Positions 1-54,040 of a stretch of DNA of 54,040 bases are shown here, piece by piece. How positions within the stretch are numbered: position 1 is the first letter of the stretch; the number at the start of each line of letters is the position of its first letter. Under the pieces are notes generated by a model, which saw only the letters and a list, made by a program, of their open reading frames with translations, searched no databases and was not told the DNA's origin. A program made the translations under genes and the position numbers. This DNA is from a virus: IMG/VR virus record IMGVR_UViG_3300023223_000319, positions 1-54,040 of that record. The stretch is one strand, 5' to 3'.

Positions 1-135
1 GAAATAGTCGAACGGTACAGAGCTATCGGCATTGATTTTGTTGCCGTACCTGTGATGGATTCATCGCACAAGTGTCAGCTTATCGCGCAAAGCAATGAGG
101 TGCTGGAATACTTGGCAAGAGAGATGGAGGATTAA
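1..135 (+). CDS. DUF1382-family protein, 5'-truncated by the window edge
   Basis: This is the C-terminal 44 residues of the same protein that is complete at 53068-53241 (57 aa); the first 13 codons lie outside the window. The family resembles the small lambda Orf63-type protein (central Ile-Gly-Ile-Asp-Phe-Val segment followed by Pro-Val). Function is unknown. The truncation is a contig-end effect, not evidence for a broken gene. Confidence 0.8.
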   Translation, partial: EIVERYRAIGIDFVAVPVMDSSHKCQLIAQSNEVLEYLAREMED

Positions 136-144
136 CCCCATTAA
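1..144. repeat. 144-bp exact direct repeat, copy 1
   Basis: Bases 1-144 are identical to 53107-53250. The two copies diverge immediately after base 144 and base 53250. It covers the last 44 codons of a DUF1382-like gene plus nine bases. It could be a real duplication, or an assembly junction where two paths share this stretch. The repeat does not reach the right end of the window, so this is not a simple terminal overlap of a closed circle. Confidence 0.95.
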
Positions 145-171
145 AAGCTAAACACAGATAGAGGATTGATC

Positions 172-342
172 ATGAGAGATGCAGAAGGGCTCAAGGGAAT
201 AGATGGTGTAAAATATCTGACATCAGCTCCGAAAGGTGAAACTATTGTGGATATGCAAGTATTTAATGACGTTCTTTACATTGCAACAGATAAACACATT
301 TACAAGCTTGTCGATGATAAGCGGCTTGATATTCAACATTAA
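172..342 (+). CDS. small hypothetical phage protein (56 aa)
   Basis: A 56-aa frame follows the DUF1382 fragment after 36 bases, with AGAGGATTGATC before the ATG as a plausible ribosome site. The middle and C-terminus look like a short beta-rich repeat (valine, tyrosine and isoleucine alternating, with Ile-Tyr-Lys-Leu near the end). I recall similar small lambdoid early proteins but cannot name a function. Its neighbours are small early-type genes on the same strand. Confidence 0.6.
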   Translation: MRDAEGLKGIDGVKYLTSAPKGETIVDMQVFNDVLYIATDKHIYKLVDDKRLDIQH

Positions 343-344
343 CC

Positions 345-530
345 ATGGAGCAACGACACATAACCCTAAAGAGCGGCCACAAGCTGTATAAGCCGGCCCT
401 ACACGACCACTATACGGTATTCAGTCTCACCGGTATCTACATGGGATGGATAGCAGCGAAGGGCGATATAGGCGGCTTCTTGAAGCGAGGAGGGTTTAAC
501 CAGGAATTAACACGAAGTATGGTACATTGA
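345..530 (+). CDS. hypothetical protein (61 aa)
   Basis: This frame starts two bases after the preceding stop, so it would be translationally coupled; I see no clear Shine-Dalgarno. The protein is basic, with Gly and Lys/Arg-rich stretches and no recognisable domain. It is kept because it fills the space in the direction of the operon. The start is uncertain. Confidence 0.45.
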   Translation: MEQRHITLKSGHKLYKPALHDHYTVFSLTGIYMGWIAAKGDIGGFLKRGGFNQELTRSMVH

Positions 531-612
531 TTCTGCGTCTAAACTCGGCAGAGGCCGGTCTTATCAACCGGTGTGGCGCCTTCCTTTCGATAAGCCTTTG
601 ATAGGGGTTTTT

Positions 613-1212
613 ATGAGAAAAAAACCAAAACTAGTTTATGGTGTCGGCACTAATGATGCTGATTATTATGTTCAGTCTATTGTAAATGGGATCTGTATTA
701 GGTGTCCGTTTTACAGAAAATGGAGCAGCATGCTAAAGCGATGCTACTCATCAAAATATCATCTAGAGCACCCTTCTTATATCGACTGTACCGTATGTGA
801 TAAATGGTTAACTTTCAGTAATTTTAAGAAATGGATGGAAACCCAGGGCTGGGAAGGCAAGGAGCTGGACAAAGATATATTGATCGAAGGCAACAAACTC
901 TATTCCCATGAAACCTGTCTTTTTGTGACCCAGGCAACAAATAATCTGCTCACCGACAGCAGAAGATCTAGGGGGGCGTTTCCTATAGGGGTCAGCAGGG
1001 GATACAAAGGCTATCAGACTGGGTGCAGAAGTGGTAGCAACAATAAGTATCTCGGTGAATATTCCACTCCAGAAGAGGCTCATGCCGTTTATGTCGGCTA
1101 CAAAGCAATGGTCATAACACTTCACGCAAGCAAGCTAACTGACAAGCGAGTGGCGGCCGCTCTAATCCGCAGGTCTAACAGCATGATGGCCGGAATTAAG
1201 GAAATACGATGA
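613..1212 (+). CDS. AP2-domain, HNH-like homing endonuclease-type protein
   Basis: About 199 aa. The start at 613 is chosen because GATAGGGG lies just upstream and the Tyr-Gly-Val-Gly-Thr-Asn motif shared with its paralogue begins soon after; a GTG at 571 would only add unrelated residues. The N-terminal half carries the Trp...Arg-Cys-Tyr-Ser, Tyr-Ile-Asp-Cys-Thr-Val-Cys, Trp-Leu-Thr-Phe-Ser-Asn-Phe-Lys and Leu-Asp-Lys-Asp-Ile-Leu motifs of a phage family allied to HNH/AP2 homing proteins. The C-terminal half resembles an AP2 DNA-binding fold (Leu-Gly-Glu-Tyr-Ser-Thr-Pro-Glu-Glu-Ala). A clear paralogue lies at 40811-41380 on the other strand. Such proteins usually act as mobile, stand-alone intruders. 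The canonical HNH histidines are not obvious, so nuclease activity is uncertain. Confidence 0.6.
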   Translation: MRKKPKLVYGVGTNDADYYVQSIVNGICIRCPFYRKWSSMLKRCYSSKYHLEHPSYIDCTVCDKWLTFSNFKKWMETQGWEGKELDKDILIEGNKLYSHETCLFVTQATNNLLTDSRRSRGAFPIGVSRGYKGYQTGCRSGSNNKYLGEYSTPEEAHAVYVGYKAMVITLHASKLTDKRVAAALIRRSNSMMAGIKEIR

Positions 1213-1574
1213 CACAGTACGACAACACCAACAAAGGCGCCATATGGGGCAACAAGGATAAGCAGTCAGACCGGCATCCAGACTTCAAGGGTTCAATCAA
1301 TATTGAGGGCGTTGAATACTGGCTATCAGGCTGGAAGCGAGACCCCAATGGCAACCCTAACGCTCCGTCTGTAAAGTTCAGTGTGCAGAGAAAGGATGAG
1401 GTTCACGCTAATGGTTATCAGCAGGCTCAACAGGCCATGCGGTCACCACCCCCGCAACAGCAGCAACCCCCGCAGAATCAGGGTTTCCAGCAGGGGCCCA
1501 GCGCTCAACAAGCAGTTTCAGCACCACCCCAAAACGGTGGATTTGACGACTTTGATCAAGAAATCCCCTTCTAG
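1209..1574 (+). CDS. single-stranded DNA-binding-like protein with SSB-type acidic tip
   Basis: 121 aa. Residues about 8-60 resemble the phage and plasmid family with Asn-Lys-Gly-Ala-Ile-Trp, His-Pro-Asp-Phe-Lys-Gly-Ser and Glu-Tyr-Trp-Leu-Ser-Gly-Trp motifs, a compact beta fold often annotated as ssDNA-binding. A Pro/Gln-rich linker follows (residues about 70-105). The protein ends in Asp-Asp-Phe-Asp-Gln-Glu-Ile-Pro-Phe, nearly the canonical SSB C-terminal tip that docks partner repair and replication proteins. It overlaps the upstream gene by 4 bases (ATGA) and the downstream gene by one base. It probably protects ssDNA during replication or recombination, perhaps with the annealing protein at 43374-44084. 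The tip is seen; the role is inferred from family. Confidence 0.7.
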   Translation: MTQYDNTNKGAIWGNKDKQSDRHPDFKGSINIEGVEYWLSGWKRDPNGNPNAPSVKFSVQRKDEVHANGYQQAQQAMRSPPPQQQQPPQNQGFQQGPSAQQAVSAPPQNGGFDDFDQEIPF

Positions 1575-1807
1575 TGGATGATTATGTAGATGTACCGGGC
1601 CCCATACTAGGCGGCCTTAAAGATCGCAGAAAGAGGGGCCCATACAGGCGAGCCTACAAGCCGACCATTATCAAGAGGAAATATATCCCAAGGCCAGTTA
1701 AGGCAAAGAGGCGTATCCAAGTGCGCCCTGACATTCAAATAACACCTGACTGGACTGATGAGCAGATGGCTCTAGAGCTGACACTCCGACGAAAGTACCG
1801 TAATTAG
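1574..1807 (+). CDS. basic hypothetical protein (77 aa)
   Basis: GTG start overlaps the SSB-like stop by one base, so it is read as coupled. The centre is strongly basic, with Arg-Arg-Lys-Arg and repeated Pro-Arg/Lys-Pro patterns suggesting nucleic-acid contact. The C-terminal 25 residues form a short Asp-Trp-Thr-Asp-Glu helix region. No family is recognised. Confidence 0.6.
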   Translation: MDDYVDVPGPILGGLKDRRKRGPYRRAYKPTIIKRKYIPRPVKAKRRIQVRPDIQITPDWTDEQMALELTLRRKYRN

Positions 1808-1839
1808 CCATTATCAATGCGTGTGATATACTTCACGGC

Positions 1840-2052
1840 ATGTCAGATAGCATCCTTGACCTACCATTGAACACCGAGGGGTTTTACAGTCTAGAGGGCT
1901 GCAAATTCCACTGTATCGCTATGGCTGTCGATCCGTTTACTGGGAAGCGATATGTTGAGCATAAAGGCACCAAGTGTATAGTTCAATCAACAGATACATA
2001 CCGCCCTGAAGGCTTCATTCATTACACGCAATCAGGCAGAGATGCCGATTAA
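1840..2052 (+). CDS. hypothetical protein (70 aa)
   Basis: A 70-aa frame with no clear Shine-Dalgarno. An extended -10-like TGATATACT lies at 1824-1832, only eight bases before the ATG, so a leaderless transcript is conceivable but unproven. Two cysteines (near residues 21 and 46) and several aromatic residues suggest a small beta protein. No family recognised. Confidence 0.55.
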   Translation: MSDSILDLPLNTEGFYSLEGCKFHCIAMAVDPFTGKRYVEHKGTKCIVQSTDTYRPEGFIHYTQSGRDAD

Positions 2053-2089
2053 TTCACCTTATAGACGATCAGGTAGAGAATAGATAATT

Positions 2090-2968
2090 ATGCCTATAAC
2101 GCCATCAGATTATGAGCATTTTTCACAGATAAACGCATCTAAAGGCGTGGCGAGTTTTTACGCGCTGGATCAAGCAGGGGCTAACGTCGATTTATTTGGC
2201 TTCGGGCCTGATCTGGAAATAGCAGACCCCTCGATGTGGACGGATAACCCTGAGTGGCTGACGGGTGATGGTGTTTCGGATTATGCCGGCTTTCACTCTG
2301 ATGGCTCGCCTACCCAAGAAGACCAGGCGGAGAAGATTTTTAAACTTAATAACGGGCTTCAGCTTATCGCGTTTCAGGTGGCTTACTCCTCTGCACCAGT
2401 CTCAGACGAGGAGTTTGTATTTTTAGGCGGGCAGGATCTGTCTGCACCTAGCAGTGCGAGAGGTGTTAAATATACTCTTGGAACTGATGGAAATGTCGAC
2501 CAAAACTCCATAGTTGACGGCGGGGGCGCTAGAAATATACCGGGATATAACGCTACTGTGCTAGGTAACGAAATGACCATTGTTTTCGTTAACGATGCCA
2601 GAAGCGGAATAACAGAAAATGGAACTGGGAAGGCTACGGCGTACTCAGGGCCTAATAGCAACGGGCTGGACCTAGTTAGCGCAAACGGAATATCTAAAGT
2701 ATTCGCTAATTATTATGGCCAGAACGATTTTGGAAATATTCTCGGCTTCCCTTCTGGCATGTCCTCTGGCGTAGGCGTTGGTATCGGAGCGAGGTGGAAT
2801 AACTTTGACTCTACGTGGGATGATAATACCCCCTTTCAGATAAGGCGGCTTCTGGTCATGAACTTTAAGAAGGTTGATCCGCGACTTTTAGGCGAGATAG
2901 CTTTCGACCTGCTATATAGCGGCGGACTTCCTGGCGCGTCTGTTTATCGAGGCATTCTCAATGCTTAG
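2090..2968 (+). CDS. putative virion surface protein, 292 aa
   Basis: First of four overlapping or closely spaced large genes (2090-6020). The sequence is Gly/Asn/Ser-rich with many beta-prone stretches and no cysteines, typical of phage capsid-surface or tail-adhesin proteins; the Phe-Lys-Leu-Asn-Asn-Gly...Phe-Val-Phe-Leu-Gly-Gly pattern is reminiscent of lectin-like (LamG) jelly rolls. This is compositional inference only. It overlaps the next gene by eight bases, so the two are translated together. Confidence 0.6.
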   Translation: MPITPSDYEHFSQINASKGVASFYALDQAGANVDLFGFGPDLEIADPSMWTDNPEWLTGDGVSDYAGFHSDGSPTQEDQAEKIFKLNNGLQLIAFQVAYSSAPVSDEEFVFLGGQDLSAPSSARGVKYTLGTDGNVDQNSIVDGGGARNIPGYNATVLGNEMTIVFVNDARSGITENGTGKATAYSGPNSNGLDLVSANGISKVFANYYGQNDFGNILGFPSGMSSGVGVGIGARWNNFDSTWDDNTPFQIRRLLVMNFKKVDPRLLGEIAFDLLYSGGLPGASVYRGILNA

Positions 2969-4787
2969 AGTACCAGGCATAGGGCGGCCGACCGCTAATA
3001 GTATTCGCGTTCTAGTTGCAACAACCCGTGATTCAGCGGTTGACCCTATCAGCGCGGTAGCCTCTGCGGGCAGTGTGGCCATAACGCAGCCAGCGCAGAC
3101 TCTCGTGACAATTTCGGCTCCGCTACAGGTCGGGTTTGTTGATGTTACCGGGCTGCCGGCCCACTCCCCCCTTACCGTAACCGTCTCCCAGAATGGGGAG
3201 GACGACCAAGTTTGCACGCTAAAAACGCTGCCTGACGATGAGGTGACAGATTTTAGCTTTATTATGACCACTTGCGACTTTTTGGTCAGCAAGACAGCGG
3301 GAAATCTGTGGCGAGAACTTAATGATTTAATCGACACCGAGAATATCCTGTTTAGAGTTAACCCTGACGACTACACCTATGTCGACGGCCTGACTATGAA
3401 CAAACCCCCCTACACATCAACGGGAGTGCCTGGCACCACAAAAGACCCTGACGACTACAACCTTGCTTACGGGGTGTGGGCTGGTGTGTTTGATACGTAC
3501 TACGAGGCTCACGATGTAGAGCGTCAAGACTTTTATAAACGAGTTCCGGTACTGTCTACTGGCGGCGACCATTATGTAAAAAACGATTATCGACGGTCTA
3601 CGGACGTTCCAGAAGATTCGGTGCTATATGCCGCCGCTAAAGACGGATGGGAGAACTGGGCAGCCCCGCTTAACCCGGATCCACTAGCTGTGGGTGAGCT
3701 GTGGTTCGGGTTTACCTGTGGGCCTTGCCGGTTCGTATTTAGCGAAATGGAAAACACGTGTATACCCCCCGTTGCCAGCGAGACGGACAAGCCTTGCTAC
3801 ACCCAGCCCCAGATTGACGACTGGTTTAACTACTGGGATACGGATCCTGTGCAGTTTAATTTTCTTTGCTCGGAGCGAATGACAGACCAGACGCAGCAGG
3901 GATGGAGACAGCTGCACCAGGACGAGGCGGACGGGTGGAAGGCGTCAATGGAAGCTAACAACAACCTAAACGGTGTTAACGGGAATCTGACCGCCTTGAC
4001 CGGCGACAGGCATTGCCAGATGGTCATACAGTACGACTCATTTGCAGAAATGGTGCCGTCACAGTGCGCGGGTCAAGATTCGGTGGGCGCAGAGCTTTAC
4101 GGTATAAACTGGGCCTGGGGTGGCGTGCTAAAGCATGCGATAGTGACCCGAGACGAGATAGGTGACAGGCCAGAAGAGGGGTTTATTTTATTCAGGGTAA
4201 AGGCGAGCGCCGCCACGCCTTTCCTAGAAATGATTCACTATCAGACCATGAATGGCACGCTACAACAGACTTACGGCCCCTCTAGGCTTAATGCTGGCGC
4301 AGAGGACAATCAGTGGGTGCTGCCAGACAATAGCGACAGGATAGGGCGCGAGGTACAGAATTCAGGTGCTATAGGCCAGAAGGACCGATTTGTAATGCCG
4401 GGCGAGACTATCGCTCAAGGATCGAGGGATGATTACCTGGGATTCTACATATTCCAAGGTGACAACAACAGTTATCTAACGACTCTGAATTGCCATGTAG
4501 GCGCTGTATCTGAGACGGTACAGGCCAGATTCAAACTAACACTATTCGAGTATGACTTTGGCGGCACTCAGCTACCAACAAAGGTTGTCGGAGAGACAGA
4601 ATTCCAGAGGCTACCGGTTAAAGTCGGGGCGGGCGCCAGACAACTCCACAAGCTGCCAATAGTCGGTGGCGAGTTGAGGCTAGGCCCGAGATACTACATT
4701 ATAGGCATAAGTGTGGAGGACGCCCCCGTCTCCGTCTCAGATGATACAATCGGCGTCGTAGGACGAGAGGGGGCGATTAGTGTCTGA
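2961..4787 (+). CDS. PhoD-like phosphatase-fold protein, probably virion-associated (608 aa)
   Basis: The order of motifs resembles PhoD-type metallophosphatases: an N-terminal Ig-like region (Leu-Thr-Val-Thr-Val, residues about 50-85), a Thr-Thr-Cys-Asp segment near residue 100, Asn-Pro-Asp-Asp-Tyr-Thr-Tyr-Val-Asp-Gly near 130 where PhoD has Gly-Asp-x-Ile-Tyr-x-Asp, a Gly-Gly-Asp-His-Tyr-x-x-Asn-Asp segment near 195 where PhoD has Asp-Asp-His-Asp, and Leu-Thr-Gly-Asp-Arg-His near 350 matching the Ser-Gly-Asp-Arg-His end motif. Several metal-binding positions are changed, so it may be inactive or altered. Residues beyond about 450 form another beta-rich domain. It overlaps both neighbours, as expected for a multi-protein surface structure. 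Fold moderately supported; activity unknown. Confidence 0.5.
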   Translation: MLRVPGIGRPTANSIRVLVATTRDSAVDPISAVASAGSVAITQPAQTLVTISAPLQVGFVDVTGLPAHSPLTVTVSQNGEDDQVCTLKTLPDDEVTDFSFIMTTCDFLVSKTAGNLWRELNDLIDTENILFRVNPDDYTYVDGLTMNKPPYTSTGVPGTTKDPDDYNLAYGVWAGVFDTYYEAHDVERQDFYKRVPVLSTGGDHYVKNDYRRSTDVPEDSVLYAAAKDGWENWAAPLNPDPLAVGELWFGFTCGPCRFVFSEMENTCIPPVASETDKPCYTQPQIDDWFNYWDTDPVQFNFLCSERMTDQTQQGWRQLHQDEADGWKASMEANNNLNGVNGNLTALTGDRHCQMVIQYDSFAEMVPSQCAGQDSVGAELYGINWAWGGVLKHAIVTRDEIGDRPEEGFILFRVKASAATPFLEMIHYQTMNGTLQQTYGPSRLNAGAEDNQWVLPDNSDRIGREVQNSGAIGQKDRFVMPGETIAQGSRDDYLGFYIFQGDNNSYLTTLNCHVGAVSETVQARFKLTLFEYDFGGTQLPTKVVGETEFQRLPVKVGAGARQLHKLPIVGGELRLGPRYYIIGISVEDAPVSVSDDTIGVVGREGAISV

Positions 4788-5691
4788 TTTCGTAGACAGC
4801 AAGCCGGTGCAGTCCAGTATGGGGCTGTGGTCGGACGTAGAGAGGAAGGCTGAAATGCTCACTTTTGGATTTAAGAAGACCGCAAGCGATGCCAATAGCC
4901 CGAGAACACAGCTAAACGGGAACGCCAGAACGAGCGCTAGGCAGGTTGCGGCAGCCAGGACGCTCTCAACTCCAGACGACATTAGCATAAAACGGCTTAG
5001 CTGGTTTGGCAGAACTGGTCAATCCGGGCTCCCTACTTATAATTTCACGATTGCCATCTACACGTATGATCCGACGGGCTACGGCGGTAGCGGGCAGCCA
5101 CTGACAAAAGTTGGGGAGGCGGCGGGTGTTTTCGACAACGGCACGACACAGCCAAACGAAACCGAGTGGTTTATTAATGTAGATATTAGCCTGCCGGCGA
5201 ACAACCCAGGCGAGGAGTATATTCTTGCGTCTGTTTTTGACATAGACACTTTAGTCGGCGACTCAAGGGATGGCACGACCAGCTCGGTTAATAATTCAGA
5301 CATCTATCCTGACGGGCTGGTTGATGATTGGAGCATTCTCTTGCAGTCAGCATCATCATCAGACCCGGCTATATGGGCTGATTACGAGATTATAACCGCG
5401 CCCCCCACACTAACCGCTCCGTACAGTAATCTAATAAACATATTTGGCGATGCTGTTAGTGTAGACTTGAGTGGTCATATTACCGATGCGACATCTATTG
5501 ATTACTCGGTATTCCCTGCAACCCTGTCAGAGTCTTCGGATCTCGTTACAGGAACGGTAACATTGCCAACAGGCAGAACCCGAGTATCAGTAACAGCTAC
5601 AAACTCATTTGGGTCAATAGTTGAGACATTTGAATGGGATACATTAACTATCGGCGCGGCGTCTAACATTAACACTGATATAAATACATAG
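4780..5691 (+). CDS. virion surface protein with C-terminal Ig-like domain (303 aa)
   Basis: GTG start at 4780, eight bases inside the preceding gene and preceded by a strong GAGAGGGGG ribosome site. The N-terminal 170 residues are beta-rich and aromatic. Residues about 205-285 look like a putative-Ig (He_PIG/cadherin-like) domain: Val-Ser-Val-Asp-Leu-Ser, then Thr-Gly-Thr-Val-Thr-Leu-Pro, and Arg-Val-Ser-Val-Thr-Ala-Thr-Asn. Such domains decorate phage capsids and tails and bind carbohydrates weakly. Probably part of the same surface complex as its two upstream neighbours; placement on the particle is not known. Confidence 0.55.
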   Translation: MSDFVDSKPVQSSMGLWSDVERKAEMLTFGFKKTASDANSPRTQLNGNARTSARQVAAARTLSTPDDISIKRLSWFGRTGQSGLPTYNFTIAIYTYDPTGYGGSGQPLTKVGEAAGVFDNGTTQPNETEWFINVDISLPANNPGEEYILASVFDIDTLVGDSRDGTTSSVNNSDIYPDGLVDDWSILLQSASSSDPAIWADYEIITAPPTLTAPYSNLINIFGDAVSVDLSGHITDATSIDYSVFPATLSESSDLVTGTVTLPTGRTRVSVTATNSFGSIVETFEWDTLTIGAASNINTDINT

Positions 5692-5699
5692 GCATCACT

Positions 5700-6020
5700 A
5701 TGACAACCATTATACCCCAACCTAAAGTCGCTACCTTGGACGCCGCCAATACCTCCGTAGACATGGTTAACACGGCCGGCAGCATTGAGATTGCAGGTGA
5801 TTTTACAGGCCCGGCTACAGTAACCCAGAGCCTTACAGGCGGGTCTACTACAATTGATACCTTTCTGGTGGATAGCACGCTCCACACACAGGCAAACCAG
5901 CTTACATTCGGCTTAACTGGCGGCAACGGGCCGATTACCATCCGGTGGTATCCTGATGCAATTAATACAGATGTAACAGATACCCGGGTACTTAAAAAAG
6001 ACAAATCACACGAGGGTTAA
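5700..6020 (+). CDS. hypothetical small beta-rich protein (106 aa)
   Basis: Starts eight bases after the preceding stop. Rich in Thr, Ser and Gly with the alternating pattern of a single Ig-like or jelly-roll domain (Ser-Ile-Glu-Ile-Ala-Gly...Ala-Thr-Val-Thr-Gln-Ser-Leu-Thr-Gly-Gly). Probably a minor surface component of the 2090-6020 cluster. No family recognised. Confidence 0.55.
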   Translation: MTTIIPQPKVATLDAANTSVDMVNTAGSIEIAGDFTGPATVTQSLTGGSTTIDTFLVDSTLHTQANQLTFGLTGGNGPITIRWYPDAINTDVTDTRVLKKDKSHEG

Positions 6021-6023
6021 GAT

Positions 6024-6113
6024 ATGGCACATAAAGCAAAGCCAAAGCGTGGTCAGCGAGCAAATACCAACAAGAACAGCAAAGATAAGCGTAAGAAGCG
6101 TACCAAAAAGTAA
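6024..6113 (+). CDS. tiny highly basic protein (29 aa)
   Basis: A 29-residue frame with 14 Lys/Arg starting four bases after the previous stop, with GAGGGTTAAGAT upstream as ribosome site; its TAA overlaps the ATG of the HNH gene (TAATG). Such Lys/Arg-rich mini-proteins (Ala-His-Lys-Ala-Lys-Pro-Lys start) are common beside packaging genes in phages, and many bind nucleic acid. Function unknown. Confidence 0.55.
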   Translation: MAHKAKPKRGQRANTNKNSKDKRKKRTKK

Positions 6114-6472
6114 TGGAGATATTGCTGCTCTGTATTGGGCTGCTGATAATTGCTGTATGCCAGGATTTAACCCTAGAGCCGACCAAAGAGCAGCAAGACC
6201 CTAATTTCTACCGCTCACCCGAATGGCGGGCGTTAAGGGTTAGAGTATTCGCAGCATGGGGTAGAGATTGCCTCATTTGTGGCAAGAACATTGAGCCGAT
6301 GACCATTGATCATGTGTACCCCAGGTCAAAGTTTCCAGAACTGGAGCTAGAGTTCACAAATTGCCAGCCCGCTTGCTCTCCTTGCAACCGCAAAAAGAGT
6401 AATACCGATTTCACTGACTACCGGGATTACCGGCAAATGAACGAAATTGTCAGTGATCATGCTAAGCGGTGA
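6113..6472 (+). CDS. HNH endonuclease with hydrophobic N-terminus (119 aa)
   Basis: Residues about 35-100 form a Cys4-type HNH nuclease: Trp-Arg-Ala-Leu-Arg, Cys-Leu-Ile-Cys-Gly-Lys, Thr-Ile-Asp-His-Val-Tyr-Pro-Arg-Ser (the catalytic His segment), and Cys-Ser-Pro-Cys-Asn-Arg-Lys-Lys with the closing Asn. HNH proteins next to terminase genes stimulate DNA packaging or cleavage in several phages, and that role is likely here, 0.6 kb before the small terminase. Residues 1-16 are a hydrophobic stretch (Leu-Leu-Leu-Cys-Ile-Gly-Leu-Leu) unlike usual HNH proteins; this could be a membrane anchor or a mis-set start. TAATG coupling to the preceding gene favours this start. Confidence 0.8.
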   Translation: MEILLLCIGLLIIAVCQDLTLEPTKEQQDPNFYRSPEWRALRVRVFAAWGRDCLICGKNIEPMTIDHVYPRSKFPELELEFTNCQPACSPCNRKKSNTDFTDYRDYRQMNEIVSDHAKR

Positions 6473-6507
6473 CTATCGAACAATATTGATTTCACCGACT
6501 GGAGAGA

Positions 6508-6738
6508 ATGATGGATAATATATTGAATGGTAGCTGGGTAAACTCTAAAGAAAGTTTGTTCAAATCCCCGAACGATCCAAGCCTCCAATATAACGGCGAT
6601 AACTCATCCTTTAATATATCAGGGAGTGACTTGACTATTGATGGCATTGATATTGCCCCTGGAATACATAAGCTAAAGCCAGGTCAGGTTGTGCGATATA
6701 GCCAAGAGCATGACTTTGCTATAAGTGAGGCATGTTAG
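6508..6738 (+). CDS. hypothetical protein (76 aa)
   Basis: Preceded by CTGGAGAG, a good ribosome site. Asn/Ser/Asp-rich N-terminal half followed by a repeating Ile-Asp-Gly-Ile-Asp-Ile pattern typical of beta structure. Overlaps the following gene by seven bases. No family recognised. Confidence 0.6.
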   Translation: MMDNILNGSWVNSKESLFKSPNDPSLQYNGDNSSFNISGSDLTIDGIDIAPGIHKLKPGQVVRYSQEHDFAISEAC

Positions 6739-6983
6739 AAGTGAGTAAAGTCATAAGAAGCGCGCACGATCTTCCAGAGCCTATTGACGGCGTTATTAAC
6801 ATAGAGCCGGGAACAATCTTTGATTTCAGCGGCGTACTTGAGGCTCATCATCCCATGAAATTCAAGGGCACCTTTGATTTCCGATTTCATAACAATATTG
6901 AATCGGCGCCATCAAATCCAAAAGATTATGCGGAGCTTGCCATCAATCAAAGCTGTGTGGCATCACTATTAAGCAATCATTAA
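6732..6983 (+). CDS. hypothetical protein (83 aa)
   Basis: Starts within the end of the previous gene (start could also be a few codons later). Contains Gly-Val-Ile-Asn-Ile-Glu-Pro-Gly-Thr-Ile-Phe-Asp-Phe-Ser-Gly, a turn-rich beta pattern. Last gene before the hairpin terminator at 7033-7053, so probably the end of the transcription unit running from 2090 or earlier. Confidence 0.55.
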   Translation: MLEVSKVIRSAHDLPEPIDGVINIEPGTIFDFSGVLEAHHPMKFKGTFDFRFHNNIESAPSNPKDYAELAINQSCVASLLSNH

Positions 6984-7032
6984 AGAGCTAGGTAAATGCT
7001 CTAAGGGTAGTAAGTCATAACCCATCACCTAT

Positions 7033-7053
7033 CCTGCTTTTTGCGGGTTTTTT
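7033..7053 (+). terminator. rho-independent terminator before the packaging genes
   Basis: A CCTGC/GCGGG stem (7033-7037 with 7043-7047, one G-U pair) closes a five-base loop and is followed by six T. A second weaker hairpin (AGAGC/GCTCT) lies just upstream at 6983-7002. It separates the small-gene cluster from the terminase genes. A -10-like TATGAT follows at 7063-7068. Confidence 0.75.
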
Positions 7054-7107
7054 CATATATGGTATGATTAAATCAATTAATGGTGAAAGACTGACAAAAG
7101 ACTGACT

Positions 7108-7587
7108 ATGTCAAAACATGAATATACCTCTGAAAACCAGCCAGACCCATCCCTAAAGGTAAGAGGTAAGGCAAAGAAGACTCTAATGCTTGATGCCATA
7201 AGGGCTCAGTGCGAGGGAGGCGAACAAGAGTTTCTCAAAAAAGTTGTCGAGCACGCACTGGGTTTCGATGGGGCGGCAGCAACAGAAGACACTCCGGAAA
7301 CAGCCCCAATCCCCCCTAACCCCCAATTACTAACCCTTGTCCTAAACCGCATAGAGCCACCACTAAAGGCCACTATGCCCCTCATAGAGTTTGACTTCGA
7401 CCACACTGCTAAACCCCATGAGCAGGCAGCACAGGTCATTGAGGCAGTATCTAACGGGATTATGTCTCCTGATATCGGATCAATGTTCATATCCTCTATA
7501 AAATCCATGCTTGAGATTGAAGAATATACTGAGCTAAAGGCCAGAATAGAAAGGCTGGAGGACGTTTTAAATGGGGAGTCTAGCTAG
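7108..7587 (+). CDS. putative terminase small subunit (159 aa)
   Basis: Lies directly before and overlaps (17 bases) the large terminase gene, the standard position for the DNA-recognition subunit. The N-terminal region is basic (Lys-Val-Arg-Gly-Lys-Ala-Lys-Lys-Thr), followed by a helical segment; the C-terminal 35 residues are a charged helix (Glu-Tyr-Thr-Glu-Leu-Lys-Ala-Arg-Ile-Glu-Arg-Leu-Glu), suited to oligomerisation. I do not see an unambiguous HTH, so the call rests mainly on position and size. Confidence 0.65.
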   Translation: MSKHEYTSENQPDPSLKVRGKAKKTLMLDAIRAQCEGGEQEFLKKVVEHALGFDGAAATEDTPETAPIPPNPQLLTLVLNRIEPPLKATMPLIEFDFDHTAKPHEQAAQVIEAVSNGIMSPDIGSMFISSIKSMLEIEEYTELKARIERLEDVLNGESS

Positions 7588-9250
7588 AAAGCTGGACGAA
7601 CTAGAGCCCCAGATAATGGCTAGTGTTGGAATGCTGGAGAAGTCTGTCTATGGTGTTGTTGACCGGGTTGATCGCATTGATGGCGAGCTAATCCCGCATT
7701 TTATCCGACGATGGAAAGGCACTATAGGCGACATGGCCCCAACGGAAGAAGAGCCAACCATCTATATTATTGAAAAGCTCGAGCCTTTAATCCTAAAACA
7801 CAAGAAATACAAAGGCATGTGGGGAGGAAGAGGGGCCACAAAATCAATAATGGCCATGGACACGATGGCTGGCGAAGTTAATTCATGCGGATCAAAGGTA
7901 TATGCCCTAAGAGAGCACATGAAATCGCTTAAGGAGTCGATTTATGCAGGGATGGAGGGCCGGATAAGAGCTCTTGGATTCGCCGGGTTTAGATCGGTCA
8001 GAAGCCAGAGCGAGATAAGGCACAAAACAGGAGGCCAGATAACGTTCGGCGGCCTCGTTAATGTCGAAGATATGAAGAGCTTGTTTATGTACAAGTTCTT
8101 TCTGATGGAGGAGGCCAGAGACACCAGTCAGGACGCTATCGATATATTAGGCCCAACACTTCGCGGCGTGCCAGGCAGTGAACTTTGGTGGGTTTGGAAC
8201 ACCGGAGCATCAAGCGACGCCATGAGTCAGGAATTTATCGTTCCTTATCAGGCTGATTACGACCGGCAGGGCTATTATGAGGACGACTATCATTATTTAA
8301 TCAAGGTCGGCTATCAAGATAACCCATGGTTTATGCATGATGAGTCTTTGAGCGAGGAGTTGGCTAAAGACTTTGAGAAGGTTTCAGACGGCAGGATGAG
8401 TCAGGCAAGATTTAACCATATATGGAATGGCGGATTTAAAGATGATATCGAGGATTCTGTGATTAGCGAAGAGATGTTCGATGCATGCATAGATGCCCAC
8501 ATTAAACTGGGTTTCGAGCCAAAAGGCGCTATCGTCGCCGGGCATGACCCTTCAGACGTTGGAAATGATGCAAAGGGCTTCTGTGTTCGGCAGGGCGTTG
8601 TATTTACAAGCATGGAAGAACTTGATGGCGAGAACGCTAATAGGGCTTTTGATATAGCATGCAAAAAGGCTAAAGATATCAATGCCGACGTGTTTGGGTG
8701 GGATTGTGACGGGATGGGCGCCCTGCTTAGAGATCAGGCTTCGGCCAACTTTGCAGGAACCAAGATTGAGTCGTTTATGTACAAAGGCAGTGAGGGCGTT
8801 CATGACCCAGAAGACATATTTGAGGAAAGCGACAATTACAACATGAAAGGCGAGAAAAAGAACAAGGACGTGTTTAAGAATAAGAAGGCTCAAAATATAG
8901 TCTCATTTGCCGAAAGGTGCAGAAAGACACACGAGGCGGTATCAGCGTTGGCCAAGGGAAAGATGAAATACTATGACCCTGATGAATTAATTAGCTTTTC
9001 TAGTGAGGGCATTTCACTTAAAACAATGTCAAAATTCAGGGCCGAGTGCTGCAAGATACCGCTAAAGCCATCTGATATGATTTGTTTTTACTCTAAAGAA
9101 GAGTTAAGGCGAGGCATTATGATTAAAGGTAAGCGGATAATCATACCCTCCCCCAACCTATTCGACAGCGCTTCGCTTTCATTTGACAAGTCAAGTATAA
9201 TTATCAAGGTCAAGAAGGTTCAGCTAAACTTCGACTCAATAGGCCGATAA
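7571..9250 (+). CDS. terminase large subunit
   Basis: 559 aa, the DNA-packaging motor and headful or site-specific nuclease. The N-terminal ATPase has a Walker A-like Gly-Gly-Arg-Gly-Ala-Thr-Lys-Ser at about residues 85-92 and a Walker B-like Phe-Phe-Leu-Met-Glu-Glu-Ala-Arg around 180, both typical of PBSX/P22-type terminases. The C-terminal RNase-H-like nuclease shows Ala-Gly-His-Asp-Pro-Ser-Asp near residue 320 and Phe-Gly-Trp-Asp-Cys-Asp-Gly-Met-Gly near 375 as candidate metal-binding acidic motifs. The start overlaps the small-subunit gene, indicating coupled translation. Confidence 0.92.
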   Translation: MGSLARKLDELEPQIMASVGMLEKSVYGVVDRVDRIDGELIPHFIRRWKGTIGDMAPTEEEPTIYIIEKLEPLILKHKKYKGMWGGRGATKSIMAMDTMAGEVNSCGSKVYALREHMKSLKESIYAGMEGRIRALGFAGFRSVRSQSEIRHKTGGQITFGGLVNVEDMKSLFMYKFFLMEEARDTSQDAIDILGPTLRGVPGSELWWVWNTGASSDAMSQEFIVPYQADYDRQGYYEDDYHYLIKVGYQDNPWFMHDESLSEELAKDFEKVSDGRMSQARFNHIWNGGFKDDIEDSVISEEMFDACIDAHIKLGFEPKGAIVAGHDPSDVGNDAKGFCVRQGVVFTSMEELDGENANRAFDIACKKAKDINADVFGWDCDGMGALLRDQASANFAGTKIESFMYKGSEGVHDPEDIFEESDNYNMKGEKKNKDVFKNKKAQNIVSFAERCRKTHEAVSALAKGKMKYYDPDELISFSSEGISLKTMSKFRAECCKIPLKPSDMICFYSKEELRRGIMIKGKRIIIPSPNLFDSASLSFDKSSIIIKVKKVQLNFDSIGR

Positions 9251-9259
9251 CACGTTTAA

Positions 9260-9335
9260 TGCTACAATCAGCACCGGCTAGGGCATGCAACCCGAAAAGC
9301 GGTAACACCGACCGCCTGCCAATCCTAATTCGGTG
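9260..9335 (+). promoter_or_regulatory. extended -10 promoter and structured 5' leader of portal
   Basis: TGC-TACAAT at 9260-9268 is an extended -10 box. Four bases on, a long imperfect stem begins: CACCG (9272-9276) with CGGTG (9331-9335), TAGG (9279-9282) with CCTA (9324-9327), GCA/TGC (9283-9285 with 9317-9319), and an inner GCGGT/ACCGC hairpin (9299-9303 with 9311-9315). No T-run follows, so it is not a terminator. It probably acts as a translational or stability element for portal, whose ATG at 9375 has no clear Shine-Dalgarno. Pairing is seen; function is inferred. Confidence 0.5.
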
Positions 9336-9374
9336 ATTATCTTGGTGAGATAGTGGTGATTATGATTATTTAAT

Positions 9375-11762
9375 ATGCCGATAGATAGAGATTATTCTGA
9401 TGTTAATGCAGTCCTTATCCTTATTGAAGAGGCCCAGGATAGTGAGCGCAACCGTCGAGACAAGGTAAAGGAGGCTAAATGCTTCCTGACTAAACGTGAT
9501 GGGATGTGGCACCAGGACTCATGGGATAAGATGGCCGGGCATTATAGGGGTACATTCGACATGTGTACACCTATCGTTGATGGCATAGCAGGCGAGATAG
9601 ATCAATCAGACTTCACGCTGAGAGTCAGCCCTAGCGGCGGCAGAGCCAGCGAAGATACCGCTAGAACCCTGGACGGCCTAATCCGCAACATTCGCAACAT
9701 CTCTAATGCTGAAGACACCTTCAATAAGGCCGGACGATCAAACGTTGTGGGTGGATTTGACGCATGGGAAGTAGTCCAAGACTGGATTGATGGCGATTCA
9801 TTCGACCAAGATCTATTCATCCGTAGAATACCTGACGCTGCAAAGTCCGTATGGTTTGACATGGCCTCTGTCATGCAGGCTCCTGAAGATGCTAATTGGG
9901 CGATTAAGCTTGTTGGCATGCCAATAGCTGACTACCAGGCAAAATGGCCTGATGGCAGTCTCGTCTCTATAGGCGATAACTCAAGAGTTCCCCGGGATAA
10001 AAATAACCCAAAAGAAATAGTAACCGTTGGGCAGCTGTATTTTAAAAAACCTATCGAAATTGACCTCGTAAGAATGAATAACGGAGACGTTTATCAGGAT
10101 GATGATAAATTCAAGGCAGCTCAAGACGAATTGGCCGAGCAGGGAATTACCATTGAGGTCGATGACGAGGGGGAAGAAAAGCGCAGAACTCGCAAAAGCT
10201 GGCGCGTTCATTCTCGCATGCTTGACGGGTCAATGTGGCTAGCCGAAGAAGAAGAGACGGTCTTTGACTTCATTCCAATCGTCCCGATCTACGGTAATTA
10301 CGACTTTATTGACGATGAGCGTGTTTATTTTGGCAAGATTGAGAACCTGCTAGACCCTCAGAGGGCATATAATTATGCCGTGAGCCGAGATATCGAAGAT
10401 GGAGCTCTATCTCCTGCCGCAACAACGTGGATGACTGATAAGCAGGCAGAGGGTAATGATTATTCAAAAATGAACTTCGATCGTGCGCCGATTCGGATTT
10501 ATAACAACGACACAGCCGCAAAATCACCCCCATTCAAGACGCAAGGACCACAGGCCAGTGCTGGGCTACAGACCACAATGGCCAATATGCAGCAGATGAT
10601 TACAGTATCATCTAATACGTTCAACGCTCAACAAGGTAACGCTAGCTCGACACAGAGTGGCGTGGCAGGACTGCAACAGATTGAGCAGGGTAACATTGGA
10701 TCAATCAAGTGGTTTAAAGATCTTGAAATTGCTATTTGTTATACCGGCAAAGTATTGATTAGTGGCGCTATATCAAGAGTTTATGACGGCACTCGACTAG
10801 CGAGAATATTGGGAGAGGACGGCACCTCTAAGATGGTCGATTTGAACAAGCAGGTCTTCGATGATGAAGCTCAGGCAAACGTCACATTGAATGACCTGTC
10901 TATCGGCGAATACGATGTAGTCTGCGAAGTAGGTCCAGCATTTAACAGTGCACAGAAAGAGGCTGCCCGGGCATTTGAGGCAATCGCATCAGTAAGCCCT
11001 GACGTAGCCGCACGAAACATGGATATCTGGCTGAAGAACAAGAAAGAGCCAGGAATGGACATGATGGCTGAGAGGGAGCGAGAAGCCCTGTTTAACGCAG
11101 GACAGATACCGCAAAGCCAATGGACTGATGAAGAACAGCAAAAGGTAGCAGAGGCGCAAGCACAAGCCGCACAACAACCTCCACAGGAAGATCCTATATT
11201 GATTGCTGCAAGGGGCGCAGAAGCCGAGGGGCAGGCCGCCATATTAACAGCCCAAAACAAACAGGCAGAAATACAAGGTAATCAGCAATTGTCTGTGATG
11301 GAGTTACAACTTAAAGACAAACAGCTCGACCTAGACACGCAGAAGTTCATCCGCGCAGGCCAGGACAAGTTTAATGTTGAAGCTGCCAAGATCGGTCAGG
11401 GCGCTACAAAGCTAGATCAATCGCAGCAGTCAATCGACCAGAAAGACCAGCAGATGCTAATCGACGCCCAACAGAATCAAGACAAAATCGATCTACAGGC
11501 CAGAGAGCAGGTTATGGCCGAACAGCAGCAACAGCTCGATAGCGCCTTAAAGATACAACAGGAGCAGCGAGAGGAGCTAACAGCTGCTATTAGCGATCTC
11601 AAGACATTACGAGAAGCCATGGGGGTCGCAACGATTGTAGGGCCTCACAGCACGGAAGCGTATGTTAGCCAGGCTGTAGCAGTCACTGAGATACAAGAGG
11701 AGTCCGGGATTGATACCGAGATAGGCGAGACAGTGGCAGGGACTGCGGGTGATGAGATCTAA
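9375..11762 (+). CDS. P22-type portal protein
   Basis: 795 aa, similar in size to P22 gp1 (725 aa) with the same family look: an N-terminal region with Arg-Asp-Lys-Val-Lys-Glu-Ala and Trp-Asp, followed by Cys-Thr-Pro-Ile-Val-Asp-Gly-Ile-Ala-Gly-Glu, then a long C-terminal Gln/Ala/Asp-rich helical barrel (residues about 590-740). The dodecameric portal forms the head vertex through which DNA enters and leaves. The start ATG lies 40 bases beyond the structured leader and has no good Shine-Dalgarno, which is unusual for a structural gene. It is the last rightward gene before the accessory island; its stop converges with the leftward gene ending at 11759. Confidence 0.9.
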   Translation: MPIDRDYSDVNAVLILIEEAQDSERNRRDKVKEAKCFLTKRDGMWHQDSWDKMAGHYRGTFDMCTPIVDGIAGEIDQSDFTLRVSPSGGRASEDTARTLDGLIRNIRNISNAEDTFNKAGRSNVVGGFDAWEVVQDWIDGDSFDQDLFIRRIPDAAKSVWFDMASVMQAPEDANWAIKLVGMPIADYQAKWPDGSLVSIGDNSRVPRDKNNPKEIVTVGQLYFKKPIEIDLVRMNNGDVYQDDDKFKAAQDELAEQGITIEVDDEGEEKRRTRKSWRVHSRMLDGSMWLAEEEETVFDFIPIVPIYGNYDFIDDERVYFGKIENLLDPQRAYNYAVSRDIEDGALSPAATTWMTDKQAEGNDYSKMNFDRAPIRIYNNDTAAKSPPFKTQGPQASAGLQTTMANMQQMITVSSNTFNAQQGNASSTQSGVAGLQQIEQGNIGSIKWFKDLEIAICYTGKVLISGAISRVYDGTRLARILGEDGTSKMVDLNKQVFDDEAQANVTLNDLSIGEYDVVCEVGPAFNSAQKEAARAFEAIASVSPDVAARNMDIWLKNKKEPGMDMMAEREREALFNAGQIPQSQWTDEEQQKVAEAQAQAAQQPPQEDPILIAARGAEAEGQAAILTAQNKQAEIQGNQQLSVMELQLKDKQLDLDTQKFIRAGQDKFNVEAAKIGQGATKLDQSQQSIDQKDQQMLIDAQQNQDKIDLQAREQVMAEQQQQLDSALKIQQEQREELTAAISDLKTLREAMGVATIVGPHSTEAYVSQAVAVTEIQEESGIDTEIGETVAGTAGDEI

Positions 11763-12037
11763 TCACAAGACTTTATGCCGTCTTCCGAGTGTCCATGAGT
11801 CCAATACATTTCATTCAGCGGATATTCCCCATCTTGGCTTTCATGCGTTAACGAGTAAAGCGGCGTACCATCACAATCTCTCGTATGCTTAGCAGTGAAA
11901 AGTCTTGCGCCATTCTCCAGCTCAACAAGCACGCCAAGCCCAAGGCTGTGAGGTGTGGCATTATTTACTTGCCGGTATGACCGGCCTTTCGGGTCATCAG
12001 GGTCTTTAAGGTCGGATATAGAGGAAAAAGTTTTCAT
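11759..12037 (-). CDS. hypothetical protein (92 aa)
   Basis: Start at 12037 is chosen because its ATG overlaps the stop of the upstream gene (AAATGA). The protein has a beta-rich middle (Leu-Gly-Val-Leu-Val-Glu-Leu-Glu-Asn-Gly) followed by Asp-Gly-Thr-Pro-Leu-Tyr-Ser-Leu-Thr, like small phage proteins that report or display a value; function unknown. It is the last gene of a five-gene leftward block (12978 down to 11759) of coupled small genes converging on the portal gene. Confidence 0.6.
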   Translation of the reverse strand: MKTFSSISDLKDPDDPKGRSYRQVNNATPHSLGLGVLVELENGARLFTAKHTRDCDGTPLYSLTHESQDGEYPLNEMYWTHGHSEDGIKSCD

Positions 12038-12246
12038 TTGGAATACCATGGTCTTGGGTTACACGCTGAATGGAACTTAAATGCCTTTACTTTAAATTCC
12101 GCAGTAAGATTGGAGTCGCGCATAATGCCATCAAGACACATGCCGCGAGTTGTTCTGGCGGTTTTTGTTTGAGCCTCATTTTGCCACACCAGCTTTATCC
12201 GTTCTTTAATCCTATCCGGCTCTGTGAATGGGCGCTTACGTCTCAT
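12034..12246 (-). CDS. basic hypothetical protein (70 aa)
   Basis: Overlaps both neighbours by four bases (ATGA-type), marking a coupled operon. The N-terminus is strongly basic (Arg-Arg-Lys-Arg-Pro-Phe-Thr-Glu) and the middle has Ile-Lys-Leu-Val-Trp-Gln-Asn-Glu, a possible helix. No family recognised. Confidence 0.6.
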   Translation of the reverse strand: MRRKRPFTEPDRIKERIKLVWQNEAQTKTARTTRGMCLDGIMRDSNLTAEFKVKAFKFHSACNPRPWYSK

Positions 12247-12524
12247 TGTTTATCCTCCTTCATCACATCAAGCTCTTTAGTCCATATCATTACGCCGTTT
12301 CTATCAATTAAATCAGCCCTGGTCGGCTCCATAGCTGTAAAATCCAGCAAGTAGTCACTCTTCCCATCCTTATCAAGCTTAATCGACGGGTAGTTCGTGA
12401 TACCTGTTCTGGTAGAAAAGAAGTGCATTTCGCCGTAACTTAACGGATTACCGTTCTGGTCTAAATACCGAAGCTCTTTGGGGCGATCAACGTTCAAGAG
12501 CTTTCTAAGGATTGTTATGATCAT
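12243..12524 (-). CDS. hypothetical protein (93 aa)
   Basis: Contains short beta-hairpin-like segments (Leu-Arg-Tyr-Leu-Asp-Gln-Asn-Gly-Asn-Pro and Asp-Arg-Asn-Gly-Val-Met-Ile-Trp). It overlaps the downstream gene and lies 14 bases after the upstream one, with GGAGGGAC before its ATG. No family recognised. Confidence 0.6.
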   Translation of the reverse strand: MIITILRKLLNVDRPKELRYLDQNGNPLSYGEMHFFSTRTGITNYPSIKLDKDGKSDYLLDFTAMEPTRADLIDRNGVMIWTKELDVMKEDKQ

Positions 12525-12538
12525 TCATGTCCCTCCTG

Positions 12539-12826
12539 TTAGTCGCGTTCTGCGCAATATCTAAGTTGATCATGATTGCTACTAATTCGCTCAAAGTCAG
12601 CGTCTCTTGCTTCTTCGCTGCTGTAAGACCATTCAGCATCACACCCATCAAAAACAATACTGGGCCTTCCGGTATTGTCTGGATACCACGCAAACTTTCC
12701 CTTTCTTATGTTTTTGCACAGAGCAAGGTTCGCGGGGTTATTTTGCACAGTTTTGCCACCCCTATAGATAAAGTTCTCTAATGAGCATTTGACAAAGTAA
12801 GGCGTAGTACCATCCGGCATACTCAC
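12539..12826 (-). CDS. hypothetical protein (95 aa)
   Basis: GTG start overlaps the stop of the RHH gene (GTGA), with GGGG just upstream; an ATG two codons later is an alternative. The C-terminal part (Gly-Lys-Phe-Ala-Trp-Tyr-Pro-Asp-Asn then Tyr-Ser-Ser-Glu-Glu-Ala-Arg-Asp-Ala-Asp) resembles small proteins seen in other phages. Function unknown. An overlapping frame at 12505-12693 is a shadow of this gene. Confidence 0.6.
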   Translation of the reverse strand: MSMPDGTTPYFVKCSLENFIYRGGKTVQNNPANLALCKNIRKGKFAWYPDNTGRPSIVFDGCDAEWSYSSEEARDADFERISSNHDQLRYCAERD

Positions 12827-12978
12827 TTAATCCCCAGGTCTTTCTTGATCAGCCTATTCAGATACTCGGACATACTTATGCCGTCAGCCTCGCATTTCTT
12901 GGTTATTTCCAGACTAATCGTACTGGTAACTTTTGCGGCAATCGCAATATTTCTTAATTCTCGTCTTGGCTTTGGCAT
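12823..12978 (-). CDS. ribbon-helix-helix (Arc/MetJ-type) DNA-binding protein (51 aa)
   Basis: The start at 12978 has AAAGG upstream. After a basic N-terminus (Pro-Lys-Pro-Arg-Arg-Glu-Leu-Arg) comes an alternating strand (Thr-Ser-Thr-Ile-Ser-Leu-Glu-Ile), a helix with Lys-Cys-Glu-Ala-Asp-Gly-Ile-Ser and a second helix Ser-Glu-Tyr-Leu-Asn-Arg-Leu-Ile-Lys-Lys: the RHH layout. First gene of the leftward block, divergent from terD, so it may repress the intergenic region 12979-13075 and thereby both blocks. Function inferred from fold. Confidence 0.65.
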   Translation of the reverse strand: MPKPRRELRNIAIAAKVTSTISLEITKKCEADGISMSEYLNRLIKKDLGIK

Positions 12979-13075
12979 TATCGCTTGACCTTTAGTTATC
13001 TTTGGTTTACTTTTGTACCCAGTGTTAGAGAATAGCACTTTTAACTACAAATACTCAATCAAAAAGGTAAATATC

Positions 13076-13645
13076 ATGGATCTGCAAATTATTGAAAAAG
13101 GCGCAACATTTGAACTGGACGTAGTATCAAAGCAGGAAGGCCCCAAAACTTACTACTTCGGTGCTGGCTGGGATAATCCCAATGGCCCTGTTGATCTTGA
13201 TATTGTTTGTGCTCTTTTGAAAGACGGCAAACTGGCCGGTAATGGTGACTTTGTTTATTTCGGCAATCGTAATGCCGCTGGTGTTGCTTTGTCTGAAGAT
13301 AACCAGACCGGCGAAGGTGAAGGCGATGACGAAAGCATTGTTATTAATACAGACGAAATCGATCCTGCCGTTGATAGCATTGTTATTGGCCTGGCTGCTT
13401 ATGCTGGTGCCGATCTTCATTCGGCGCCAAACCCTCACTTCCGCGTTTGTGATGGCTCAGAAGAGTCTAGCGAGCAAATCGGCGATGTTGTGGTTACTGG
13501 TGGCGCTATTGCCGGCGACACTGTCCTGGTCGCGTTTACGTTGAATCGTGGTGCTAATGGATGGAGCCTGGAGAATAATGCAGCGTTCCATGCCAAAGGC
13601 CAAGGTACTGGTGCTATTCAAGGTTTCGGCGCTTTGTTCTCGTAA
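13076..13645 (+). CDS. terD: TerD-family protein
   Basis: About 189 aa, the usual TerD length. Start at 13076 has AAAGGT upstream; an earlier in-frame ATG at 13013 adds an unrelated segment. Shows the TerD signature Gly-Ala-Gly-Trp-Asp then Val-Asp-Leu-Asp-Ile-Val-Cys, Asn-Gly-Asp-Phe-Val-Tyr-Phe-Gly-Asn, Gly-Glu-Gly-Asp-Asp-Glu and Arg-Val-Cys-Asp-Gly, acidic residues that bind calcium in this family. TerD proteins work with TerB and TerC in tellurite, phage and stress responses at the inner membrane. Here terD, terB and terC lie in order, with a terminator hairpin between terD and terB that should make terD the most abundant product. Confidence 0.93.
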   Translation: MDLQIIEKGATFELDVVSKQEGPKTYYFGAGWDNPNGPVDLDIVCALLKDGKLAGNGDFVYFGNRNAAGVALSEDNQTGEGEGDDESIVINTDEIDPAVDSIVIGLAAYAGADLHSAPNPHFRVCDGSEESSEQIGDVVVTGGAIAGDTVLVAFTLNRGANGWSLENNAAFHAKGQGTGAIQGFGALFS

Positions 13646-13667
13646 TAGCACATTAAATCATACGCTC

Positions 13668-13691
13668 GCGGCCTTCGGGCCGCCTTATTTT
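13668..13691 (+). terminator. attenuating terminator between terD and terB
   Basis: A perfect GCGGCC-UUCG-GGCCGC hairpin (13668-13683) followed by CTTATTTTTA. The UUCG tetraloop and 6-bp GC stem make it stable; the T tract is interrupted, so partial read-through into terB-terC is likely. Confidence 0.75.
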
Positions 13692-13704
13692 TAGAGGGTT
13701 TATC

Positions 13705-14142
13705 ATGTTAAATACTTTTACAAAATTTCTCGAAGGTATTGCAGAAGAGGGTGAAAAGCTATTTTCCAGAGTCAAGGATAAAGCATTATTTCGCAAGGTT
13801 GTTTCTGCCAGCTTTCTTATTGCTCGTGCCGATGGCGATTTTGATTCTGATGAAAAAACAGCGCTGGCGACGATCGTTTCTAAAAAGCTTTCTCACTTTA
13901 GCATCGGTGATATTTTAAAAGTCCTGAATGATTGTGAGGAAAAAGTTGCCTTTGATGAAACTATGGGCGTTATGGAAATAATGGACGATATCTGCACGGC
14001 ATCAGGTAGCGATGCTGAAATGATACTTCGAATCTCTTGCTTTATTGGCGCCTCAGACGGCGATTTTGACGCCGATGAGAAAAAGGTTGCCTCGGATATG
14101 GCTAAGCGCATGAGCCTTGATCCTTCGGGTTATGGGCTGTGA
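13705..14142 (+). CDS. terB: TerB-family protein
   Basis: 145 aa, close to the family length. Two related motifs, Ala-Arg-Ala-Asp-Gly-Asp-Phe-Asp-Ser-Asp-Glu-Lys (about residues 39-50) and Ala-Ser-Asp-Gly-Asp-Phe-Asp-Ala-Asp-Glu-Lys (about 115-125), are the hallmark acidic repeats of the all-helical TerB fold. A GAGGG ribosome site precedes the ATG. TerB is thought to link cytoplasmic partners to membrane TerC; its gene overlaps terC by four bases. Confidence 0.93.
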   Translation: MLNTFTKFLEGIAEEGEKLFSRVKDKALFRKVVSASFLIARADGDFDSDEKTALATIVSKKLSHFSIGDILKVLNDCEEKVAFDETMGVMEIMDDICTASGSDAEMILRISCFIGASDGDFDADEKKVASDMAKRMSLDPSGYGL

Positions 14143-15047
14143 TAGGCTATCCACTGGTTACGGTCTCCGTCTTTATCGGCATAGCGGTTATGTTATTTGC
14201 CGCTGACCTTTTTGCGCATAAGAAGAAGGAGGCGGTATCTTTTAAATCATCCGTCATGTGGTCATTGATATATATAGCAGGTGCCATGTGTTTTGCGGCA
14301 TTTCTTTACTTCTATCATGGTCAGCAGGCGGCAAGCCTGTTTTTAACGGGGTATACGCTAGAGAAAGTCCTGGCATTTGATAATCTTTTTGTCTTCTCTC
14401 TGATATTTGCTTATTTTAAAATACCTGCACCTGATAGGCATGCAGCACTTCACTGGGGGATTATCGGGGCTATAGTATTTAGACTGGTATTCGTTGTCAT
14501 TGGCGTTGAATCAATGAGCCTATTTGGCCCTGTAATGGAGTTTATATTTGCTTGCTTAATAGCATTCACTATTTACCTAATAGTAAAGTCTGGCGATGAT
14601 GAGGCTGATTATGACAATGTGTGGTATGTAAAATATATCAGAAGGCATTTCCCTTCAGTAACGCCCTTTATCATTGCTATATGCGCTATTGAGATAAGTG
14701 ACATCATGTTTGCTTTTGATAGCGTGCCTGCGGTGATCGCCGTCACTAAAGACCCTTTGTTGATCTATAGCTCAATGATATTCGCAATACTTGGCTTAAG
14801 GTCTTTGTATTTCGTTATAGACTCGCTGTCGTCGTGCTTGAGATATATGGATGCATCGATCATATGCGTGCTGTCTTTTATCTCCATTAAACTTGCTGCC
14901 CATTCGATAACTGGATTTCATATTGAAGCAAATCACAGTTTGATTGTCGTTATTTCAATATTATCAGTTGGTATAATTTTATCTTTATTTAAAGGATCTG
15001 ATCATGAAAAAGAACCCAATACTGAAGCATCTTCGAAAGCCTCTTAA
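14139..15047 (+). CDS. terC: TerC-family integral membrane protein
   Basis: 302 aa with about nine hydrophobic segments. Family motifs are intact: Leu-Ala-Phe-Asp-Asn-Leu-Phe-Val-Phe, His-Trp-Gly-Ile-Ile-Gly-Ala-Ile-Val-Phe-Arg, and Glu-Ile-Ser-Asp-Ile-Met-Phe-Ala-Phe-Asp-Ser-Val-Pro-Ala, with the conserved acidic residues in the membrane. GTG start inside the end of terB. TerC proteins act in metal (manganese, calcium) handling and tellurite resistance. No terZ, terA, terE or terF is present, so this is a minimal terD-B-C set. Confidence 0.94.
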   Translation: MIGYPLVTVSVFIGIAVMLFAADLFAHKKKEAVSFKSSVMWSLIYIAGAMCFAAFLYFYHGQQAASLFLTGYTLEKVLAFDNLFVFSLIFAYFKIPAPDRHAALHWGIIGAIVFRLVFVVIGVESMSLFGPVMEFIFACLIAFTIYLIVKSGDDEADYDNVWYVKYIRRHFPSVTPFIIAICAIEISDIMFAFDSVPAVIAVTKDPLLIYSSMIFAILGLRSLYFVIDSLSSCLRYMDASIICVLSFISIKLAAHSITGFHIEANHSLIVVISILSVGIILSLFKGSDHEKEPNTEASSKAS

Positions 15048-15234
15048 GTGGGCTGCCCTGGCTATATTCTGCATCATCGCTCTATCTCGAGGCGTCAGCT
15101 ATATTGCTGGCGCTTACTCATGTAGCTCGGAATGGAAAGAGAGCGGCATGGATTACAAATACAAATTAAGTGCCGGCTGCATGATAAGCCCTAACGGCAA
15201 CTGGATTCCTGCGCGAAATTACAGGATTGATTGA
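15004..15234 (+). CDS. small membrane protein downstream of terC (76 aa)
   Basis: Starts inside the end of terC with AAAGGATC upstream. One hydrophobic segment (residues about 16-32) after a basic start predicts a single membrane span, followed by a soluble part with cysteines at about residues 40 and 59. It could be a partner of TerC. No family recognised. Confidence 0.65.
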   Translation: MKKNPILKHLRKPLKWAALAIFCIIALSRGVSYIAGAYSCSSEWKESGMDYKYKLSAGCMISPNGNWIPARNYRID

Positions 15235-15319
15235 GGCTTTTGGGTCTGTTTTGGCGAAATATCTAGGGATGGATAAGTTCCTGCTTATTGATAGTCCGTC
15301 TGCCAATGCGTTTTTATAA
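15227..15319 (+). CDS. possible tiny protein (30 aa, TTG start)
   Basis: A 30-residue frame beginning at TTG after ACAGGA, overlapping the previous stop by eight bases and ending before the AGAAAGGAA site of the next gene. It is hydrophobic and amphipathic (Phe-Gly-Ser-Val-Leu-Ala-Lys-Tyr-Leu-Gly). Weak start and short length keep confidence low. Confidence 0.3.
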   Translation: MIEAFGSVLAKYLGMDKFLLIDSPSANAFL

Positions 15320-15336
15320 TAGAAAGGAATATAAGT

Positions 15337-15669
15337 ATGGAAAAACAATGTAGTCACGGCGTCGAATGGGACGTGCACTGCGCTGAGTGTGAGATGGTCA
15401 GCCTGGATGAGACGATATTTCATGCAGGCAAAGCCCTTGCTTTAGCTAAGGCAACGAAGATTGAGGTGCAGGCGTTAATCAACGCTCAGCGTGAGGCTCT
15501 TAGTGACGCTAGTTGGCCTGATCATTTAAAGCGAGATGCACCTTATGCTCAATGCGATCAATGCCGGCGTAAGTCATGGACTTCCAAACAATTCGGCAGT
15601 ATTTGCGGAATGGTTGATCTAGACAGGAATAGAACTTGCCCTGGCCGCTTAATAAAAACAGTTCAATAA
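15337..15669 (+). CDS. cysteine-rich, zinc-binding-like protein (110 aa)
   Basis: An N-terminal Cys-x-His...His-Cys-x-x-Cys cluster (residues 5-18) and a C-terminal Cys-Asp-Gln-Cys-Arg-Arg...Cys...Cys set (residues about 70-105) suggest two zinc sites. A good AGAAAGGAATAT ribosome site precedes the ATG. Function unknown; it sits between the ter genes and RtcB. Confidence 0.65.
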   Translation: MEKQCSHGVEWDVHCAECEMVSLDETIFHAGKALALAKATKIEVQALINAQREALSDASWPDHLKRDAPYAQCDQCRRKSWTSKQFGSICGMVDLDRNRTCPGRLIKTVQ

Positions 15670-15692
15670 TGCACGACTACTGGAGTTAGAAG

Positions 15693-16922
15693 ATGAGCAA
15701 GTATAAATATATATTTGACGATACGGCATCCAGCCCAATCAAGCATTGGACTAAAGGCGTGGAGCTAGACGATAAAGCAAGAGACCAGCTATACAATATT
15801 GCCTCGATGCCATTCATCCACAAGCATGTTGCAGTGATGCCTGATGTTCACTGGGGCAACGGGGCTACCATAGGATCAGTTATAGCCACCAAGGGAGCCA
15901 TTATACCGGCTGCGGTAGGCGTTGATATTGGCTGCGGAATGATGGCGCTTAAAACGTCACTAAAGGCCACTGACCTGCCTGATAACCTTCACGCTATACG
16001 CAGCGCCATAGAGGCAGAAATCCCCCATGGGCGCACTGATAACGGCGGTAAGAATGACAAAGGCGGATGGGGTGATGTAATGCCATCGGATAACGCCGAT
16101 TCATGGCTAAGGCTTTCTGTTGGTTATGAAGCTATATTGGCAAAGCACCCTAAAGCGAAGTCATTCAATAACGCATCTCACCTAGGAACGCTCGGAACTG
16201 GCAACCACTTCATTGAATTATGCCTTGATGAAAATGACGATGTTTGGGTAATGCTGCATTCTGGTTCTCGTGGAGCCGGCAACCGTATTGGCATGTATTT
16301 CATTGAGAAAGCGAAAAAGGAGATGGAGCGATATTATATTGATAAGTATCTGCCGGATCGTGAGCTTGCCTATTTAGTTGAGCATTCGGAGATTTTCGAT
16401 GATTACGTTTCTGCGGTTGCGTGGGCCCAGGATTACGCGCTTGAAAACAGAAAGCTTATGATGGCTCAAGTTTTAGGTGCGATGAAGCGACACTTAAAGC
16501 CATTCACAATTGAAGATGAGGCGATTAACTGCCATCACAACTACATAGATAGAGAGAATCATTTCGGCTCTAATGTGTGGGTGACTCGCAAAGGTGCTGT
16601 TCGCGCCAGAGAGAAAGATTTAGGGATTATTCCAGGCTCCATGGGCACCGGGTCATTCATTGTTCGCGGACTAGGCAACAAAGACTCATTCTGTAGCTGC
16701 TCTCATGGAGCTGGCCGCGTAATGTCTAGAGGTGAGGCAAAGAGAAAGATAACGCTAGAGCAGCACGAAAAAGCCATGACAGGAATCGAGGCGAGACTTG
16801 ATGCCGGCGTCATTGATGAAAGTCCTGCGGCCTATAAAGACATTGGCGCGGTAATGGATGCTCAGAGTGACTTAGTTGAAATTGTTTATCGTCTTCGTCA
16901 AGTGATAAATGTTAAAGGCTAG
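15693..16922 (+). CDS. rtcB: RtcB-type RNA ligase
   Basis: 409 aa, the length of bacterial RtcB. RtcB joins 2',3'-cyclic-phosphate or 3'-phosphate RNA ends to 5'-OH ends using GTP and Mn2+. Visible motifs: Met-Pro-Asp-Val-His-Trp-Gly-Asn-Gly-Ala-Thr-Ile-Gly (metal His), Gly-Val-Asp-Ile-Gly-Cys-Gly-Met, Gly-Thr-Leu-Gly-Thr-Gly-Asn-His-Phe, His-Ser-Gly-Ser-Arg-Gly, Asn-Cys-His-His-Asn-Tyr, Ile-Pro-Gly-Ser-Met-Gly and Cys-Ser-His-Gly-Ala-Gly-Arg with the guanylated His. All key residues look intact, so it should be active. Next to a SpoU methylase, RlaP-type transferase and tRNA-like RNA, it probably reseals tRNA cut by host anticodon nucleases; that substrate is inferred. Confidence 0.95.
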   Translation: MSKYKYIFDDTASSPIKHWTKGVELDDKARDQLYNIASMPFIHKHVAVMPDVHWGNGATIGSVIATKGAIIPAAVGVDIGCGMMALKTSLKATDLPDNLHAIRSAIEAEIPHGRTDNGGKNDKGGWGDVMPSDNADSWLRLSVGYEAILAKHPKAKSFNNASHLGTLGTGNHFIELCLDENDDVWVMLHSGSRGAGNRIGMYFIEKAKKEMERYYIDKYLPDRELAYLVEHSEIFDDYVSAVAWAQDYALENRKLMMAQVLGAMKRHLKPFTIEDEAINCHHNYIDRENHFGSNVWVTRKGAVRAREKDLGIIPGSMGTGSFIVRGLGNKDSFCSCSHGAGRVMSRGEAKRKITLEQHEKAMTGIEARLDAGVIDESPAAYKDIGAVMDAQSDLVEIVYRLRQVINVKG

Positions 16923-16968
16923 GCCACTAGCGCGCATTACAGAATGTTAACTTGATGATATCTGGCTG

Positions 16969-16977
16969 TGCTATAAT
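16969..16977 (+). promoter_or_regulatory. extended -10 promoter of the NAD+ gene pair
   Basis: TGC-TATAAT (16969-16977) is a consensus extended -10 element. A poor TTGATG sits only 14 bases upstream, so the extended motif likely carries recognition. The predicted start near 16984 puts the leader RNA helix (16988) right at the 5' end of the transcript. Confidence 0.6.
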
Positions 16978-16983
16978 ATCAGC

Positions 16984-17085
16984 TTGGCTTTGGTCGGCCT
17001 AATTCGTAAGTTAACAAAGCTCAGGCTTTTATCCTTTATCGCACTTACGCGAAACGACCAAAGGGATAGAAGTCTGAGCTTTTTT
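16984..17085 (+). ncRNA. structured leader RNA with pseudoknot and U6 terminator, upstream of the Prs/NAMPT-family pair
   Basis: Helices seen: P1, 9 bp perfect (16988-16996 with 17055-17063); P2, 7 bp (17005-17011 with 17043-17049); B, 10 bp with one G-U (17019-17028 with 17070-17079) followed by six T (17080-17085). The 5' strand of B lies in the P2 loop and its 3' strand lies outside P1, so B and P1/P2 cross: a pseudoknot or two competing states. An inner extension of B (17031-17037 with 17060-17067) shares bases with the 3' strand of P1 and would compete. It ends 13 bases before the Prs-family ATG. It could be a ligand-sensing attenuator or a separate sRNA; I do not recognise it as a known NAD+ or PRPP riboswitch. 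Confidence 0.7.
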
Positions 17086-17098
17086 ATTGGAGAACAAT

Positions 17099-17926
17099 AT
17101 GATTTCAATAAGGATTTGTGGAGATAATTATTACCCATCCGTTATGGTTTTCTCTGGCGGTGAGGTCAATGTAACACTCCCCACTATATTGCCTTACTCT
17201 ATTGACTCATACACATTGAAGGCAAAAATAAAGAGTTCCGAAGATTTAATGACTCTCTTTATGGTGAAGAATGCTCTCAATGTTAAATATGGATCAAATG
17301 TTACATCTCAGCTAATAATCCCATATCTGCCTTATGCCAGACAGGACAGGGTATGTAATCCTGGTGAGGCGCTATCAATCAAGGTTATGGCTGACCTTAT
17401 TAATAGCATGGCCTTCTCAAGGGTGATTACCTACGACAACCATAGTGACGTATCCACGGCGCTTATCGACAACTGCAACAACAAACTGCCAAGTCAGCTA
17501 ATTGCTCAATGTGGTGAAATTAATAACCTTCTTACAAAGACAAGGGTATCTCTGTGCTGTCCTGATGCCGGAGCAGCCAAGAAGGTCTATGGAGTGTCTA
17601 AGGCCTATGGAGGGGTGCCGGTTGTTATGGCTGAAAAGATTCGTGATGTAAAGACAGGTGAAATTACCCATACCGAGGTTTATGCCGATGATCTTGGCGG
17701 ACAAAGCATTCTTGTAATTGATGATATCTGCGATGGAGGAATGACATTTATTAAGTTGGCTGAAAAACTTATAGCAAAAAATGCAGGCCCACTATTTTTA
17801 TATGTTACTCATGGAATTTTTAGCAAGGGACTAGATGCTCTTTCCATGTATCAAAAGATATATACCACTGATAGTTTTTCAGCAGTAGAAGACGGAAACG
17901 ATAAACTTTACATAATCAAGCCATAG
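17099..17926 (+). CDS. Prs-family enzyme, probably ADP-ribose pyrophosphate synthetase (Adps) of NARP1
   Basis: 275 aa; start at 17099 has TGGAGA eight bases upstream. It has the ribose-phosphate pyrophosphokinase fold: Pro-Tyr-Leu-Pro-Tyr-Ala-Arg-Gln-Asp-Arg (flexible catalytic loop, about residues 80-90) and Val-Ile-Asp-Asp-Ile-Cys-Asp-Gly-Gly-Met-Thr-Phe (PRPP-loop signature, about 205-216). Phage Prs paralogues paired with a NAMPT-like gene were shown to convert ADP-ribose to ADPR-pyrophosphate in NARP1, rebuilding NAD+ after host NADase defences. The adjacent NAMPT-family gene and absence of any NMN adenylyltransferase favour that reading. A plain PRPP synthetase feeding NAMPT is the alternative; sequence alone cannot separate them. 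Confidence 0.75.
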   Translation: MISIRICGDNYYPSVMVFSGGEVNVTLPTILPYSIDSYTLKAKIKSSEDLMTLFMVKNALNVKYGSNVTSQLIIPYLPYARQDRVCNPGEALSIKVMADLINSMAFSRVITYDNHSDVSTALIDNCNNKLPSQLIAQCGEINNLLTKTRVSLCCPDAGAAKKVYGVSKAYGGVPVVMAEKIRDVKTGEITHTEVYADDLGGQSILVIDDICDGGMTFIKLAEKLIAKNAGPLFLYVTHGIFSKGLDALSMYQKIYTTDSFSAVEDGNDKLYIIKP

Positions 17927-17935
17927 GATAACACC

Positions 17936-19498
17936 ATGAAAATCAACCCTTTAACTCAAATTGACTTCTACAAAGCCGATCACAGGCGTCAATATCCAGA
18001 CGGAACTACGCTGGTGTACTCTAATTTCACCCCTCGCAGCGATAAGCTTGCGCCTATCCTAGAAGAATTTTGGGATGGCAAGATTACATTCTACGGGCTT
18101 CAGGGTTTTTGTAAGTGGTTCCTGATTGATCTATGGAATGCTGAATTCTTCAATAAGCCAAAAGATATTGTGGTGAAGAAATATAAGCGCAGAATGGATA
18201 CTTCTTTAGGCGTTGACGCTATCGATATTGCCCACATTGAAGCTCTGCATGACCTGGGATATCTACCTGTCAAGATCAAGGCACTCCCCGAAGGCTCTCA
18301 AGTTGGCATGAAAGTCCCGGTATTTACCATTGAAAACACGCTACCTGAATTCTTCTGGCTGACTAACTACCTTGAGTCGGTAATGAGCACGGAGATATGG
18401 AAGCCGTGCACTACTGCAACCATTGCATTTCAGTATAAAAAGCTGCTTACGAGCTATGCAGTGGCAACAGGGGCTCCTTTAGACTTCGTACCTATCCAGT
18501 GTCACGACTTCAGCTTACGCGGCCTCAGCGGACTGCATGACGCCCACTCTAGCGCATCCGGCCACTTGCTTAGCTTTGTTGGTACGGACTCAATTCCAGC
18601 CATCGACTATTTAGAAGAGTATTACAATGCAGACTGCGAGAAAGAGCTTGTGGGTTGTAGCGTACCGGCGACAGAGCATTCAGTGATGTGTATGGGCGGC
18701 CAGGATGATGAGATAGGAACTTTCCGGCGCCTTATTACTGAAACCTATCCTGCTGGAGTGGTCTCTATAGTGTCTGATACTTGGGATTTCTGGAAGGTTG
18801 TCACTGAGTACACCGTGGCCCTGAAAGATGAAATCATGAGTCGGAAGCCCAATGTCATCGGATTAAATAAGGTGGTCTTGCGTCCAGATAGCGGCGATCC
18901 TATACGGATTATTTGCGGTTATACCGAAGATGAGATAATCAGAGATCCTCATGGCTGCATCCAAGTCAAGGCGAGCTCTGGCGCTAAAAACCTTACTGAG
19001 CATGAAGTAAGGGGCGCAGTACAGTGCTTATGGGATATATTCGGAGGTACTGAAACTTCACTGGGTTATAATTTACTCGATGAGCATATTGGCCTGATTT
19101 ACGGCGATTCAATTACCTTGCGGCGGGCCAAAGAAATCCTCCAGCGGTTGAAAGATAAGGGCTTTGCGTCCACTAACGTGGTATTTGGTGTGGGTTCCTA
19201 TACATATCAATACAATACCCGGGACACATTCGGCTTTGCCATGAAGGCAACTTATGGCGAAGTTAATGGAGAGGGGCGAGAGATATTCAAAGACCCGGCC
19301 ACTGATGACGGCATTAAGAAGTCTGCTAAAGGCCTTCTAGCTGTTGTTGATGGTTCTGACGGGTATCAGCTGGTAGGCCAATTAACCCGGGAGACTCAAG
19401 AGCTTCTCTGCGTGATGGATGTTGTGTTTGCCGATGGAGGGATGATCAGGGATCAATCTTTGTCTGGAATCCGTGAGTTAATCGATAACTCTTTGTAA
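17936..19498 (+). CDS. NAMPT-family enzyme, probably nicotinamide ADP-ribose transferase (Namat) of NARP1
   Basis: 520 aa, full family length. Conserved elements: Tyr-Ser-Asn-Phe-Thr-Pro-Arg-Ser near residue 30, Leu-Thr-Asn-Tyr-Leu-Glu-Ser, Asp-Phe-Ser-Leu-Arg-Gly-Leu-Ser-Gly, Phe-Val-Gly-Thr-Asp-Ser (the Asp that selects nicotinamide), Val-Pro-Ala-Thr-Glu-His-Ser with the catalytic His, and Val-Leu-Arg-Pro-Asp-Ser-Gly-Asp-Pro. In classic salvage it makes NMN from nicotinamide and PRPP; in NARP1 the homologue joins nicotinamide to ADPR-pyrophosphate, giving NAD+ directly. It follows the Prs-family gene after nine bases, so one transcript controlled by the leader RNA makes both. The exact substrate is inferred from pairing. 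Confidence 0.88.
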   Translation: MKINPLTQIDFYKADHRRQYPDGTTLVYSNFTPRSDKLAPILEEFWDGKITFYGLQGFCKWFLIDLWNAEFFNKPKDIVVKKYKRRMDTSLGVDAIDIAHIEALHDLGYLPVKIKALPEGSQVGMKVPVFTIENTLPEFFWLTNYLESVMSTEIWKPCTTATIAFQYKKLLTSYAVATGAPLDFVPIQCHDFSLRGLSGLHDAHSSASGHLLSFVGTDSIPAIDYLEEYYNADCEKELVGCSVPATEHSVMCMGGQDDEIGTFRRLITETYPAGVVSIVSDTWDFWKVVTEYTVALKDEIMSRKPNVIGLNKVVLRPDSGDPIRIICGYTEDEIIRDPHGCIQVKASSGAKNLTEHEVRGAVQCLWDIFGGTETSLGYNLLDEHIGLIYGDSITLRRAKEILQRLKDKGFASTNVVFGVGSYTYQYNTRDTFGFAMKATYGEVNGEGREIFKDPATDDGIKKSAKGLLAVVDGSDGYQLVGQLTRETQELLCVMDVVFADGGMIRDQSLSGIRELIDNSL

Positions 19499-19507
19499 TT
19501 AATAACT

Positions 19508-19542
19508 GCTCCTAGCAGGGTCGAGTCCTGCTAGGAGTACCA
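19508..19542 (+). ncRNA. tRNA-like minihelix (acceptor stem plus T-arm plus CCA)
   Basis: A 7-bp acceptor-like stem (19508-19514 with 19532-19538, first pair G-U) stacks directly on a 5-bp stem (19515-19519 with 19527-19531) closing a 7-base loop with T-C-G-A at the T-loop positions and C after it, followed by A and CCA at 19539-19542. This is the top half of a tRNA with D and anticodon arms missing. The acceptor matches the phage tRNA at 50773 in six of seven 5' bases and in the G-U first pair and A73. It lies in the 58-base gap after the NAMPT-family gene. No T-run follows, so it is a poor terminator; an RNase P/RNase Z processing signal, tRNA decoy or degraded tRNA are options. Confidence 0.65.
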
Positions 19543-19556
19543 ATTTAAGGGTTAAT

Positions 19557-20030
19557 ATGAGCATCAAGGAAATAACCATGAAGACTAATGGAGTGAGAGG
19601 TTTCTGCGGAATCGGGCTAGATAATCCAAAGAGCAATATTAATGTTGGCGCGGCTTTAAGAGCTGCCGGAGTCTATGGCGCTTCATTTGTCGCTGCAAGT
19701 GGTGGGCGATGGACAAGCGACAAAACTGACACCATGAAAAGTTACAGGCACTTACCTTTACTACGTCCTGAGAATCTAAGGGACTTACTGCCGTATGACT
19801 GTGTTCCCGTTGCTGTTGATTTAATCGAGGGGGCAATTGCACTGCCGGAATACAAACATCCAGAAAGAGCCTTTTATATATTTGGCGCAGAGGATGCGAC
19901 GTTGGGCGAAAGAATCACTGGGTGGTGTCGAGATACTATCTACATACCAACTAACGGGTGTATGAATTTAGCGGCCACTGTAAATGTCGTGCTTTATGAC
20001 AGGCTGGCTAAAAGCTTAATTAAGGATTGA
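19557..20030 (+). CDS. SpoU/TrmH-family RNA 2'-O-methyltransferase
   Basis: 157 aa, a minimal SPOUT domain. The three family motifs are present: Asn-Val-Gly-Ala-Ala-Leu-Arg-Ala-Ala (motif 1, near residue 30), Tyr-Ile-Phe-Gly-Ala-Glu-Asp-Ala-Thr-Leu (motif 2, near 105) and Ile-Pro-Thr-Asn-Gly-Cys-Met-Asn-Leu-Ala-Ala-Thr-Val-Asn-Val (motif 3, knotted SAM site). These enzymes methylate tRNA or rRNA riboses. AAGGG precedes the ATG; an internal Met8 is possible. Next to the minihelix and with tRNAs elsewhere in the genome, a tRNA substrate is likely but inferred. Such a mark could protect tRNA from nucleases. Confidence 0.88.
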   Translation: MSIKEITMKTNGVRGFCGIGLDNPKSNINVGAALRAAGVYGASFVAASGGRWTSDKTDTMKSYRHLPLLRPENLRDLLPYDCVPVAVDLIEGAIALPEYKHPERAFYIFGAEDATLGERITGWCRDTIYIPTNGCMNLAATVNVVLYDRLAKSLIKD

Positions 20031-20031
20031 T

Positions 20032-20292
20032 ATGTCTATTGACGAAAACAGCTACAACCAAGGATCTCGCATGGCATGGCGACGAATGCTTCAGCAATGT
20101 TGCCGTGAGCTAGGATATGATGATATTGAAACAGATAAGGCCAGATGGATATTAGAGCGAGAGGCGGCTATTAGTGCGCTGCGTAGCGTCTGCTCAGGTC
20201 ATGGCGATAATGACTGGGAAGATAATTTGTACATGGGAGATATTATAGAGAAGCATTTGCTCAATAACCTTGAGTCTGCTTCTGGCGGCTAG
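20032..20292 (+). CDS. hypothetical phage protein (86 aa)
   Basis: Starts one base after the methyltransferase stop, with AAGGATTG upstream. Helical, with Arg-Met-Ala-Trp-Arg-Arg-Met-Leu-Gln-Gln-Cys and a repeated Glu-Arg-Glu-Ala-Ala-Ile-Ser-Ala-Leu-Arg pattern; similar small proteins occur in other phages without known role. Last gene of the rightward accessory block; it converges on the leftward block ending at 20295. Confidence 0.65.
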   Translation: MSIDENSYNQGSRMAWRRMLQQCCRELGYDDIETDKARWILEREAAISALRSVCSGHGDNDWEDNLYMGDIIEKHLLNNLESASGG

Positions 20293-20294
20293 AT

Positions 20295-21248
20295 TTACCC
20301 TCTGTATACAGAGATAAGCCAGTCATCCCAAAAGCCTGTATCAACCTTATCTGGATAAGGCGACTTATCAGCCAAGCCCTCAACCTCGGCTATGAGGCTT
20401 TCTAGCAACGGCTGCACGAATGATAGAAAATCATAATCTCCAATCTTAATGCCTCGGATTACGTCCCTATCCTTCAGTGGATATTCAATGCAGCCATTCA
20501 AGTATATCTCCTTAAGCTGATAAGCAGCCCTGATAGCGTGAGAGACAGCCTTCCAGTCAATACCCTCATTATCCTTTGCTTGCCGCGCACGCTCACCGTA
20601 TGAGCTCCATTTTACATCCATGGAGGCGATAAACTGATGTAGCGGCATGGAATTCTGATACTTGGAGCCTAGAACCTCATAAAACTCCTGCTCTTCGCCT
20701 GATTTCAGCTTGTCGTTAATGAATCTGCAATGATCATTAACAGGCAATTTATCCCAGATAGATAATAGCTTTCTTGGCTCCGAGAGAATATGCTGCCTTG
20801 ATACATTCCATACCTCTTCAAGCGCGCCCATTCTACTGCCTTTTAGGCCATACTTGGCGGCCTGCTTCTTGGCATACCCAAGGAAGGCTTTCATATTTTT
20901 AGTGTAGAATCGGTCTTTGTTAGCCACGATAAAAGCCCATTCAGGCGAGCCACAAAGAACCATTTCCCTATTAGTGTGGGCATGCAGCATATCCAGAGCT
21001 ATAGTTTCACCCTGGCAAGCCAGCTTGATAAACTCAGGCAATGAATACCAATCGCTATCAATATCATCGGATGAGTTCTTGGTTTCGTTATTGCCGGATG
21101 ATTCGCTGACCTGCCTAGGAGACTTACCTAATAACAGCTCATCCAGCTCAGGCATGAAGACGCCTTTGTAGTCCGTGTCTGACTGAGGCGTATCAAGCCC
21201 ATACAGATGCGAGCCGTGAATGCACTGGAATAGCTTTTTGTATTTCAT
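20295..21248 (-). CDS. DNA polymerase beta-superfamily nucleotidyltransferase (RlaP-type)
   Basis: 317 aa. The N-terminal motif Gly-Ser-His-Leu-Tyr-Gly-Leu-Asp-Thr-Pro-Gln-Ser-Asp-Thr-Asp-Tyr is the GS...SDxD catalytic signature (both Asp present). The following helical region with Leu-Pro-Glu-Phe-Ile-Lys-Leu-Ala fits the predicted nucleotidyltransferase family named RlaP (RNA-ligase-associated pol beta), often coupled to RNA ligases and repair. In this genome it shares the accessory island with RtcB, so a role in RNA-end repair, such as adding a nucleotide to damaged tRNA, is a reasonable inference. It overlaps the upstream HD gene by four bases, implying co-translation. Confidence 0.8.
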   Translation of the reverse strand: MKYKKLFQCIHGSHLYGLDTPQSDTDYKGVFMPELDELLLGKSPRQVSESSGNNETKNSSDDIDSDWYSLPEFIKLACQGETIALDMLHAHTNREMVLCGSPEWAFIVANKDRFYTKNMKAFLGYAKKQAAKYGLKGSRMGALEEVWNVSRQHILSEPRKLLSIWDKLPVNDHCRFINDKLKSGEEQEFYEVLGSKYQNSMPLHQFIASMDVKWSSYGERARQAKDNEGIDWKAVSHAIRAAYQLKEIYLNGCIEYPLKDRDVIRGIKIGDYDFLSFVQPLLESLIAEVEGLADKSPYPDKVDTGFWDDWLISVYRG

Positions 21249-21793
21249 TTTGGCCCCAAGTAATAATCAATGATAATTCTGCTCAGCGTATTCCATAGCT
21301 CTTTGTCTCCGTCCTTGAGAAGGCCGAGTAATAACTGCATTTCTTTCATGTATACTTTCGCAAAGCCTGGATCATGCTGAGTTATGGACTCCGAGTTATG
21401 AATCAAGTCGGCAAGTTTTACTGTCTTGGCGCGATCAGAAATCCCTGATAGGTGTTCTCGGTCCATAGCCTTGCGAATAGCACGATTCCCATCTTCAGGC
21501 TTTGATACATCAGACGGCTCTACAACCATATTAGCGACCGTACACCCAAAGCCTGCTCTCATAATGTCTTGATGTGTTATCGTAGTATCCTCAATAACGT
21601 CGTGCAGTATCGCGGAAGTCACCATATCTACGTCATAGTAATCACAAGTCATAACAATCTTGGCAACGGCTATAGGGTGGTTGATATAGGGCTCTCCGGT
21701 GTATTTCCTTACTTGGTCGCCATGGGCTTCATTGCCGAATTTCACAGCAAAATCGATTAAATCCTGGCTTCTTTCGTAGATTATTCCGTGCAT
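21245..21793 (-). CDS. HD-domain hydrolase, SpoT/MESH1-like (possible (p)ppGpp hydrolase)
   Basis: 182 aa, the size of small alarmone hydrolases. HD motifs: Asp-Gln-Val-Arg-Lys-Tyr-Thr-Gly-Glu-Pro-Tyr-Ile-Asn-His-Pro (first His, near residue 39), Ala-Ile-Leu-His-Asp-Val-Ile-Glu-Asp-Thr (HD pair and Glu-Asp), and Val-Lys-Leu-Ala-Asp-Leu-Ile-His-Asn (last Asp). This set matches the SpoT-type hydrolase that removes pyrophosphate from (p)ppGpp. A phage enzyme of this type could blunt the stringent response or alarmone-based (toxic SAS) defences. Substrate is inferred; other HD nucleotide hydrolases are possible. Stop overlaps the RlaP-type start. Confidence 0.82.
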   Translation of the reverse strand: MHGIIYERSQDLIDFAVKFGNEAHGDQVRKYTGEPYINHPIAVAKIVMTCDYYDVDMVTSAILHDVIEDTTITHQDIMRAGFGCTVANMVVEPSDVSKPEDGNRAIRKAMDREHLSGISDRAKTVKLADLIHNSESITQHDPGFAKVYMKEMQLLLGLLKDGDKELWNTLSRIIIDYYLGPK

Positions 21794-21804
21794 ACATTCC
21801 TCAC

Positions 21805-22011
21805 TTAATGCGCCTTATCCCCAGCCCTAACCATATCAAGCAAAGGCTTAAGCACTCCAAAATCATTGATATCTGCTTCGATATCTTCCTGATGAGCCAT
21901 GGCAAACATTAACCCAGCCTGCATTGATTCTATGGCGTCTGAGTACAGGACAAAGGCGCCTTCATCGTCTTCTTGAATATCAAATACGGTCTTTGTTTTA
22001 TAGCGTTTCAT
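21805..22011 (-). CDS. acidic hypothetical protein (68 aa)
   Basis: A 68-aa acidic frame with a clear GGAAATGATATG start region. Helical pattern (Glu-Ser-Met-Gln-Ala-Gly-Leu-Met-Phe-Ala-Met-Ala-His-Gln-Glu-Asp). It lies 11 bases before the HD gene in the same direction. No family recognised. Confidence 0.6.
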   Translation of the reverse strand: MKRYKTKTVFDIQEDDEGAFVLYSDAIESMQAGLMFAMAHQEDIEADINDFGVLKPLLDMVRAGDKAH

Positions 22012-22050
22012 ATCATTTCCTATATTGTAAAATGGTATTTGTGCAGGCGT

Positions 22051-22491
22051 TTAATTCTCTTCTTTCCGTTTCTTAATCAGTGCCCAGTGTTTAAGATCGC
22101 CCGTCTCTAAAGGGTTTAGCCCCTCCCATGCCTTTGATGGGTGCGGGTCGTGAATTACCAGTCCGGAGCTATTAATTAAAACTGCGTGTGTCACTCCGTC
22201 TTCAGGAGGGTAGTTTTTACTGGACACCGTAGCCTCTATACACCCATTAACCGTTGGTGATCTAGCAAGTCTTTCTCTGGTTTCTTCGATAGTTTTTTTA
22301 GGATGCCCCGTTCCAAGCATTTCATAGCCAATTGCGTAAACAAAGCCACAAAGAACTGGCCACCACGTATGTTCATCAAACAGCCTGAAATGAGGGACTT
22401 GTGACACATCTAGGTCAAACAGGCTGGCTATTGCTGTTTGGTGGCAGTTGCCACGGGTTCTATCTGTGATCGTTTGCGTGTGCCTAATCAT
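22051..22491 (-). CDS. papain-like / Cys-His protein of unknown role (146 aa)
   Basis: Contains Arg-Gly-Asn-Cys-His-Gln-Thr-Ala-Ile-Ala-Ser-Leu-Phe-Asp-Leu (Cys near residue 16), Val-Pro-His-Phe and a late Gly-Val-Thr-His-Ala-Val-Leu-Ile...Val-Ile-His-Asp-Pro-His-Pro-Ser. The spacing of an N-terminal Cys and a later His-Ala-Val plus Asp recalls papain-like cysteine proteases or transglutaminases that many phages carry, usually annotated as hypothetical. Stop overlaps no gene, but the start overlaps the upstream gene by four bases. Activity unknown. Confidence 0.6.
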   Translation of the reverse strand: MIRHTQTITDRTRGNCHQTAIASLFDLDVSQVPHFRLFDEHTWWPVLCGFVYAIGYEMLGTGHPKKTIEETRERLARSPTVNGCIEATVSSKNYPPEDGVTHAVLINSSGLVIHDPHPSKAWEGLNPLETGDLKHWALIKKRKEEN

Positions 22492-22658
22492 TCCTCACTC
22501 TCTTTATCCGGCAGCCCAGCAATCATTTTGTTCAATTTGTCGTGAGATTTGGCATTAGCCGTCATTCGCTCATATGTTGCGCGACATATCCCCCAGTACT
22601 CTATGAAATCCTTAACAAGCCAGCCTTTGCCATGAAGTATCAAAGTAAATCTATTCAA
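22488..22658 (-). CDS. small HTH-type phage protein (56 aa, TTG start)
   Basis: A TTG start at 22658 is chosen because GGGGAG sits eight bases upstream, while the first ATG at 22694 has no ribosome site. The mature N-terminus then matches a common phage pattern: Asn-Arg-Phe-Thr...Leu-His-x-Lys-Gly-Trp...Tyr-Trp-Gly-Ile, then Ser-His-Asp-Lys-Leu...Met-Ile-Ala-Gly-Leu-Pro, a small helix-turn-helix protein. It is the first gene of the leftward block 22658-20295 and may regulate it. Confidence 0.65.
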   Translation of the reverse strand: MNRFTLILHGKGWLVKDFIEYWGICRATYERMTANAKSHDKLNKMIAGLPDKESEE

Positions 22659-22730
22659 GTAGGTATCTCCCCATAGTTTGCTGGAACATAGCATAAAACT
22701 GTTGGTATTTCAAATATTTAGGGGGGGCTC

Positions 22731-22784
22731 TATAATTGATGCAGGCCGACAGCAAGCCTATTGCTGGCACGGTGAGAGATCACC
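22731..22784 (+). promoter_or_regulatory. -10 box and two hairpins in the scaffold leader
   Basis: TATAAT at 22731-22736 without a good -35. Two hairpins follow: CAGCAA/TTGCTG (22750-22755 with 22761-22766, 5-base loop) and GGTGA/TCACC with a GAGA tetraloop (22771-22784). No T tract, so they are probably 5'-UTR stability or translational elements rather than terminators. Scaffold begins at 22809. Confidence 0.5.
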
Positions 22785-22808
22785 TATACCTATTTTAAGG
22801 GCGTTAAC

Positions 22809-23648
22809 ATGAGTGATGAAGGGCTACAAACCGGTGAATTGTCGCAAGAAAATCAAGCGGCTAGTGCCGAAAACCAACCTGCTGAGCAACTAAGTCAACA
22901 GGCTGGAGCGGAGTTAGCAACCGATACTGAAGGGCAGCAGGAAAAAACAGCCCAAGTTGATGAGGCAGCAGCGAAAGCAGCAGCGGCCACTCAGAAGGTT
23001 ATCAACGAAAAGCATTTTCAGACCAAGCAGGCAGAGCGAGAGCGCGACGACGCCCTGGCACAGATTGCAACGTTTGAACAGGAAAAACGAGACGCTGAAG
23101 CCGCGAGAGCCGGCGATATCCCTCCCATTCCTGAAGAGTTCGATGATAATTTTAAAGAGAAAATGGTGGAGCGAGATGCGGCTATAGCACGACAAGCCAC
23201 GTTTCAAGCTAGCCAGGCCAATTACAACCAGCAGCTGGAGAATCAGCAAGCATTAGCGCAACAGCAGGCTCAGGCGGAACGGCAGCAGAAAGTTGTTAGC
23301 TATAACGCCAAGGCAGTAGAGTTTGGTATTAATGAGGCAGAATTGCGAGCGGCAGAAAATGCAGTAATGAGTTACGGACTTTCCGATGACACATCCGCCC
23401 ACATTATGGCGGATTCAGACGGCCCGTTAATTGTTAAGCACTTGGCTGCAAACCCGGCAGACACGATGACGCTAGTGAATATGTCGCCGTTTCAACAGGG
23501 TGCATTTTTGGATCACATTAAGGCCAAAGCTAGTGCGCTTAAACCAAAACAAACGCAAACCCCCAATCCTCCGGAGATTTTGACCGGTGGTGGCGCTCAA
23601 GTTGATGTTGATAAATATCCAAATAGCGCAGGGGCAACTTTTTCATAA
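22809..23648 (+). CDS. P22-like scaffolding protein
   Basis: 279 aa, highly helical and Gln/Ala/Glu-rich, with Gln-rich coiled-coil regions from residues about 55 to 170 and a basic C-terminal segment (Phe-Leu-Asp-His-Ile-Lys-Ala-Lys) similar to the coat-binding HTH of P22 gp8 (303 aa). Position directly before the coat gene is diagnostic. Scaffold directs coat assembly and exits during maturation. Gene product separated from coat by 17 bases. Confidence 0.85.
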   Translation: MSDEGLQTGELSQENQAASAENQPAEQLSQQAGAELATDTEGQQEKTAQVDEAAAKAAAATQKVINEKHFQTKQAERERDDALAQIATFEQEKRDAEAARAGDIPPIPEEFDDNFKEKMVERDAAIARQATFQASQANYNQQLENQQALAQQQAQAERQQKVVSYNAKAVEFGINEAELRAAENAVMSYGLSDDTSAHIMADSDGPLIVKHLAANPADTMTLVNMSPFQQGAFLDHIKAKASALKPKQTQTPNPPEILTGGGAQVDVDKYPNSAGATFS

Positions 23649-23665
23649 TTTAAGGAGCCACACTC

Positions 23666-24949
23666 ATGGCTAATAACTTTAATAACTTTACGCTAGAGAT
23701 AGCGAAAGCATTCCTTGATGGCTTCGAAGCCGCAAGGGTTTTATCAAAAAACGTTAACACCCAAATGCTAGACGGCAAGTTTAATCCAGATACTGGCACG
23801 GTAACCGACTTTAAGCGTCCGACAGACTACCTGACGGTCCGGTCACCTACTGGCGATGTTTCTGGTGACACCGCATCAAATATCATTACAGGCCGCGCAC
23901 ACGGTACAGTTCAGGACTATTTCACATCTTTTGTAGAGTTCGATGAAGCTGATGAAGCTTTGAAGATGGGCAATTTGAAAGAATTACTTGCGCCTATGGC
24001 TTTGCGTGTTGTGACTGATCTCGAATTGGATTTTGGTAAGTTTATGTTAGAAAATGGTGGCTTGCTTTCCGGAGCCCCTGGTACGGCAATTACTACATGG
24101 TCAGATGTTGCAAATGCTAGCGCTGTATTGAAATCAACTGGCGTACCAAAGGATGCCCCGTGGGTTGCTGCGGTCAACTCATTCACGCAGATCACATTAG
24201 CCAATGATCAGCGCTCTTTGGGCTCTGGCGGAACATCAGGCGAGTTAATTACTCAAGCTCACAAAAACGCAATCATCAGCGATAACTTTGCTGGATTAAA
24301 GGTTATGACCGCCGATACGCTGGGAAGTTATACCACTGGCGCGGAAGCTGACCGAGTCGGTGTAATCGCAGGCGCCAACCCAGATGTTACCTATGTTGGT
24401 GCTAAAGACACGATGACTCAAAACATTCAGGTCAGTGGGTTTGGTGCCGGCGCAACAGTGATCAAAGCCGGCGAAACCTTGCAGATTTCAGGCCGTAATC
24501 GTCTTAATCTTGCTACTCGTGAGCTTATTCTGGACGCTTCTGGTGCTGCAATCCTGTTTACCGGGACTGTAACAACTGACGTAACTCTTACTGCTGGCGC
24601 TGGTATTATCAATATCACAGGGCCTGCATTGTTTGAAACTACTGCCGGTGACGGCGCTTATAATACGGTGGATTCTGCGCCTATTATTGGCGATGTTGTT
24701 ACTCTGCTTGGTGCTGCTTCTACGACTATTCAGCCTAATTTGTTCTGGCATCGAGATGCATTTTCAATCGGCTCTGTTCCGATTAAGCGTCTTAGCGCTC
24801 AGGATACTTTTGCCGAAACCAAAGACGGTATTCAGATGCGAGTTACACAAGGCTCTGACTTCCTTGCGAACACTAACAAGGTTCGTATTGATATCCGGCC
24901 TGCCTTTGCAGCGTTAAATCCTTTCTGGGCTGGGCAGCTTTTCGGCTGA
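23666..24949 (+). CDS. P22-type major capsid (coat) protein
   Basis: 427 aa, against 430 for P22 gp5. N-terminal Asn-Asn-Phe-Thr-Leu-Glu-Ile-Ala-Lys-Ala-Phe, then Asp-Phe-Lys-Arg-Pro-Thr-Asp-Tyr, the N-arm and E-loop of the HK97 fold; an inserted Gly/Ala/Thr beta region near residues 225-345 fits the P22 I-domain. C-terminal Phe-Ala-Ala-Leu-Asn-Pro-Phe-Trp closes the fold. GGAGCC ribosome site upstream. A terminator-like hairpin follows at 24986-25005, consistent with a highly transcribed gene. Confidence 0.92.
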   Translation: MANNFNNFTLEIAKAFLDGFEAARVLSKNVNTQMLDGKFNPDTGTVTDFKRPTDYLTVRSPTGDVSGDTASNIITGRAHGTVQDYFTSFVEFDEADEALKMGNLKELLAPMALRVVTDLELDFGKFMLENGGLLSGAPGTAITTWSDVANASAVLKSTGVPKDAPWVAAVNSFTQITLANDQRSLGSGGTSGELITQAHKNAIISDNFAGLKVMTADTLGSYTTGAEADRVGVIAGANPDVTYVGAKDTMTQNIQVSGFGAGATVIKAGETLQISGRNRLNLATRELILDASGAAILFTGTVTTDVTLTAGAGIINITGPALFETTAGDGAYNTVDSAPIIGDVVTLLGAASTTIQPNLFWHRDAFSIGSVPIKRLSAQDTFAETKDGIQMRVTQGSDFLANTNKVRIDIRPAFAALNPFWAGQLFG

Positions 24950-24985
24950 TAAGTAGTTGATTTAAAATATTTTCTAAGTCATGCA

Positions 24986-25012
24986 AGGGCCAGAGTCTTG
25001 GCCCTCTTCTTC
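24986..25012 (+). terminator. hairpin terminator after coat
   Basis: AGGGCCA (24986-24992) pairs with TGGCCCT (24999-25005), six-base loop, then CTTCTTC. The stem is perfect but the T tract is poor, so it is probably a partial terminator or mRNA-stabilising structure at the end of the coat transcript. Confidence 0.6.
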
Positions 25013-25029
25013 AAGCAAGAGAGATCATT

Positions 25030-25260
25030 ATGGATTTATTAACTGAATGGGTGAAGCCAAACGGCGTTCGTGTCTTTTTGAACGACGAAGAGCTAACGAT
25101 AGAGGAAGCAGTTAAAAACAAATGGAGTCGATTCAGCGATACCGCAGAAGGCATTGCAGAAGCCGAAGAGATTCTTGTAGCTAGAGAGCTAAGGGCAGAA
25201 GCCACGGTAGAGGCCGCAAAGGCAGCTGAGAAAGAAAACAAAACAAAGAAGTCCGCATAA
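25030..25260 (+). CDS. small charged protein downstream of coat (76 aa)
   Basis: Acidic and alanine-rich C-terminal helix (Glu-Ala-Glu-Glu-Ile-Leu-Val-Ala-Arg-Glu-Leu), ending in a Lys-rich tail. Begins with Met-Asp-Leu-Leu-Thr-Glu-Trp-Val-Lys-Pro-Asn-Gly. Likely a small head or decoration protein by position. AGAGAGATC is the upstream ribosome site. Confidence 0.6.
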   Translation: MDLLTEWVKPNGVRVFLNDEELTIEEAVKNKWSRFSDTAEGIAEAEEILVARELRAEATVEAAKAAEKENKTKKSA

Positions 25261-25277
25261 TTTTGTGAGAGGTTCCC

Positions 25278-25763
25278 ATGGCCGAAACTGCGGCGAGTGT
25301 AGTAACTGACATACTTCAAGAGCTTGTTGTTCAAGGTGCCGAGCAAGAGTTAGTCGCTGACGAAACCCAGACAGCTATACGTTACCTGAATCGCTACATG
25401 TTCATGATTGACGCTCAGGGAATCTCACTGGGGTATACGGAGGTCTCAAATTTGGGCGACCCAATCACGGCCCCAAGCGGCGCAATCATGGGCATGATCA
25501 AGAATGTGGCTATCATGATGGCTCCGCAGTATGACGTAACTGTATCGCAAGCGCTGGCATCGGCAGCAAGTGAGGGCCTAGCCGCAATGCGCAAGTTAGC
25601 GCGAAACATCCAGCCTACTCAATTACCTTGTACGCTGCCTATCGGCTCAGGCAATGAGGGCGACTTCTTTGATATCGATCATTTCTTCCCTTGTACTGAT
25701 GACGAAATCCTAACAGAAACTAACAGAAACATACTGTTAGAGGACAATACTAATGGGAGTTAA
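25278..25763 (+). CDS. gp4-like head-completion (tail accessory) protein
   Basis: 161 aa, close to P22 gp4 (166 aa). Family features: Thr-Ala-Ile-Arg-Tyr-Leu-Asn-Arg-Tyr-Met near residue 35, Val-Ser-Asn-Leu-Gly-Asp-Pro-Ile-Thr-Ala-Pro-Ser-Gly-Ala, and a late Ala-Leu-Ala-Ser-Ala-Ala-Ser-Glu-Gly-Leu-Ala-Ala-Met helix. gp4 binds the portal after packaging and starts tail assembly. The gene overlaps the next by 11 bases. Confidence 0.85.
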   Translation: MAETAASVVTDILQELVVQGAEQELVADETQTAIRYLNRYMFMIDAQGISLGYTEVSNLGDPITAPSGAIMGMIKNVAIMMAPQYDVTVSQALASAASEGLAAMRKLARNIQPTQLPCTLPIGSGNEGDFFDIDHFFPCTDDEILTETNRNILLEDNTNGS

Positions 25764-27324
25764 GAAGAGTGATTTCACGGCATTAACGGCCATTGCTGAT
25801 GCAGCTACATTAGACTTCGTTATTGATGGACAAAACTTCAAGATTGCCAAGTCTGACTTTCTCGCCGCTCTAGGCGTTACAGGCACGATTAATCAGGCAG
25901 GCGACCCAGCCGGAACACCGGTATTAGATGGTAGCGGCACTGACTTCCTTATTCGCAATTTAGAAGATGGAGCCGGCGTTAGAGCGTCCGTTAGCCCTCA
26001 GAACGGTATCACCTTAGATCACAACTTCACGCAGGCTACAACAGGCGTGGCGGTGCTGGGCGATCCCTTGGCTACCAGCCCTATAATCAGAAGTATCGCG
26101 GCAGCCACAGGCGCAACAGTTGAGCTTGTTGGCGACGCCATAGTAATAGGGCTGGGTGCGGGCCAGGCAATTCCTGCTGATATCGTGTTCGTTCAGAGTG
26201 AGACCGATTTCCCAGTGCCTGTTGGAGGAATATCGACTCTTGAAGAGAAGACTTATCTTTTAGCTAAATCTGGGGATATACCTGTTTCTTTTCGCCTTAA
26301 ATATGCTTTTGGTCGAACGGTAATTACCGGCTTAGGCCAGCTTGTCTCCACGCTACAATTAACCGCTACAAGCTCATTGGCCAATATCATTAATGATGCC
26401 GGTATTTCAATGAACATTACGGATGCATTTATTGAAAGCCCTAATGCTCCAATGTTCGGAGGTGTCGGCGGAGCAAATGCAATATTCACTCTCAGCAATT
26501 GTGTTGTAGATAATTGTGCTGATTTAGGACAGATAGATGGCTTTGTTCGAACAGCCATAAATAATGGGACATTAATAGGATTTAATGTAACAGGTGGCTT
26601 GAAGATTCTAGGAACCAGCCCGACCGTTCTCATTCAAGATGTCCAGTCTGCTGCTAATAATGCAACGCCCACATTTATTATGGATGATGCTGGACTGAGT
26701 ATTAACGATCTGAACATTGCCAATGTCACGGCGTCTTTACTGACCGGATCAAACCAATTTGCGGAAATAGACCCCACTAAGATTACCGGTGGATTAGTGG
26801 CAGACTCCAGCTTCTCAACTGCTTCTGGAGCCCTTGGAGCTGCGATAGATAATGCAACGCCCAATATTATTGTTGACCGGGTAAGAGGCATTCAAGACAC
26901 TCGCAAGCTAGGCTCCGCATCTAGAGCGCCAGGGCTTGTCACTATTGTCACGCAGTCTGTTCCGGTTGAAATAGGCGGATCATGGTTGGGTGCAAATCTT
27001 AGCCAGTTTTCTGCATTAAATCCCGGGATAGAATATGACGGCGCATCCGGCGGTGATATTTTTAAAATATCCGCCACTGTGTCAGGGAGCAAGGCAGGCG
27101 CTACTGGAAGTGATATTTATACGTGCGCCATATACATCAATGACGTATTGGTCGCAGACTCTTTATCTATATCTGAAATAAGCGATAAGGGGGGCTCGTT
27201 TTTCATGGACACCTTTACGACTTTGGATAACCTTGACCATATAACACTTTATCTTTCAAACGAAGACTCTACAGAGAATTTCAATTTAACCGAAGCTAAA
27301 ATATCAGTTAATAGGGTGAACTAA
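25753..27324 (+). CDS. beta-helix-like virion protein (523 aa)
   Basis: Lies between gp4-like and gp10-like genes, a place where P22 relatives carry head or tail surface proteins. The N-terminus begins Val-Lys-Lys-Ser-Asp-Phe, with Val-Ile-Asp-Gly-Gln-Asn-Phe-Lys-Ile and Gly-Thr-Asp-Phe-Leu-Ile-Arg-Asn-Leu-Glu-Asp-Gly. The body has many short Ile-Ala/Asn-rich rungs (Thr-Leu-Ser-Asn-Cys-Val-Val-Asp-Asn-Cys, Leu-Asn-Ile-Ala-Asn-Val-Thr), the pattern of a right-handed beta-helix; the last 100 residues look like a C-terminal beta domain. Probably a trimeric head fibre or tailspike-like protein; partner and receptor unknown. Confidence 0.6.
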   Translation: MGVKKSDFTALTAIADAATLDFVIDGQNFKIAKSDFLAALGVTGTINQAGDPAGTPVLDGSGTDFLIRNLEDGAGVRASVSPQNGITLDHNFTQATTGVAVLGDPLATSPIIRSIAAATGATVELVGDAIVIGLGAGQAIPADIVFVQSETDFPVPVGGISTLEEKTYLLAKSGDIPVSFRLKYAFGRTVITGLGQLVSTLQLTATSSLANIINDAGISMNITDAFIESPNAPMFGGVGGANAIFTLSNCVVDNCADLGQIDGFVRTAINNGTLIGFNVTGGLKILGTSPTVLIQDVQSAANNATPTFIMDDAGLSINDLNIANVTASLLTGSNQFAEIDPTKITGGLVADSSFSTASGALGAAIDNATPNIIVDRVRGIQDTRKLGSASRAPGLVTIVTQSVPVEIGGSWLGANLSQFSALNPGIEYDGASGGDIFKISATVSGSKAGATGSDIYTCAIYINDVLVADSLSISEISDKGGSFFMDTFTTLDNLDHITLYLSNEDSTENFNLTEAKISVNRVN

Positions 27325-27482
27325 TGGCAGGGCTTACTGCGGAACAAAAACTAGAGGCTAAAGCAATTAGAAAGATTGCGCTGGCACCTCAACAATTGAT
27401 TGATCACAAAGCAAAAATTGATGAGATCAATGTGGAGAGGGCTATTATGGGCCTGCGTCTTATAGGCGCTCAAAGTGCCTGA
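27324..27482 (+). CDS. small coiled-coil protein (52 aa)
   Basis: ATG overlaps the preceding stop (TAATG) and its own end overlaps the GTG start of the gp10-like gene, so it is coupled at both ends. Charged helix (Glu-Gln-Lys-Leu-Glu-Ala-Lys-Ala-Ile-Arg-Lys) plus Ile-Asp-His-Lys-Ala-Lys-Ile-Asp-Glu. No family recognised. Confidence 0.6.
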   Translation: MAGLTAEQKLEAKAIRKIALAPQQLIDHKAKIDEINVERAIMGLRLIGAQSA

Positions 27483-28920
27483 TAACACACCACTGCCAAT
27501 TGCTAACGGATTCTACCTGAGTGATTCTCAGCCGGTGTCCGCGCAACAGTGTATCAATTGGTATCCGAATATAGTTCAAGCTCCTGCATTGGCGCAAGAG
27601 ACGCTATTTGGTACTGCGGGCATTACTCAAGCTACGACAACGGGTGTAATTGCTCAGCAGAATCGCGGCTCTGAGAAGATGGCCGGAATTCCTTACTTCG
27701 TAAATGGGGATACTTTATACCGCCTGAATAGTGATGAGACCACTAATGCATTAGGGACAATCACTGGTACTGGCCGGGTATCTATGGCTACTAATGGCAC
27801 ACAATTATTTATAATGGTTCCTGGCGGTCTTGGCTCGGTATGGGTTGAGGATACGTCCACATTCACGCCTGACGTCAATGTTGTTGATGCTGATTTTACA
27901 GCCAATGGAAATCCTCAACACGTTGTATTTGTTGACGGTTATTTTCTATTCACCACGGACAGCAAGAAATTTATTATATCTGCCTTGAATAATGGCCTTT
28001 CTTATAATGCGCTCGATTTTGGTACTGCCGAGGCCGACCCTGACAATATCGTGGCTCCTGTTGTTCACAAGAATCAGGTATTTATTTTTGGATCGGAGAT
28101 TACAGAGGTATTCGAAAATCAGCCAGTAGGCTCTGGGTTTCCGTTTCAGCGTATATCTGGGTTTATATTGGAGAAGGGGTTATTTGCTCCGTTCTCAGTA
28201 GTTAAGGGTGACAGCACATTTAGATTTGTTGGCGGCGGTAAAGATGAATCGCCGGGTATTTATGAATTCCAGGGCAACAACTTTGCAAAGATATCGAACA
28301 CGGCCATAGATTCCATTTTACAAGATTTAACCCAGGCCGAAGTATCGGATATATTTGCCATGCATTATGGCCAAAACGGCCAATTCTTTACATCGTTTAC
28401 ATTACCTTTAGAGGTGTTTGAATATAACTCTATCTCAGGGCGGTGGCACCAAAGGCGCTCATTGATTAAGGGGGCTTTGGATGCGTGGCGCGCCGCCTCT
28501 ATTGTGACGGGATACGGCAAGGTTTATGTAGGTGACAGGCTTGATGGAAGGATAGGTATTTTAGATGAGGACGTATTTACAGAGTACGGAGATACTATAT
28601 TTCGGCTGGTCGATACGATGCCTTTCTCTAATAACGGTAATTCATTTAGGGTATCGAGTCTTGAGTTGACAGTCGAATCTGGAGTTGGAGATTTTACTAC
28701 CATTGATCCGAAAATGAGAATGTCGAGATCATTGGATAGCAAGAAGTTTACTGACGAAACGACTAGATCCATTGGCAAGATAGGTGAATTCAGCAATCGA
28801 TTGATATGGCGCAGACAGGGAAGGGCTAAGCGTTTTGAGATGTTCAGATTTATTATGACTGACCCTGTGAAGCCGGTAATAATTAAATTGCAAGCCAGAT
28901 TTGCGGGCGGCACACGATGA
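27475..28920 (+). CDS. gp10-like packaged-DNA stabilisation protein
   Basis: 481 aa, like P22 gp10 (472 aa). It opens with the family motif Asn-Gly-Phe-Tyr-Leu-Ser-Asp-Ser...Ser-Ala-Gln-Gln-Cys-Ile-Asn-Trp-Tyr-Pro-Asn (about residues 11-30) and then a beta-propeller-like body with Phe-Val-Asp-Gly-Tyr-Phe-Leu-Phe and Arg-Trp-His-Gln-Arg-Arg. gp10 forms a hexameric ring under the portal-gp4 assembly, keeping the DNA in. The start is GTG at 27475, overlapping the upstream gene; stop and next start overlap (ATGA). Confidence 0.88.
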   Translation: MPDNTPLPIANGFYLSDSQPVSAQQCINWYPNIVQAPALAQETLFGTAGITQATTTGVIAQQNRGSEKMAGIPYFVNGDTLYRLNSDETTNALGTITGTGRVSMATNGTQLFIMVPGGLGSVWVEDTSTFTPDVNVVDADFTANGNPQHVVFVDGYFLFTTDSKKFIISALNNGLSYNALDFGTAEADPDNIVAPVVHKNQVFIFGSEITEVFENQPVGSGFPFQRISGFILEKGLFAPFSVVKGDSTFRFVGGGKDESPGIYEFQGNNFAKISNTAIDSILQDLTQAEVSDIFAMHYGQNGQFFTSFTLPLEVFEYNSISGRWHQRRSLIKGALDAWRAASIVTGYGKVYVGDRLDGRIGILDEDVFTEYGDTIFRLVDTMPFSNNGNSFRVSSLELTVESGVGDFTTIDPKMRMSRSLDSKKFTDETTRSIGKIGEFSNRLIWRRQGRAKRFEMFRFIMTDPVKPVIIKLQARFAGGTR

Positions 28921-29171
28921 ATATTCAGCCCCCAAGCCCTAGTGAGCCCGTTTTAGAAGATAACTTGACGATGGCGCAGAGGTTTAGGGCTTGGACGCAG
29001 TTAGTATCCAGGCTGGGCATTCTGGAGGGCTCTGGCAGTCCTGATGGCGTAATAAAGGCGCTGCCAACCAAGCAGTATATGGATACCGCAGGAGGGGCCG
29101 GTACTATCTTGTATATTAAGCAAGTTGCAGACATCGGCGGCGATAAAACTTTAGGGTGGGTATTAGTATAA
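28917..29171 (+). CDS. small tail-region protein (84 aa)
   Basis: ATGA overlap with the gp10-like gene and TAATG overlap with the next gene. Contains Arg-Phe-Arg-Ala-Trp-Thr-Gln-Leu-Val-Ser-Arg-Leu-Gly and a Gly/Ile-rich end. The position equals that of the P22 tail-needle gene (gp26), but the sequence is too short for a needle coiled coil, so no function is assigned. Confidence 0.6.
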   Translation: MNIQPPSPSEPVLEDNLTMAQRFRAWTQLVSRLGILEGSGSPDGVIKALPTKQYMDTAGGAGTILYIKQVADIGGDKTLGWVLV

Positions 29172-29800
29172 TGGGATTTTTTTCTAAAGTTAAAGAAACG
29201 CTGCTTGGTGATGAGGGCGAAGGCCAAGCAGCAGTTCAGACAGCACAAAACAGGGCGTCTAGAGAGTTCTTTGCGCAGCAGGCAAGACAAGCAAGAGGTG
29301 ATATTTTACCTCTGTTTGAGGCTGGTGACGTAGCTAGGCAGGCAACTTCTCAGGCCGCTTTAGATGTTTTGGGCGGCGCATTGCCCTCTCAGTTAAGTGC
29401 ATTCCAACAGGGTAATGTTGGCGCTCAACAGGCGCTACTAGGTGGAGAATTTACACCTCAAGCAATTAACTTTGACACAAGATTTATTCCTTCCCAGCTA
29501 CCTCAATTTGCTTCAGCTGAAGAAATTCAACAGCAGAACTTAGCGCAAGCTCTGGGCGGTATTGATACGGATGTTGATTTGTTTCTAGCAGCATCACAGG
29601 GCGTGATTCCTGGATTCTCAGATAGAGACCAAAGATTCTTTGGCAGGCATGCTAGAGAGCTCGCCAGGAAAGGCGGAGGAACTGCTTTTATTGACGATCC
29701 GGGTAATAGAGACTTTTTAGGGCGAAGCGGCGGACTAAATCCAACAAGAGAGCTCAGAGTCGCAAATTTACTGGATAAATTCCAAGCCGGAAGGGGTTGA
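29171..29800 (+). CDS. putative ejection / DNA-transfer protein (209 aa)
   Basis: Start at 29171 uses TAATG coupling; a GTG 15 bases upstream is less likely. Gln/Ala-rich helical body (Ala-Gln-Gln-Ala-Arg-Gln-Ala-Arg-Gly) as in P22 gp7/gp14-type proteins ejected with the DNA. Followed in order by three larger Gln/Ala-rich proteins, matching the P22 gp7-gp20-gp16 block. No single motif is diagnostic. Confidence 0.65.
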   Translation: MGFFSKVKETLLGDEGEGQAAVQTAQNRASREFFAQQARQARGDILPLFEAGDVARQATSQAALDVLGGALPSQLSAFQQGNVGAQQALLGGEFTPQAINFDTRFIPSQLPQFASAEEIQQQNLAQALGGIDTDVDLFLAASQGVIPGFSDRDQRFFGRHARELARKGGGTAFIDDPGNRDFLGRSGGLNPTRELRVANLLDKFQAGRG

Positions 29801-29802
29801 AA

Positions 29803-30729
29803 ATGGCACCACAAGTAGGGTTAATAGGTTCTGAGCAGGCTTTAAGGGCTGGACTCGGTGGCGGAATAGATGCTCTAAATGCAGCCAATCAAGGTATTGA
29901 TATACAGGCTGCGCTGGCAGGTCTTCGTGGCGCTCCGGCACAGCAACAGGCATTCCAAGGATTTCAGGCGTCGCCAGGGCAGCAGTTTTTACAGCAAGAG
30001 GGTGAACAGGCCATATTACGCAACGCTTCTGCTTTGGGTGGTCTTGGCGGGGGTAATGTCCAGCGAGCCTTACAGGAGAGAGGCGTGGGTCTTGCAGCTC
30101 AAGACTTTGGCAATCAGTTTCAGCGCGGACAGCAGGTGATTGGCTCTCAACAGGCTTTAGCACCTACTGCGGCCAATCTTGCATTTGGAACAGGTCAGGC
30201 GTTGTCCAGTGGTCGATTACAAACAGGCTCAGCGCTGTCTAACTTGCTATCTCAGCAGGGGGCAGGCGCCTCTGATATTATTGGTGGAGGGGCAACGAAT
30301 ATAGCCAATCTATTACAGGGGTTTGGTGGCCAGCAAGCTGGATCAAATCAGCAGTTAGCACAATTGCTATCTAATCTAGCTATTCAGCAGGGTTCAGCCG
30401 CAGCTAACCAGCCTTCCGTCGCTCAGTTCCTTTCAAGCGGAGGACTGCTTGAGCCCCTTGCCCAGCTTGCATCAGGTGTAGGCGGGGCAGTGGCAGGTGC
30501 TAGTGCTTCCGACCGCAGACTAAAAAAGAACATCGTTAAAATAGGCTCTCATCCTAATGGTTTAAATATCTATAAATGGGACTGGAAGGATATAGCTAAA
30601 GTCGTTGATGGAATTAAAATGACTGTAGGATTTATGGCTGATGAGGTAGAGAAGATAATGCCAGAGGCTGTAATATTGGATAAGTCAGGATACCTGAAAG
30701 TTAATTATGGGATGGTGCTAAATGGCTAA
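29803..30729 (+). CDS. ejection-type protein with C-terminal S74 chaperone-like domain (308 aa)
   Basis: ATG at 29803 with AAGGGG six bases upstream. The first 230 residues are Gln/Gly/Ala-rich (many Gln-Gln-Ala and Gly-Gly motifs) with Ser-Asp-Arg-Arg-Leu-Lys-Lys-Asn-Ile near residue 245. That motif and the following Val-Gly-Phe-Met-Ala-Asp-Glu-Val form the signature of the intramolecular chaperone (endosialidase, Peptidase_S74) domain, which self-cleaves from trimers. The active Ser-Asp pair is present, so cleavage is possible. Likely a tail or DNA-transfer component; overlaps the next gene by eight bases. Confidence 0.72.
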   Translation: MAPQVGLIGSEQALRAGLGGGIDALNAANQGIDIQAALAGLRGAPAQQQAFQGFQASPGQQFLQQEGEQAILRNASALGGLGGGNVQRALQERGVGLAAQDFGNQFQRGQQVIGSQQALAPTAANLAFGTGQALSSGRLQTGSALSNLLSQQGAGASDIIGGGATNIANLLQGFGGQQAGSNQQLAQLLSNLAIQQGSAAANQPSVAQFLSSGGLLEPLAQLASGVGGAVAGASASDRRLKKNIVKIGSHPNGLNIYKWDWKDIAKVVDGIKMTVGFMADEVEKIMPEAVILDKSGYLKVNYGMVLNG

Positions 30730-31909
30730 CGGTACACTAGAAAGCATAGGATTGGCGCTACAAGGCTTTGGTGCCGGCGTTGGTGGTCAGTTGCCACAAT
30801 TCCAGGCGGGGCTTGCTCAGCGACAGCAGGCATCCACAAAGGCGGCACAGCTACAGGACCAGCAAATCAAACAAGCCAGGGCCTCCGATATAATCCAGGC
30901 TCGCGGGGCTTTGCAGCGCGGTGATGTGCAGGGAGCTTCTGACATATTTGGTAGCCGGGTTCAGTCGCTTGATGAATCGGGTATTGATTCAGCCAACTCA
31001 CTGGCTGCATTTAATGCAATTAGCGGCGCAAATACACCAGAACTTGTCGCTAATGTCATCTCTGAGTTTGATGATGACCTGCTTGATCTGGTTGCTGGCG
31101 GAACAATTGATGCAAGTCTTTTAAAGTCGCTAGGTATTGGGGGCGCCCGCGCTGGGCTGGCATCGGCAAAGACTGAAATATTGTCAGATGGCAGCGTAGT
31201 ACAGGCACTTCCCAGCGGGGAGGTTCAGGTTAGAAATCCACAAGGTCAAATTGTTACCGGGCAGGCTCGTCTTGATACTATCAGAAATGCCAGAGAGCAG
31301 GGGATAGCCATAAAACAGGAGGTGTCAGACATTGCGGTAACTGAGGCTCGAGGCAAGGCAGAGGCGACACAGAGAGCTAAGCGCGTATCTGATATAACAA
31401 CAGAGCTTTCGACTAGATCTCGGGAGGCAAAGCGAGCCGATATTAATCTAGCCCAAGCAGCCACATTAGTAGAGCGGGCCCAGCAAGGCGCAACAGGAGC
31501 TTCTAAGCTTAGGCTGGCCAAGCTATTTCCCGGTATTGATGTGAGTAATGAGGCCGCTTTATCGCAGTCTCTAACCAACTTGGCACTTGATCAGCTACAG
31601 AAGTTTAAGGGCCCGACAACCGACTTTGAGTTTGGCAAAACTGAGGAGATAGCCGGTACTTTGGGTGACTCCAAGACGGCAAACAGAGCTAAGGTCGCGT
31701 CATTGCAGCGCGCCAACTGGTTTACTCAGCGTGAATCACAGCAATTCAGGGAGCATATCAAGGCTGGCAAAAACCCTGATACCTTCGGTTTTGATTTTGG
31801 TGAGCAAATAAAGACGAAGAAAGGCAACTTCTCACTTCAAGACTTACAAGATACTGCGGTTAGCAATAACATCTCTATCAAAGAAACCATCAAAAGGCTC
31901 AATAAGTAA
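30722..31909 (+). CDS. putative ejection protein, Gln/Ala-rich (395 aa)
   Basis: Helical and Gln/Ala/Arg-rich (Gln-Leu-Gln-Asp-Gln-Gln-Ile-Lys-Gln-Ala-Arg-Ala), resembling P22 gp20-type proteins injected into the host. ATG overlaps the upstream end, and its stop overlaps the next ATG (TAATG). Role in forming a DNA conduit across the envelope is inferred from order. Confidence 0.65.
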   Translation: MANGTLESIGLALQGFGAGVGGQLPQFQAGLAQRQQASTKAAQLQDQQIKQARASDIIQARGALQRGDVQGASDIFGSRVQSLDESGIDSANSLAAFNAISGANTPELVANVISEFDDDLLDLVAGGTIDASLLKSLGIGGARAGLASAKTEILSDGSVVQALPSGEVQVRNPQGQIVTGQARLDTIRNAREQGIAIKQEVSDIAVTEARGKAEATQRAKRVSDITTELSTRSREAKRADINLAQAATLVERAQQGATGASKLRLAKLFPGIDVSNEAALSQSLTNLALDQLQKFKGPTTDFEFGKTEEIAGTLGDSKTANRAKVASLQRANWFTQRESQQFREHIKAGKNPDTFGFDFGEQIKTKKGNFSLQDLQDTAVSNNISIKETIKRLNK

Positions 31910-34026
31910 TGGCTATCATTGATTTGGGAAGCGGCGAAATAGATAGGGCAGAAGAGCCTCAAGCTGCTGGTCGTGTTATTGATCTTGATACGGGTGAGTT
32001 TGTTCAGCCTGTAGAGGCCGCCGCACCTGTGCTTGAGCAGCCGGCAGCCCCGCAAGAAACAGGGATTGCAGATATATTTACAGGCTCTGAGCGTATAGCG
32101 GCAACACCTGAGCTTGGCACACTTCCAGAGTTCGGCATTACAGAGGAGGGTGATGTGCCTCGTATTGCATTAGGTCTTTTATCAACTTTCGACCCGAAGG
32201 CACAGCAAGATATCATTCAGCAGGCTATACCTGAGGCTGTATTTGAAACCACGCCAGACGGCTCTACGATTATCGAGGTTCCTACCGAAGATGGAGGGAC
32301 ACGGCGATCAGTCCTTAATCGACCAGGATTTTCACCTCAAGATCTAACCACGGCAACCGCCCAGGTGTTGTCCTTTATTCCAGCGGCAAGACTTGTAGGG
32401 CTAGGTAAAACTCTACTCCAAAAAGTAGGGATTGGCGCAACCGCAGCTGGAGCCACAGAACAAACATTGCAAGAGACTGGCGTTGCATTAGGTAGGGAGG
32501 AAAGAGACCCAGTTAGCACGGCTATAGCCACAGTTACAGGCGGCGCGTCAGAGGTTGTCGTCCCCGCCGTCCAGGCATTCAGGGGCGCTAGACAGGCAGC
32601 TAGAGTGGGCGCAGCAGCGGATGAGATAGAGCAAGTAGCAGGGAGTGTAAGGGCTGCACAGGAGGCTGCTGAGCAAACAGGAATCCCATTATTTCAGGCA
32701 CAGCAAACCGGCGTACCTGCGCAGCTGGAAAAACAGGCCTTTGTGGCTCAATTGCCCGCCGGCACACGATCAGCAGTAGAGGGACTGAAAGTACAGAATA
32801 TAGCGGCCGGCGAGGCGGTAGAGGACTTTTTAGGGCAGATAGCGCCAGATCAAGCGGTCGTTACGGGCGCCGAGAGATTAAGGACGGCGGCACAGGGGGC
32901 AGTTGCTAAGCTAAAGAATATCAGGGCAGAAAAGGCATCACCAATATACAGAGAGGCTTTTAATGAGGCGAAGGAGGCTGGCACCTTAGTTGATATCAAG
33001 CCGGTAATTGATCAAATCAATACAGTATCCGCAAAATTCAGTGATAGTGGTACGGTTTTGCCAATATTGACTAAAGCCAAGAAAATAATCGGCGGAGCTA
33101 ACGTTGATAAGCCTATAAAAACTGTCGCCGAAGGTGTATCAAGAGATAAAAGGAACAATTTAAAGCGCATCCATAATGCAAAAATGGAGGTTGACGAGCT
33201 TATTGAGCAAATGAAAGGTAAGGGCAACTTAGGCCCCACCGCAGAAAGAGAGCTTATAGGTATACAAGAGGCTTTACTAAGGCAGATGGATGCTATCTCC
33301 GACAGATACGCAGAGGCTAGACAGGTTTTTGCTGATGCTTCTCCAGAAGTTGTAAAAATACAGAATTCTATTATCGGTAAAGTAGCTAATTTAGATGACA
33401 CTCAGTTAAAACAGGTATCCACTAAGCTGTTTGATGCGGCAGAAACCAACCCCAGTGTTATTGCTGGCGCGAAAAAGTCTATACAAGATGTTGATCCAGG
33501 CGCATGGGATGAGATTATTCGGGTTGAGCTAGAACGTCGATTGGGCTCAATTAAGTCTACCGCTGAAGCGGGAACTGTAGAAAATATACCCGGGCAGCTA
33601 TTTAGAGCACTATTCCCTAATGACAAAAGCACTAAGGTGTTAATGAATTCACTTGATGCTGAGGGTAAAAAGAATCTTAAATTCCTGCAAACAGCGTTAA
33701 GCAAAGCCCGACTAGGCAGGCCTGGCGGATCACAGACAGCGGCCAGGGAAGAGATTAAGCGAGAGCTTAGGGGTGGAGTATTCCAGTCTTTGAGGCAGTT
33801 TTTTAAAGCTCCTATTAGTACTTTAGTATCAACTGGCGAGGACGCGGCATTTAATCGTCGCACGGCGGCATTGTCTAAGGCTTTATTTGATCCAACATGG
33901 AAGGCAGAGATGAAGGCGCTTAGAAAGTTTAGCCCTAATTCTCCCGCAGCCGCCAGAGCGATGACACAGCTTTTAAATGATATCGAAGCTACAGAGCCTA
34001 ATAATGCTCAAGAAGAGAACAAATGA
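31909..34026 (+). CDS. large ejection / putative tail-tip protein, P22 gp16-like (705 aa)
   Basis: 705 aa (P22 gp16 is 609). The N-terminal 200 residues are acidic with Pro/Glu-rich low-complexity regions and include Leu-Gly-Ser-Gly-Glu-Ile-Asp-Arg; the rest is helical with Ala/Gln-rich repeats. Last of the ejection series, immediately before the tail-fibre gene, exactly where gp16 lies in P22. gp16 helps DNA cross the inner membrane. No enzymatic motif is visible. Confidence 0.65.
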   Translation: MAIIDLGSGEIDRAEEPQAAGRVIDLDTGEFVQPVEAAAPVLEQPAAPQETGIADIFTGSERIAATPELGTLPEFGITEEGDVPRIALGLLSTFDPKAQQDIIQQAIPEAVFETTPDGSTIIEVPTEDGGTRRSVLNRPGFSPQDLTTATAQVLSFIPAARLVGLGKTLLQKVGIGATAAGATEQTLQETGVALGREERDPVSTAIATVTGGASEVVVPAVQAFRGARQAARVGAAADEIEQVAGSVRAAQEAAEQTGIPLFQAQQTGVPAQLEKQAFVAQLPAGTRSAVEGLKVQNIAAGEAVEDFLGQIAPDQAVVTGAERLRTAAQGAVAKLKNIRAEKASPIYREAFNEAKEAGTLVDIKPVIDQINTVSAKFSDSGTVLPILTKAKKIIGGANVDKPIKTVAEGVSRDKRNNLKRIHNAKMEVDELIEQMKGKGNLGPTAERELIGIQEALLRQMDAISDRYAEARQVFADASPEVVKIQNSIIGKVANLDDTQLKQVSTKLFDAAETNPSVIAGAKKSIQDVDPGAWDEIIRVELERRLGSIKSTAEAGTVENIPGQLFRALFPNDKSTKVLMNSLDAEGKKNLKFLQTALSKARLGRPGGSQTAAREEIKRELRGGVFQSLRQFFKAPISTLVSTGEDAAFNRRTAALSKALFDPTWKAEMKALRKFSPNSPAAARAMTQLLNDIEATEPNNAQEENK

Positions 34027-34111
34027 TACCAATGGCGGCAGCAGCACCAAGAACGCCGAGGGCGGCATAGGGCGATATACAGAACAAAATAACGAGCAGC
34101 AATAATTCCAT
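33998..34111 (-). CDS. possible antisense hydrophobic peptide (37 aa)
   Basis: A 37-residue frame on the opposite strand covers the ejection gene end and the following gap. It is strongly hydrophobic with a Leu-Leu-Leu-Val-Ile-Leu-Phe core and a Gly/Ala-rich segment, so it could be a single membrane span. There is no clear ribosome site, and the only other frame here lacks a start. Low confidence. Confidence 0.22.
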   Translation of the reverse strand: MELLLLVILFCISPYAALGVLGAAAAIGIICSLLEHY

Positions 34112-34153
34112 AGTTAATATTATTACACACAAGCAGAGACAAGAGGAGCCATA

Positions 34154-35359
34154 ATGTCACGCTTCGTAAATCCAGTGCCGCAATTTGGCGATTTAGCCCT
34201 AAATCCTCTTTCGAAAGGAAAGTTGTTTTTCTTTGAGAGTGGAACAAACGATGACAAAAAGACATTTGCTGATGTCAATGAGACTATTGAAAATACACAG
34301 CCGGTTCTTTTATTGGGAGATGGTCGAGTTCCTAATATTTTCTATAGCGGCTCTGCAAAGGTAACGCTGACAGATTCTGATGAAGCTCAAATCTGGTCCA
34401 AAGACCCCGTGACTACAGGTGGTGATTCTGGCGAATTCGCTGATCCCTGGGATGCAATAACAATCTACAATATAAATGGTGTTGTTGATCTTAATAGCGA
34501 TTTCTATGTATCCATTATCAACAATAATCAAAACAACAACCCGGCAACAACACCAGCAGCATGGACCCAATTTGACCTATTAAAAAGATGGAATACAAAC
34601 GAAACCTATGGGGTTGGCGATCCTGTAACGGCAACAGATAGCCTAGTATATATATCACTGATAAGCCCAAATACTGGTAACGACCCAATAACAAGCCCCG
34701 CTGAGTGGAATACAGTAACAGGCAAAATAAATGTTGTTACTTTTACTGTGGGGGGAACATATAACCCGCCTGATGGGGTTAAATCCTTAAAATTCACTCC
34801 TATAGGCGCGGGCGGCGGCGGGGGCGGCATCGATGGCCAGGGCGCTAGTACGGCTGCGGCAAGTGCTGGCGGTGGTGGTGGTGGTACGACTATTATAACA
34901 ACCTCTATAATTGACGCGAGTTACAGTGTAGTAATAGGCGCTGGTGGCGCTGGTGGCGCGTCAGGGAACAACTCCGGGGCAGAAGGGGGAAATACTACTG
35001 TTATTGGCGCCACTATATCGTTAACAGGCAACGGTGGCGCCGGCGGTGTTGGCGATATAGGCGTAGCCGGGGTGGGTACGTCGTTAGGCGCTGATGGAAG
35101 ACCTGGATCAGGTGGAGATCTCAACTTTCGTGGGAGTGACAGCTCCTCAGCTACAGTTATCTCTGGCGATGTAGCATCAAGCTCTCTTAGTGGCGCGTCC
35201 TCACTTGGCGGCTCTGTGAGGGCTACTAATGATGCAGATGGACGTATTTCTTCTACTCCTGGTGTCGGTGGCGGCGGTGTGTTCAGCAGCGGCGTAACAT
35301 CTAACCGGGGTGGTGGTGATGGGGCTGACGGCATAGTTATTATAGAGGAGTTCTTTTAA
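34154..35359 (+). CDS. tail-fibre protein with carbohydrate-binding-like modules
   Basis: 401 aa. N-terminus Ser-Arg-Phe-Val-Asn-Pro-Val-Pro-Gln-Phe-Gly-Asp-Leu-Ala is a particle-attachment pattern seen in podovirus fibres. Two ChiC-like repeats are visible: Trp-Asp-Ala-Ile-Thr-Ile-Tyr (about residues 98-104), and Trp-Asn-Thr-Asn-Glu-Thr-Tyr-Gly-Val-Gly-Asp (about 147-157) ending in Pro-Ala-Glu-Trp-Asn. The C-terminal 170 residues are poly-glycine-rich (Gly-Gly-Gly-Gly-Gly runs), like T4-type adhesins with polyglycine-II sandwiches, the probable host-binding tip. AGAGGAGCC upstream gives a strong ribosome site. Host range determinant by inference. Confidence 0.78.
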   Translation: MSRFVNPVPQFGDLALNPLSKGKLFFFESGTNDDKKTFADVNETIENTQPVLLLGDGRVPNIFYSGSAKVTLTDSDEAQIWSKDPVTTGGDSGEFADPWDAITIYNINGVVDLNSDFYVSIINNNQNNNPATTPAAWTQFDLLKRWNTNETYGVGDPVTATDSLVYISLISPNTGNDPITSPAEWNTVTGKINVVTFTVGGTYNPPDGVKSLKFTPIGAGGGGGGIDGQGASTAAASAGGGGGGTTIITTSIIDASYSVVIGAGGAGGASGNNSGAEGGNTTVIGATISLTGNGGAGGVGDIGVAGVGTSLGADGRPGSGGDLNFRGSDSSSATVISGDVASSSLSGASSLGGSVRATNDADGRISSTPGVGGGGVFSSGVTSNRGGGDGADGIVIIEEFF

Positions 35360-35775
35360 TGATCGGTCTTTATGTTGAAAGCGGTATTGTTATCAATTCC
35401 GCCAAATGGGATGTATTACCAAAAGGCTGGATAGAGGCTCCTGAGGGCGCAGGGATTGGCTGGAGCTATGCAGATGGTAACTTCACAAAGCCAGAACAAC
35501 CTGTATTGGTCGCTACTCAAACGGATTATATTGAGGCGGCTCAGCTGTTTATGGATCAAGAGGCCAGCAAGCTTGGCTATGATTCGATATTCACAGCGGT
35601 AGGCTATGCGTCATCATCTCACCCTACATTCGGCCCAGAAGGGATCGCCTTTAGGGACTGGAGGGATAACGTTTGGGATAAGTGTTTTGAGCTACTCTCT
35701 GTATGGGAAGGTGGTGGCGAGCAGCCGTCGATAAGCGATGTAATCGACTCGCTTCCTTTATTTATGGGTGTATAG
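35359..35775 (+). CDS. tail-fibre partner protein (138 aa)
   Basis: Start overlaps the fibre stop (TAATG). N-terminal Trp-Asp-Val-Leu-Pro-Lys-Gly-Trp-Ile-Glu-Ala-Pro-Glu-Gly-Ala, with Phe-Arg-Asp-Trp-Arg-Asp-Asn-Val-Trp-Asp-Lys-Cys in the second half, resembles proteins placed after fibres that assist fibre trimerisation or cap it. Position-based call. Confidence 0.6.
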   Translation: MIGLYVESGIVINSAKWDVLPKGWIEAPEGAGIGWSYADGNFTKPEQPVLVATQTDYIEAAQLFMDQEASKLGYDSIFTAVGYASSSHPTFGPEGIAFRDWRDNVWDKCFELLSVWEGGGEQPSISDVIDSLPLFMGV

Positions 35776-35783
35776 GTGATGAG

Positions 35784-36251
35784 ATGTTTAAATTTCTGTT
35801 AGATTTGTTCGGAGTCAAGGCTGCCAAGTCGCTATGGTCAGCCCTGCACCATAAAAGCGCTTTTCCTGTCTGGTGGATGATGGCGACAACGTGCGGAATG
35901 TTTCTTGTGTTCTCCCTGTTTTTCGTTGATATACCGACAAGAGACAAGTCAATTTTTGAAGAGTATTTACACGCCGAGCTAGAGGGATGGCGACTAGACG
36001 CAAACTCAACCAGATTACACCGACTAGTACCCGAGATGATTGGCTTGGCCGTAGACTGCAAAAAGCTTGAAAGCCAAATAGTTGATATGGAGATATTGAC
36101 GCTAAAGATTAAAACCATGACTGGAGCCAGTGCGGAAGATATTGCCAGGTCGGAGAGATTGCTTGCTGACCTTAAAAAAAAATTAGTAGCTGCAAATATA
36201 GCGAAGTACCAGAATTTGCAATTGTATGAGAAGACTTACGCTGTACGGTAA
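35784..36251 (+). CDS. membrane protein with coiled-coil, possible inner-membrane spanin or adhesin partner (155 aa)
   Basis: Start at 35784 has AGGTGATGAG upstream; longer frames lack one. One hydrophobic span (about residues 28-48: Val-Trp-Trp-Met-Met-Ala-Thr) followed by an outward helical region with a coiled-coil stretch (Lys-Lys-Leu-Glu-Ser-Gln-Ile-Val-Asp-Met-Glu-Ile, and later Arg-Leu-Leu-Ala-Asp-Leu-Lys-Lys-Lys). Layout matches i-spanins, but it lies far from lysozyme and holin, so the role is uncertain. It is followed by the terminator near 36318. Confidence 0.6.
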   Translation: MFKFLLDLFGVKAAKSLWSALHHKSAFPVWWMMATTCGMFLVFSLFFVDIPTRDKSIFEEYLHAELEGWRLDANSTRLHRLVPEMIGLAVDCKKLESQIVDMEILTLKIKTMTGASAEDIARSERLLADLKKKLVAANIAKYQNLQLYEKTYAVR

Positions 36252-36317
36252 GGAAAGATCTGGCCGGCATATAATAGCAACCGGCTTCTAATAACAATAA
36301 TCATTATCCTCGATACT

Positions 36318-36338
36318 GGCCCCTTGTGGGCCCTTTTT
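36318..36338. terminator. terminator at the convergence of the late and lysis operons
   Basis: GGCCC (36318-36322) pairs with GGGCC (36328-36332), then CTTTTT. On the opposite strand AAAAAGGGCCC precedes the same stem, so it can serve both directions. It lies between the rightward structural operon and the leftward operon ending at 36337. A second GCCGG/CCGGC hairpin lies upstream near 36262-36286. Confidence 0.7.
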
Positions 36339-36522
36339 AATACAGCCTCCCAAACTGACGCTTAACCTTCTCTTTCTCGTGCCATTTGTGAGCCTTCATA
36401 TAACACCCATACTGGCGTACCCACACATACCCTATGGATTGCTTAGAGTATATGGAGTTGTTGCATACCCAGCAGGTTATGCCTGTGTCCGTGGGATGGC
36501 CACCGCCAGGGTTGTTAATCAT
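36337..36522 (-). CDS. small cysteine-containing protein (61 aa)
   Basis: Short frame with Cys-Trp-Val-Cys near residue 17 and a basic His/Lys-rich C-terminus (His-Lys-Trp-His-Glu-Lys-Glu-Lys-Val-Lys). Looks like a zinc-knuckle protein. Last gene of the leftward operon, 15 bases after the DHH gene. Confidence 0.55.
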   Translation of the reverse strand: MINNPGGGHPTDTGITCWVCNNSIYSKQSIGYVWVRQYGCYMKAHKWHEKEKVKRQFGRLY

Positions 36523-36536
36523 TGCACCATCCCTAT

Positions 36537-37499
36537 TTATGCAATTGCTAGAATGTGGTCACGCGGCACTGAAAATCCAGCAGCGTTTCGATGACCGCCA
36601 CCGCCATACTCTAATGCAATTTCAGAAACGTCCATACCTTCATCTGTCGATCGAAGCGAGAAGATTCGCCTGTCGACCGTATCCCAGTAACAGGCAGAAA
36701 AAGGATTTCCTCCAGCCATCTTGTGACCAGCATCTGATGACATTGTGTAAGGAAGTGAGGCTACGGGAACGTCGTGACCGCTAATTACCATAGTTCTCTG
36801 GCACACCTTTAATAACTCGTCAATGTCTTTAAAGTGCTTTCTTTCAATAGCAGCGCCGTCTTGGCAAAGATCACTTAAATCCGCCTCGATTAAAATATCC
36901 CAAACCCCAAAATCATAAGGATTTGAGAATACTGCGGCTTGGATTTCGCGAGTACCATCAAGCTTAAACTGCCACAAGTCTCGATCTTGTATGTGCTTGA
37001 ATAACCGGGGTACAGGGTCGCTATTGAAGAATTCCCATGCGATAACTGCGCCGGATCGCTCCATATCAAAGTAGCTATATGTGCCGTATGGGCAGTTCTC
37101 GCAATCATCTTGATAAAGTGCAAGCACAAACCGATTGAAGTTAATATCCCCGCCAGTCCACGATGACATATCCCAGAACCCATTACCGAAATCATATTGA
37201 GAGAATGACTCCATGGCCGACTTATGATGATCCAAAACAAGTATTGATAGGGCGTCTTTCCGCATGTCTTGGATGGCCTCTGGCTTATAACTAAAGTCCA
37301 CCATGATTACGTGCTTTCCCTTTACGCAAGGAGGGTCTTGTTGATATACGCCCGGATGAAATTCAATGCCATCTTCGCCAAGTGCATTTCTAACAGCGTA
37401 CGCCGCGCCAAATCCATCGGCACAATTTCCGTGATAGATAACAATGATTGGCGAGCTTTTGTAATATTCAATTGTTCCGTTTATCTTTTTCATTACCAT
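36537..37499 (-). CDS. DHH-family phosphoesterase
   Basis: 320 aa. Motifs: Asn-Cys-Ala-Asp-Gly-Phe-Gly-Ala-Ala-Tyr-Ala (metal site I, near residue 25), Met-Val-Asp-Phe-Ser-Tyr (site II), Leu-Asp-His-His-Lys-Ser (the DHH, near 90), and the DHHA1 substrate motif Gly-Gly-Gly-Gly-His-Arg-Asn-Ala-Ala-Gly-Phe near residue 300. Family members cut nanoRNA, cyclic dinucleotides or pAp. In a phage, degrading cyclic-oligonucleotide second messengers (anti-CBASS-like) or scavenging nanoRNA is plausible; both are inference. ATG at 37499 with AAAAGGCGAG upstream; a Met two codons later is also possible. Confidence 0.85.
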   Translation of the reverse strand: MVMKKINGTIEYYKSSPIIVIYHGNCADGFGAAYAVRNALGEDGIEFHPGVYQQDPPCVKGKHVIMVDFSYKPEAIQDMRKDALSILVLDHHKSAMESFSQYDFGNGFWDMSSWTGGDINFNRFVLALYQDDCENCPYGTYSYFDMERSGAVIAWEFFNSDPVPRLFKHIQDRDLWQFKLDGTREIQAAVFSNPYDFGVWDILIEADLSDLCQDGAAIERKHFKDIDELLKVCQRTMVISGHDVPVASLPYTMSSDAGHKMAGGNPFSACYWDTVDRRIFSLRSTDEGMDVSEIALEYGGGGHRNAAGFSVPRDHILAIA

Positions 37500-37533
37500 C
37501 TCGCCTTTTCGTTACGTGTATCAATATGGGTTG

Positions 37534-37962
37534 TTAATCAATTTCAGTGCCTGACCGCATCATTGAGATAAGCGGCTCACTGCGGGACTTGCCGACATCT
37601 TCCCGATACCATTTAGAGTCAATCATTTCATCGGCAGCCCGGTCAAAGTCCTGCTCACATATGCCCTGAATCATGCCCTTGAAGCCTAGCATGCCACTGA
37701 TGCCAATATTAAACGCCATATTCATGATTACTCGCTGACGTACATCATTAATGGTATGGAACCAAGCAAGCCGCTCCAGTGACCCTAGGCGCTCCATAAT
37801 GCCGTGCATGAGTAAATCACTAGCTACCTTTTCCGGCATTGTCTCTGACTCGAGGTTAAACCCATAGCCGATCGTCATCTTTCCAGCTGAGCAATTGTAG
37901 GGGCGCCCTCGAAAGCCTTCATCCCGCTTTAGCTCTGCTGCCATTTTCGTCATGTTGATCAT
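37534..37962 (-). CDS. lysozyme (glycoside hydrolase family 24 endolysin)
   Basis: 142 aa. The catalytic triad spacing of T4-type lysozyme fits: Glu15, then Cys24 (the Asp/Cys position, eight residues on) and Thr30 (five residues on), in Leu-Lys-Arg-Asp-Glu-Gly...Tyr-Asn-Cys...Lys-Met-Thr-Ile-Gly-Tyr-Gly-Phe. Cys in place of Asp is a known variant (P22 and lambdoid). It cuts the peptidoglycan glycan strand. ATGA overlap with the holin gene; no export signal is visible, so release should need the holin. Confidence 0.88.
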   Translation of the reverse strand: MINMTKMAAELKRDEGFRGRPYNCSAGKMTIGYGFNLESETMPEKVASDLLMHGIMERLGSLERLAWFHTINDVRQRVIMNMAFNIGISGMLGFKGMIQGICEQDFDRAADEMIDSKWYREDVGKSRSEPLISMMRSGTEID

Positions 37963-38378
37963 TTTGCCTTCTTAGCCCGTAGGGCGTGAACACCAAAAAA
38001 GAAACCGGCCACACCGGCCACCAAAATTGCAAGGCCAGGCGTTGCCGCGATACTCAGCCACATTGCCGACCATTCTTTATTGACCGGATAGGTCATACCG
38101 GACATGAACAACACCAGAAGATAGAACTTGATAACCAGTACCGCGATATCACGCCGAGCCTTTGACCGCTCAGTGTTTTCGTCCAGCGTATCAACGACGA
38201 ACTTACGGATCGCCTTTGACTCAGTGGCGTCCATCTCGGCGCGCTCTTCTTCGGTAAAGTTCTTATTCCCGATATACCCGCCAATCTGAGATAGCAGGCC
38301 ATTATCCTTGTCGAACACGTCGTTAGCCATTTTAGGCGACCCGACCAAGAAGTTAATTCCAGCTTTAAATAAATTCAC
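37959..38378 (-). CDS. putative holin
   Basis: 139 aa; GTG start overlaps the upstream stop. The first 75 residues are soluble and charged; residues about 78-97 (Ala-Val-Leu-Val-Ile-Lys-Phe-Tyr-Leu-Leu) and about 107-133 (Trp-Leu-Ser-Ile...Phe-Phe-Phe-Gly-Val) are two hydrophobic spans, ending in a basic tail. Its neighbours are the lysozyme downstream and a 56-aa gene upstream, the usual lysis-cassette place. Family resembles GTA-type three-span holins, but the third span is not convincing. Confidence 0.7.
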   Translation of the reverse strand: MNLFKAGINFLVGSPKMANDVFDKDNGLLSQIGGYIGNKNFTEEERAEMDATESKAIRKFVVDTLDENTERSKARRDIAVLVIKFYLLVLFMSGMTYPVNKEWSAMWLSIAATPGLAILVAGVAGFFFGVHALRAKKAK

Positions 38379-38545
38379 TGCTTGCCCTCCAGTTTAGTTA
38401 AATATCTATCGCGCTCGATTAACTCTAATGTCTGCTCCCGCAATGAAGTAGGTGAGCCATTTAAAAATCTCTCCTCCCACTCATCCACAGCATCGTTCAT
38501 TTCACTACTGTTGTGCATGTCGTCTACCGGTTCTTTTTCTGACAC
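38375..38545 (-). CDS. small acidic lysis-cassette protein (56 aa, GTG start)
   Basis: GTG start with AAGGACAGTGAG upstream; stop overlaps the holin GTG. Acidic, no membrane span; includes Asp-Glu-Trp-Glu-Glu-Arg-Phe-Leu-Asn-Gly and Leu-Glu-Leu-Ile-Glu-Arg-Asp-Arg-Tyr-Leu. Probably translationally coupled to the holin gene and could act in timing; function unknown. Confidence 0.6.
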   Translation of the reverse strand: MSEKEPVDDMHNSSEMNDAVDEWEERFLNGSPTSLREQTLELIERDRYLTKLEGKQ

Positions 38546-38578
38546 CTCACTGTCCTTACCGCTCTTATAGCGGGGTTA

Positions 38579-39004
38579 TTACCAGTTCTGTCTTGGCGGG
38601 ACTACTGATTCATTACCGTCATATTCATCTATTTCAAATTCAGCGCCATCCGGTATCTCTTGTATTCTTAGGTCGGCACACATTCCATTGGCCTTATTGC
38701 CAAGCTCTTCGATGACGCTGACTAAATCATGATCGCTCCTTTGCTCGTCATAAAAATCTGGATAGTAAAATTTACCTTTTGGTAATTCTGTTATTTCTGA
38801 GCCAAAGTCATCCGTTAGCGGGCAGAATCGGCATCCATTGGCTTCAGGGACGCCATCAGCTTTAATGTATTTTTCTTTTCCTTCATGCTTATAGCCAACT
38901 TGCTCATACCACGTTAAATCAATGCCCTTCTTTTTTGCGAAAGCGGTTAGTGCTAGGTTGCTTAGGCCGAAGCCACCAAAACATGCGTTATATGCTACTT
39001 TCAT
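38579..39004 (-). CDS. widespread phage protein of unknown function (141 aa)
   Basis: Opens with Val-Ala-Tyr-Asn-Ala-Cys-Phe-Gly-Gly-Phe-Gly-Leu-Ser, a start shared by a common unannotated phage family. The middle contains Arg-Ser-Asp-His-Asp-Leu-Val-Ser-Val-Ile-Glu-Glu-Leu-Gly and the later Ile-Pro-Asp-Gly-Ala-Glu-Phe-Glu-Ile-Asp-Glu-Tyr-Asp-Gly. Cys55-like Cys-Arg-Phe-Cys suggests a metal site. Role unknown. Confidence 0.7.
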   Translation of the reverse strand: MKVAYNACFGGFGLSNLALTAFAKKKGIDLTWYEQVGYKHEGKEKYIKADGVPEANGCRFCPLTDDFGSEITELPKGKFYYPDFYDEQRSDHDLVSVIEELGNKANGMCADLRIQEIPDGAEFEIDEYDGNESVVPPRQNW

Positions 39005-39013
39005 TTCTATTCC

Positions 39014-39343
39014 TTAATAATCAAAAACACAACTGGCTACATAAAGCGGAATACTGCAAATAGTAAACCACTTGCAGAACCAGTGTGAGTATTTAGAGTT
39101 GTCGTAGTATACAGGGGTATATATATCATTAGGAATTAACGATTTGTAATAAGATATCGGCGCGTACTGCCCAGGCTTTGCCGGCGTTCCATAAAAAGCC
39201 TTTATATCGGCACAGTCAGACATGGCTTTTAACGATGTCGACGCTGACAGTTTAAAGTTTTCACCCAGTGATATAACATCTTGTTTTGTCCAGACTCTGT
39301 TGGTCTGAAGGCATACCTGGGCCTGCAAGTCTTTTGCGCTCAT
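39014..39343 (-). CDS. hypothetical protein (109 aa)
   Basis: Begins Ser-Ala-Lys-Asp-Leu-Gln-Ala-Gln-Val-Cys-Leu-Gln-Thr. Mixed helical start then aromatic-rich C-terminal part (Tyr-Tyr-Asp-Asn-Ser-Lys-Tyr-Ser-His-Trp-Phe-Cys-Lys-Trp-Phe). Overlaps the YopX gene upstream by four bases. No family recognised. Confidence 0.55.
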   Translation of the reverse strand: MSAKDLQAQVCLQTNRVWTKQDVISLGENFKLSASTSLKAMSDCADIKAFYGTPAKPGQYAPISYYKSLIPNDIYTPVYYDNSKYSHWFCKWFTICSIPLYVASCVFDY

Positions 39344-39666
39344 TTGGACTCCTCATGAATGTTTCCGATCACTTCGCACTCATCAGCGTCCATTTCGCCG
39401 CCGCCATCATACTCAAAAGGATGATATCCACAGTTATCTGTGAAATGCACCGTAGCACGGCGCCACTTATCCTTTACAATGTCCCCCTCATAAATCTCTA
39501 CGCCGTTCTTATCCTTTAATCCGGTAAACTCCAGCAACTCAAACCATTCGGGTTGCTCTTCATTTATCTCGGACAGGCCTTTAACACCCCTACCCCATGT
39601 CAAGTGGTCAACGGGAACCATTTTTTTATGGACCTTATCCCAAGCTCTGTATTTTCTCTCTCTCAT
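39340..39666 (-). CDS. YopX-family protein
   Basis: 108 aa. YopX signature: Arg-Lys-Tyr-Arg-Ala-Trp-Asp (residues 4-10), then Leu-Glu-Phe-Thr-Gly-Leu-Lys-Asp-Lys-Asn-Gly-Val-Glu-Ile-Tyr-Glu-Gly-Asp-Ile-Val and a closing Ile-Gly-Asn-Ile-His-Glu. The family is common in phages and has no known biochemical role. Confidence 0.85.
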   Translation of the reverse strand: MRERKYRAWDKVHKKMVPVDHLTWGRGVKGLSEINEEQPEWFELLEFTGLKDKNGVEIYEGDIVKDKWRRATVHFTDNCGYHPFEYDGGGEMDADECEVIGNIHEESK

Positions 39667-39669
39667 AAT

Positions 39670-39924
39670 CTACCCCAGAACTAGCACTGTGAACTTACGA
39701 GGGATGGCTTGGCGCTGCTTCTCCATTTTTTCAATGATGAGGTCAATGGTTTTAGGGATATCCGCTATAGCGCCGCTGCGGTTTGTTATCATTGCTGTTA
39801 CACCGCGACGGGTGCGAGTATGGAAGCCGTTAATCTTTACGCCGCGGCTAATGATTGAGGCTATTTCGGCAGGACAAACTTGATCAGCTACTTGTGACAG
39901 TTGTAAGATATTTACCTTGTGCAT
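39670..39924 (-). CDS. hypothetical protein (84 aa)
   Basis: Helical start (Gln-Val-Ala-Asp-Gln-Val-Cys-Pro-Ala-Glu-Ile-Ala-Ser) and a basic motif (Arg-Thr-Arg-Arg-Gly-Val-Thr-Ala-Met-Ile-Thr-Asn-Arg), possibly nucleic-acid binding. No family recognised. Confidence 0.55.
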   Translation of the reverse strand: MHKVNILQLSQVADQVCPAEIASIISRGVKINGFHTRTRRGVTAMITNRSGAIADIPKTIDLIIEKMEKQRQAIPRKFTVLVLG

Positions 39925-39981
39925 AGCAGTTTACTCCGGCTATTCGATATGCGGTTAAGGGGCGCTATGCCCCGCTGGTTA

Positions 39982-40167
39982 TTAACTCGTCCTGGGGAAT
40001 GTATCCATCCAGTAGCCAAGTATTACTCGTGCGTCTTTTTCAGTAACACCGAATGCTTGCTGGATATAAGCGCCACCACCAAACATATTCGTTGCTCCTG
40101 ACTCACGAAGCTCATCAAGAAAATCAAGGTGGTCATCATCTACAATTTCCGGTCTATCGCTCATCAT
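39982..40167 (-). CDS. small phage protein (61 aa)
   Basis: Acidic start (Glu-Ile-Val-Asp-Asp-Asp-His-Leu-Asp-Phe-Leu-Asp-Glu-Leu-Arg) followed by Gly-Gly-Ala-Tyr-Ile-Gln-Gln-Ala-Phe-Gly-Val-Thr-Glu-Lys-Asp-Ala. Similar small proteins are frequent in phage operons. Role unknown. Confidence 0.6.
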   Translation of the reverse strand: MMSDRPEIVDDDHLDFLDELRESGATNMFGGGAYIQQAFGVTEKDARVILGYWMDTFPRTS

Positions 40168-40224
40168 CTTTCCTTATCTGTTTTAAGTGTTGTTAATAGT
40201 AGCGATTATCAGGCTAATGTCACA

Positions 40225-40821
40225 TTACGATTCTTTAACAATCTCGCGGTTTAACTTTCTATACCGCGCTATCTCAATCTCGATATCTTCATGCGTTGGA
40301 AATACCTCTTTTAGTGATGGGTGCGGGCCATTGAGCCAGTCGAGATGATCCTGGCCGTACTCTTTGATAATGAATAGCGTGTACTCATATCGCATTCCTG
40401 ACCCAAACTGATTGCAATACACAGAACATTGCTTGTGAATGTTGGTTAGCTCAAATCTAAGCTCCTTACGCGCCCCTACACTGAGAAAGTGGCCGGCGTC
40501 ATACTTGATGCTAGGGTTAGTCGTTCCGCACGTACAGCAAGGTTTATCGGCTTGTGTGAGGCGAACGTATTTGTTCACCTCTATCTGCAAATCCCCATAC
40601 CATGCGGCACGGCTTTTAATCTTCTTTTTCAGGCGCTTGGTTTCACGGTTAAACTCCTTATTAGCCTTTTTGACGGCTTTAGTCCTATCCTTATCCTGCT
40701 TGTTAGCAGCGAACAATAGCGCACAATTAAACTCATGGAACCAGCCAGCCGGTAGCTTTACGCCATCGGCAGCTGGGAAGTAGTCCTTGCAGTGCTTACA
40801 TTGCTTCTTGCTATTGGCCAT
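40225..40821 (-). CDS. ninG: NinG (Rap)-like recombination protein
   Basis: 198 aa, close to lambda NinG (204 aa). Zinc pattern Cys-Lys-His-Cys at residues 8-11, and Cys-Cys-Thr-Cys-Gly later; Lys-Lys-Lys-Ile-Lys-Ser-Arg and the conserved Gly-His-Phe-Leu-Ser then Phe-Glu-Leu-Thr-Asn-Ile-His-Lys-Gln-Cys and Leu-Asp-Trp-Leu. NinG/Rap is a structure-specific nuclease that resolves recombination intermediates with Red or annealing proteins; here it likely works with the Sak3-like protein. Confidence 0.88.
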   Translation of the reverse strand: MANSKKQCKHCKDYFPAADGVKLPAGWFHEFNCALLFAANKQDKDRTKAVKKANKEFNRETKRLKKKIKSRAAWYGDLQIEVNKYVRLTQADKPCCTCGTTNPSIKYDAGHFLSVGARKELRFELTNIHKQCSVYCNQFGSGMRYEYTLFIIKEYGQDHLDWLNGPHPSLKEVFPTHEDIEIEIARYRKLNREIVKES

Positions 40822-41380
40822 TCATTACATCCTTAATAATCCTGAGTAGACCAGACCTCACTCTTTCGTCTTTTTCGATAACCACCCACTCTAAAATAGC
40901 TGAAGCTTTATGGCTATTATATGCATCGCTTGCTTCATCTGGCGTACCGAATGACCCCAAATGGATATGCTTGCCATGACTCGTTGCCTGAGAAAGATAC
41001 CTTCCAGTTGATCTCCTAAAATTGACACCTGTAGGTAGATTATTTTTAGATATCTTCCTGTGCGTTAAAACCTTGTTCAGCTCTCCGTCGATAAATACAC
41101 ATGTTTCAGGAGAGTATATTTTCTTATTGCACGACAGAATGTCCTTATCTAGATGCATTCCCCTCCATTCTTGAAGCTCTACCCACTCTTTAAAGTTACT
41201 GAACGTCAGCCAATCATCACATACTGTACAGTCAAGATATGTAGGATACTTACTCCTTGTTCTTTTCGAGTAGCATCTCTGAATCATGTTCTTCCAGATG
41301 ACATATATTTTGCAACCCAGAGTCCCTCCCTTGATATCGTTAGTACCAACACCATAAACGCCATTGCATTTACCTGCCAT
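40811..41380 (-). CDS. AP2-domain, HNH-like homing-type protein (paralogue of 613-1212)
   Basis: 189 aa. Shares with the copy at 613 the motifs Tyr-Gly-Val-Gly-Thr-Asn-Asp, Arg-Cys-Tyr-Ser, Cys-Thr-Val-Cys-Asp, Trp-Leu-Thr-Phe-Ser-Asn-Phe-Lys and Leu-Asp-Lys-Asp-Ile-Leu. The C-terminal half has the AP2-like Gly-Lys-His-Ile-His-Leu-Gly-Ser-Phe-Gly-Thr-Pro-Asp-Glu-Ala. It sits between ninB and ninG, a common site for mobile insertions. It overlaps both neighbours (11 bases each), so it looks embedded in the operon. Nuclease activity is doubtful since canonical HNH histidines are not clear. Confidence 0.65.
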   Translation of the reverse strand: MAGKCNGVYGVGTNDIKGGTLGCKIYVIWKNMIQRCYSKRTRSKYPTYLDCTVCDDWLTFSNFKEWVELQEWRGMHLDKDILSCNKKIYSPETCVFIDGELNKVLTHRKISKNNLPTGVNFRRSTGRYLSQATSHGKHIHLGSFGTPDEASDAYNSHKASAILEWVVIEKDERVRSGLLRIIKDVMNGQ

Positions 41381-41951
41381 TTTTTAAGTCCTCTTCATAT
41401 GCCTGCATAAAACGATCAGGAAACGGCACGCCAACACCTAGCTTTTGAGTTGTCGCAACATTCAGCGCTTCGTAGACCACGCTAACCTGATCGGTATCAA
41501 GATCGGTTGTTGACTCCGTGCCAAAGGTATGCTTTTGAACGCCTCGCCACAATCGCTCTTTAACGGCCAATGGCGACCACGGAAAAGCAGCCTCCTTAAA
41601 CAGCTTTGTAAGAACCGCAATCATATCCCAGCCGGCATCGTTCAGCGCTTCTGACAGCATGGTGAAATAAAGGTGCATTGCGCTATTCTGGAGACCTGAC
41701 CGCTTTGATTTGCCAGACTGAATTTTGGTAACAATGATGTTTTGGTCATTGATAAGCCGGTTATCTTCGTCACTCATGGCAGCATAGAGGCGGATATTAC
41801 CCCGAGACTCAACATATACCATTGTCAGCTTCGTTGATTTCTTTGGTCGCACACTAACCGTTACCTCATTGATGCCGGTTAGCGCGTCCTCATCTGCTGG
41901 AGTCTTTGGGCCAAACATGCATTGGCCCATTATTCTGCCAAGCGTGACCAT
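41370..41951 (-). CDS. ninB: NinB-like recombination protein
   Basis: 193 aa (lambda NinB about 146). The C-terminal 120 residues carry the NinB pattern: Ser-Gly-Leu-Gln-Asn-Ser-Ala-Met-His-Leu-Tyr-Phe, Ala-Gly-Trp-Asp-Met, Phe-Pro-Trp-Ser-Pro, Leu-Trp-Arg-Gly-Val-Gln, Val-Pro-Phe-Pro. NinB binds ssDNA and recombination intermediates. ATG overlaps the csrA stop. The extra N-terminus has no known match. Confidence 0.72.
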   Translation of the reverse strand: MVTLGRIMGQCMFGPKTPADEDALTGINEVTVSVRPKKSTKLTMVYVESRGNIRLYAAMSDEDNRLINDQNIIVTKIQSGKSKRSGLQNSAMHLYFTMLSEALNDAGWDMIAVLTKLFKEAAFPWSPLAVKERLWRGVQKHTFGTESTTDLDTDQVSVVYEALNVATTQKLGVGVPFPDRFMQAYEEDLKNGR

Positions 41952-42133
41952 CAGTCTTCGCTCAACTTAACGCCGGCCTTGATGCGCTCGTAAATCTCAA
42001 GGCGGTGGACGGGAATGGATTTGTCAGCATCAATCCCCAGTCGAACCTGATTTCCATTAATGGCAAGAACAGTGATTTTGATATCATCGCCCAGCATGAT
42101 TGACTCTTGATTTCGTCTGGTTAAGATTAAAAT
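41951..42133 (-). CDS. csrA: CsrA-like RNA-binding regulator, ATT start proposed
   Basis: 60 aa, the size of CsrA/RsmA. Reading from ATT at 42133 gives Met/Ile-Leu-Ile-Leu-Thr-Arg-Arg, the invariant CsrA N-terminus. It continues with Gly-Asp-Asp-Ile-Lys-Ile-Thr-Val-Leu, Gly-Asn-Gln-Val-Arg-Leu-Gly-Ile, and Val-His-Arg-Leu-Glu-Ile-Tyr with the RNA-contacting Arg44; Leu4 and Arg6-Arg7 match the RNA-binding edge. GGAG lies seven bases upstream of ATT, and no ATG/GTG/TTG precedes Met13, which would lose strand 1. CsrA dimers bind GGA motifs to repress or stabilise mRNAs; a phage copy could retune host translation or target AGGA-rich ribosome sites. ATT starts are rare, so a sequencing error (ATG to ATT) should be considered. 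Confidence 0.9.
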
Positions 42134-42144
42134 GGGCCTTCTCC

Positions 42145-42357
42145 TTATTTATTTGCGATGTAAATACCGTCATCGGTAAGCTTATAAACATAGTCATCAC
42201 CAGACCATCCTGGAGCGTCAAATCTAATTGCCAGTCCACCACGAACAAGATCATCGAATAAAATAGAGTCAGTACAGCCTTTGTCTGTACCGAAAAAATT
42301 ACGATCACCTTTTATGGTATGACGCATTAAATCTTTGTGTTTATCGGTTATAAGCAT
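42145..42357 (-). CDS. hypothetical protein (70 aa)
   Basis: ATG at 42357 with AAGGAAATAAC upstream. Its stop sits within the ribosome site of csrA (11-base gap), so the two are likely coupled. Short beta pattern at the end ([12 protein letters not shown]). A frame at 42084-42308 overlapping it is a shadow. Confidence 0.6.
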
Positions 42358-42426
42358 GTTATTTCCTTATGTAATAAAAGGGCCGCTACAGCATATATCA
42401 GCGGCAAGAGTTCCCGAGACCTGGGA

Positions 42427-43377
42427 TTAGTAGTTAATCGTTACGTTTGCAATATCCGCGTTACTGATAGCAAGAACAACCTTCTTTGCCATTGCCTCAT
42501 CAAGCCCGACAGCCATTAGAGACTCTTTCGCAGCCTTACGGATAGCTCCGACATGACGCTTATTAGCTTCTCTAGCCTGAATAGCCTCCTCCTCTTGGCG
42601 TAGCAGAAGCTCTTGTCGTGCCATCTCTGCAAACGTAGCCTGTTCTGCGGCGGCATCAGCGTCGATCTTGGCTTGTTTTTCTGCGGCAATACGGTTCTGC
42701 TCGGACAGTGCTGCGGCCTCTTGCGCTGCAATCATGTCACGCTCAGCCCGCTCGGCGGCTTTTTTATTCATCGCTTCCCGCTGATCTAGCTCTGCCTGAT
42801 CGCGCTCTAGCCGCTCTTTCTGCTCGACCAGTAAACGTTCTGCTCGCTCTGTGGCCTCGCGGTTCATGCGCTCTTGTTCCTGGCGCTTGCGCTCCTCTGC
42901 GGCCTCGGCTTCAAGGATGATCTTCGCTGCAATGTCATCATCGCGCTTTTCGTTGAGGAGGAGGCCGATTTCATGGTCAGCCAGCAATAGCGCTGCGTCT
43001 TTCTCTGCTTCAATAGCAGCCACTCTCTCTGCTTCAATAAGAGCCTGTTCAGCCTCCCAGTCAGTCAACGGCTTGCGGGCCTCATCCCGAAGATCATCAC
43101 ACGCATCGCGTAACTTCTTGCGGTTTGCGTCGACAATCTTAGCCTGGCTTTTCCACTCTGATACCATCTCTTTGCCGATAGCGTCAACAGTGGTTTTTAC
43201 CTTCGATACCTTAGCGGCCAGTGACGCTGTTTTCTTGCGCCCGCCAACCGTATCCAGGTTATGCTCATAGCCTCGCACGATATCGGTAAGCTCTGTGATT
43301 GCAGTATCAACGCCGTCGCCGGTAATGAATGCCTGCTCAATGGTAGAGTCGCGAAGTAGTAATAAATCCTTGCTCAT
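42427..43377 (-). CDS. coiled-coil protein, DUF1351-like or TolA-like (316 aa)
   Basis: Long Glu/Ala/Arg-rich helical region from residues about 95 to 275 (Ala-Glu-Arg-Ala-Glu-Arg-Leu-Leu), with a globular N-terminal 90 residues containing Asp-Thr-Val-Gly-Gly-Arg-Lys-Lys-Thr. Proteins of this type often lie beside phage annealing/recombination genes and are thought to bind or regulate them. It overlaps the downstream part of the operon just after the Sak3-like gene (ATGA). Confidence 0.65.
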   Translation of the reverse strand: MSKDLLLLRDSTIEQAFITGDGVDTAITELTDIVRGYEHNLDTVGGRKKTASLAAKVSKVKTTVDAIGKEMVSEWKSQAKIVDANRKKLRDACDDLRDEARKPLTDWEAEQALIEAERVAAIEAEKDAALLLADHEIGLLLNEKRDDDIAAKIILEAEAAEERKRQEQERMNREATERAERLLVEQKERLERDQAELDQREAMNKKAAERAERDMIAAQEAAALSEQNRIAAEKQAKIDADAAAEQATFAEMARQELLLRQEEEAIQAREANKRHVGAIRKAAKESLMAVGLDEAMAKKVVLAISNADIANVTINY

Positions 43378-44084
43378 GGTTGATCCTTATTTGCTTCTAG
43401 TTGAATTTTACGTTTATCTTTGATTTTATTTAGCTGAACAATTAAGGCGCTATCATCATACAGTTTGGCCTTACCTGCCGCCCCCTTAAATACCTGCTTA
43501 AGCTCATTCATTGATGAGGCTGTACTCAATAGACCTTTTACTCCATCTGCCCAGTCTTCGTACTCCTTTTGCTGCGCGGCTCTTTCTTCGATTTGATTCT
43601 CCGCGCCCTCAAGCTTAAACTCATTGCCAACAGCCTTAACATAATCGGGATTATCAAATTCACCCATGAAGATGTCAGCATTAAAGCCAAGCTCTGAAAG
43701 CCCCTTTGTTTTGGCGTTGGTGACGACCTTTTTCCTGGCCTCGTCATCTATCTTCATGTAGCCATTTGCGCCCTGTGTTTGATAACAAGACTTCTCGCTG
43801 GCATGAATTGGTATCTCGCCCCTAACGCCATCGAAATTGAAAAACATAGTTGCGTCGTAAGATAGGATCTTTGTAGTTCCGTATTCACTTTCCTCGAACA
43901 CCTCACTGCCAATAACAACACCCCAGCCAATGCCCTGAACCCCAAACGCCTCAGTAGCGTTTTTAAACTGATAGATAGGAGATATGGCTGTAAATTTGAA
44001 TGCGCCTTTTTGCCCCTCCTTTGTGAACTTGGGATTAGTTTTGCTGACGCTATCCCATAGATCAAGATTACTCACAATTGCCAC
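43374..44084 (-). CDS. Sak3-like single-strand annealing protein (DUF1071-type)
   Basis: 236 aa. Conserved family run: Leu-Trp-Asp-Ser-Val...Thr-Asn-Pro, Ala-Thr-Glu-Ala-Phe-Gly-Val-Gln-Gly-Ile-Gly-Trp-Gly, Ile-Pro-Ile-His-Ala-Ser-Glu-Lys-Ser, Asp-Asp-Glu-Ala-Arg-Lys-Lys-Val and Lys-Gly-Leu-Ser-Glu-Leu-Gly-Phe-Asn-Ala-Asp-Ile-Phe. Such Rad52-like proteins anneal ssDNA in phage recombination. With SSB-like, NinB and NinG it forms a complete annealing set. No matching exonuclease is seen. Confidence 0.75.
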   Translation of the reverse strand: MAIVSNLDLWDSVSKTNPKFTKEGQKGAFKFTAISPIYQFKNATEAFGVQGIGWGVVIGSEVFEESEYGTTKILSYDATMFFNFDGVRGEIPIHASEKSCYQTQGANGYMKIDDEARKKVVTNAKTKGLSELGFNADIFMGEFDNPDYVKAVGNEFKLEGAENQIEERAAQQKEYEDWADGVKGLLSTASSMNELKQVFKGAAGKAKLYDDSALIVQLNKIKDKRKIQLEANKDQP

Positions 44085-44301
44085 CCCGCTTAATATCGGT
44101 ATATTGAATCGGCGCGTTGCTAAATAAGGCGTTCCAGTTCGCTACAGCTTCTTCCTGAGTATGACCGCTACCAGCAGACACTGAGCCATTACCTTTATCT
44201 GCCATTACAGAAAATAGGTCGTGATCGTACCCAGGCATATGGTCGATAATATAGGGTGCGCTACAGCCGGGCGGCTTGATAATATGCGATGCGATTAACA
44301 T
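44068..44301 (-). CDS. hypothetical protein (77 aa)
   Basis: ATG with AAAGGAAATTATC upstream; overlaps the annealing gene start by 17 bases. Gly/Cys/Pro-rich start (Pro-Pro-Gly-Cys-Ser-Ala-Pro-Tyr) and a short helical end (Glu-Glu-Ala-Val-Ala-Asn-Trp-Asn-Ala-Leu). No family recognised. Confidence 0.55.
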   Translation of the reverse strand: MLIASHIIKPPGCSAPYIIDHMPGYDHDLFSVMADKGNGSVSAGSGHTQEEAVANWNALFSNAPIQYTDIKRGGNCE

Positions 44302-44327
44302 GATAATTTCCTTTAAGTGAGCGGTAA

Positions 44328-44528
44328 TTATAACTCGTTGTTGGTGGTGGCATCGTTACGGTTTTTTAATGTGCCAGCCTCGTATCGAAACCCAGCTTCA
44401 AGAATAACAACAGCAATAGCCCAGGGAACCACAAACCGAAAAACACCAATCTCAGAGACGCCAATATCCCAGCCAATATCAAGAACAAACAGAGCTATAA
44501 AGCTAGCTATAATTTTAATGATCATCAC
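44328..44528 (-). CDS. small membrane protein (66 aa)
   Basis: Two hydrophobic stretches (residues about 3-18 and 30-48) predict two spans. Overlaps its upstream neighbour (ATGA). No family recognised. Confidence 0.6.
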   Translation of the reverse strand: MMIIKIIASFIALFVLDIGWDIGVSEIGVFRFVVPWAIAVVILEAGFRYEAGTLKNRNDATTNNEL

Positions 44529-44782
44529 TCATCCCCCTCCAATGCATCCGTTGCCTGCTCACCATTGAACAGTCTTTCTTTGTCGATCATGGCCTGGAGT
44601 ATATCGACCATCACCTTATTAAGCTTTTCTACTCCAGAGTACTGATGATGCATTAGCTCAAATATAGCCTCGGTAGCGTTGCCATCCTTATCAAGGGACA
44701 GCTCAATTAGCGCTTCACGGCGGATAGCAGGGTCAGCCATCATTTCGCGCATTCGATCTGAATAATTTGTTAAGTCAGTCAT
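44525..44782 (-). CDS. hypothetical protein (85 aa)
   Basis: Helical and acidic. Overlaps upstream and downstream genes (4 and 8 bases). Contains Arg-Arg-Glu-Ala-Leu-Ile-Glu-Leu-Ser and Glu-Lys-Leu-Asn-Lys-Val-Met-Val-Asp-Ile. No family recognised. Confidence 0.6.
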   Translation of the reverse strand: MTDLTNYSDRMREMMADPAIRREALIELSLDKDGNATEAIFELMHHQYSGVEKLNKVMVDILQAMIDKERLFNGEQATDALEGDE

Positions 44783-45122
44783 TATCCTGCTCCTTCATTT
44801 TCAGAAATACGATACAGGCGGCGCGTAACTTGTCCTTGTCGTGCTCGTTACGCATATGCCTAGCCCATTCAGTAACGCCGTACTCATCGGGCGCTAACAG
44901 CTTCCACCAAATGGATTCAATAATTGGCCACGCGTCATTCGGGTTATTGCAGTAGTCGTGATGCTCTTTGTGATGGTGTGCAGGGTTTATAGACCAAACT
45001 GAATTAGGATTCCTATCAGTAAATCCAGCGCTGTATGTAGCAATAGGAACGCGGTAATGATCGAGCGCTATAGTAACGGCTACGTTAATCTGAAAGTCAC
45101 TCCACTCATCGTAATTACGCAT
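44775..45122 (-). CDS. DUF2591 (NinX-like) protein (115 aa)
   Basis: Start at 45122 (Met-Arg-Asn-Tyr-Asp-Glu-Trp-Ser-Asp-Phe) because it begins like the family, while the earlier Met adds eight unrelated residues. Family pattern: Asn-Val-Ala-Val-Thr-Ile-Ala-Leu, then Asp-Tyr-Cys-Asn-Asn-Pro-Asn-Asp-Ala-Trp-Pro-Ile-Ile-Glu-Ser. DUF2591 proteins are common in lambdoid nin-type regions; role unknown. Confidence 0.75.
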   Translation of the reverse strand: MRNYDEWSDFQINVAVTIALDHYRVPIATYSAGFTDRNPNSVWSINPAHHHKEHHDYCNNPNDAWPIIESIWWKLLAPDEYGVTEWARHMRNEHDKDKLRAACIVFLKMKEQDND

Positions 45123-45399
45123 AATGACCTCTATTCTGAGCCTCATACTCCAGCATATCAGCCAGCGTATTCTCTTTAGCCTGATTACTTTGATACAGCT
45201 CTATGGCCGCCGCTGATCGTCTATCAACACCTTCTCGATGGAGCTTCGCCGATAGTCTGGCCTCATCCACGTCTTCAATATTATCAACGGTATCAAATAT
45301 GGTAATAATATGGGTGTCAGAAACAGTGATGCGATCATTGCGTACTCCATTATCTAGGAATTCATTAAGTTGATTATCTCTGTAGGCGTCTTCGTTCAT
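45115..45399 (-). CDS. hypothetical protein, first gene of the leftward operon (94 aa)
   Basis: ATG with AAGGAG nine bases upstream. Leads the leftward operon starting at the promoter at 45430-45458. Acidic helix-rich; C-terminal Leu-Ala-Asp-Met-Leu-Glu-Tyr-Glu-Ala-Gln-Asn-Arg. No family recognised. Confidence 0.6.
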   Translation of the reverse strand: MNEDAYRDNQLNEFLDNGVRNDRITVSDTHIITIFDTVDNIEDVDEARLSAKLHREGVDRRSAAAIELYQSNQAKENTLADMLEYEAQNRGHYA

Positions 45400-45429
45400 A
45401 TTGTTAACTCCTTTTGAGTTGATGGCTAA

Positions 45430-45474
45430 ATCATATATTAATAATTAGACATTAACAATAGGGAATGTTATATT
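45430..45474. promoter_or_regulatory. overlapping divergent promoters with a central dyad operator
   Basis: Rightward: TAGACA (45446-45451), 17 bases, TATATT (45469-45474). Leftward: TTGTTA (complement of 45453-45458), 17 bases, TATGAT (complement of 45430-45435). An 18-bp imperfect dyad TAACA...TGTTA (45453-45470) sits in the rightward spacer and overlaps the leftward -35. A regulator bound there would block both. The small HTH protein at 45501 is the obvious candidate. Sequence matches are seen; control is inferred. Confidence 0.7.
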
Positions 45475-45500
45475 TATTTCAAATCAACTGGAGTACGAAA

Positions 45501-45698
45501 ATGAAGCGCGTTAATTTTAAAAAGCTACTGGAACAACTCAAGGCTGCCGGCATCCCTCACTATAAGATTGCCAAGCAACTAAAGGTGACGGCCCCTGCCA
45601 TCAGCCGGATTTACTCTGGCATCACAGCAGACCCTTCACACTCAACCGGTGAGGGTATTATCGCTATGCACAACAAACACGTTAAGGGGATTAAGTAA
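45501..45698 (+). CDS. Cro-like HTH regulator (65 aa)
   Basis: Start at 45501 has CTGGAG ten bases upstream; a longer frame from 45465 lacks one. Helix-turn-helix: His-Tyr-Lys-Ile-Ala-Lys-Gln-Leu-Lys-Val-Thr-Ala-Pro-Ala-Ile-Ser-Arg-Ile-Tyr-Ser (residues about 19-38). Size and divergent promoter position match Cro. No matching CI is seen, so the regulatory circuit may be lytic-only or its partner lies outside the window. Confidence 0.8.
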   Translation: MKRVNFKKLLEQLKAAGIPHYKIAKQLKVTAPAISRIYSGITADPSHSTGEGIIAMHNKHVKGIK

Positions 45699-45976
45699 TG
45701 GAGCAATATTTTGAAGTGGGCGAAGACGTTATTCTTGAGAGTAAGTTAAATCCGCATTTAAACGGAGAGTGTGTCGTTACAGAGGTATCTACAAAGCCGT
45801 CAACATGCGCGTCCACAGGGGAAAGATTTGAATGTAGACCGCACTATAAGTTAACAGTTGATAATCCTTTAGCGAGCTGGTGGAGTCAATCAGCCCTCCG
45901 CAAAAAGCACGAAGGCGGCGACAGCTTTGAATCACTAATGGCCAGCTTAAACAAGGAAAAAACCAATGAGCATTAA
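45698..45976 (+). CDS. hypothetical protein (92 aa)
   Basis: TAATG coupling to the Cro-like gene. Beta-rich N-terminal half (Tyr-Phe-Glu-Val-Gly-Glu-Asp-Val-Ile-Leu) typical of an SH3-like or CarD-like small domain, with two cysteines near residues 26 and 38. Overlaps the next gene by 11 bases. No family recognised. Confidence 0.6.
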   Translation: MEQYFEVGEDVILESKLNPHLNGECVVTEVSTKPSTCASTGERFECRPHYKLTVDNPLASWWSQSALRKKHEGGDSFESLMASLNKEKTNEH

Positions 45977-46304
45977 AGCAATGATAGATGAGATTGATTC
46001 CAAAAAGGCGGAGCTGTTAGGCGGCGAAATGGCAATGATGTCAGTAGCCCCTTATAACAGAGGGCTTCAGCACGCGATCGACATCATCAACAAGCACCTG
46101 GAGGGCATGGTAATTGTGCCGGAGAATCATTTAGACGCCGCGCTTGATATCGAGCCAAACGTGGGTGGCTGCACTCCAGATCAATCAAGCATTAGGGAAC
46201 TAGTCTTTAGACATTACAGGGATATGTTTGATAGAGATGAAGCCCATGATAGAACAACGGAATATATCGCCAGTCTTCTAACAACAGCCAAGGAATCGAA
46301 ATGA
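45966..46304 (+). CDS. hypothetical protein (112 aa)
   Basis: Helical N-terminus and an acidic middle (Asn-His-Leu-Asp-Ala-Ala-Leu-Asp-Ile-Glu). ATGA overlaps both ends. The C-terminal Tyr-Ile-Ala-Ser-Leu-Leu pattern is helical. No family recognised. Confidence 0.55.
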   Translation: MSIKAMIDEIDSKKAELLGGEMAMMSVAPYNRGLQHAIDIINKHLEGMVIVPENHLDAALDIEPNVGGCTPDQSSIRELVFRHYRDMFDRDEAHDRTTEYIASLLTTAKESK

Positions 46305-46549
46305 ATAACGCAGATATGCCAGCAATGCCTAGCGAGTTTAAATACCACAACCCACAGGCCAAGCGTGATTACCATGAGATGAATTCCGGGCTAACCAAGC
46401 GCGAACACTTCGCAGCAATGGCTATGCAGGGGATGCTCAATAATGCAGGCCGGAATGGCTATGAATTTACCAATCAAGAAATTATTGCCGATGACGCTGT
46501 AAATATGGCAAACGCCCTACTGAAAGCACTGGAGAGCAGCAATGAATAA
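46301..46549 (+). CDS. small lambdoid early protein (82 aa)
   Basis: Pattern Asp-Met-Pro-Ala-Met-Pro at the start and Leu-Thr-Lys-Arg-Glu-His-Phe-Ala-Ala-Met-Ala-Met-Gln-Gly is found in a common lambdoid family of unknown role. Overlaps both neighbours. Confidence 0.65.
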   Translation: MNNADMPAMPSEFKYHNPQAKRDYHEMNSGLTKREHFAAMAMQGMLNNAGRNGYEFTNQEIIADDAVNMANALLKALESSNE

Positions 46550-46694
46550 CCAAAAAGGACTAACAACTACCGAGGCTGCCGGCTATCTATTAGCGGCTAT
46601 ACTGGCTTTTGCCCTGGCTGTATCGTATTGCAATGAGGTCGAAGCGGCGTTTATTGAGTGTATTGTTATGCCGGTATGTGAGGTGGTGAAATGA
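46542..46694 (+). CDS. small membrane protein (50 aa)
   Basis: One hydrophobic span (residues about 13-28: Tyr-Leu-Leu-Ala-Ala-Ile-Leu-Ala-Phe-Ala-Leu). Overlaps the preceding gene by eight bases and the HNH gene by four (ATGA). No family recognised. Confidence 0.55.
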   Translation: MNNQKGLTTTEAAGYLLAAILAFALAVSYCNEVEAAFIECIVMPVCEVVK

Positions 46695-47137
46695 GCGACG
46701 GCGATAGATTCTGGAGCAAGGTTGATAAATCTGGTGATAATGGGTGCTGGAACTGGACGGCATCGAAGGCATGGAATGGATATGGGTGCTTTTCTATCAA
46801 GTCGCGCCCAATAAAGGCTCATAGGTATTCATGGGAGATTCACAATAGCGAGCTGTATGATGGTGAGTGCGTGTGCCATAAATGCGACAATCCGGCTTGT
46901 GTAAACCCCGATCATTTATTTGTTGGAAGTCAGATTGACAATATTGCGGACAGGGATTCTAAAAGAAGAATGTCTCACAAACTAAGCGAGTCTGAGGTCG
47001 TATTGATAAGGGGTAGTGATAAGCCTAATGTATTTCTGGCTGCTAGGTACTCGGTTGATCCTTCGACAATATCTCTGATTAAGGGAGGCAAGATATGGAA
47101 TGGATTAGCGTTAAAGATAGAATGCCGAAAAAAATAG
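46691..47137 (+). CDS. HNH homing endonuclease with C-terminal HTH-like region (148 aa)
   Basis: HNH_3-type: Phe-Trp-Ser-Lys-Val-Asp near residue 7, Gly-Cys-Trp-Asn-Trp, Ala-His-Arg-Tyr-Ser-Trp-Glu (His), Val-Cys-His-Lys-Cys-Asp-Asn-Pro-Ala-Cys-Val-Asn-Pro-Asp-His-Leu (the HNH core with zinc Cys). After residue 105 comes a helix pair (Val-Asp-Pro-Ser-Thr-Ile-Ser-Leu-Ile-Lys) typical of NUMOD-type DNA-binding repeats. Such free-standing enzymes cut a target site to spread. It overlaps the small membrane protein and the DUF551 gene, so it may have landed in the operon. Confidence 0.88.
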   Translation: MSDGDRFWSKVDKSGDNGCWNWTASKAWNGYGCFSIKSRPIKAHRYSWEIHNSELYDGECVCHKCDNPACVNPDHLFVGSQIDNIADRDSKRRMSHKLSESEVVLIRGSDKPNVFLAARYSVDPSTISLIKGGKIWNGLALKIECRKK

Positions 47138-47283
47138 GAAAGGTTATTTGGTATCATCCAGCGACTACGGGTAGGACTAATCACTGCGAATATTTAAGAA
47201 TTGATATCGGTGATCTTCCAAATCGACCCGCATCGCACTGGATGCCTCTACCTCCTGCGACACTACCAGAGCCACCACAATGA
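47095..47283 (+). CDS. DUF551-family protein, shortened (62 aa)
   Basis: Starts inside the end of the HNH gene with GGGAGGC upstream. N-terminal Trp-Ile-Ser-Val-Lys-Asp-Arg-Met-Pro and C-terminal Ala-Ser-His-Trp-Met-Pro-Leu-Pro are the two conserved ends of DUF551, but the usual middle (about 40 residues) is much reduced. Function unknown. Confidence 0.75.
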   Translation: MEWISVKDRMPKKIGKVIWYHPATTGRTNHCEYLRIDIGDLPNRPASHWMPLPPATLPEPPQ

Positions 47284-47348
47284 TAAACACACTACTATGG
47301 GTATATATCTGCTTAATGGGCGCGTGGATTTTGATGGGGCTAAGGTAG
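47280..47348 (+). CDS. tiny hydrophobic peptide (22 aa)
   Basis: ATGA overlap with the DUF551 stop; 22 residues almost all hydrophobic (Leu-Trp-Val-Tyr-Ile-Cys-Leu). It ends at the terminator hairpin at 47347. Could be a membrane peptide; weak evidence beyond coupling and composition. Confidence 0.35.
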   Translation: MINTLLWVYICLMGAWILMGLR

Positions 47349-47366
47349 GGGCTTTATCGCCCCTTC
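47347..47366. terminator. convergent terminator
   Basis: AGGGGC (47347-47352) pairs with GCCCCT (47359-47364), six-base loop. It lies between the rightward 45501-47348 operon and the leftward gene ending at 47354. T content after the stem is modest (TTCTT), so strength is uncertain. Confidence 0.55.
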
Positions 47367-47548
47367 TTGCTATCCTTTACGGCCTCCGCTATACCCTGCT
47401 CTATCAAGTGAGAAACCTTTTTAGATATCTTGCCTTTCTTGTATTTCTCCATGCCGATCACGGCTTGTTTTTGTGCATTATTCTGGGACGCCTTTTTATT
47501 TAGCGCGCCCTTGAATATCTGGTTATATACAAAATCCTCAGGGCTCAT
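47354..47548 (-). CDS. basic hypothetical protein (64 aa)
   Basis: Lys-rich helical protein (Lys-Lys-Ala-Ser-Gln-Asn-Asn-Ala-Gln-Lys-Gln-Ala and Lys-Lys-Gly-Lys-Ile-Ser-Lys-Lys-Val-Ser), likely nucleic-acid binding. ATGA overlap with the upstream gene. No family recognised. Confidence 0.6.
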   Translation of the reverse strand: MSPEDFVYNQIFKGALNKKASQNNAQKQAVIGMEKYKKGKISKKVSHLIEQGIAEAVKDSKKGR

Positions 47549-47787
47549 TTTTTAGCCTCCATCCATTTTCCATTGCAAACGTCTTTCGATATATCACCCA
47601 GGCCCTCTACCTCCTCCCATTTCAGGCTCGGGTCTGATGTTGCGCCGCTCATTTTCAACCGAACAAACCCTGTTCCGGCGCCGGCATAAACATTACCGTT
47701 TCGCTTATATGCAGAAACCTGCTTATAAATTCCACGCTTATATACGATAATGGTTGCGTCGTCGATAACCTCAAATCCAATGCTCAT
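47545..47787 (-). CDS. hypothetical protein (80 aa)
   Basis: Start at 47787 uses AAGGA upstream and ATGA overlap with the preceding gene, rather than the Met 7 codons earlier. Beta-strand pattern (Gly-Phe-Glu-Val-Ile-Asp-Asp-Ala-Thr-Ile-Ile-Val-Tyr). No family recognised. Confidence 0.55.
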   Translation of the reverse strand: MSIGFEVIDDATIIVYKRGIYKQVSAYKRNGNVYAGAGTGFVRLKMSGATSDPSLKWEEVEGLGDISKDVCNGKWMEAKK

Positions 47788-48059
47788 TTCTTTTTCCTTG
47801 TTAGCCATTTATAAAAAGTTCCTGCCGTCTCTACCGCATGATTCTCCATCCCCTGGCGCAACAAGTCATTATCATACTTCAGGGCCTTAACCTCCTTCAG
47901 AAGCGCCGTATGCCTATCAATCAGCACCCCTATCATCTTCTCGACCGTTTGCTCCTGGTAGGTTAGCTTTGCCCATACCTCGCTAAGGAGTTCGGCTGTG
48001 TACCCTCTGGTGCCGGTTACTACAAGGGCATTCTCTACCCGCTGCTTTAGATCATTCAT
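47784..48059 (-). CDS. hypothetical protein (91 aa)
   Basis: Helical throughout, with Leu-Lys-Gln-Arg-Val-Glu-Asn-Ala-Leu-Val at the start and Lys-Ala-Leu-Lys-Tyr-Asp-Asn-Asp-Leu-Leu-Arg-Gln in the second half, a likely coiled coil. No family recognised. Confidence 0.55.
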   Translation of the reverse strand: MNDLKQRVENALVVTGTRGYTAELLSEVWAKLTYQEQTVEKMIGVLIDRHTALLKEVKALKYDNDLLRQGMENHAVETAGTFYKWLTRKKK

Positions 48060-48068
48060 GTGCTGCCC

Positions 48069-48266
48069 TTATTTATACTGGTCTAATCCGCCTTGAGCAG
48101 CGTTAGCGCAAGTTCGTAAGCATGCCTTCAGGTCGATAATCGTAAGTTCAAGCTCAACAATTCTTCGCCCTGCATAATGCTCGGCTTCTGTCTTAGATGT
48201 ATTGGGATGCTTTAACATCATATCTAGACACTCATCATCAGTTGGTGTTCCTGTATTTTCTGTCAT
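48069..48266 (-). CDS. hypothetical protein (65 aa)
   Basis: Acidic start, then a helical region (Glu-Leu-Glu-Leu-Thr-Ile-Ile-Asp-Leu-Lys-Ala-Cys-Leu) with two cysteines. It ends just before the leftward gene at 48059 and starts near the rightward sRNA promoter region. No family recognised. Confidence 0.55.
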   Translation of the reverse strand: MTENTGTPTDDECLDMMLKHPNTSKTEAEHYAGRRIVELELTIIDLKACLRTCANAAQGGLDQYK

Positions 48267-48284
48267 AACTACGCCTTATTGGTC

Positions 48285-48372
48285 TATACTTGTTAACGGA
48301 ACGAACCCGACTGTACGTTCTGGAGGTGACTCCAATCTGGAACTGGCCGGCCTAATCAAAGCCGGCCTTTTT
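48285..48372 (+). ncRNA. candidate small RNA with three hairpins and terminator
   Basis: A -10-like TATACT at 48285-48290 is followed by three hairpins: GAACG/CGTTC (48299-48303 with 48316-48320), TGGAG/CTCCA with a GTGA (GNRA) tetraloop (48321-48325 with 48330-48334), and a strong 7-bp GGCCGGC/GCCGGCC terminator (48345-48351 with 48361-48367) plus five T. It reads rightward, opposite to the genes on both sides; its terminator overlaps the 3' end of the gene at 48356. No -35 is convincing. Probably an independent small RNA; target unknown. Confidence 0.6.
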
Positions 48373-48562
48373 CGTTTCTTGATCCCTCATTCATAATAAA
48401 TGGAATAACCGCCTGATAAGCCGTCTCTTTTTCAGCTATATATTCATAATCATGCGGCAGCGACTCCCTAATAAAATCAATAAGATCGTCTGAGAATTTA
48501 ATCCGCTCAATAGCATAAGAATCAGCAGTAATTAGTCTTTTCAAGATCTGGCCAATAGTCAT
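48356..48562 (-). CDS. hypothetical protein (68 aa)
   Basis: Begins Met-Thr-Ile-Gly-Gln-Ile-Leu-Lys-Arg-Leu-Ile and continues acidic-helical. Preceded by TTAGGAGTGATG, a strong ribosome site. Its 3' end lies in the sRNA terminator hairpin. No family recognised. Confidence 0.6.
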   Translation of the reverse strand: MTIGQILKRLITADSYAIERIKFSDDLIDFIRESLPHDYEYIAEKETAYQAVIPFIMNEGSRNEKGRL

Positions 48563-48639
48563 ACATCACTCCTAATAAGTTAAACACCATAATACTCGTT
48601 ATCGCCCCCGGTGACTGTTAACGTTTGTTAATGATGGGA

Positions 48640-48663
48640 CATACACAAACCTCGTTGTGTATG
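48640..48663. promoter_or_regulatory. 9-bp perfect inverted repeat (possible operator)
   Basis: CATACACAA (48640-48648) and TTGTGTATG (48655-48663) with six bases between. It shares the TACACA/TGTGTA half-site with the palindrome at 48730-48744 in the same 190-base gap. No T tract follows, so a protein-binding site is preferred over a terminator. Confidence 0.5.
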
Positions 48664-48729
48664 ATGAATTGAGATATAACATACATAAAAATACCCCTCA
48701 GAGTTGCATCATAAGGGGCTGGGGTGGTG

Positions 48730-48744
48730 CTACACACTGTGTAG
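48730..48744. promoter_or_regulatory. 15-bp perfect palindrome (possible operator)
   Basis: CTACACA-C-TGTGTAG. Same half-site as 48640-48663. It lies just downstream of the stop of the small gene at 48753-48926 and upstream of the leftward gene at 48562. The gap also holds a CCCCT/AGGGG hairpin (about 48694-48718). A shared regulator is plausible. Confidence 0.45.
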
Positions 48745-48752
48745 GAACGGTG

Positions 48753-48926
48753 TTAAATAGTGAATGGCTCTTGAAGCTGCGATAATGACAAGCAGCGCTG
48801 GTGATCAAGCCTTTTATTTCTCTCTGCTAGATTAGCAAAACTTCGCTGTATGCGAGCTAAGTCAATACTAGTTAGCGCCTGAGCCTCACGGACTGCTGCA
48901 TCAATATCTGCTTGTGTCATACCCAT
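48753..48926 (-). CDS. small hypothetical protein (57 aa)
   Basis: CTGGAG nine bases before the ATG. Helical: Gln-Ala-Asp-Ile-Asp-Ala-Ala-Val-Arg-Glu-Ala-Gln-Ala-Leu and a basic C-terminus (Arg-Asn-Lys-Arg-Leu-Asp-His-Gln-Arg). No family recognised. Confidence 0.55.
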   Translation of the reverse strand: MGMTQADIDAAVREAQALTSIDLARIQRSFANLAERNKRLDHQRCLSLSQLQEPFTI

Positions 48927-48941
48927 AATTACACTCCAGGT

Positions 48942-49133
48942 TTAATCGGTGAACTTGTACGCCAGTATATCGGCCTTCCTTTGGGCGCGCGACCTCACTC
49001 TGCATGCCTTGCACCGGGTGTGGGCTCCACCTAAGTGATCCGGAACCAATTTCCTAACCCGAATGAACCACCGCCCTATATGGATCTCAAATGCCACCAT
49101 GGACGTCGGGAAGATTCGATGCTTCATAGCCAT
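48942..49133 (-). CDS. basic hypothetical protein (63 aa)
   Basis: Arg/His-rich with two cysteines (Cys-Lys-Ala-Cys) in the C-terminal half, perhaps a zinc site. Ends 16 bases before the next gene. No family recognised. Confidence 0.5.
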   Translation of the reverse strand: MAMKHRIFPTSMVAFEIHIGRWFIRVRKLVPDHLGGAHTRCKACRVRSRAQRKADILAYKFTD

Positions 49134-49136
49134 CCC

Positions 49137-49304
49137 CTAAAATAGTTTTGTGTCTTTAACAACACGGCCATTGAGAAGTGCCAATATGCCGCCAGCAATC
49201 TGCTCCCTTGATGCCATTGGATGAACTGGCATTGTGCGAATTGCATAAACACCATTAGCTTTTAGCTCTATTACCTTTTCCTCTAGCTTTTCGATGTTAG
49301 TCAT
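49137..49304 (-). CDS. small hypothetical protein (55 aa)
   Basis: Begins Met-Thr-Asn-Ile-Glu-Lys-Leu-Glu-Glu-Lys. Its ATG overlaps the TGA of the upstream gene (4 bases). Helical N-terminus, then Ser-Arg-Glu-Gln-Ile-Ala-Gly-Gly-Ile-Leu-Ala-Leu. No family recognised. Confidence 0.55.
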   Translation of the reverse strand: MTNIEKLEEKVIELKANGVYAIRTMPVHPMASREQIAGGILALLNGRVVKDTKLF

Positions 49305-49444
49305 ACCGTCTTCACCCTAGCGTCGCCATCAGGACAGGTTTTAGTACAGGCCGCAACAAAGTCATCAGATAGTTGTTTGACGGCGGCAACCAGCTCGTTA
49401 AGCGTTTTAATCTTTTCTGCATCAGTCATATCGACATAGGTCAT
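49301..49444 (-). CDS. small hypothetical protein (47 aa)
   Basis: AGGAGATAGCT before ATG. Helical with two cysteines (Ala-Cys-Thr-Lys-Thr-Cys) near the C-terminus. Coupled to the next gene by ATGA. No family recognised. Confidence 0.5.
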   Translation of the reverse strand: MTYVDMTDAEKIKTLNELVAAVKQLSDDFVAACTKTCPDGDARVKTV

Positions 49445-49453
49445 AGCTATCTC

Positions 49454-49780
49454 CTAAATAGGCGGCATGTCAGCCGGCCCGTCTTCTTTCACGATAAGGT
49501 ATGTCTTTTTGAATATGTCGGGCTTGCAGGGGTAAAACATCCTGTTCTTATCGAAAGGCTCTTTTATGATCATGTCGCCGATATTTGCAAGCATGTCACC
49601 TTCGCTTGTTTTTATAACCAAGCCGCCTTCACCCTTGCTATGATCAATATAGAAGTCTCTGCCAGTTGCGCCAATATATTCATTGCTGCCACCACCAAGA
49701 AACTCAAACATCCCCCGATGATTCTTCCCGTCCCATTCCATGAAATCAATTCTTACCGGTCGCTTAACGGCACTTGGCAT
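49454..49780 (-). CDS. common phage protein of unknown role (108 aa)
   Basis: Pattern Lys-Arg-Pro-Val-Arg-Ile-Asp-Phe-Met-Glu-Trp-Asp-Gly, then Ile-Lys-Thr-Ser-Glu-Gly-Asp-Met-Leu-Ala, Gly-Asp-Met-Ile-Ile-Lys and Phe-Tyr-Pro-Cys-Lys-Pro-Asp-Ile-Phe-Lys-Lys-Thr-Tyr matches a family widespread in phages. Function unknown. Confidence 0.72.
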   Translation of the reverse strand: MPSAVKRPVRIDFMEWDGKNHRGMFEFLGGGSNEYIGATGRDFYIDHSKGEGGLVIKTSEGDMLANIGDMIIKEPFDKNRMFYPCKPDIFKKTYLIVKEDGPADMPPI

Positions 49781-49828
49781 AGCTATCTCCTCAATAGATT
49801 ATTTATTGTACCACGGGGTAATCGACAC

Positions 49829-50002
49829 CTAAATCGGCGCACTTTTTTTAGTCATGCATCCAGATATGACAATCATAAACAGGTCAGGCTTGTCTGTATG
49901 CCAGTCTCTCAGCGTAGAAATCGGAATAGTAGAAAGTTCTGACACCTCCTGTAGCGATTTAAATCCGCTTGCTTTAGCGAGTTGTGATGGTGTGGTGCTC
50001 AA
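49829..50002 (-). CDS. small HTH phage protein (57 aa, TTG start)
   Basis: TTG at 50002 with AAAAGGAGAG upstream. The pattern Pro-Ser-Gln-Leu-Ala-Lys-Ala-Ser-Gly-Phe-Lys-Ser-Leu-Gln-Glu-Val-Ser, then Ser-Thr-Leu-Arg-Asp-Trp and Lys-Pro-Asp-Leu-Phe resembles a well-known small phage HTH family. Probably a regulator or replication accessory. Confidence 0.65.
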   Translation of the reverse strand: MSTTPSQLAKASGFKSLQEVSELSTIPISTLRDWHTDKPDLFMIVISGCMTKKSAPI

Positions 50003-50058
50003 AATACTCTCCTTTTGTCTATGTTGTTGTTTCGCTTGTGATTTCAGTGGTGACCAAG

Positions 50059-50223
50059 TTAAATGATTTTATATTGCGATGGCTTAACTACTCCGCCGCC
50101 TAGTGATAAATCCTTGCCGTTTATTTTCTCGGATCGTGCGCGCCATGTTTCGCCGGCCTGCATGGTAAAGCGAGGCAGGTAGATAGCCTCGGTAAATTCG
50201 ATCATCACCATAGAGGGGCGCAT
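50059..50223 (-). CDS. small hypothetical protein (54 aa)
   Basis: GGAGGCGGTGTA precedes the ATG, overlapping the end of the upstream gene (TAATG). Pattern Phe-Thr-Met-Gln-Ala-Gly-Glu-Thr-Trp-Arg-Ala-Arg and Gly-Gly-Gly-Val-Val-Lys suggests a small beta domain. No family recognised. Confidence 0.55.
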   Translation of the reverse strand: MRPSMVMIEFTEAIYLPRFTMQAGETWRARSEKINGKDLSLGGGVVKPSQYKII

Positions 50224-50402
50224 TACACCGCCTCCGAGTAGCGACCTTCTTCATAAAATACTACGGTGAAAACTTTTTTTCCTTTAGCTTTGCGAGCTTT
50301 GATCCACTGGCGAGTAGCACCTTTATGTTCGTATTCTTTCATGCTGATCACTACTGCTTTATTGGTCTTCAGTGCTTGCTCTAAGGTTGCGAAAGTTTTC
50401 AT
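50223..50402 (-). CDS. hypothetical protein (59 aa)
   Basis: Start at 50402 is preferred: GGAG lies nine bases upstream; the earlier Met codons lack a site. Sequence begins Lys-Thr-Phe-Ala-Thr-Leu-Glu-Gln-Ala-Leu-Lys-Thr and contains a basic Lys-Ala-Arg-Lys-Ala-Lys-Gly-Lys-Lys patch. First gene of the leftward operon; -10-like TATAAT lies on this strand at 50467-50472. Confidence 0.6.
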   Translation of the reverse strand: MKTFATLEQALKTNKAVVISMKEYEHKGATRQWIKARKAKGKKVFTVVFYEEGRYSEAV

Positions 50403-50512
50403 CTTGTCTTGCTCCATGTCTTTAGTTGATGAGTTAATAATACACGGTATTCGCACATAAACAAGCATTATATTCGATATTCGTGCATTTATTTATTAGT
50501 TGTCGATCGGAC

Positions 50513-50540
50513 TTGTGCTATTACCATACTGCTATATAAT
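50513..50540 (+). promoter_or_regulatory. promoter of the RNA locus
   Basis: TTGTGC (50513-50518), 16 bases, TATAAT (50535-50540). The perfect -10 and TTG of the -35 make it one of the strongest promoters in the window. Start near 50547 places the pseudoknot RNA at the 5' end. Confidence 0.65.
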
Positions 50541-50546
50541 GGGTGG

Positions 50547-50684
50547 TGTAGTTAGGCGTGTGGAAGCGCTTGGATTGGTAGAGAGATAGGGTCAATAAGT
50601 ACAGGTTTTAGAGAGCGCGGGAAATACTTCCACGTATCTCTTTACCAACCCCATCTCTAGGGTCTGTATTTATTGGCCTTTTTT
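50547..50684 (+). ncRNA. 138-nt pseudoknotted RNA with U6 terminator
   Basis: Helices: P1 GTGGAAG/CTTCCAC (50560-50566 with 50627-50633); P2 CGCT/AGCG (50567-50570 with 50614-50617); A, 14 bp with one G-U (50575-50588 with 50635-50648); B, 15 bp with two G-U (50590-50604 with 50664-50678), then six T. A crosses P1/P2, B crosses both A and P1/P2, so it can be a pseudoknot or a switch between states. The layout P1-P2-B-P2'-P1'-B'-U6 equals that of the NAD+ leader at 16988-17085. It ends five bases before tRNA-Pro. Role unknown; it might control read-through into the tRNA and ornate RNA. Confidence 0.7.
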
Positions 50685-50689
50685 GTTTT

Positions 50690-50767
50690 CTGTGTGTAGC
50701 TCAGCTTGGTTAGAGTGCTCGGTTTGGAACTGAGGGGTCGTAGGTTCGAATCCTACCACACAGACCA
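50690..50767 (+). tRNA. tRNA-Pro (UGG)
   Basis: Complete cloverleaf with encoded CCA: acceptor CTGTGTG/CACACAG with the C1-G72 typical of bacterial tRNA-Pro, D-stem GCTC/GAGT, anticodon stem CTCGG/CTGAG with anticodon TGG at 50725-50727, T-stem GTAGG/CCTAC with loop TTCGAAT, A73 and CCA at 50765-50767. Reads CCN codons. Phages often carry tRNAs to replace host tRNAs cut during defence. Confidence 0.95.
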
Positions 50768-50772
50768 CTTTT

Positions 50773-50849
50773 GCTCCCTTAGCCCAATTGGCAGAGGCGC
50801 TGGATTTAGATTCCAGAGGTTCTAGGTTCGACTCCTAGAGGGAGTACCA
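50773..50849 (+). tRNA. tRNA with UAG anticodon (Leu by codon, class-I shape)
   Basis: Cloverleaf with encoded CCA: acceptor GCTCCCT/AGGGAGT (first pair G-U), D-stem GCC/GGC, anticodon stem CTGGA/TCCAG with TAG at 50807-50809, variable region of only five bases (50817-50821), T-stem CTAGG/CCTAG. UAG should read CUA leucine codons, but bacterial tRNA-Leu needs a long variable arm. This short-arm tRNA may be charged poorly, charged by another synthetase or carry another amino acid. G1-U72 is also unusual. Confidence 0.85.
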
Positions 50850-51480
50850 TTTCAAGACCATAGTCTGTATTGATAAGAGTAAAGGGAATGTTGTTCCGGA
50901 ATTAGCTACCGGATTCCTGTTGGTGGTGATTGAGTCTCTATTACCTTGGGCAAACTAGCGTAGCCTGGGCAGATGACAGCTAGACACCTTAGCCAGCACT
51001 CTTACCAATACAGATTATACCTCCATAATGAGCCTGTATATGTGGTGAGCATGCGGAACCTAGAGTTAATAAACTGACTCGAGTTAATAGACTGACTTCA
51101 ATGGAACCAATGGCTCCCTTCATATACAGGTTCACCGCCTACTGCCAGGTTCATGGCATCCAGCAAATTGTCACCGGTCGATCCGGGTAATCAAAGCAAT
51201 TAGCAATACTAGATTCGATCAGCACTAGCGGCAGCCAGGAAACGGGCCAAGCAAAGCCATCTTCCCTCTACGATAAGATGCGCGGATTAAGAGGGGTGCA
51301 GGTACAGATATCCTATATAGCTCAGGATCGTGCCTTAAACAGCGATTACGTGAATATGAATACCTGAGTAGCTTTAAGCGTAAATCTCCTATGTAAGCCT
51401 TGTTCAACGGCTCTAAACTTGGCTAGTTCATCCGGCAAGATGTAAAAAGGTTCGCTGATAAGTGATTGATGATAGCCAGT
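50850..51480 (+). ncRNA. large ornate structured RNA region (GOLLD/ROOL-like by context)
   Basis: No protein-coding frame is convincing in these 630 bases. Helices: 21 positions with one A-C mismatch and one G-U (50860-50880 with 50998-51018); inside it GGAAT/ATTCC enclosing CCGG/CCGG, GGTGAT/ATTACC, CTAGC/GCTAG; 10 bp perfect (51033-51042 with 51121-51130) enclosing a 17-base tandem repeat (51063-51079, 51081-51097); TGCCA/TGGCA (51143-51158); AATTG/CAATT (51166-51170 with 51197-51201) around CCGG/CCGG; TCCCTCT/AGAGGGG type stem (51264-51269 with 51290-51295); ATCCT/AGGAT (51310-51328); CTTAAA/TTTAAG (51334-51378); a 9-bp plus bulge stem (51416-51425 with 51473-51481). It follows two tRNAs directly, so tRNA processing would free its 5' end at 50850. 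Homology to GOLLD or ROOL is not proven. Confidence 0.6.
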
Positions 51481-51529
51481 TATAATGAAGTGTACGGAAG
51501 TAGTTAGGTTGATGAGTAGTTCACCAACC
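51481..51529 (+). promoter_or_regulatory. -10 box and hairpin leader of the 51559 operon
   Basis: TATAAT at 51481-51486, without a good -35. GTAGTTAGG follows at 51500-51508, as it does after the -10 at 50535 (GTAGTTAGG at 50548-50556). A hairpin GGTTG-TGA/TCA-CAACC (51507-51529) comes next. The first T of this -10 also pairs in the last helix of the ornate RNA. Confidence 0.45.
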
Positions 51530-51558
51530 CCTCTTAATTGACGATATGGGAAAATATT

Positions 51559-51792
51559 ATGAATGATCCAGAATGTAAATTGCTTAGACTAGCCGATGCA
51601 TGCAGTGACGCATTGTTTGGCGGTGAATGTGGCTGGGAGAGCATGGACTTTGACCATTTTGTTACTGAGTGCGCCAAAGCTATACAGGAAAGAAATCGGC
51701 TAGTAAAAGCACTTGAATACTCACTGGCAGCCTTATCACACGGCTCTGTATCGGTAGTAAGCAAGCAGGTCGCTGAGATGCTAAAAGATTAA
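51559..51792 (+). CDS. hypothetical protein (77 aa)
   Basis: Start at 51559 has the TATGGGAAAATA leader that is repeated before the next gene (ATGAATGA start), so it is preferred over the Met at 51538. Helical and acidic (Cys-Lys-Leu-Leu-Arg-Leu-Ala-Asp-Ala-Cys-Ser-Asp-Ala-Leu). No family recognised. Confidence 0.65.
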   Translation: MNDPECKLLRLADACSDALFGGECGWESMDFDHFVTECAKAIQERNRLVKALEYSLAALSHGSVSVVSKQVAEMLKD

Positions 51793-51814
51793 TTGACAGC
51801 TATGGGAAAATACA

Positions 51815-52063
51815 ATGAATGAAGATTCAGGAGTTCAACGAAAGCGATCTAAGTCGGCTGTCGTATGGCCCAACAGCTTAAAGCCATGCCCATTGTGCGG
51901 CGACAAAGACGAATTTATTTCAACATTTCATAACGGATTAGATTTATGGAGCGTTTCGTGCTGTAGGTGCGGACTACATTTAGAGATACCGGGAGGCGGG
52001 TTTTTTACTGAAAGCGAGGCTGTTATCGCCTGGAATACTCGCACCCCATCCACCAGCATATAA
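51815..52063 (+). CDS. Lar-like zinc-ribbon protein (82 aa)
   Basis: Pattern Leu-Lys-Pro-Cys-Pro-Leu-Cys-Gly (residues about 22-29), Trp-Ser-Val-Ser-Cys-Cys-Arg-Cys-Gly-Leu and the closing Ser-Glu-Ala-Val-Ile-Ala-Trp-Asn-Thr-Arg matches Lar-type restriction-alleviation proteins. Lar dampens host type I restriction; activity here is inferred. Same leader motif as the preceding gene. Confidence 0.78.
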   Translation: MNEDSGVQRKRSKSAVVWPNSLKPCPLCGDKDEFISTFHNGLDLWSVSCCRCGLHLEIPGGGFFTESEAVIAWNTRTPSTSI

Positions 52064-52078
52064 GAGAGGGTTAATATA

Positions 52079-52405
52079 ATGAAGATTATCAAGCGCATTG
52101 AACTTGCGGCATCGGCAGCTGGCAGATGGTCAGATCAGTACGGCCCTAATTTTGATACATTCGGCGCCCTTGATAAAAAAGCCATCCATGAGAATCTTTT
52201 GGCGCTTGGTGAAAATCCATCTGTTGTCGATGTAAACAAGACCATTGGGAATACCTCTTGGACTAGAGCGACTTGCGGCGAATGCCAGGTTGAGGGCTTT
52301 GACGAAGTTATTATGGTTGGCGAGGAGCCTGATTATGAGAGCAGCACAGCCTGCCTATGTAAATCATGCCTACAGAGCGCTCTAAGGATTTTTAACCACA
52401 CATAA
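52079..52405 (+). CDS. cysteine-motif hypothetical protein (108 aa)
   Basis: Contains Cys-Gly-Glu-Cys near residue 66 and Cys-Leu-Cys-Lys-Ser-Cys-Leu near 92, a zinc-ribbon-like pair. The N-terminus is Lys-Ile-Ile-Lys-Arg-Ile-Glu-Leu-Ala-Ala. GAGAGGG ribosome site upstream. No family recognised. Confidence 0.6.
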   Translation: MKIIKRIELAASAAGRWSDQYGPNFDTFGALDKKAIHENLLALGENPSVVDVNKTIGNTSWTRATCGECQVEGFDEVIMVGEEPDYESSTACLCKSCLQSALRIFNHT

Positions 52406-52422
52406 CACTACGGGAGAACATA

Positions 52423-52611
52423 ATGGCTAACGAAAGGCTACATATTATATGCGGGAATTGCGGTTGTAATGATAATTTTGAATGGCAGCATCAGCAGGGA
52501 TTAGTCGCTAACGGAGAAAAGATAAGCGACGAGGATACCTGGGTTTGGTGTCGCAACTGCTCAACCCTTCACTCTCTGAATGATAACGCCGACAACGTGG
52601 ACAAATCGTAA
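52423..52611 (+). CDS. zinc-ribbon protein (62 aa)
   Basis: Cys-Gly-Asn-Cys-Gly-Cys (residues about 10-15) and Val-Trp-Cys-Arg-Asn-Cys in the second half form a four-cysteine ribbon. GGGAGAAC upstream. Probably a small nucleic-acid or protein binder; no family recognised. Confidence 0.65.
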   Translation: MANERLHIICGNCGCNDNFEWQHQQGLVANGEKISDEDTWVWCRNCSTLHSLNDNADNVDKS

Positions 52612-52669
52612 CCCAACCACCTACCGCAAACAGCTACAATAACGGCTAAACACAACAAGGAATAGAGCG

Positions 52670-53035
52670 ATGGCAATGAACAAGAAAGAAAAGGCGCACA
52701 TTGAAGATTTAAAGGAAATGATCGAGATGGGCGATATTCTTTTGGCGCTCAGGCTTACCGAGAATGTTCCGTGTGATGTGCCAATCCCTGTCGGATCTTA
52801 TTCGGATATAGTTAATGGGTATTCGTTCAACAGTCACAGCATGTCTGTATCGGAATCATGCAGCAGCAGTATTAGTCATGGGTGGAAGCATGGAGAAACA
52901 AGAAGTCAGAATCCTAGAGAACAATACAGCACAAAGCTGCTTGCATTCAAAGCTATGCGCCATGATATGGAGTTATTATACGCAAAAAATCTGCGGAAAA
53001 TTGATCTTATTATTGATGCACAGTCAGCCGCATAA
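52670..53035 (+). CDS. hypothetical protein (121 aa)
   Basis: Helical start, then a Ser-rich middle with many Ser/His (Ser-Phe-Asn-Ser-His-Ser-Met-Ser-Val), then another helix. The upstream AAGGAATAG gives a ribosome site. No family recognised. Confidence 0.6.
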   Translation: MAMNKKEKAHIEDLKEMIEMGDILLALRLTENVPCDVPIPVGSYSDIVNGYSFNSHSMSVSESCSSSISHGWKHGETRSQNPREQYSTKLLAFKAMRHDMELLYAKNLRKIDLIIDAQSAA

Positions 53036-53067
53036 CCCCCTACATAGCTAACATAAAGGATACTGAG

Positions 53068-53241
53068 ATGGATAAGTGCAGCCCAGTAGAAATGCGTAAA
53101 AATCTGGAAATAGTCGAACGGTACAGAGCTATCGGCATTGATTTTGTTGCCGTACCTGTGATGGATTCATCGCACAAGTGTCAGCTTATCGCGCAAAGCA
53201 ATGAGGTGCTGGAATACTTGGCAAGAGAGATGGAGGATTAA
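53068..53241 (+). CDS. DUF1382-family protein (57 aa)
   Basis: Complete copy: Met-Asp-Lys-Cys-Ser-Pro-Val-Glu-Met-Arg start, then Arg-Ala-Ile-Gly-Ile-Asp-Phe-Val-Ala-Val-Pro-Val-Met. This is the lambda Orf63-type layout (Ser-Pro-Val-Glu-Leu-Arg...Ile-Gly-Ile-x-Phe-Val). AAAGGATACTGAG upstream. Residues 14-57 are repeated exactly at window bases 1-135. Role unknown. Confidence 0.82.
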   Translation: MDKCSPVEMRKNLEIVERYRAIGIDFVAVPVMDSSHKCQLIAQSNEVLEYLAREMED

Positions 53242-53250
53242 CCCCATTAA
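53107..53250. repeat. 144-bp exact direct repeat, copy 2
   Basis: Identical to 1-144. Sequence diverges at 53251 (here a gap before the 53288 gene; at 145 a different gene). A further 790 bases follow copy 2 with no match at the left end, so the window is not closed by simple overlap. Confidence 0.95.
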
Positions 53251-53287
53251 TAACACCCACCACAATTAGCCCACTAAGGATAGAGAT

Positions 53288-53599
53288 ATGACACCAGAAA
53301 GCGAAGGCTGGACAGAAGGCCATCAAGAAAATAGCGAGCCTGATTTTTATGGAAAATGGTTCGATGTTGATAGAGAGCTGCCAGAAGTTGATTTTAATCA
53401 AGCCTGGAGAACCGCTAAAGCCTTTCCTGTTTATACAGAATCGGTAGGCGTTACCTATGCATATTTTACCAGAAAGGGATGGGTTGAGTCTCATATATAT
53501 GGCGAAGATCATGGGGACATGGCATATACGGGTGGCGTTCATGAAACAATGTCAGACATCACTCACTGGATGAATATTCCTAGCGACCCAGAACTTTAA
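53288..53599 (+). CDS. hypothetical protein (103 aa)
   Basis: Acidic start (Pro-Glu-Ser-Glu-Gly-Trp-Thr-Glu-Gly), then Phe-Asp-Val-Asp-Arg-Glu-Leu-Pro-Glu-Val and a beta-rich end. AAGGATAGAGAT upstream. No family recognised. Confidence 0.6.
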   Translation: MTPESEGWTEGHQENSEPDFYGKWFDVDRELPEVDFNQAWRTAKAFPVYTESVGVTYAYFTRKGWVESHIYGEDHGDMAYTGGVHETMSDITHWMNIPSDPEL

Positions 53600-53627
53600 C
53601 CTACCCCATAACAGTAAGGACAGATAT

Positions 53628-54014
53628 ATGGAAATAATCCTAAAGGATGAATCCTATTTCGAAGTAGACCAAGCTGATATTATCTACTGGGCTGGAATCT
53701 ATACCCGCATAGACCCATATCACGAATTAATGAAGATGGGCGCATGGTGCCTAGCTAACCCTGCTAAGCGTAAAACTAAGGCCGGTATCAAGCGTTTTAT
53801 GAACTCCTGGCTATCTAGGGCTGATGAGAAGGGTTGTTCCATAGCGATACCCTTACAGGAGTCACTAGTCGATGTCACATGGGTGACTGATCCGGTGCTA
53901 AGGCTGGAGACTCAAGAATACTTTGTCGAGAAGTACGGATTTTATGTGCTAAACGGCCAGCGGGTTGAGGGAATGGCTACGCATGAGCAGAAGCTAATAC
54001 AGAGCAGCCTGTGA
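53628..54014 (+). CDS. hypothetical protein resembling a replication-protein C-terminal motif (128 aa)
   Basis: Contains Met-Gly-Ala-Trp-Cys-Leu-Ala-Asn-Pro-Ala-Lys-Arg-Lys-Thr-Lys-Ala-Gly-Ile-Lys-Arg-Phe (about residues 37-57), a motif I associate with C-termini of phage replication initiators. Complete within the window; it ends 26 bases before the edge. It could begin the replication region that is otherwise missing. Low certainty on function. Confidence 0.55.
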   Translation: MEIILKDESYFEVDQADIIYWAGIYTRIDPYHELMKMGAWCLANPAKRKTKAGIKRFMNSWLSRADEKGCSIAIPLQESLVDVTWVTDPVLRLETQEYFVEKYGFYVLNGQRVEGMATHEQKLIQSSL

Positions 54015-54040
54015 TACTTATACATTATTTGATAACAATT

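Follow-up and report, generated by a model that had tools for sequence, protein, structure and literature searches.

A predicted NARP1 operon behind a terminator-bearing leader in a podovirus with P22-like head proteins

The virus record analyzed here at its full length of 54,040 bases (the window) carries head genes for a P22-like coat protein (PF11651), portal and terminase, and the phage is a podovirus with P22-like head proteins. We identified two genes in the order adps-namat on the same strand, separated by a 9-nt gap, which is the layout of the NARP1 operon, preceded by a structured leader and a candidate promoter (Table 1). An earlier note, made from the sequence alone, had described a Prs-family gene followed by a NAMPT-family gene at this place, and its coordinates are correct. 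In Pfam, the first protein matches Pribosyltran_N (36 bits; cut-off 25) and the second matches NAPRTase and NAMPT_N, and the pair is matched by phrog_619 and phrog_448 of the PHROGs. The note had also reported that no NMN adenylyltransferase lies beside the pair, and this was borne out, as CTP_transf_like (PF01467) is absent from the 54-kb record, which may be an incomplete fragment, with 14 of 14 controls positive.

Table 1. Coordinates of the genes and leader elements at and around the adps-namat pair (window positions)
Feature	Position	Strand	Description and basis
TerB/TerC	13705-15047		
RtcB RNA ligase	15693-16922	+	
Extended -10 element TGCTATAAT	16969..16977	+	Sequence; no good -35; predicted transcription start about 16984
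Structured 5' leader of the Adps-Namat operon	16984..17098	+	RNA fold
Antiterminator helix P1, 5' strand CTTTGGTCG	16988..16996	+	Pairs with 17055-17063; stepwise folding of the growing transcript
Antiterminator helix P2, 5' strand CGTAAGT	17005..17011	+	Pairs with 17043-17049; stepwise folding
Intrinsic-terminator-like hairpin	17016..17085	+	22-bp stem, 17016-17037 with 17061-17082; U6 tract 17080-17085
3' strands of P2 (17043-17049) and P1 (17055-17063)	17043..17063	+	In the terminator loop; 3-nt overlap with the terminator 3' arm
Shine-Dalgarno GGAG	17089..17092	+	Sequence; 3 nt past the U tract
adps homolog	17099..17926	+	275 aa; predicted ADP-ribose pyrophosphate synthetase; PF13793, motifs, tree
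namat homolog	17936..19498	+	520 aa; predicted nicotinamide ADP-ribose transferase; PF04095 and PF18127, GSYTYQYNTRD, tree
SpoU-type methyltransferase	19557-20030		
RlaP-type nucleotidyltransferase	20295-21248	−	
SpoT/Mesh1-like HD alarmone-hydrolase domain protein	21245-21793	−	

The adps homolog, which starts with the ATG at 17099, contains the motifs HSDV, PDAGA, KIRDVKTGEI, DDICDGGMTF and THGIFSKG, all five of which recur across many or most Adps proteins but are absent from seven true Prs proteins (E. coli Prs and six host Prs from bacteria that also carry Adps). In the tree, these seven Prs form a separate clade with 100% support and a branch of 2.63, apart from the adps homolog. The homolog is ~33% identical to the verified SPbetaL1 Adps and 43.5% identical to its counterpart in the BASEL phage Bas62. 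As the structure of Adps is unresolved and its specificity residues are not yet defined (PMC12774641), the assignment is based on clade membership and motifs.

For the namat homolog, phmmer scores were 578 bits against the crystallized SPbetaL1 Namat (structures 9w5x/9w5w), to which it is ~56% identical, and about 217 bits against human NAMPT. Its GSYTYQYNTRD motif exactly fits the selectivity-helix (SCH) signature published for Namat, GSX-phi1-X-phi2-X-phi3-TRD (PMC12774641), in place of which six Nampt/NadV controls from phages and plasmids have GMGG[GA]LLQ...RD. In a maximum likelihood tree of 52 sequences, the protein falls inside the Namat group (100/100), with the six Nampt controls outside. 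Clustering with ordinary Prs and NAMPT, named in the earlier note as grounds for abandoning the NARP1 assignment, was looked for in the trees and is not seen.

By alignment, the NAM- and NAD-contact residues of SPbetaL1 Namat are kept in the namat homolog except at three positions (Phe392 to Tyr, Arg40 to Lys37 and Ala362 to Ser), and the equivalents of the clamp residues Tyr396, Thr398 and Asp400 are kept as well. The selectivity-clamp loop (SCL) of SPbetaL1 Namat stacks its Arg40 on adenine, and where this loop has a Lys or Tyr instead the next residue usually takes over the stacking (PMC12774641); in the namat homolog, Lys37 is followed by Leu38, which is not aromatic, and the adenine clamp is not fully matched. 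Because single clamp changes in Namat cause a loss of only 1.3- to 1.7-fold (PMC12774641) and the other clamp residues are kept, we treat this mismatch as raising a doubt, not as a failed match.

Phylogeny, diagnostic motifs and gene order thus give good support to the NARP1 reading proposed in the earlier note, and, judged from the sequences, the pair is very probably a podovirus-borne NARP1 operon that would rebuild NAD+ from ADP-ribose and nicotinamide. Membership in the family is assigned by sequence, and the chemistry and counter-defense role are projected from characterized relatives. After cleavage of NAD+ by host TIR, SIR2 or SEFIR-type NADase defenses, Adps would move pyrophosphate from ATP onto ADP-ribose to give ADPR-PP, and Namat would couple nicotinamide with ADPR-PP, restoring NAD+. 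The pair could instead serve ordinary NAD salvage by a NARP2-like route, with a PRPP synthetase, an NMN-making NAMPT and a host NMN adenylyltransferase finishing the pathway. Such a route would be in line with the Pfam and NCBIfam labels of the proteins (ribose-phosphate pyrophosphokinase and nicotinate phosphoribosyltransferase), with the imperfect selectivity-clamp loop and with the use of PRPP by the characterized Namat to make NMN in vitro (PMC12774641), on account of which the activity of the namat homolog may be mixed. However, full branch support separates both proteins from the Prs and Nampt clades, they bear the Adps and Namat signatures, and we regard salvage as a highly improbable explanation of the pair.

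The predicted NARP1 operon resembles that of the Bacillus phage SPbetaL1 (Adps WIT26982.1, Namat WIT26983.1; PDB 9w5w, 9w5x) in the adps-namat order, in nearly all NAD+-contact residues and in that no NMN adenylyltransferase is seen in the stretch examined; the SCH motif reads GSFTYQYNTRD in SPbetaL1 and GSYTYQYNTRD in the window. Unlike SPbetaL1 Namat, the window protein has an extra insert around residues 327-353, a longer selectivity-clamp loop and Lys37 for Arg40, and the SPbetaL1 locus showed no comparable terminator leader. In the NARP1 loci of Bas62, Alf5, ICP1 and phage K and in bacterial ones (Acinetobacter, Marinomonas and Cellulophaga), the two genes are adjacent or nearby and share the Adps and Namat motifs of the window, but, unlike in the window, no strong terminator hairpin lies within 45 nt of the Adps start. 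The Namats of Acinetobacter, Marinomonas and planctomycetes are among the closest to the window Namat (61-64%). NadV/Nampt proteins of Aeromonas phage 25, RB43 and plasmids belong to the same NAPRTase/NAMPT fold family, but are 27-33% identical to the window protein, have GMGG[GA]LLQ in the SCH region and fall outside the Namat clade.

Among Namat-like loci, almost every one with enough flanking sequence has an Adps-like gene close by. In locus L022 (positions 4001-6697), and also in L023 and L024, an Adps-like gene is found together with a deep-branching NAMPT/Namat-like protein (38% identical), in which the Namat SCH motif was not found and which sits apart from the main Namat group on a long branch; it may have a different specificity. 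In an Acinetobacter record (L145, positions 4099-7316), the gene after the Adps-Namat pair is annotated as a bifunctional NMN adenylyltransferase/ADP-ribose pyrophosphatase, and thus a chromosomal NARP1 can adjoin canonical salvage and ADP-ribose removal.

In the window, NARP1 stands among other possible damage-repair or resistance genes (13705-22491; Table 1), and this region may be a counter-defense and repair island; PADLOC models gave no match for the genes tested from it. With regard to genes that sometimes accompany NARP1, a macro (PF01661) ADP-ribose gene was not found, nor was a RyR (PF02026) gene, the absence of the latter being weak because its control was negative too. A relative of the SpoT/Mesh1-like HD protein is encoded no more than about 5 kb from NARP1 in loci L002, L022-L024, L029, L030, L042, L049, L063 and L068; NAD+ repair with alarmone hydrolysis is a possible recurring pairing, drawn from several distinct viral loci. 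A closely related phage contig, L115, encodes a coat protein 86% identical to that of the window phage and keeps TerB, TerC and the SpoU-type methylase in the order seen in the window (L115 positions 5300-6950, compared with window positions 15047-19557). With rtcB, the leader and the NARP1 pair all absent between TerC and SpoU in L115, rtcB-leader-adps-namat looks like a cassette gained in the window lineage or lost in that of L115.

The earlier note had placed the two genes behind an extended -10 and a structured, terminator-ending leader, and both elements are present. The TG at 16969 opens an exact extended -10, TGCTATAAT, which is likely, although not proven, to be the promoter of the operon, given that it lacks a good -35 and occurs at chance frequency (exact TGNTATAAT, 3 copies in the window, of which this intergenic gap holds one, vs 3.1 expected). 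The leader folds at -41.4 kcal/mol (z -5.3), a stability reached by none of 200 dinucleotide shuffles. Its terminator-like hairpin (-33.6 kcal/mol) is the stronger of only two that a scan of the whole window found with at least 12 bp and an energy below -20 kcal/mol followed by T5; a simple terminator scan did not pick it up, the loop being longer than 8 nt. Since the U tract ends just before the Shine-Dalgarno sequence, transcripts from the extended -10 or from rtcB read-through must pass the hairpin.

A stem of this kind might also be an RNase III processing site, trimming the mRNA just before the Shine-Dalgarno sequence, as RNase III does in T7 early mRNAs and the lambda N leader. The uninterrupted 22-bp stem is near the size preferred by RNase III and adjoins the ribosome-binding site, but the U6 right after it is a hallmark of intrinsic terminators that RNase III does not need, and processing is an unlikely role for this hairpin.

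Stepwise folding of the growing transcript suggests that the segment upstream of the hairpin can pair with its loop in two helices, P1 (CTTTGGTCG with CGACCAAAG, 9 perfect pairs) and P2 (CGTAAGT with ACTTACG, 7 perfect pairs). When the 3' arm of the terminator is about to emerge, the P1/P2 structure stands at -21.3 kcal/mol; the terminator then takes over at -38.9 kcal/mol. As the P1 3' strand shares three bases with the terminator 3' arm, with no linker, the two structures would be mutually exclusive. Loop pairing as good as that observed was obtained in 39 of 5000 dinucleotide shuffles of the 5' segment (p about 0.008), a modest significance that is suggestive but not conclusive because the structure was picked after looking. 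The leader has no open reading frame with an ATG and a Shine-Dalgarno sequence, its only open frame running from a TTG where transcription is expected to begin, and leader-peptide attenuation was rejected on this ground.

Like NAD+-I, NAD+-II and PRPP riboswitches and trp/BglG-type attenuators, the leader ends in a terminator and has a competing upstream pairing, but, unlike them, it belongs to no Rfam family at threshold. None of the Rfam 15 covariance models, including the NAD+ riboswitch classes held there, scored above its gathering score, and a NAD+ or PRPP riboswitch was rejected for lack of a match; the best sub-threshold match, bglG-cis-reg, was likewise rejected (27 bits vs a cut-off of 80) and probably reflects just the terminator. 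Searching annotated phages and plasmids by blastn with the leader gave nothing meaningful. An antiterminator covariance model run over 97 related loci retrieved nothing but the window, the next best match scoring 19 bits (E 0.24). The P1/P2 helix pattern had four matches in viral contigs (L133-L136), judged to be chance, three being, by eye, one unrelated sequence and the other lying in coding-like sequence. These comparisons yielded no homologs for covariation and lend the leader no support.

Furthermore, in a scan of 93 viral NARP1 loci and 73 more, about 165 other than this one lacked a comparable terminator within 45 nt of the Adps start. Terminator candidates in ICP1, L181 and L184 were rejected as weak or as lying within coding-like or AT-rich sequence, and the ICP1 fold is unremarkable. 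In L002, which holds the nearest Adps relative, a promoter-like TTGACT...TATAAT stands directly before the gene in place of the leader. The terminator-bearing leader is unusual and so far unique to this locus. The further suggestion of the earlier note, that expression may respond to NAD+ metabolites, found no support: the leader contains no Rfam riboswitch, has no homolog and is absent from other NARP1 loci.

The operon is probably transcribed from its own extended -10 promoter, and most transcripts would meet the strong hairpin before the Shine-Dalgarno sequence, so that the hairpin most likely lowers or conditions expression of the pair; the upstream segment would pair first with the hairpin loop and delay the terminator. 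The modeled anatomy is attenuator-like, and the leader could act as an attenuator. Alternatively, the hairpin may be a simple terminator keeping rtcB insulated from the NARP1 operon, in which case partial read-through by transcripts of the nearby promoter would provide basal expression, and we take this to be a real possibility, if short of an even chance. The rtcB stop at 16922, on the same strand and 94 nt upstream of the hairpin, the modest shuffle statistic of the loop pairing and the lack of a comparable hairpin at any other NARP1 locus scanned all fit an insulator; yet an insulator would also silence the pair, since the hairpin follows the likely promoter, and the two helices, perfectly paired and in register, coincide exactly with the terminator loop. 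That the leader is a true attenuator coupling NARP1 expression to conditions inside the infected cell, such as levels of NAD+, ADP-ribose, PRPP or nucleotides, seems to us decidedly unlikely.

To conclude, NARP1 is an already well-described and common counter-defense, with a Namat/Nampt relative in about 1,900 of 50,697 phage records, and the locus identified here is one more example, which by itself adds little. Its regulation would matter more, as no control of NARP1 is described in the literature searched and the leader here is compact. If the leader were an attenuator of this kind, the NAD+ repair enzymes would be made mainly while NAD+ is being destroyed, and the leader would represent a class of riboswitch or attenuator missing from Rfam. 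If the hairpin gates expression, this phage would deploy NAD+ repair conditionally.

Follow-up and report, generated by a model that had tools for sequence, protein, structure and literature searches.

The window analysed here, a stretch of virus DNA of 54,040 nucleotides, comprises positions 1–54,040 of the IMG/VR record IMGVR_UViG_3300023223_000319. Within it, positions 50513–51538 are predicted from the sequence to be the locus of a large structured, modular and untranslated RNA with two tRNAs inside. The features of the locus are:

50513–50540, plus strand: sigma70-type promoter, with TTGTGC (−35, at 50513), 16 nt and TATAAT (50535–50540)
50555–50684, plus strand: leader RNA of about 130 nt, with 5′ hairpin H1, helices A, B and C, and a U6 end
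50558–50566, plus strand: A5, in the loop of the 5′ hairpin H1 (stem GGCG/CGC); its partner is A3, at 50627–50635
50575–50587, plus strand: B5, 13 bp with B3 at 50636–50648
50588–50614, plus strand: C5, the 5′ arm of a 27-bp terminator-like hairpin
50627–50648, plus strand: A3 and B3, inside the 39-nt apical loop of hairpin C
50654–50684, plus strand: C3, the 3′ arm of hairpin C, and the U6 run
50690–50767, plus strand: tRNA-Pro(UGG), CCA encoded, in the slot directly after the leader
50773–50849, plus strand: tRNA with a UAG anticodon (called as Leu), class-I shape, 5-nt variable loop, CCA encoded
50862–51016, plus strand: module 1, CTGTATTGATAAGAGTAAAG ... CAGCACTCTTACCAATACAG, with a variable interior
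51030–51133, plus strand: module 2, CCTGTATATGTGGTG ... CCCTTCATATACAGG, with a variable interior that contains a 17/18-nt tandem repeat
51134–51285, plus strand: joining segment, weakly conserved
51286–51538, plus strand: 3′ domain of type I, with closing helix ATTAAGAGGGG/CCCCTCTTAAT and core CCGGCAAG..AAA..CGCTGATAAG at 51429–51462

A first-pass annotation had described a locus of RNA structure around two tRNAs at this position, and folding, tRNA and frame checks confirmed that observation; the end it proposed, at 51481, was not borne out, the RNA extending to about 51538. The strong −10 box it placed before the locus is the TATAAT listed above, in a divergent intergenic space. A perfect TATAAT lies no more than 60 nt upstream, mostly 5–14 nt, of 20 of 30 leaders, and the mean promoter score of the leaders is 12.05 versus 6.58 in shuffles. 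The annotation also saw no good protein frame. The longest stop-free frame of the locus spans 65 codons, and a search of the homologues for conserved protein frames across the region found none. The stronger protein-level matches coincided with tRNAs or with the leader, spread over several frames and both strands, as is expected from DNA similarity.

The three helices of the leader are interleaved in the order A5 B5 C5 A3 B3 C3, forming a pseudoknot. With a descriptor of three interleaved helices, the window leader scored 105 against a shuffle maximum of 52, and its fold was better than that of shuffles (z = −3.9). The pseudoknotted RNA with a U6 end, previously put at 138 nt, is thus upheld at about 130 nt, with its U6 run ending at 50684.

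Homologues were found at about 30 loci, among them those of at least 15 Vibrio and Pseudoalteromonas phages in culture, and unannotated relatives occur in many uncultured phages. The search started from terL-related contigs, where L028 was recognized by reading an ORF-free stretch and L053 by the leader descriptor (scores 70 and 92, respectively). Scanning with the module 1 core pattern retrieved L113/L118, L120, L124, L125, L126, L130 and L131, and the module 2 core pattern retrieved L233, L235, L237, L241, L242, L243, L245, L249, L250, L251, L256, L257, L258, L260 and L262. Searches with sequences from these loci led to the cultured phages: the Vibrio phages 1.110.O, 1.240.O, 1.242.O, 1.275.O, Seahorse, BT-1011, vB_VaM_H2, NF, phiV208, 1.122.A, vB_VnaS-L3, 1.085.O, 1.074.O and 1.003.O, and the Pseudoalteromonas phage HS5. 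In the cultured phages, the region is unannotated except for tRNAs, and the leader carries no annotated feature in the records inspected. A partial literature search found no earlier description of this RNA. When the window RNA was compared with phages by BLAST, the tRNAs were matched, among the matches listed. Matches to the pattern TATACAGGTTCACCGC were isolated and short and were taken as chance, and the eight matches in a scan of genome contigs are about the number that chance predicts.

Most of the phages related by terL gave no sign of the RNA. The window terL matches 6 of 19 homologue records, four of them at 30–40% identity, and the RNA is therefore distributed across distinct lineages of phages.

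The leader architecture is common to 31 loci, in which the fold is kept and the sequence is not. Across the class, hairpin C is 20–30 bp long, with an apical loop of about 40 nt and a U5–8 end; of 31 leaders comparable in length, 29 form at least 20 pairs, whereas those of L242 and HS5 give 13. Across 20 leaders, with 20 pairs of hairpin C examined, 95% of the cells were paired and 144 showed two-sided changes, compared with a shuffle maximum of 64. Helices A and B were examined without an alignment, by permuting the 5′ segments among the apical loops: the pairing sum of each leader's own 5′ segment and loop was 1092, and no more than 923 was reached in 5000 re-pairings. Against dinucleotide shuffles, Fisher's combined value for A and B was 7e-14, a figure that overstates independence, as the sequences are related. 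MAFFT misaligned the arms of the leaders, and the covariance model built from them was poor and was not used. The leader covaries above shuffles, as does module 2 (see below), which is what the first-pass annotation proposed to check in homologues.

Two leader types can be distinguished. A3 precedes B3 in the window, L053, L028, NF, L126, L130, L131, L241 and L257, and B3 precedes A3 in L113, L233, L262, Seahorse and others. In phage BT-1011, the leader stands before a CDS without its 3′ domain, an arrangement consistent with a leader that acts separately in cis, or with a deletion of recent date. The closely related phages NF and phiV208 have leaders (L283, 1183–1314, and L285, about 905–1035) with a common fold in which B and C differ on both strands, and this pair amounts to a natural compensatory experiment.

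Both tRNAs reported earlier, a tRNA-Pro and a class-I UAG tRNA, are real according to the tRNA calls and Rfam, where matches to RF00005 above the gathering score cover 50690–50764 and 50773–50846. The class-I shape assigned to the second is right, given its 5-nt variable loop; a normal tRNA-Leu is unlike this shape with its short variable loop. Another UAG-anticodon tRNA of class-I shape is found in L257 (5420–5494).

The linker between the leader and the 3′ domain is, as judged by comparison of the homologues, interchangeable, accommodating tRNAs, tRNA-like elements, module 1 and module 2. The slot just after the U-run holds a tRNA in the window, L257, Seahorse, vB_VaM_H2 and 1.085.O, where tRNAs can start 2–5 nt past the run; a tRNA-like element in NF and phiV208; and a tRNA-Und in 242E40-1. 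Otherwise it is occupied by another hairpin, often closed by GTGTCTG/CAGACAC. Degenerate tRNA-like elements are present in the linkers of L053, L233, L257, NF and phiV208. In 1.074.O, L3, 1.003.O and HS5, the 3′ domain comes next after the leader, and no tRNA-like element was seen between them.

In some phages, modules follow the linker slot, in varying order and number: L120 has two copies of module 1, in L131 module 2 comes first, and L053 retains both, their conserved cores unaltered and their outer helices changed. The roughly 630 nt of long helices seen in the first pass hold up in part. Module 1 (50860–51016) and module 2 (51024–51145) fold better than shuffles, with z-scores of −3.4 and −4.8, respectively; the whole 686-nt tail does not (z = −1.3). 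The 17-base tandem repeat that had been pointed out is present within module 2 (17/18 bases, GAGTTAATAAACTGACTC/GAGTTAATAGACTGACTT) and did not turn up in the homologues that were read. In 18 sequences of module 2, 95.7% of the cells were paired and 14 of 23 pairs showed two-sided changes. The covariation value was 0.490 versus 0.143, with none of 500 shuffles as high and slid versions reaching at most 0.077. The invariance of the module 2 core TATGTGGTG/CCCTTCATA was imposed by the search pattern, which fixed it and left the outer and inner helices free to vary.

Module 2 also occurs alone (L237, 2084–2181; L250, 321–408; L251, 3193–3292; L257, minus strand, 1308–1412), mostly just 5′ of a ribosome-binding site and a start codon (start codons in L237, L250 and L251). 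From its position, it looks as if it were also used as a cis element.

The case for the 3′ domain is one of sequence conservation, because thermodynamics gives no support: the last 276 nt fold no better than shuffles (z = −0.65). The window 3′ domain aligns with that of L130 (score 98 versus a null maximum of 45) and with that of L113 (62 versus 43). A second type of conserved 3′ domain (type II) is found in the Vibrio phages, and matches to the 3′ domain of Seahorse were found in 37 phage records, some of them partial. Homology of types I and II is without statistical support, an nhmmer search with type II finding no type I, and we regard a relation between them as suggestive. The tail of L028 (2192–2448) was considered as a tRNA-like element; that candidate was dropped, and the tail was reread by eye as a 3′ domain. 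The 3′ domains stop shortly before a start codon, and no terminator was seen after the 3′ domain in the window. No relatives were found for the 84-aa gene downstream of the RNA.

The best reading of these observations is that the locus represents a previously undescribed class of phage RNA, GOLLD-like in organization. GOLLD consists of a 5′ domain, a linker able to hold tRNAs and a 3′ domain, and assembles into 14-mer cages (PMC12286853). The RNA described here resembles it as a large phage non-coding RNA near tRNAs with a 5′ domain, linker and 3′ domain (PMC12286853), a likeness of organization only and not of sequence. We consider it somewhat more probable than its alternatives combined that this new class of large phage non-coding RNA couples a stable, tRNA-carrying scaffold or particle with conditional read-through gated by the leader. 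Against it count the BT-1011 leader that lacks its 3′ domain, the solitary copies of module 2 before start codons and the want of statistical support for homology between the two 3′ domain types. A single untranslated transcript of about 1 kb would be made from the sigma70-type promoter as a precursor, from which RNase P and RNase Z would release the true tRNAs. The leader, the modules and the 3′ domain may then fold into the stable scaffold or particle, working like GOLLD in that the 5′ and 3′ domains would flank a tRNA-capable linker. Because conserved sequence follows in nearly every member, the hairpin with the U-run must be read through at least partly. The A and B pairings are the obvious candidates for control of the read-through since their strands are made before C3. 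Hairpin C and the U-run might thus constitute a conditional terminator, controlled by A and B, that would set the output of both the tRNAs and the scaffold. The further proposition that this is a new system, with a scaffold or particle built of interchangeable tRNA, tRNA-like, module 1 and module 2 cassettes between the 3′ domain and a triple-interleaved, transcription-gating leader, is put forward tentatively.

Alternatively, the leader could be chiefly a cis-acting attenuator or a put-like antiterminator acting on a phage tRNA operon and its downstream genes, with the remainder of the RNA being processed spacer and 5′ UTR. The leader is promoter-proximal, its hairpin C always ends in U5–8 and can be followed almost at once by tRNAs, BT-1011 carries it before a CDS, and the 3′ domains end near a start codon, the one in the window having no visible terminator behind it. 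The leader also resembles HK022 put RNA and attenuators as a promoter-proximal structured leader ahead of a terminator-like sequence; the put sites are shorter and consist of two simple hairpins. Yet conservation and covariation extend to the modules and the 3′ domain, beyond what a spacer needs, and the genes downstream differ among phages, so that we regard this explanation as possible, though doubtful.

The degenerate tRNA-like elements in several linkers and the tRNA-Und after the leader in 242E40-1 might also point to a tRNA-mimic decoy that soaks up host tRNA-targeting nucleases, or to a Y-RNA-like binding partner, and some modules resemble YrlA (RF02553) in having a long stem around a tRNA-like domain. 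However, many members have no tRNA-like element. The window scored 12.5 bits with the YrlA model, on the two tRNAs, against a cut-off of 69, and the YrlA/Y-RNA reading was dropped; no Ro-like gene was recognized among the minority of window proteins compared. A decoy or Y-RNA-like function is therefore improbable.

It is likewise unlikely that the RNA is a very divergent relative of GOLLD or ROOL, as the first-pass annotation had suggested, although its size, its location in phages, its conserved 3′ part and the placing of tRNAs inside or next to the linker are similar (PMC12286853). Rfam returned only the two tRNAs at the gathering threshold and, at E ≤ 10, otherwise only hits antisense to the tRNAs; in the homologues, too, tRNA was the sole Rfam family found over the RNA. 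The GOLLD model (RF02032) had no match at E ≤ 10 in the window and none in 20 records that carry the RNA described here, and the ROOL model (RF03087) had none at E ≤ 10 in the window and matched no control genome; as neither model had a positive control, these negative results are moderate and not absolute. To our knowledge, a leader with a U-run is undescribed for either RNA. In contrast to GOLLD, the place of the 5′ domain is taken here by a 130-nt leader whose U-run is terminator-like, and modules 1 and 2 are exchangeable; moreover, the more conserved part of GOLLD is its 3′ domain (PMC12286853), whereas here the leader fold is the most widely conserved part. The likeness to ROOL is that of a large pseudoknotted phage RNA near tRNA islands, and the organization differs. 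The annotation's other proposal, a new class beside or around tRNAs, is well supported by the homologues, the covariation and the lack of conserved frames. An ordinary tRNA region with chance helices, which would agree with a 3′ domain and a whole tail that fold no better than shuffles, is contradicted by all covariation results and by the retention of the architecture in phages with unrelated or distant terL, and is very improbable.

A further large RNA of a Vibrio phage is the highly transcribed, orf-less non-coding RNA of about 800 nt in the Vibrio cholerae phage ICP1 (PMC7567579). It is like the RNA described here in being large and orf-less, and it was considered as a relative. On inspection, its region (NC_015157, 80097–81107) has no such leader, no tRNAs and an ordinary terminator, and it was rejected.

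Known classes of large phage RNA are few, GOLLD and ROOL among them. The RNA described here would add a distinct class that is modular and strongly covarying, and its leader offers a new topology for research on RNA pseudoknots and attenuation. It also suggests that stretches left empty by annotation near phage tRNA genes can encode functional RNA. Since some of the Vibrio and Pseudoalteromonas phages that carry it are in culture, its transcription, its structure and the effect of deleting it are accessible to experiment.

Several other observations were made around these loci. A terL-related phage (G012) has an ORF-free stretch of about 700 nt (L041, 9700–10450) with no Rfam match; besides a terminator and two motifs that resemble T-arms, it contains an acceptor-like helix of 10 bp (GTAGCTATCT/AGATAGCTACACCA). 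L256 contains a match to the Rfam int-alpA RNA (1702–1768, 46 bits). In L028, the promoter TTGTTTTGTAAGTTGTAGAGCGGTATAATTG occurs twice (1308–1335 and 1838–1870); one copy precedes a gene and the other precedes the leader. Genes with MUG113/T5orf172 domains adjoin the RNA in L028 (1426–1722) and L053 (3494–4036), and by eye, endonuclease-like genes seem to follow it in L126 and L241. A family of proteins of about 100 aa (WDG..HRGMFEFLGG..) is encoded near the RNA in three phages, the window copy having no Pfam match:

49454–49780, minus strand: window copy
L233, about 9060–9350: second copy
L251, about 2740–3020: third copy

Elsewhere in the window, the translation of 15693–16922 appears by eye to be an RtcB-type RNA ligase, and 51815–52063, downstream of the RNA, encodes a Lar-type restriction alleviation protein (Pfam PF14354).
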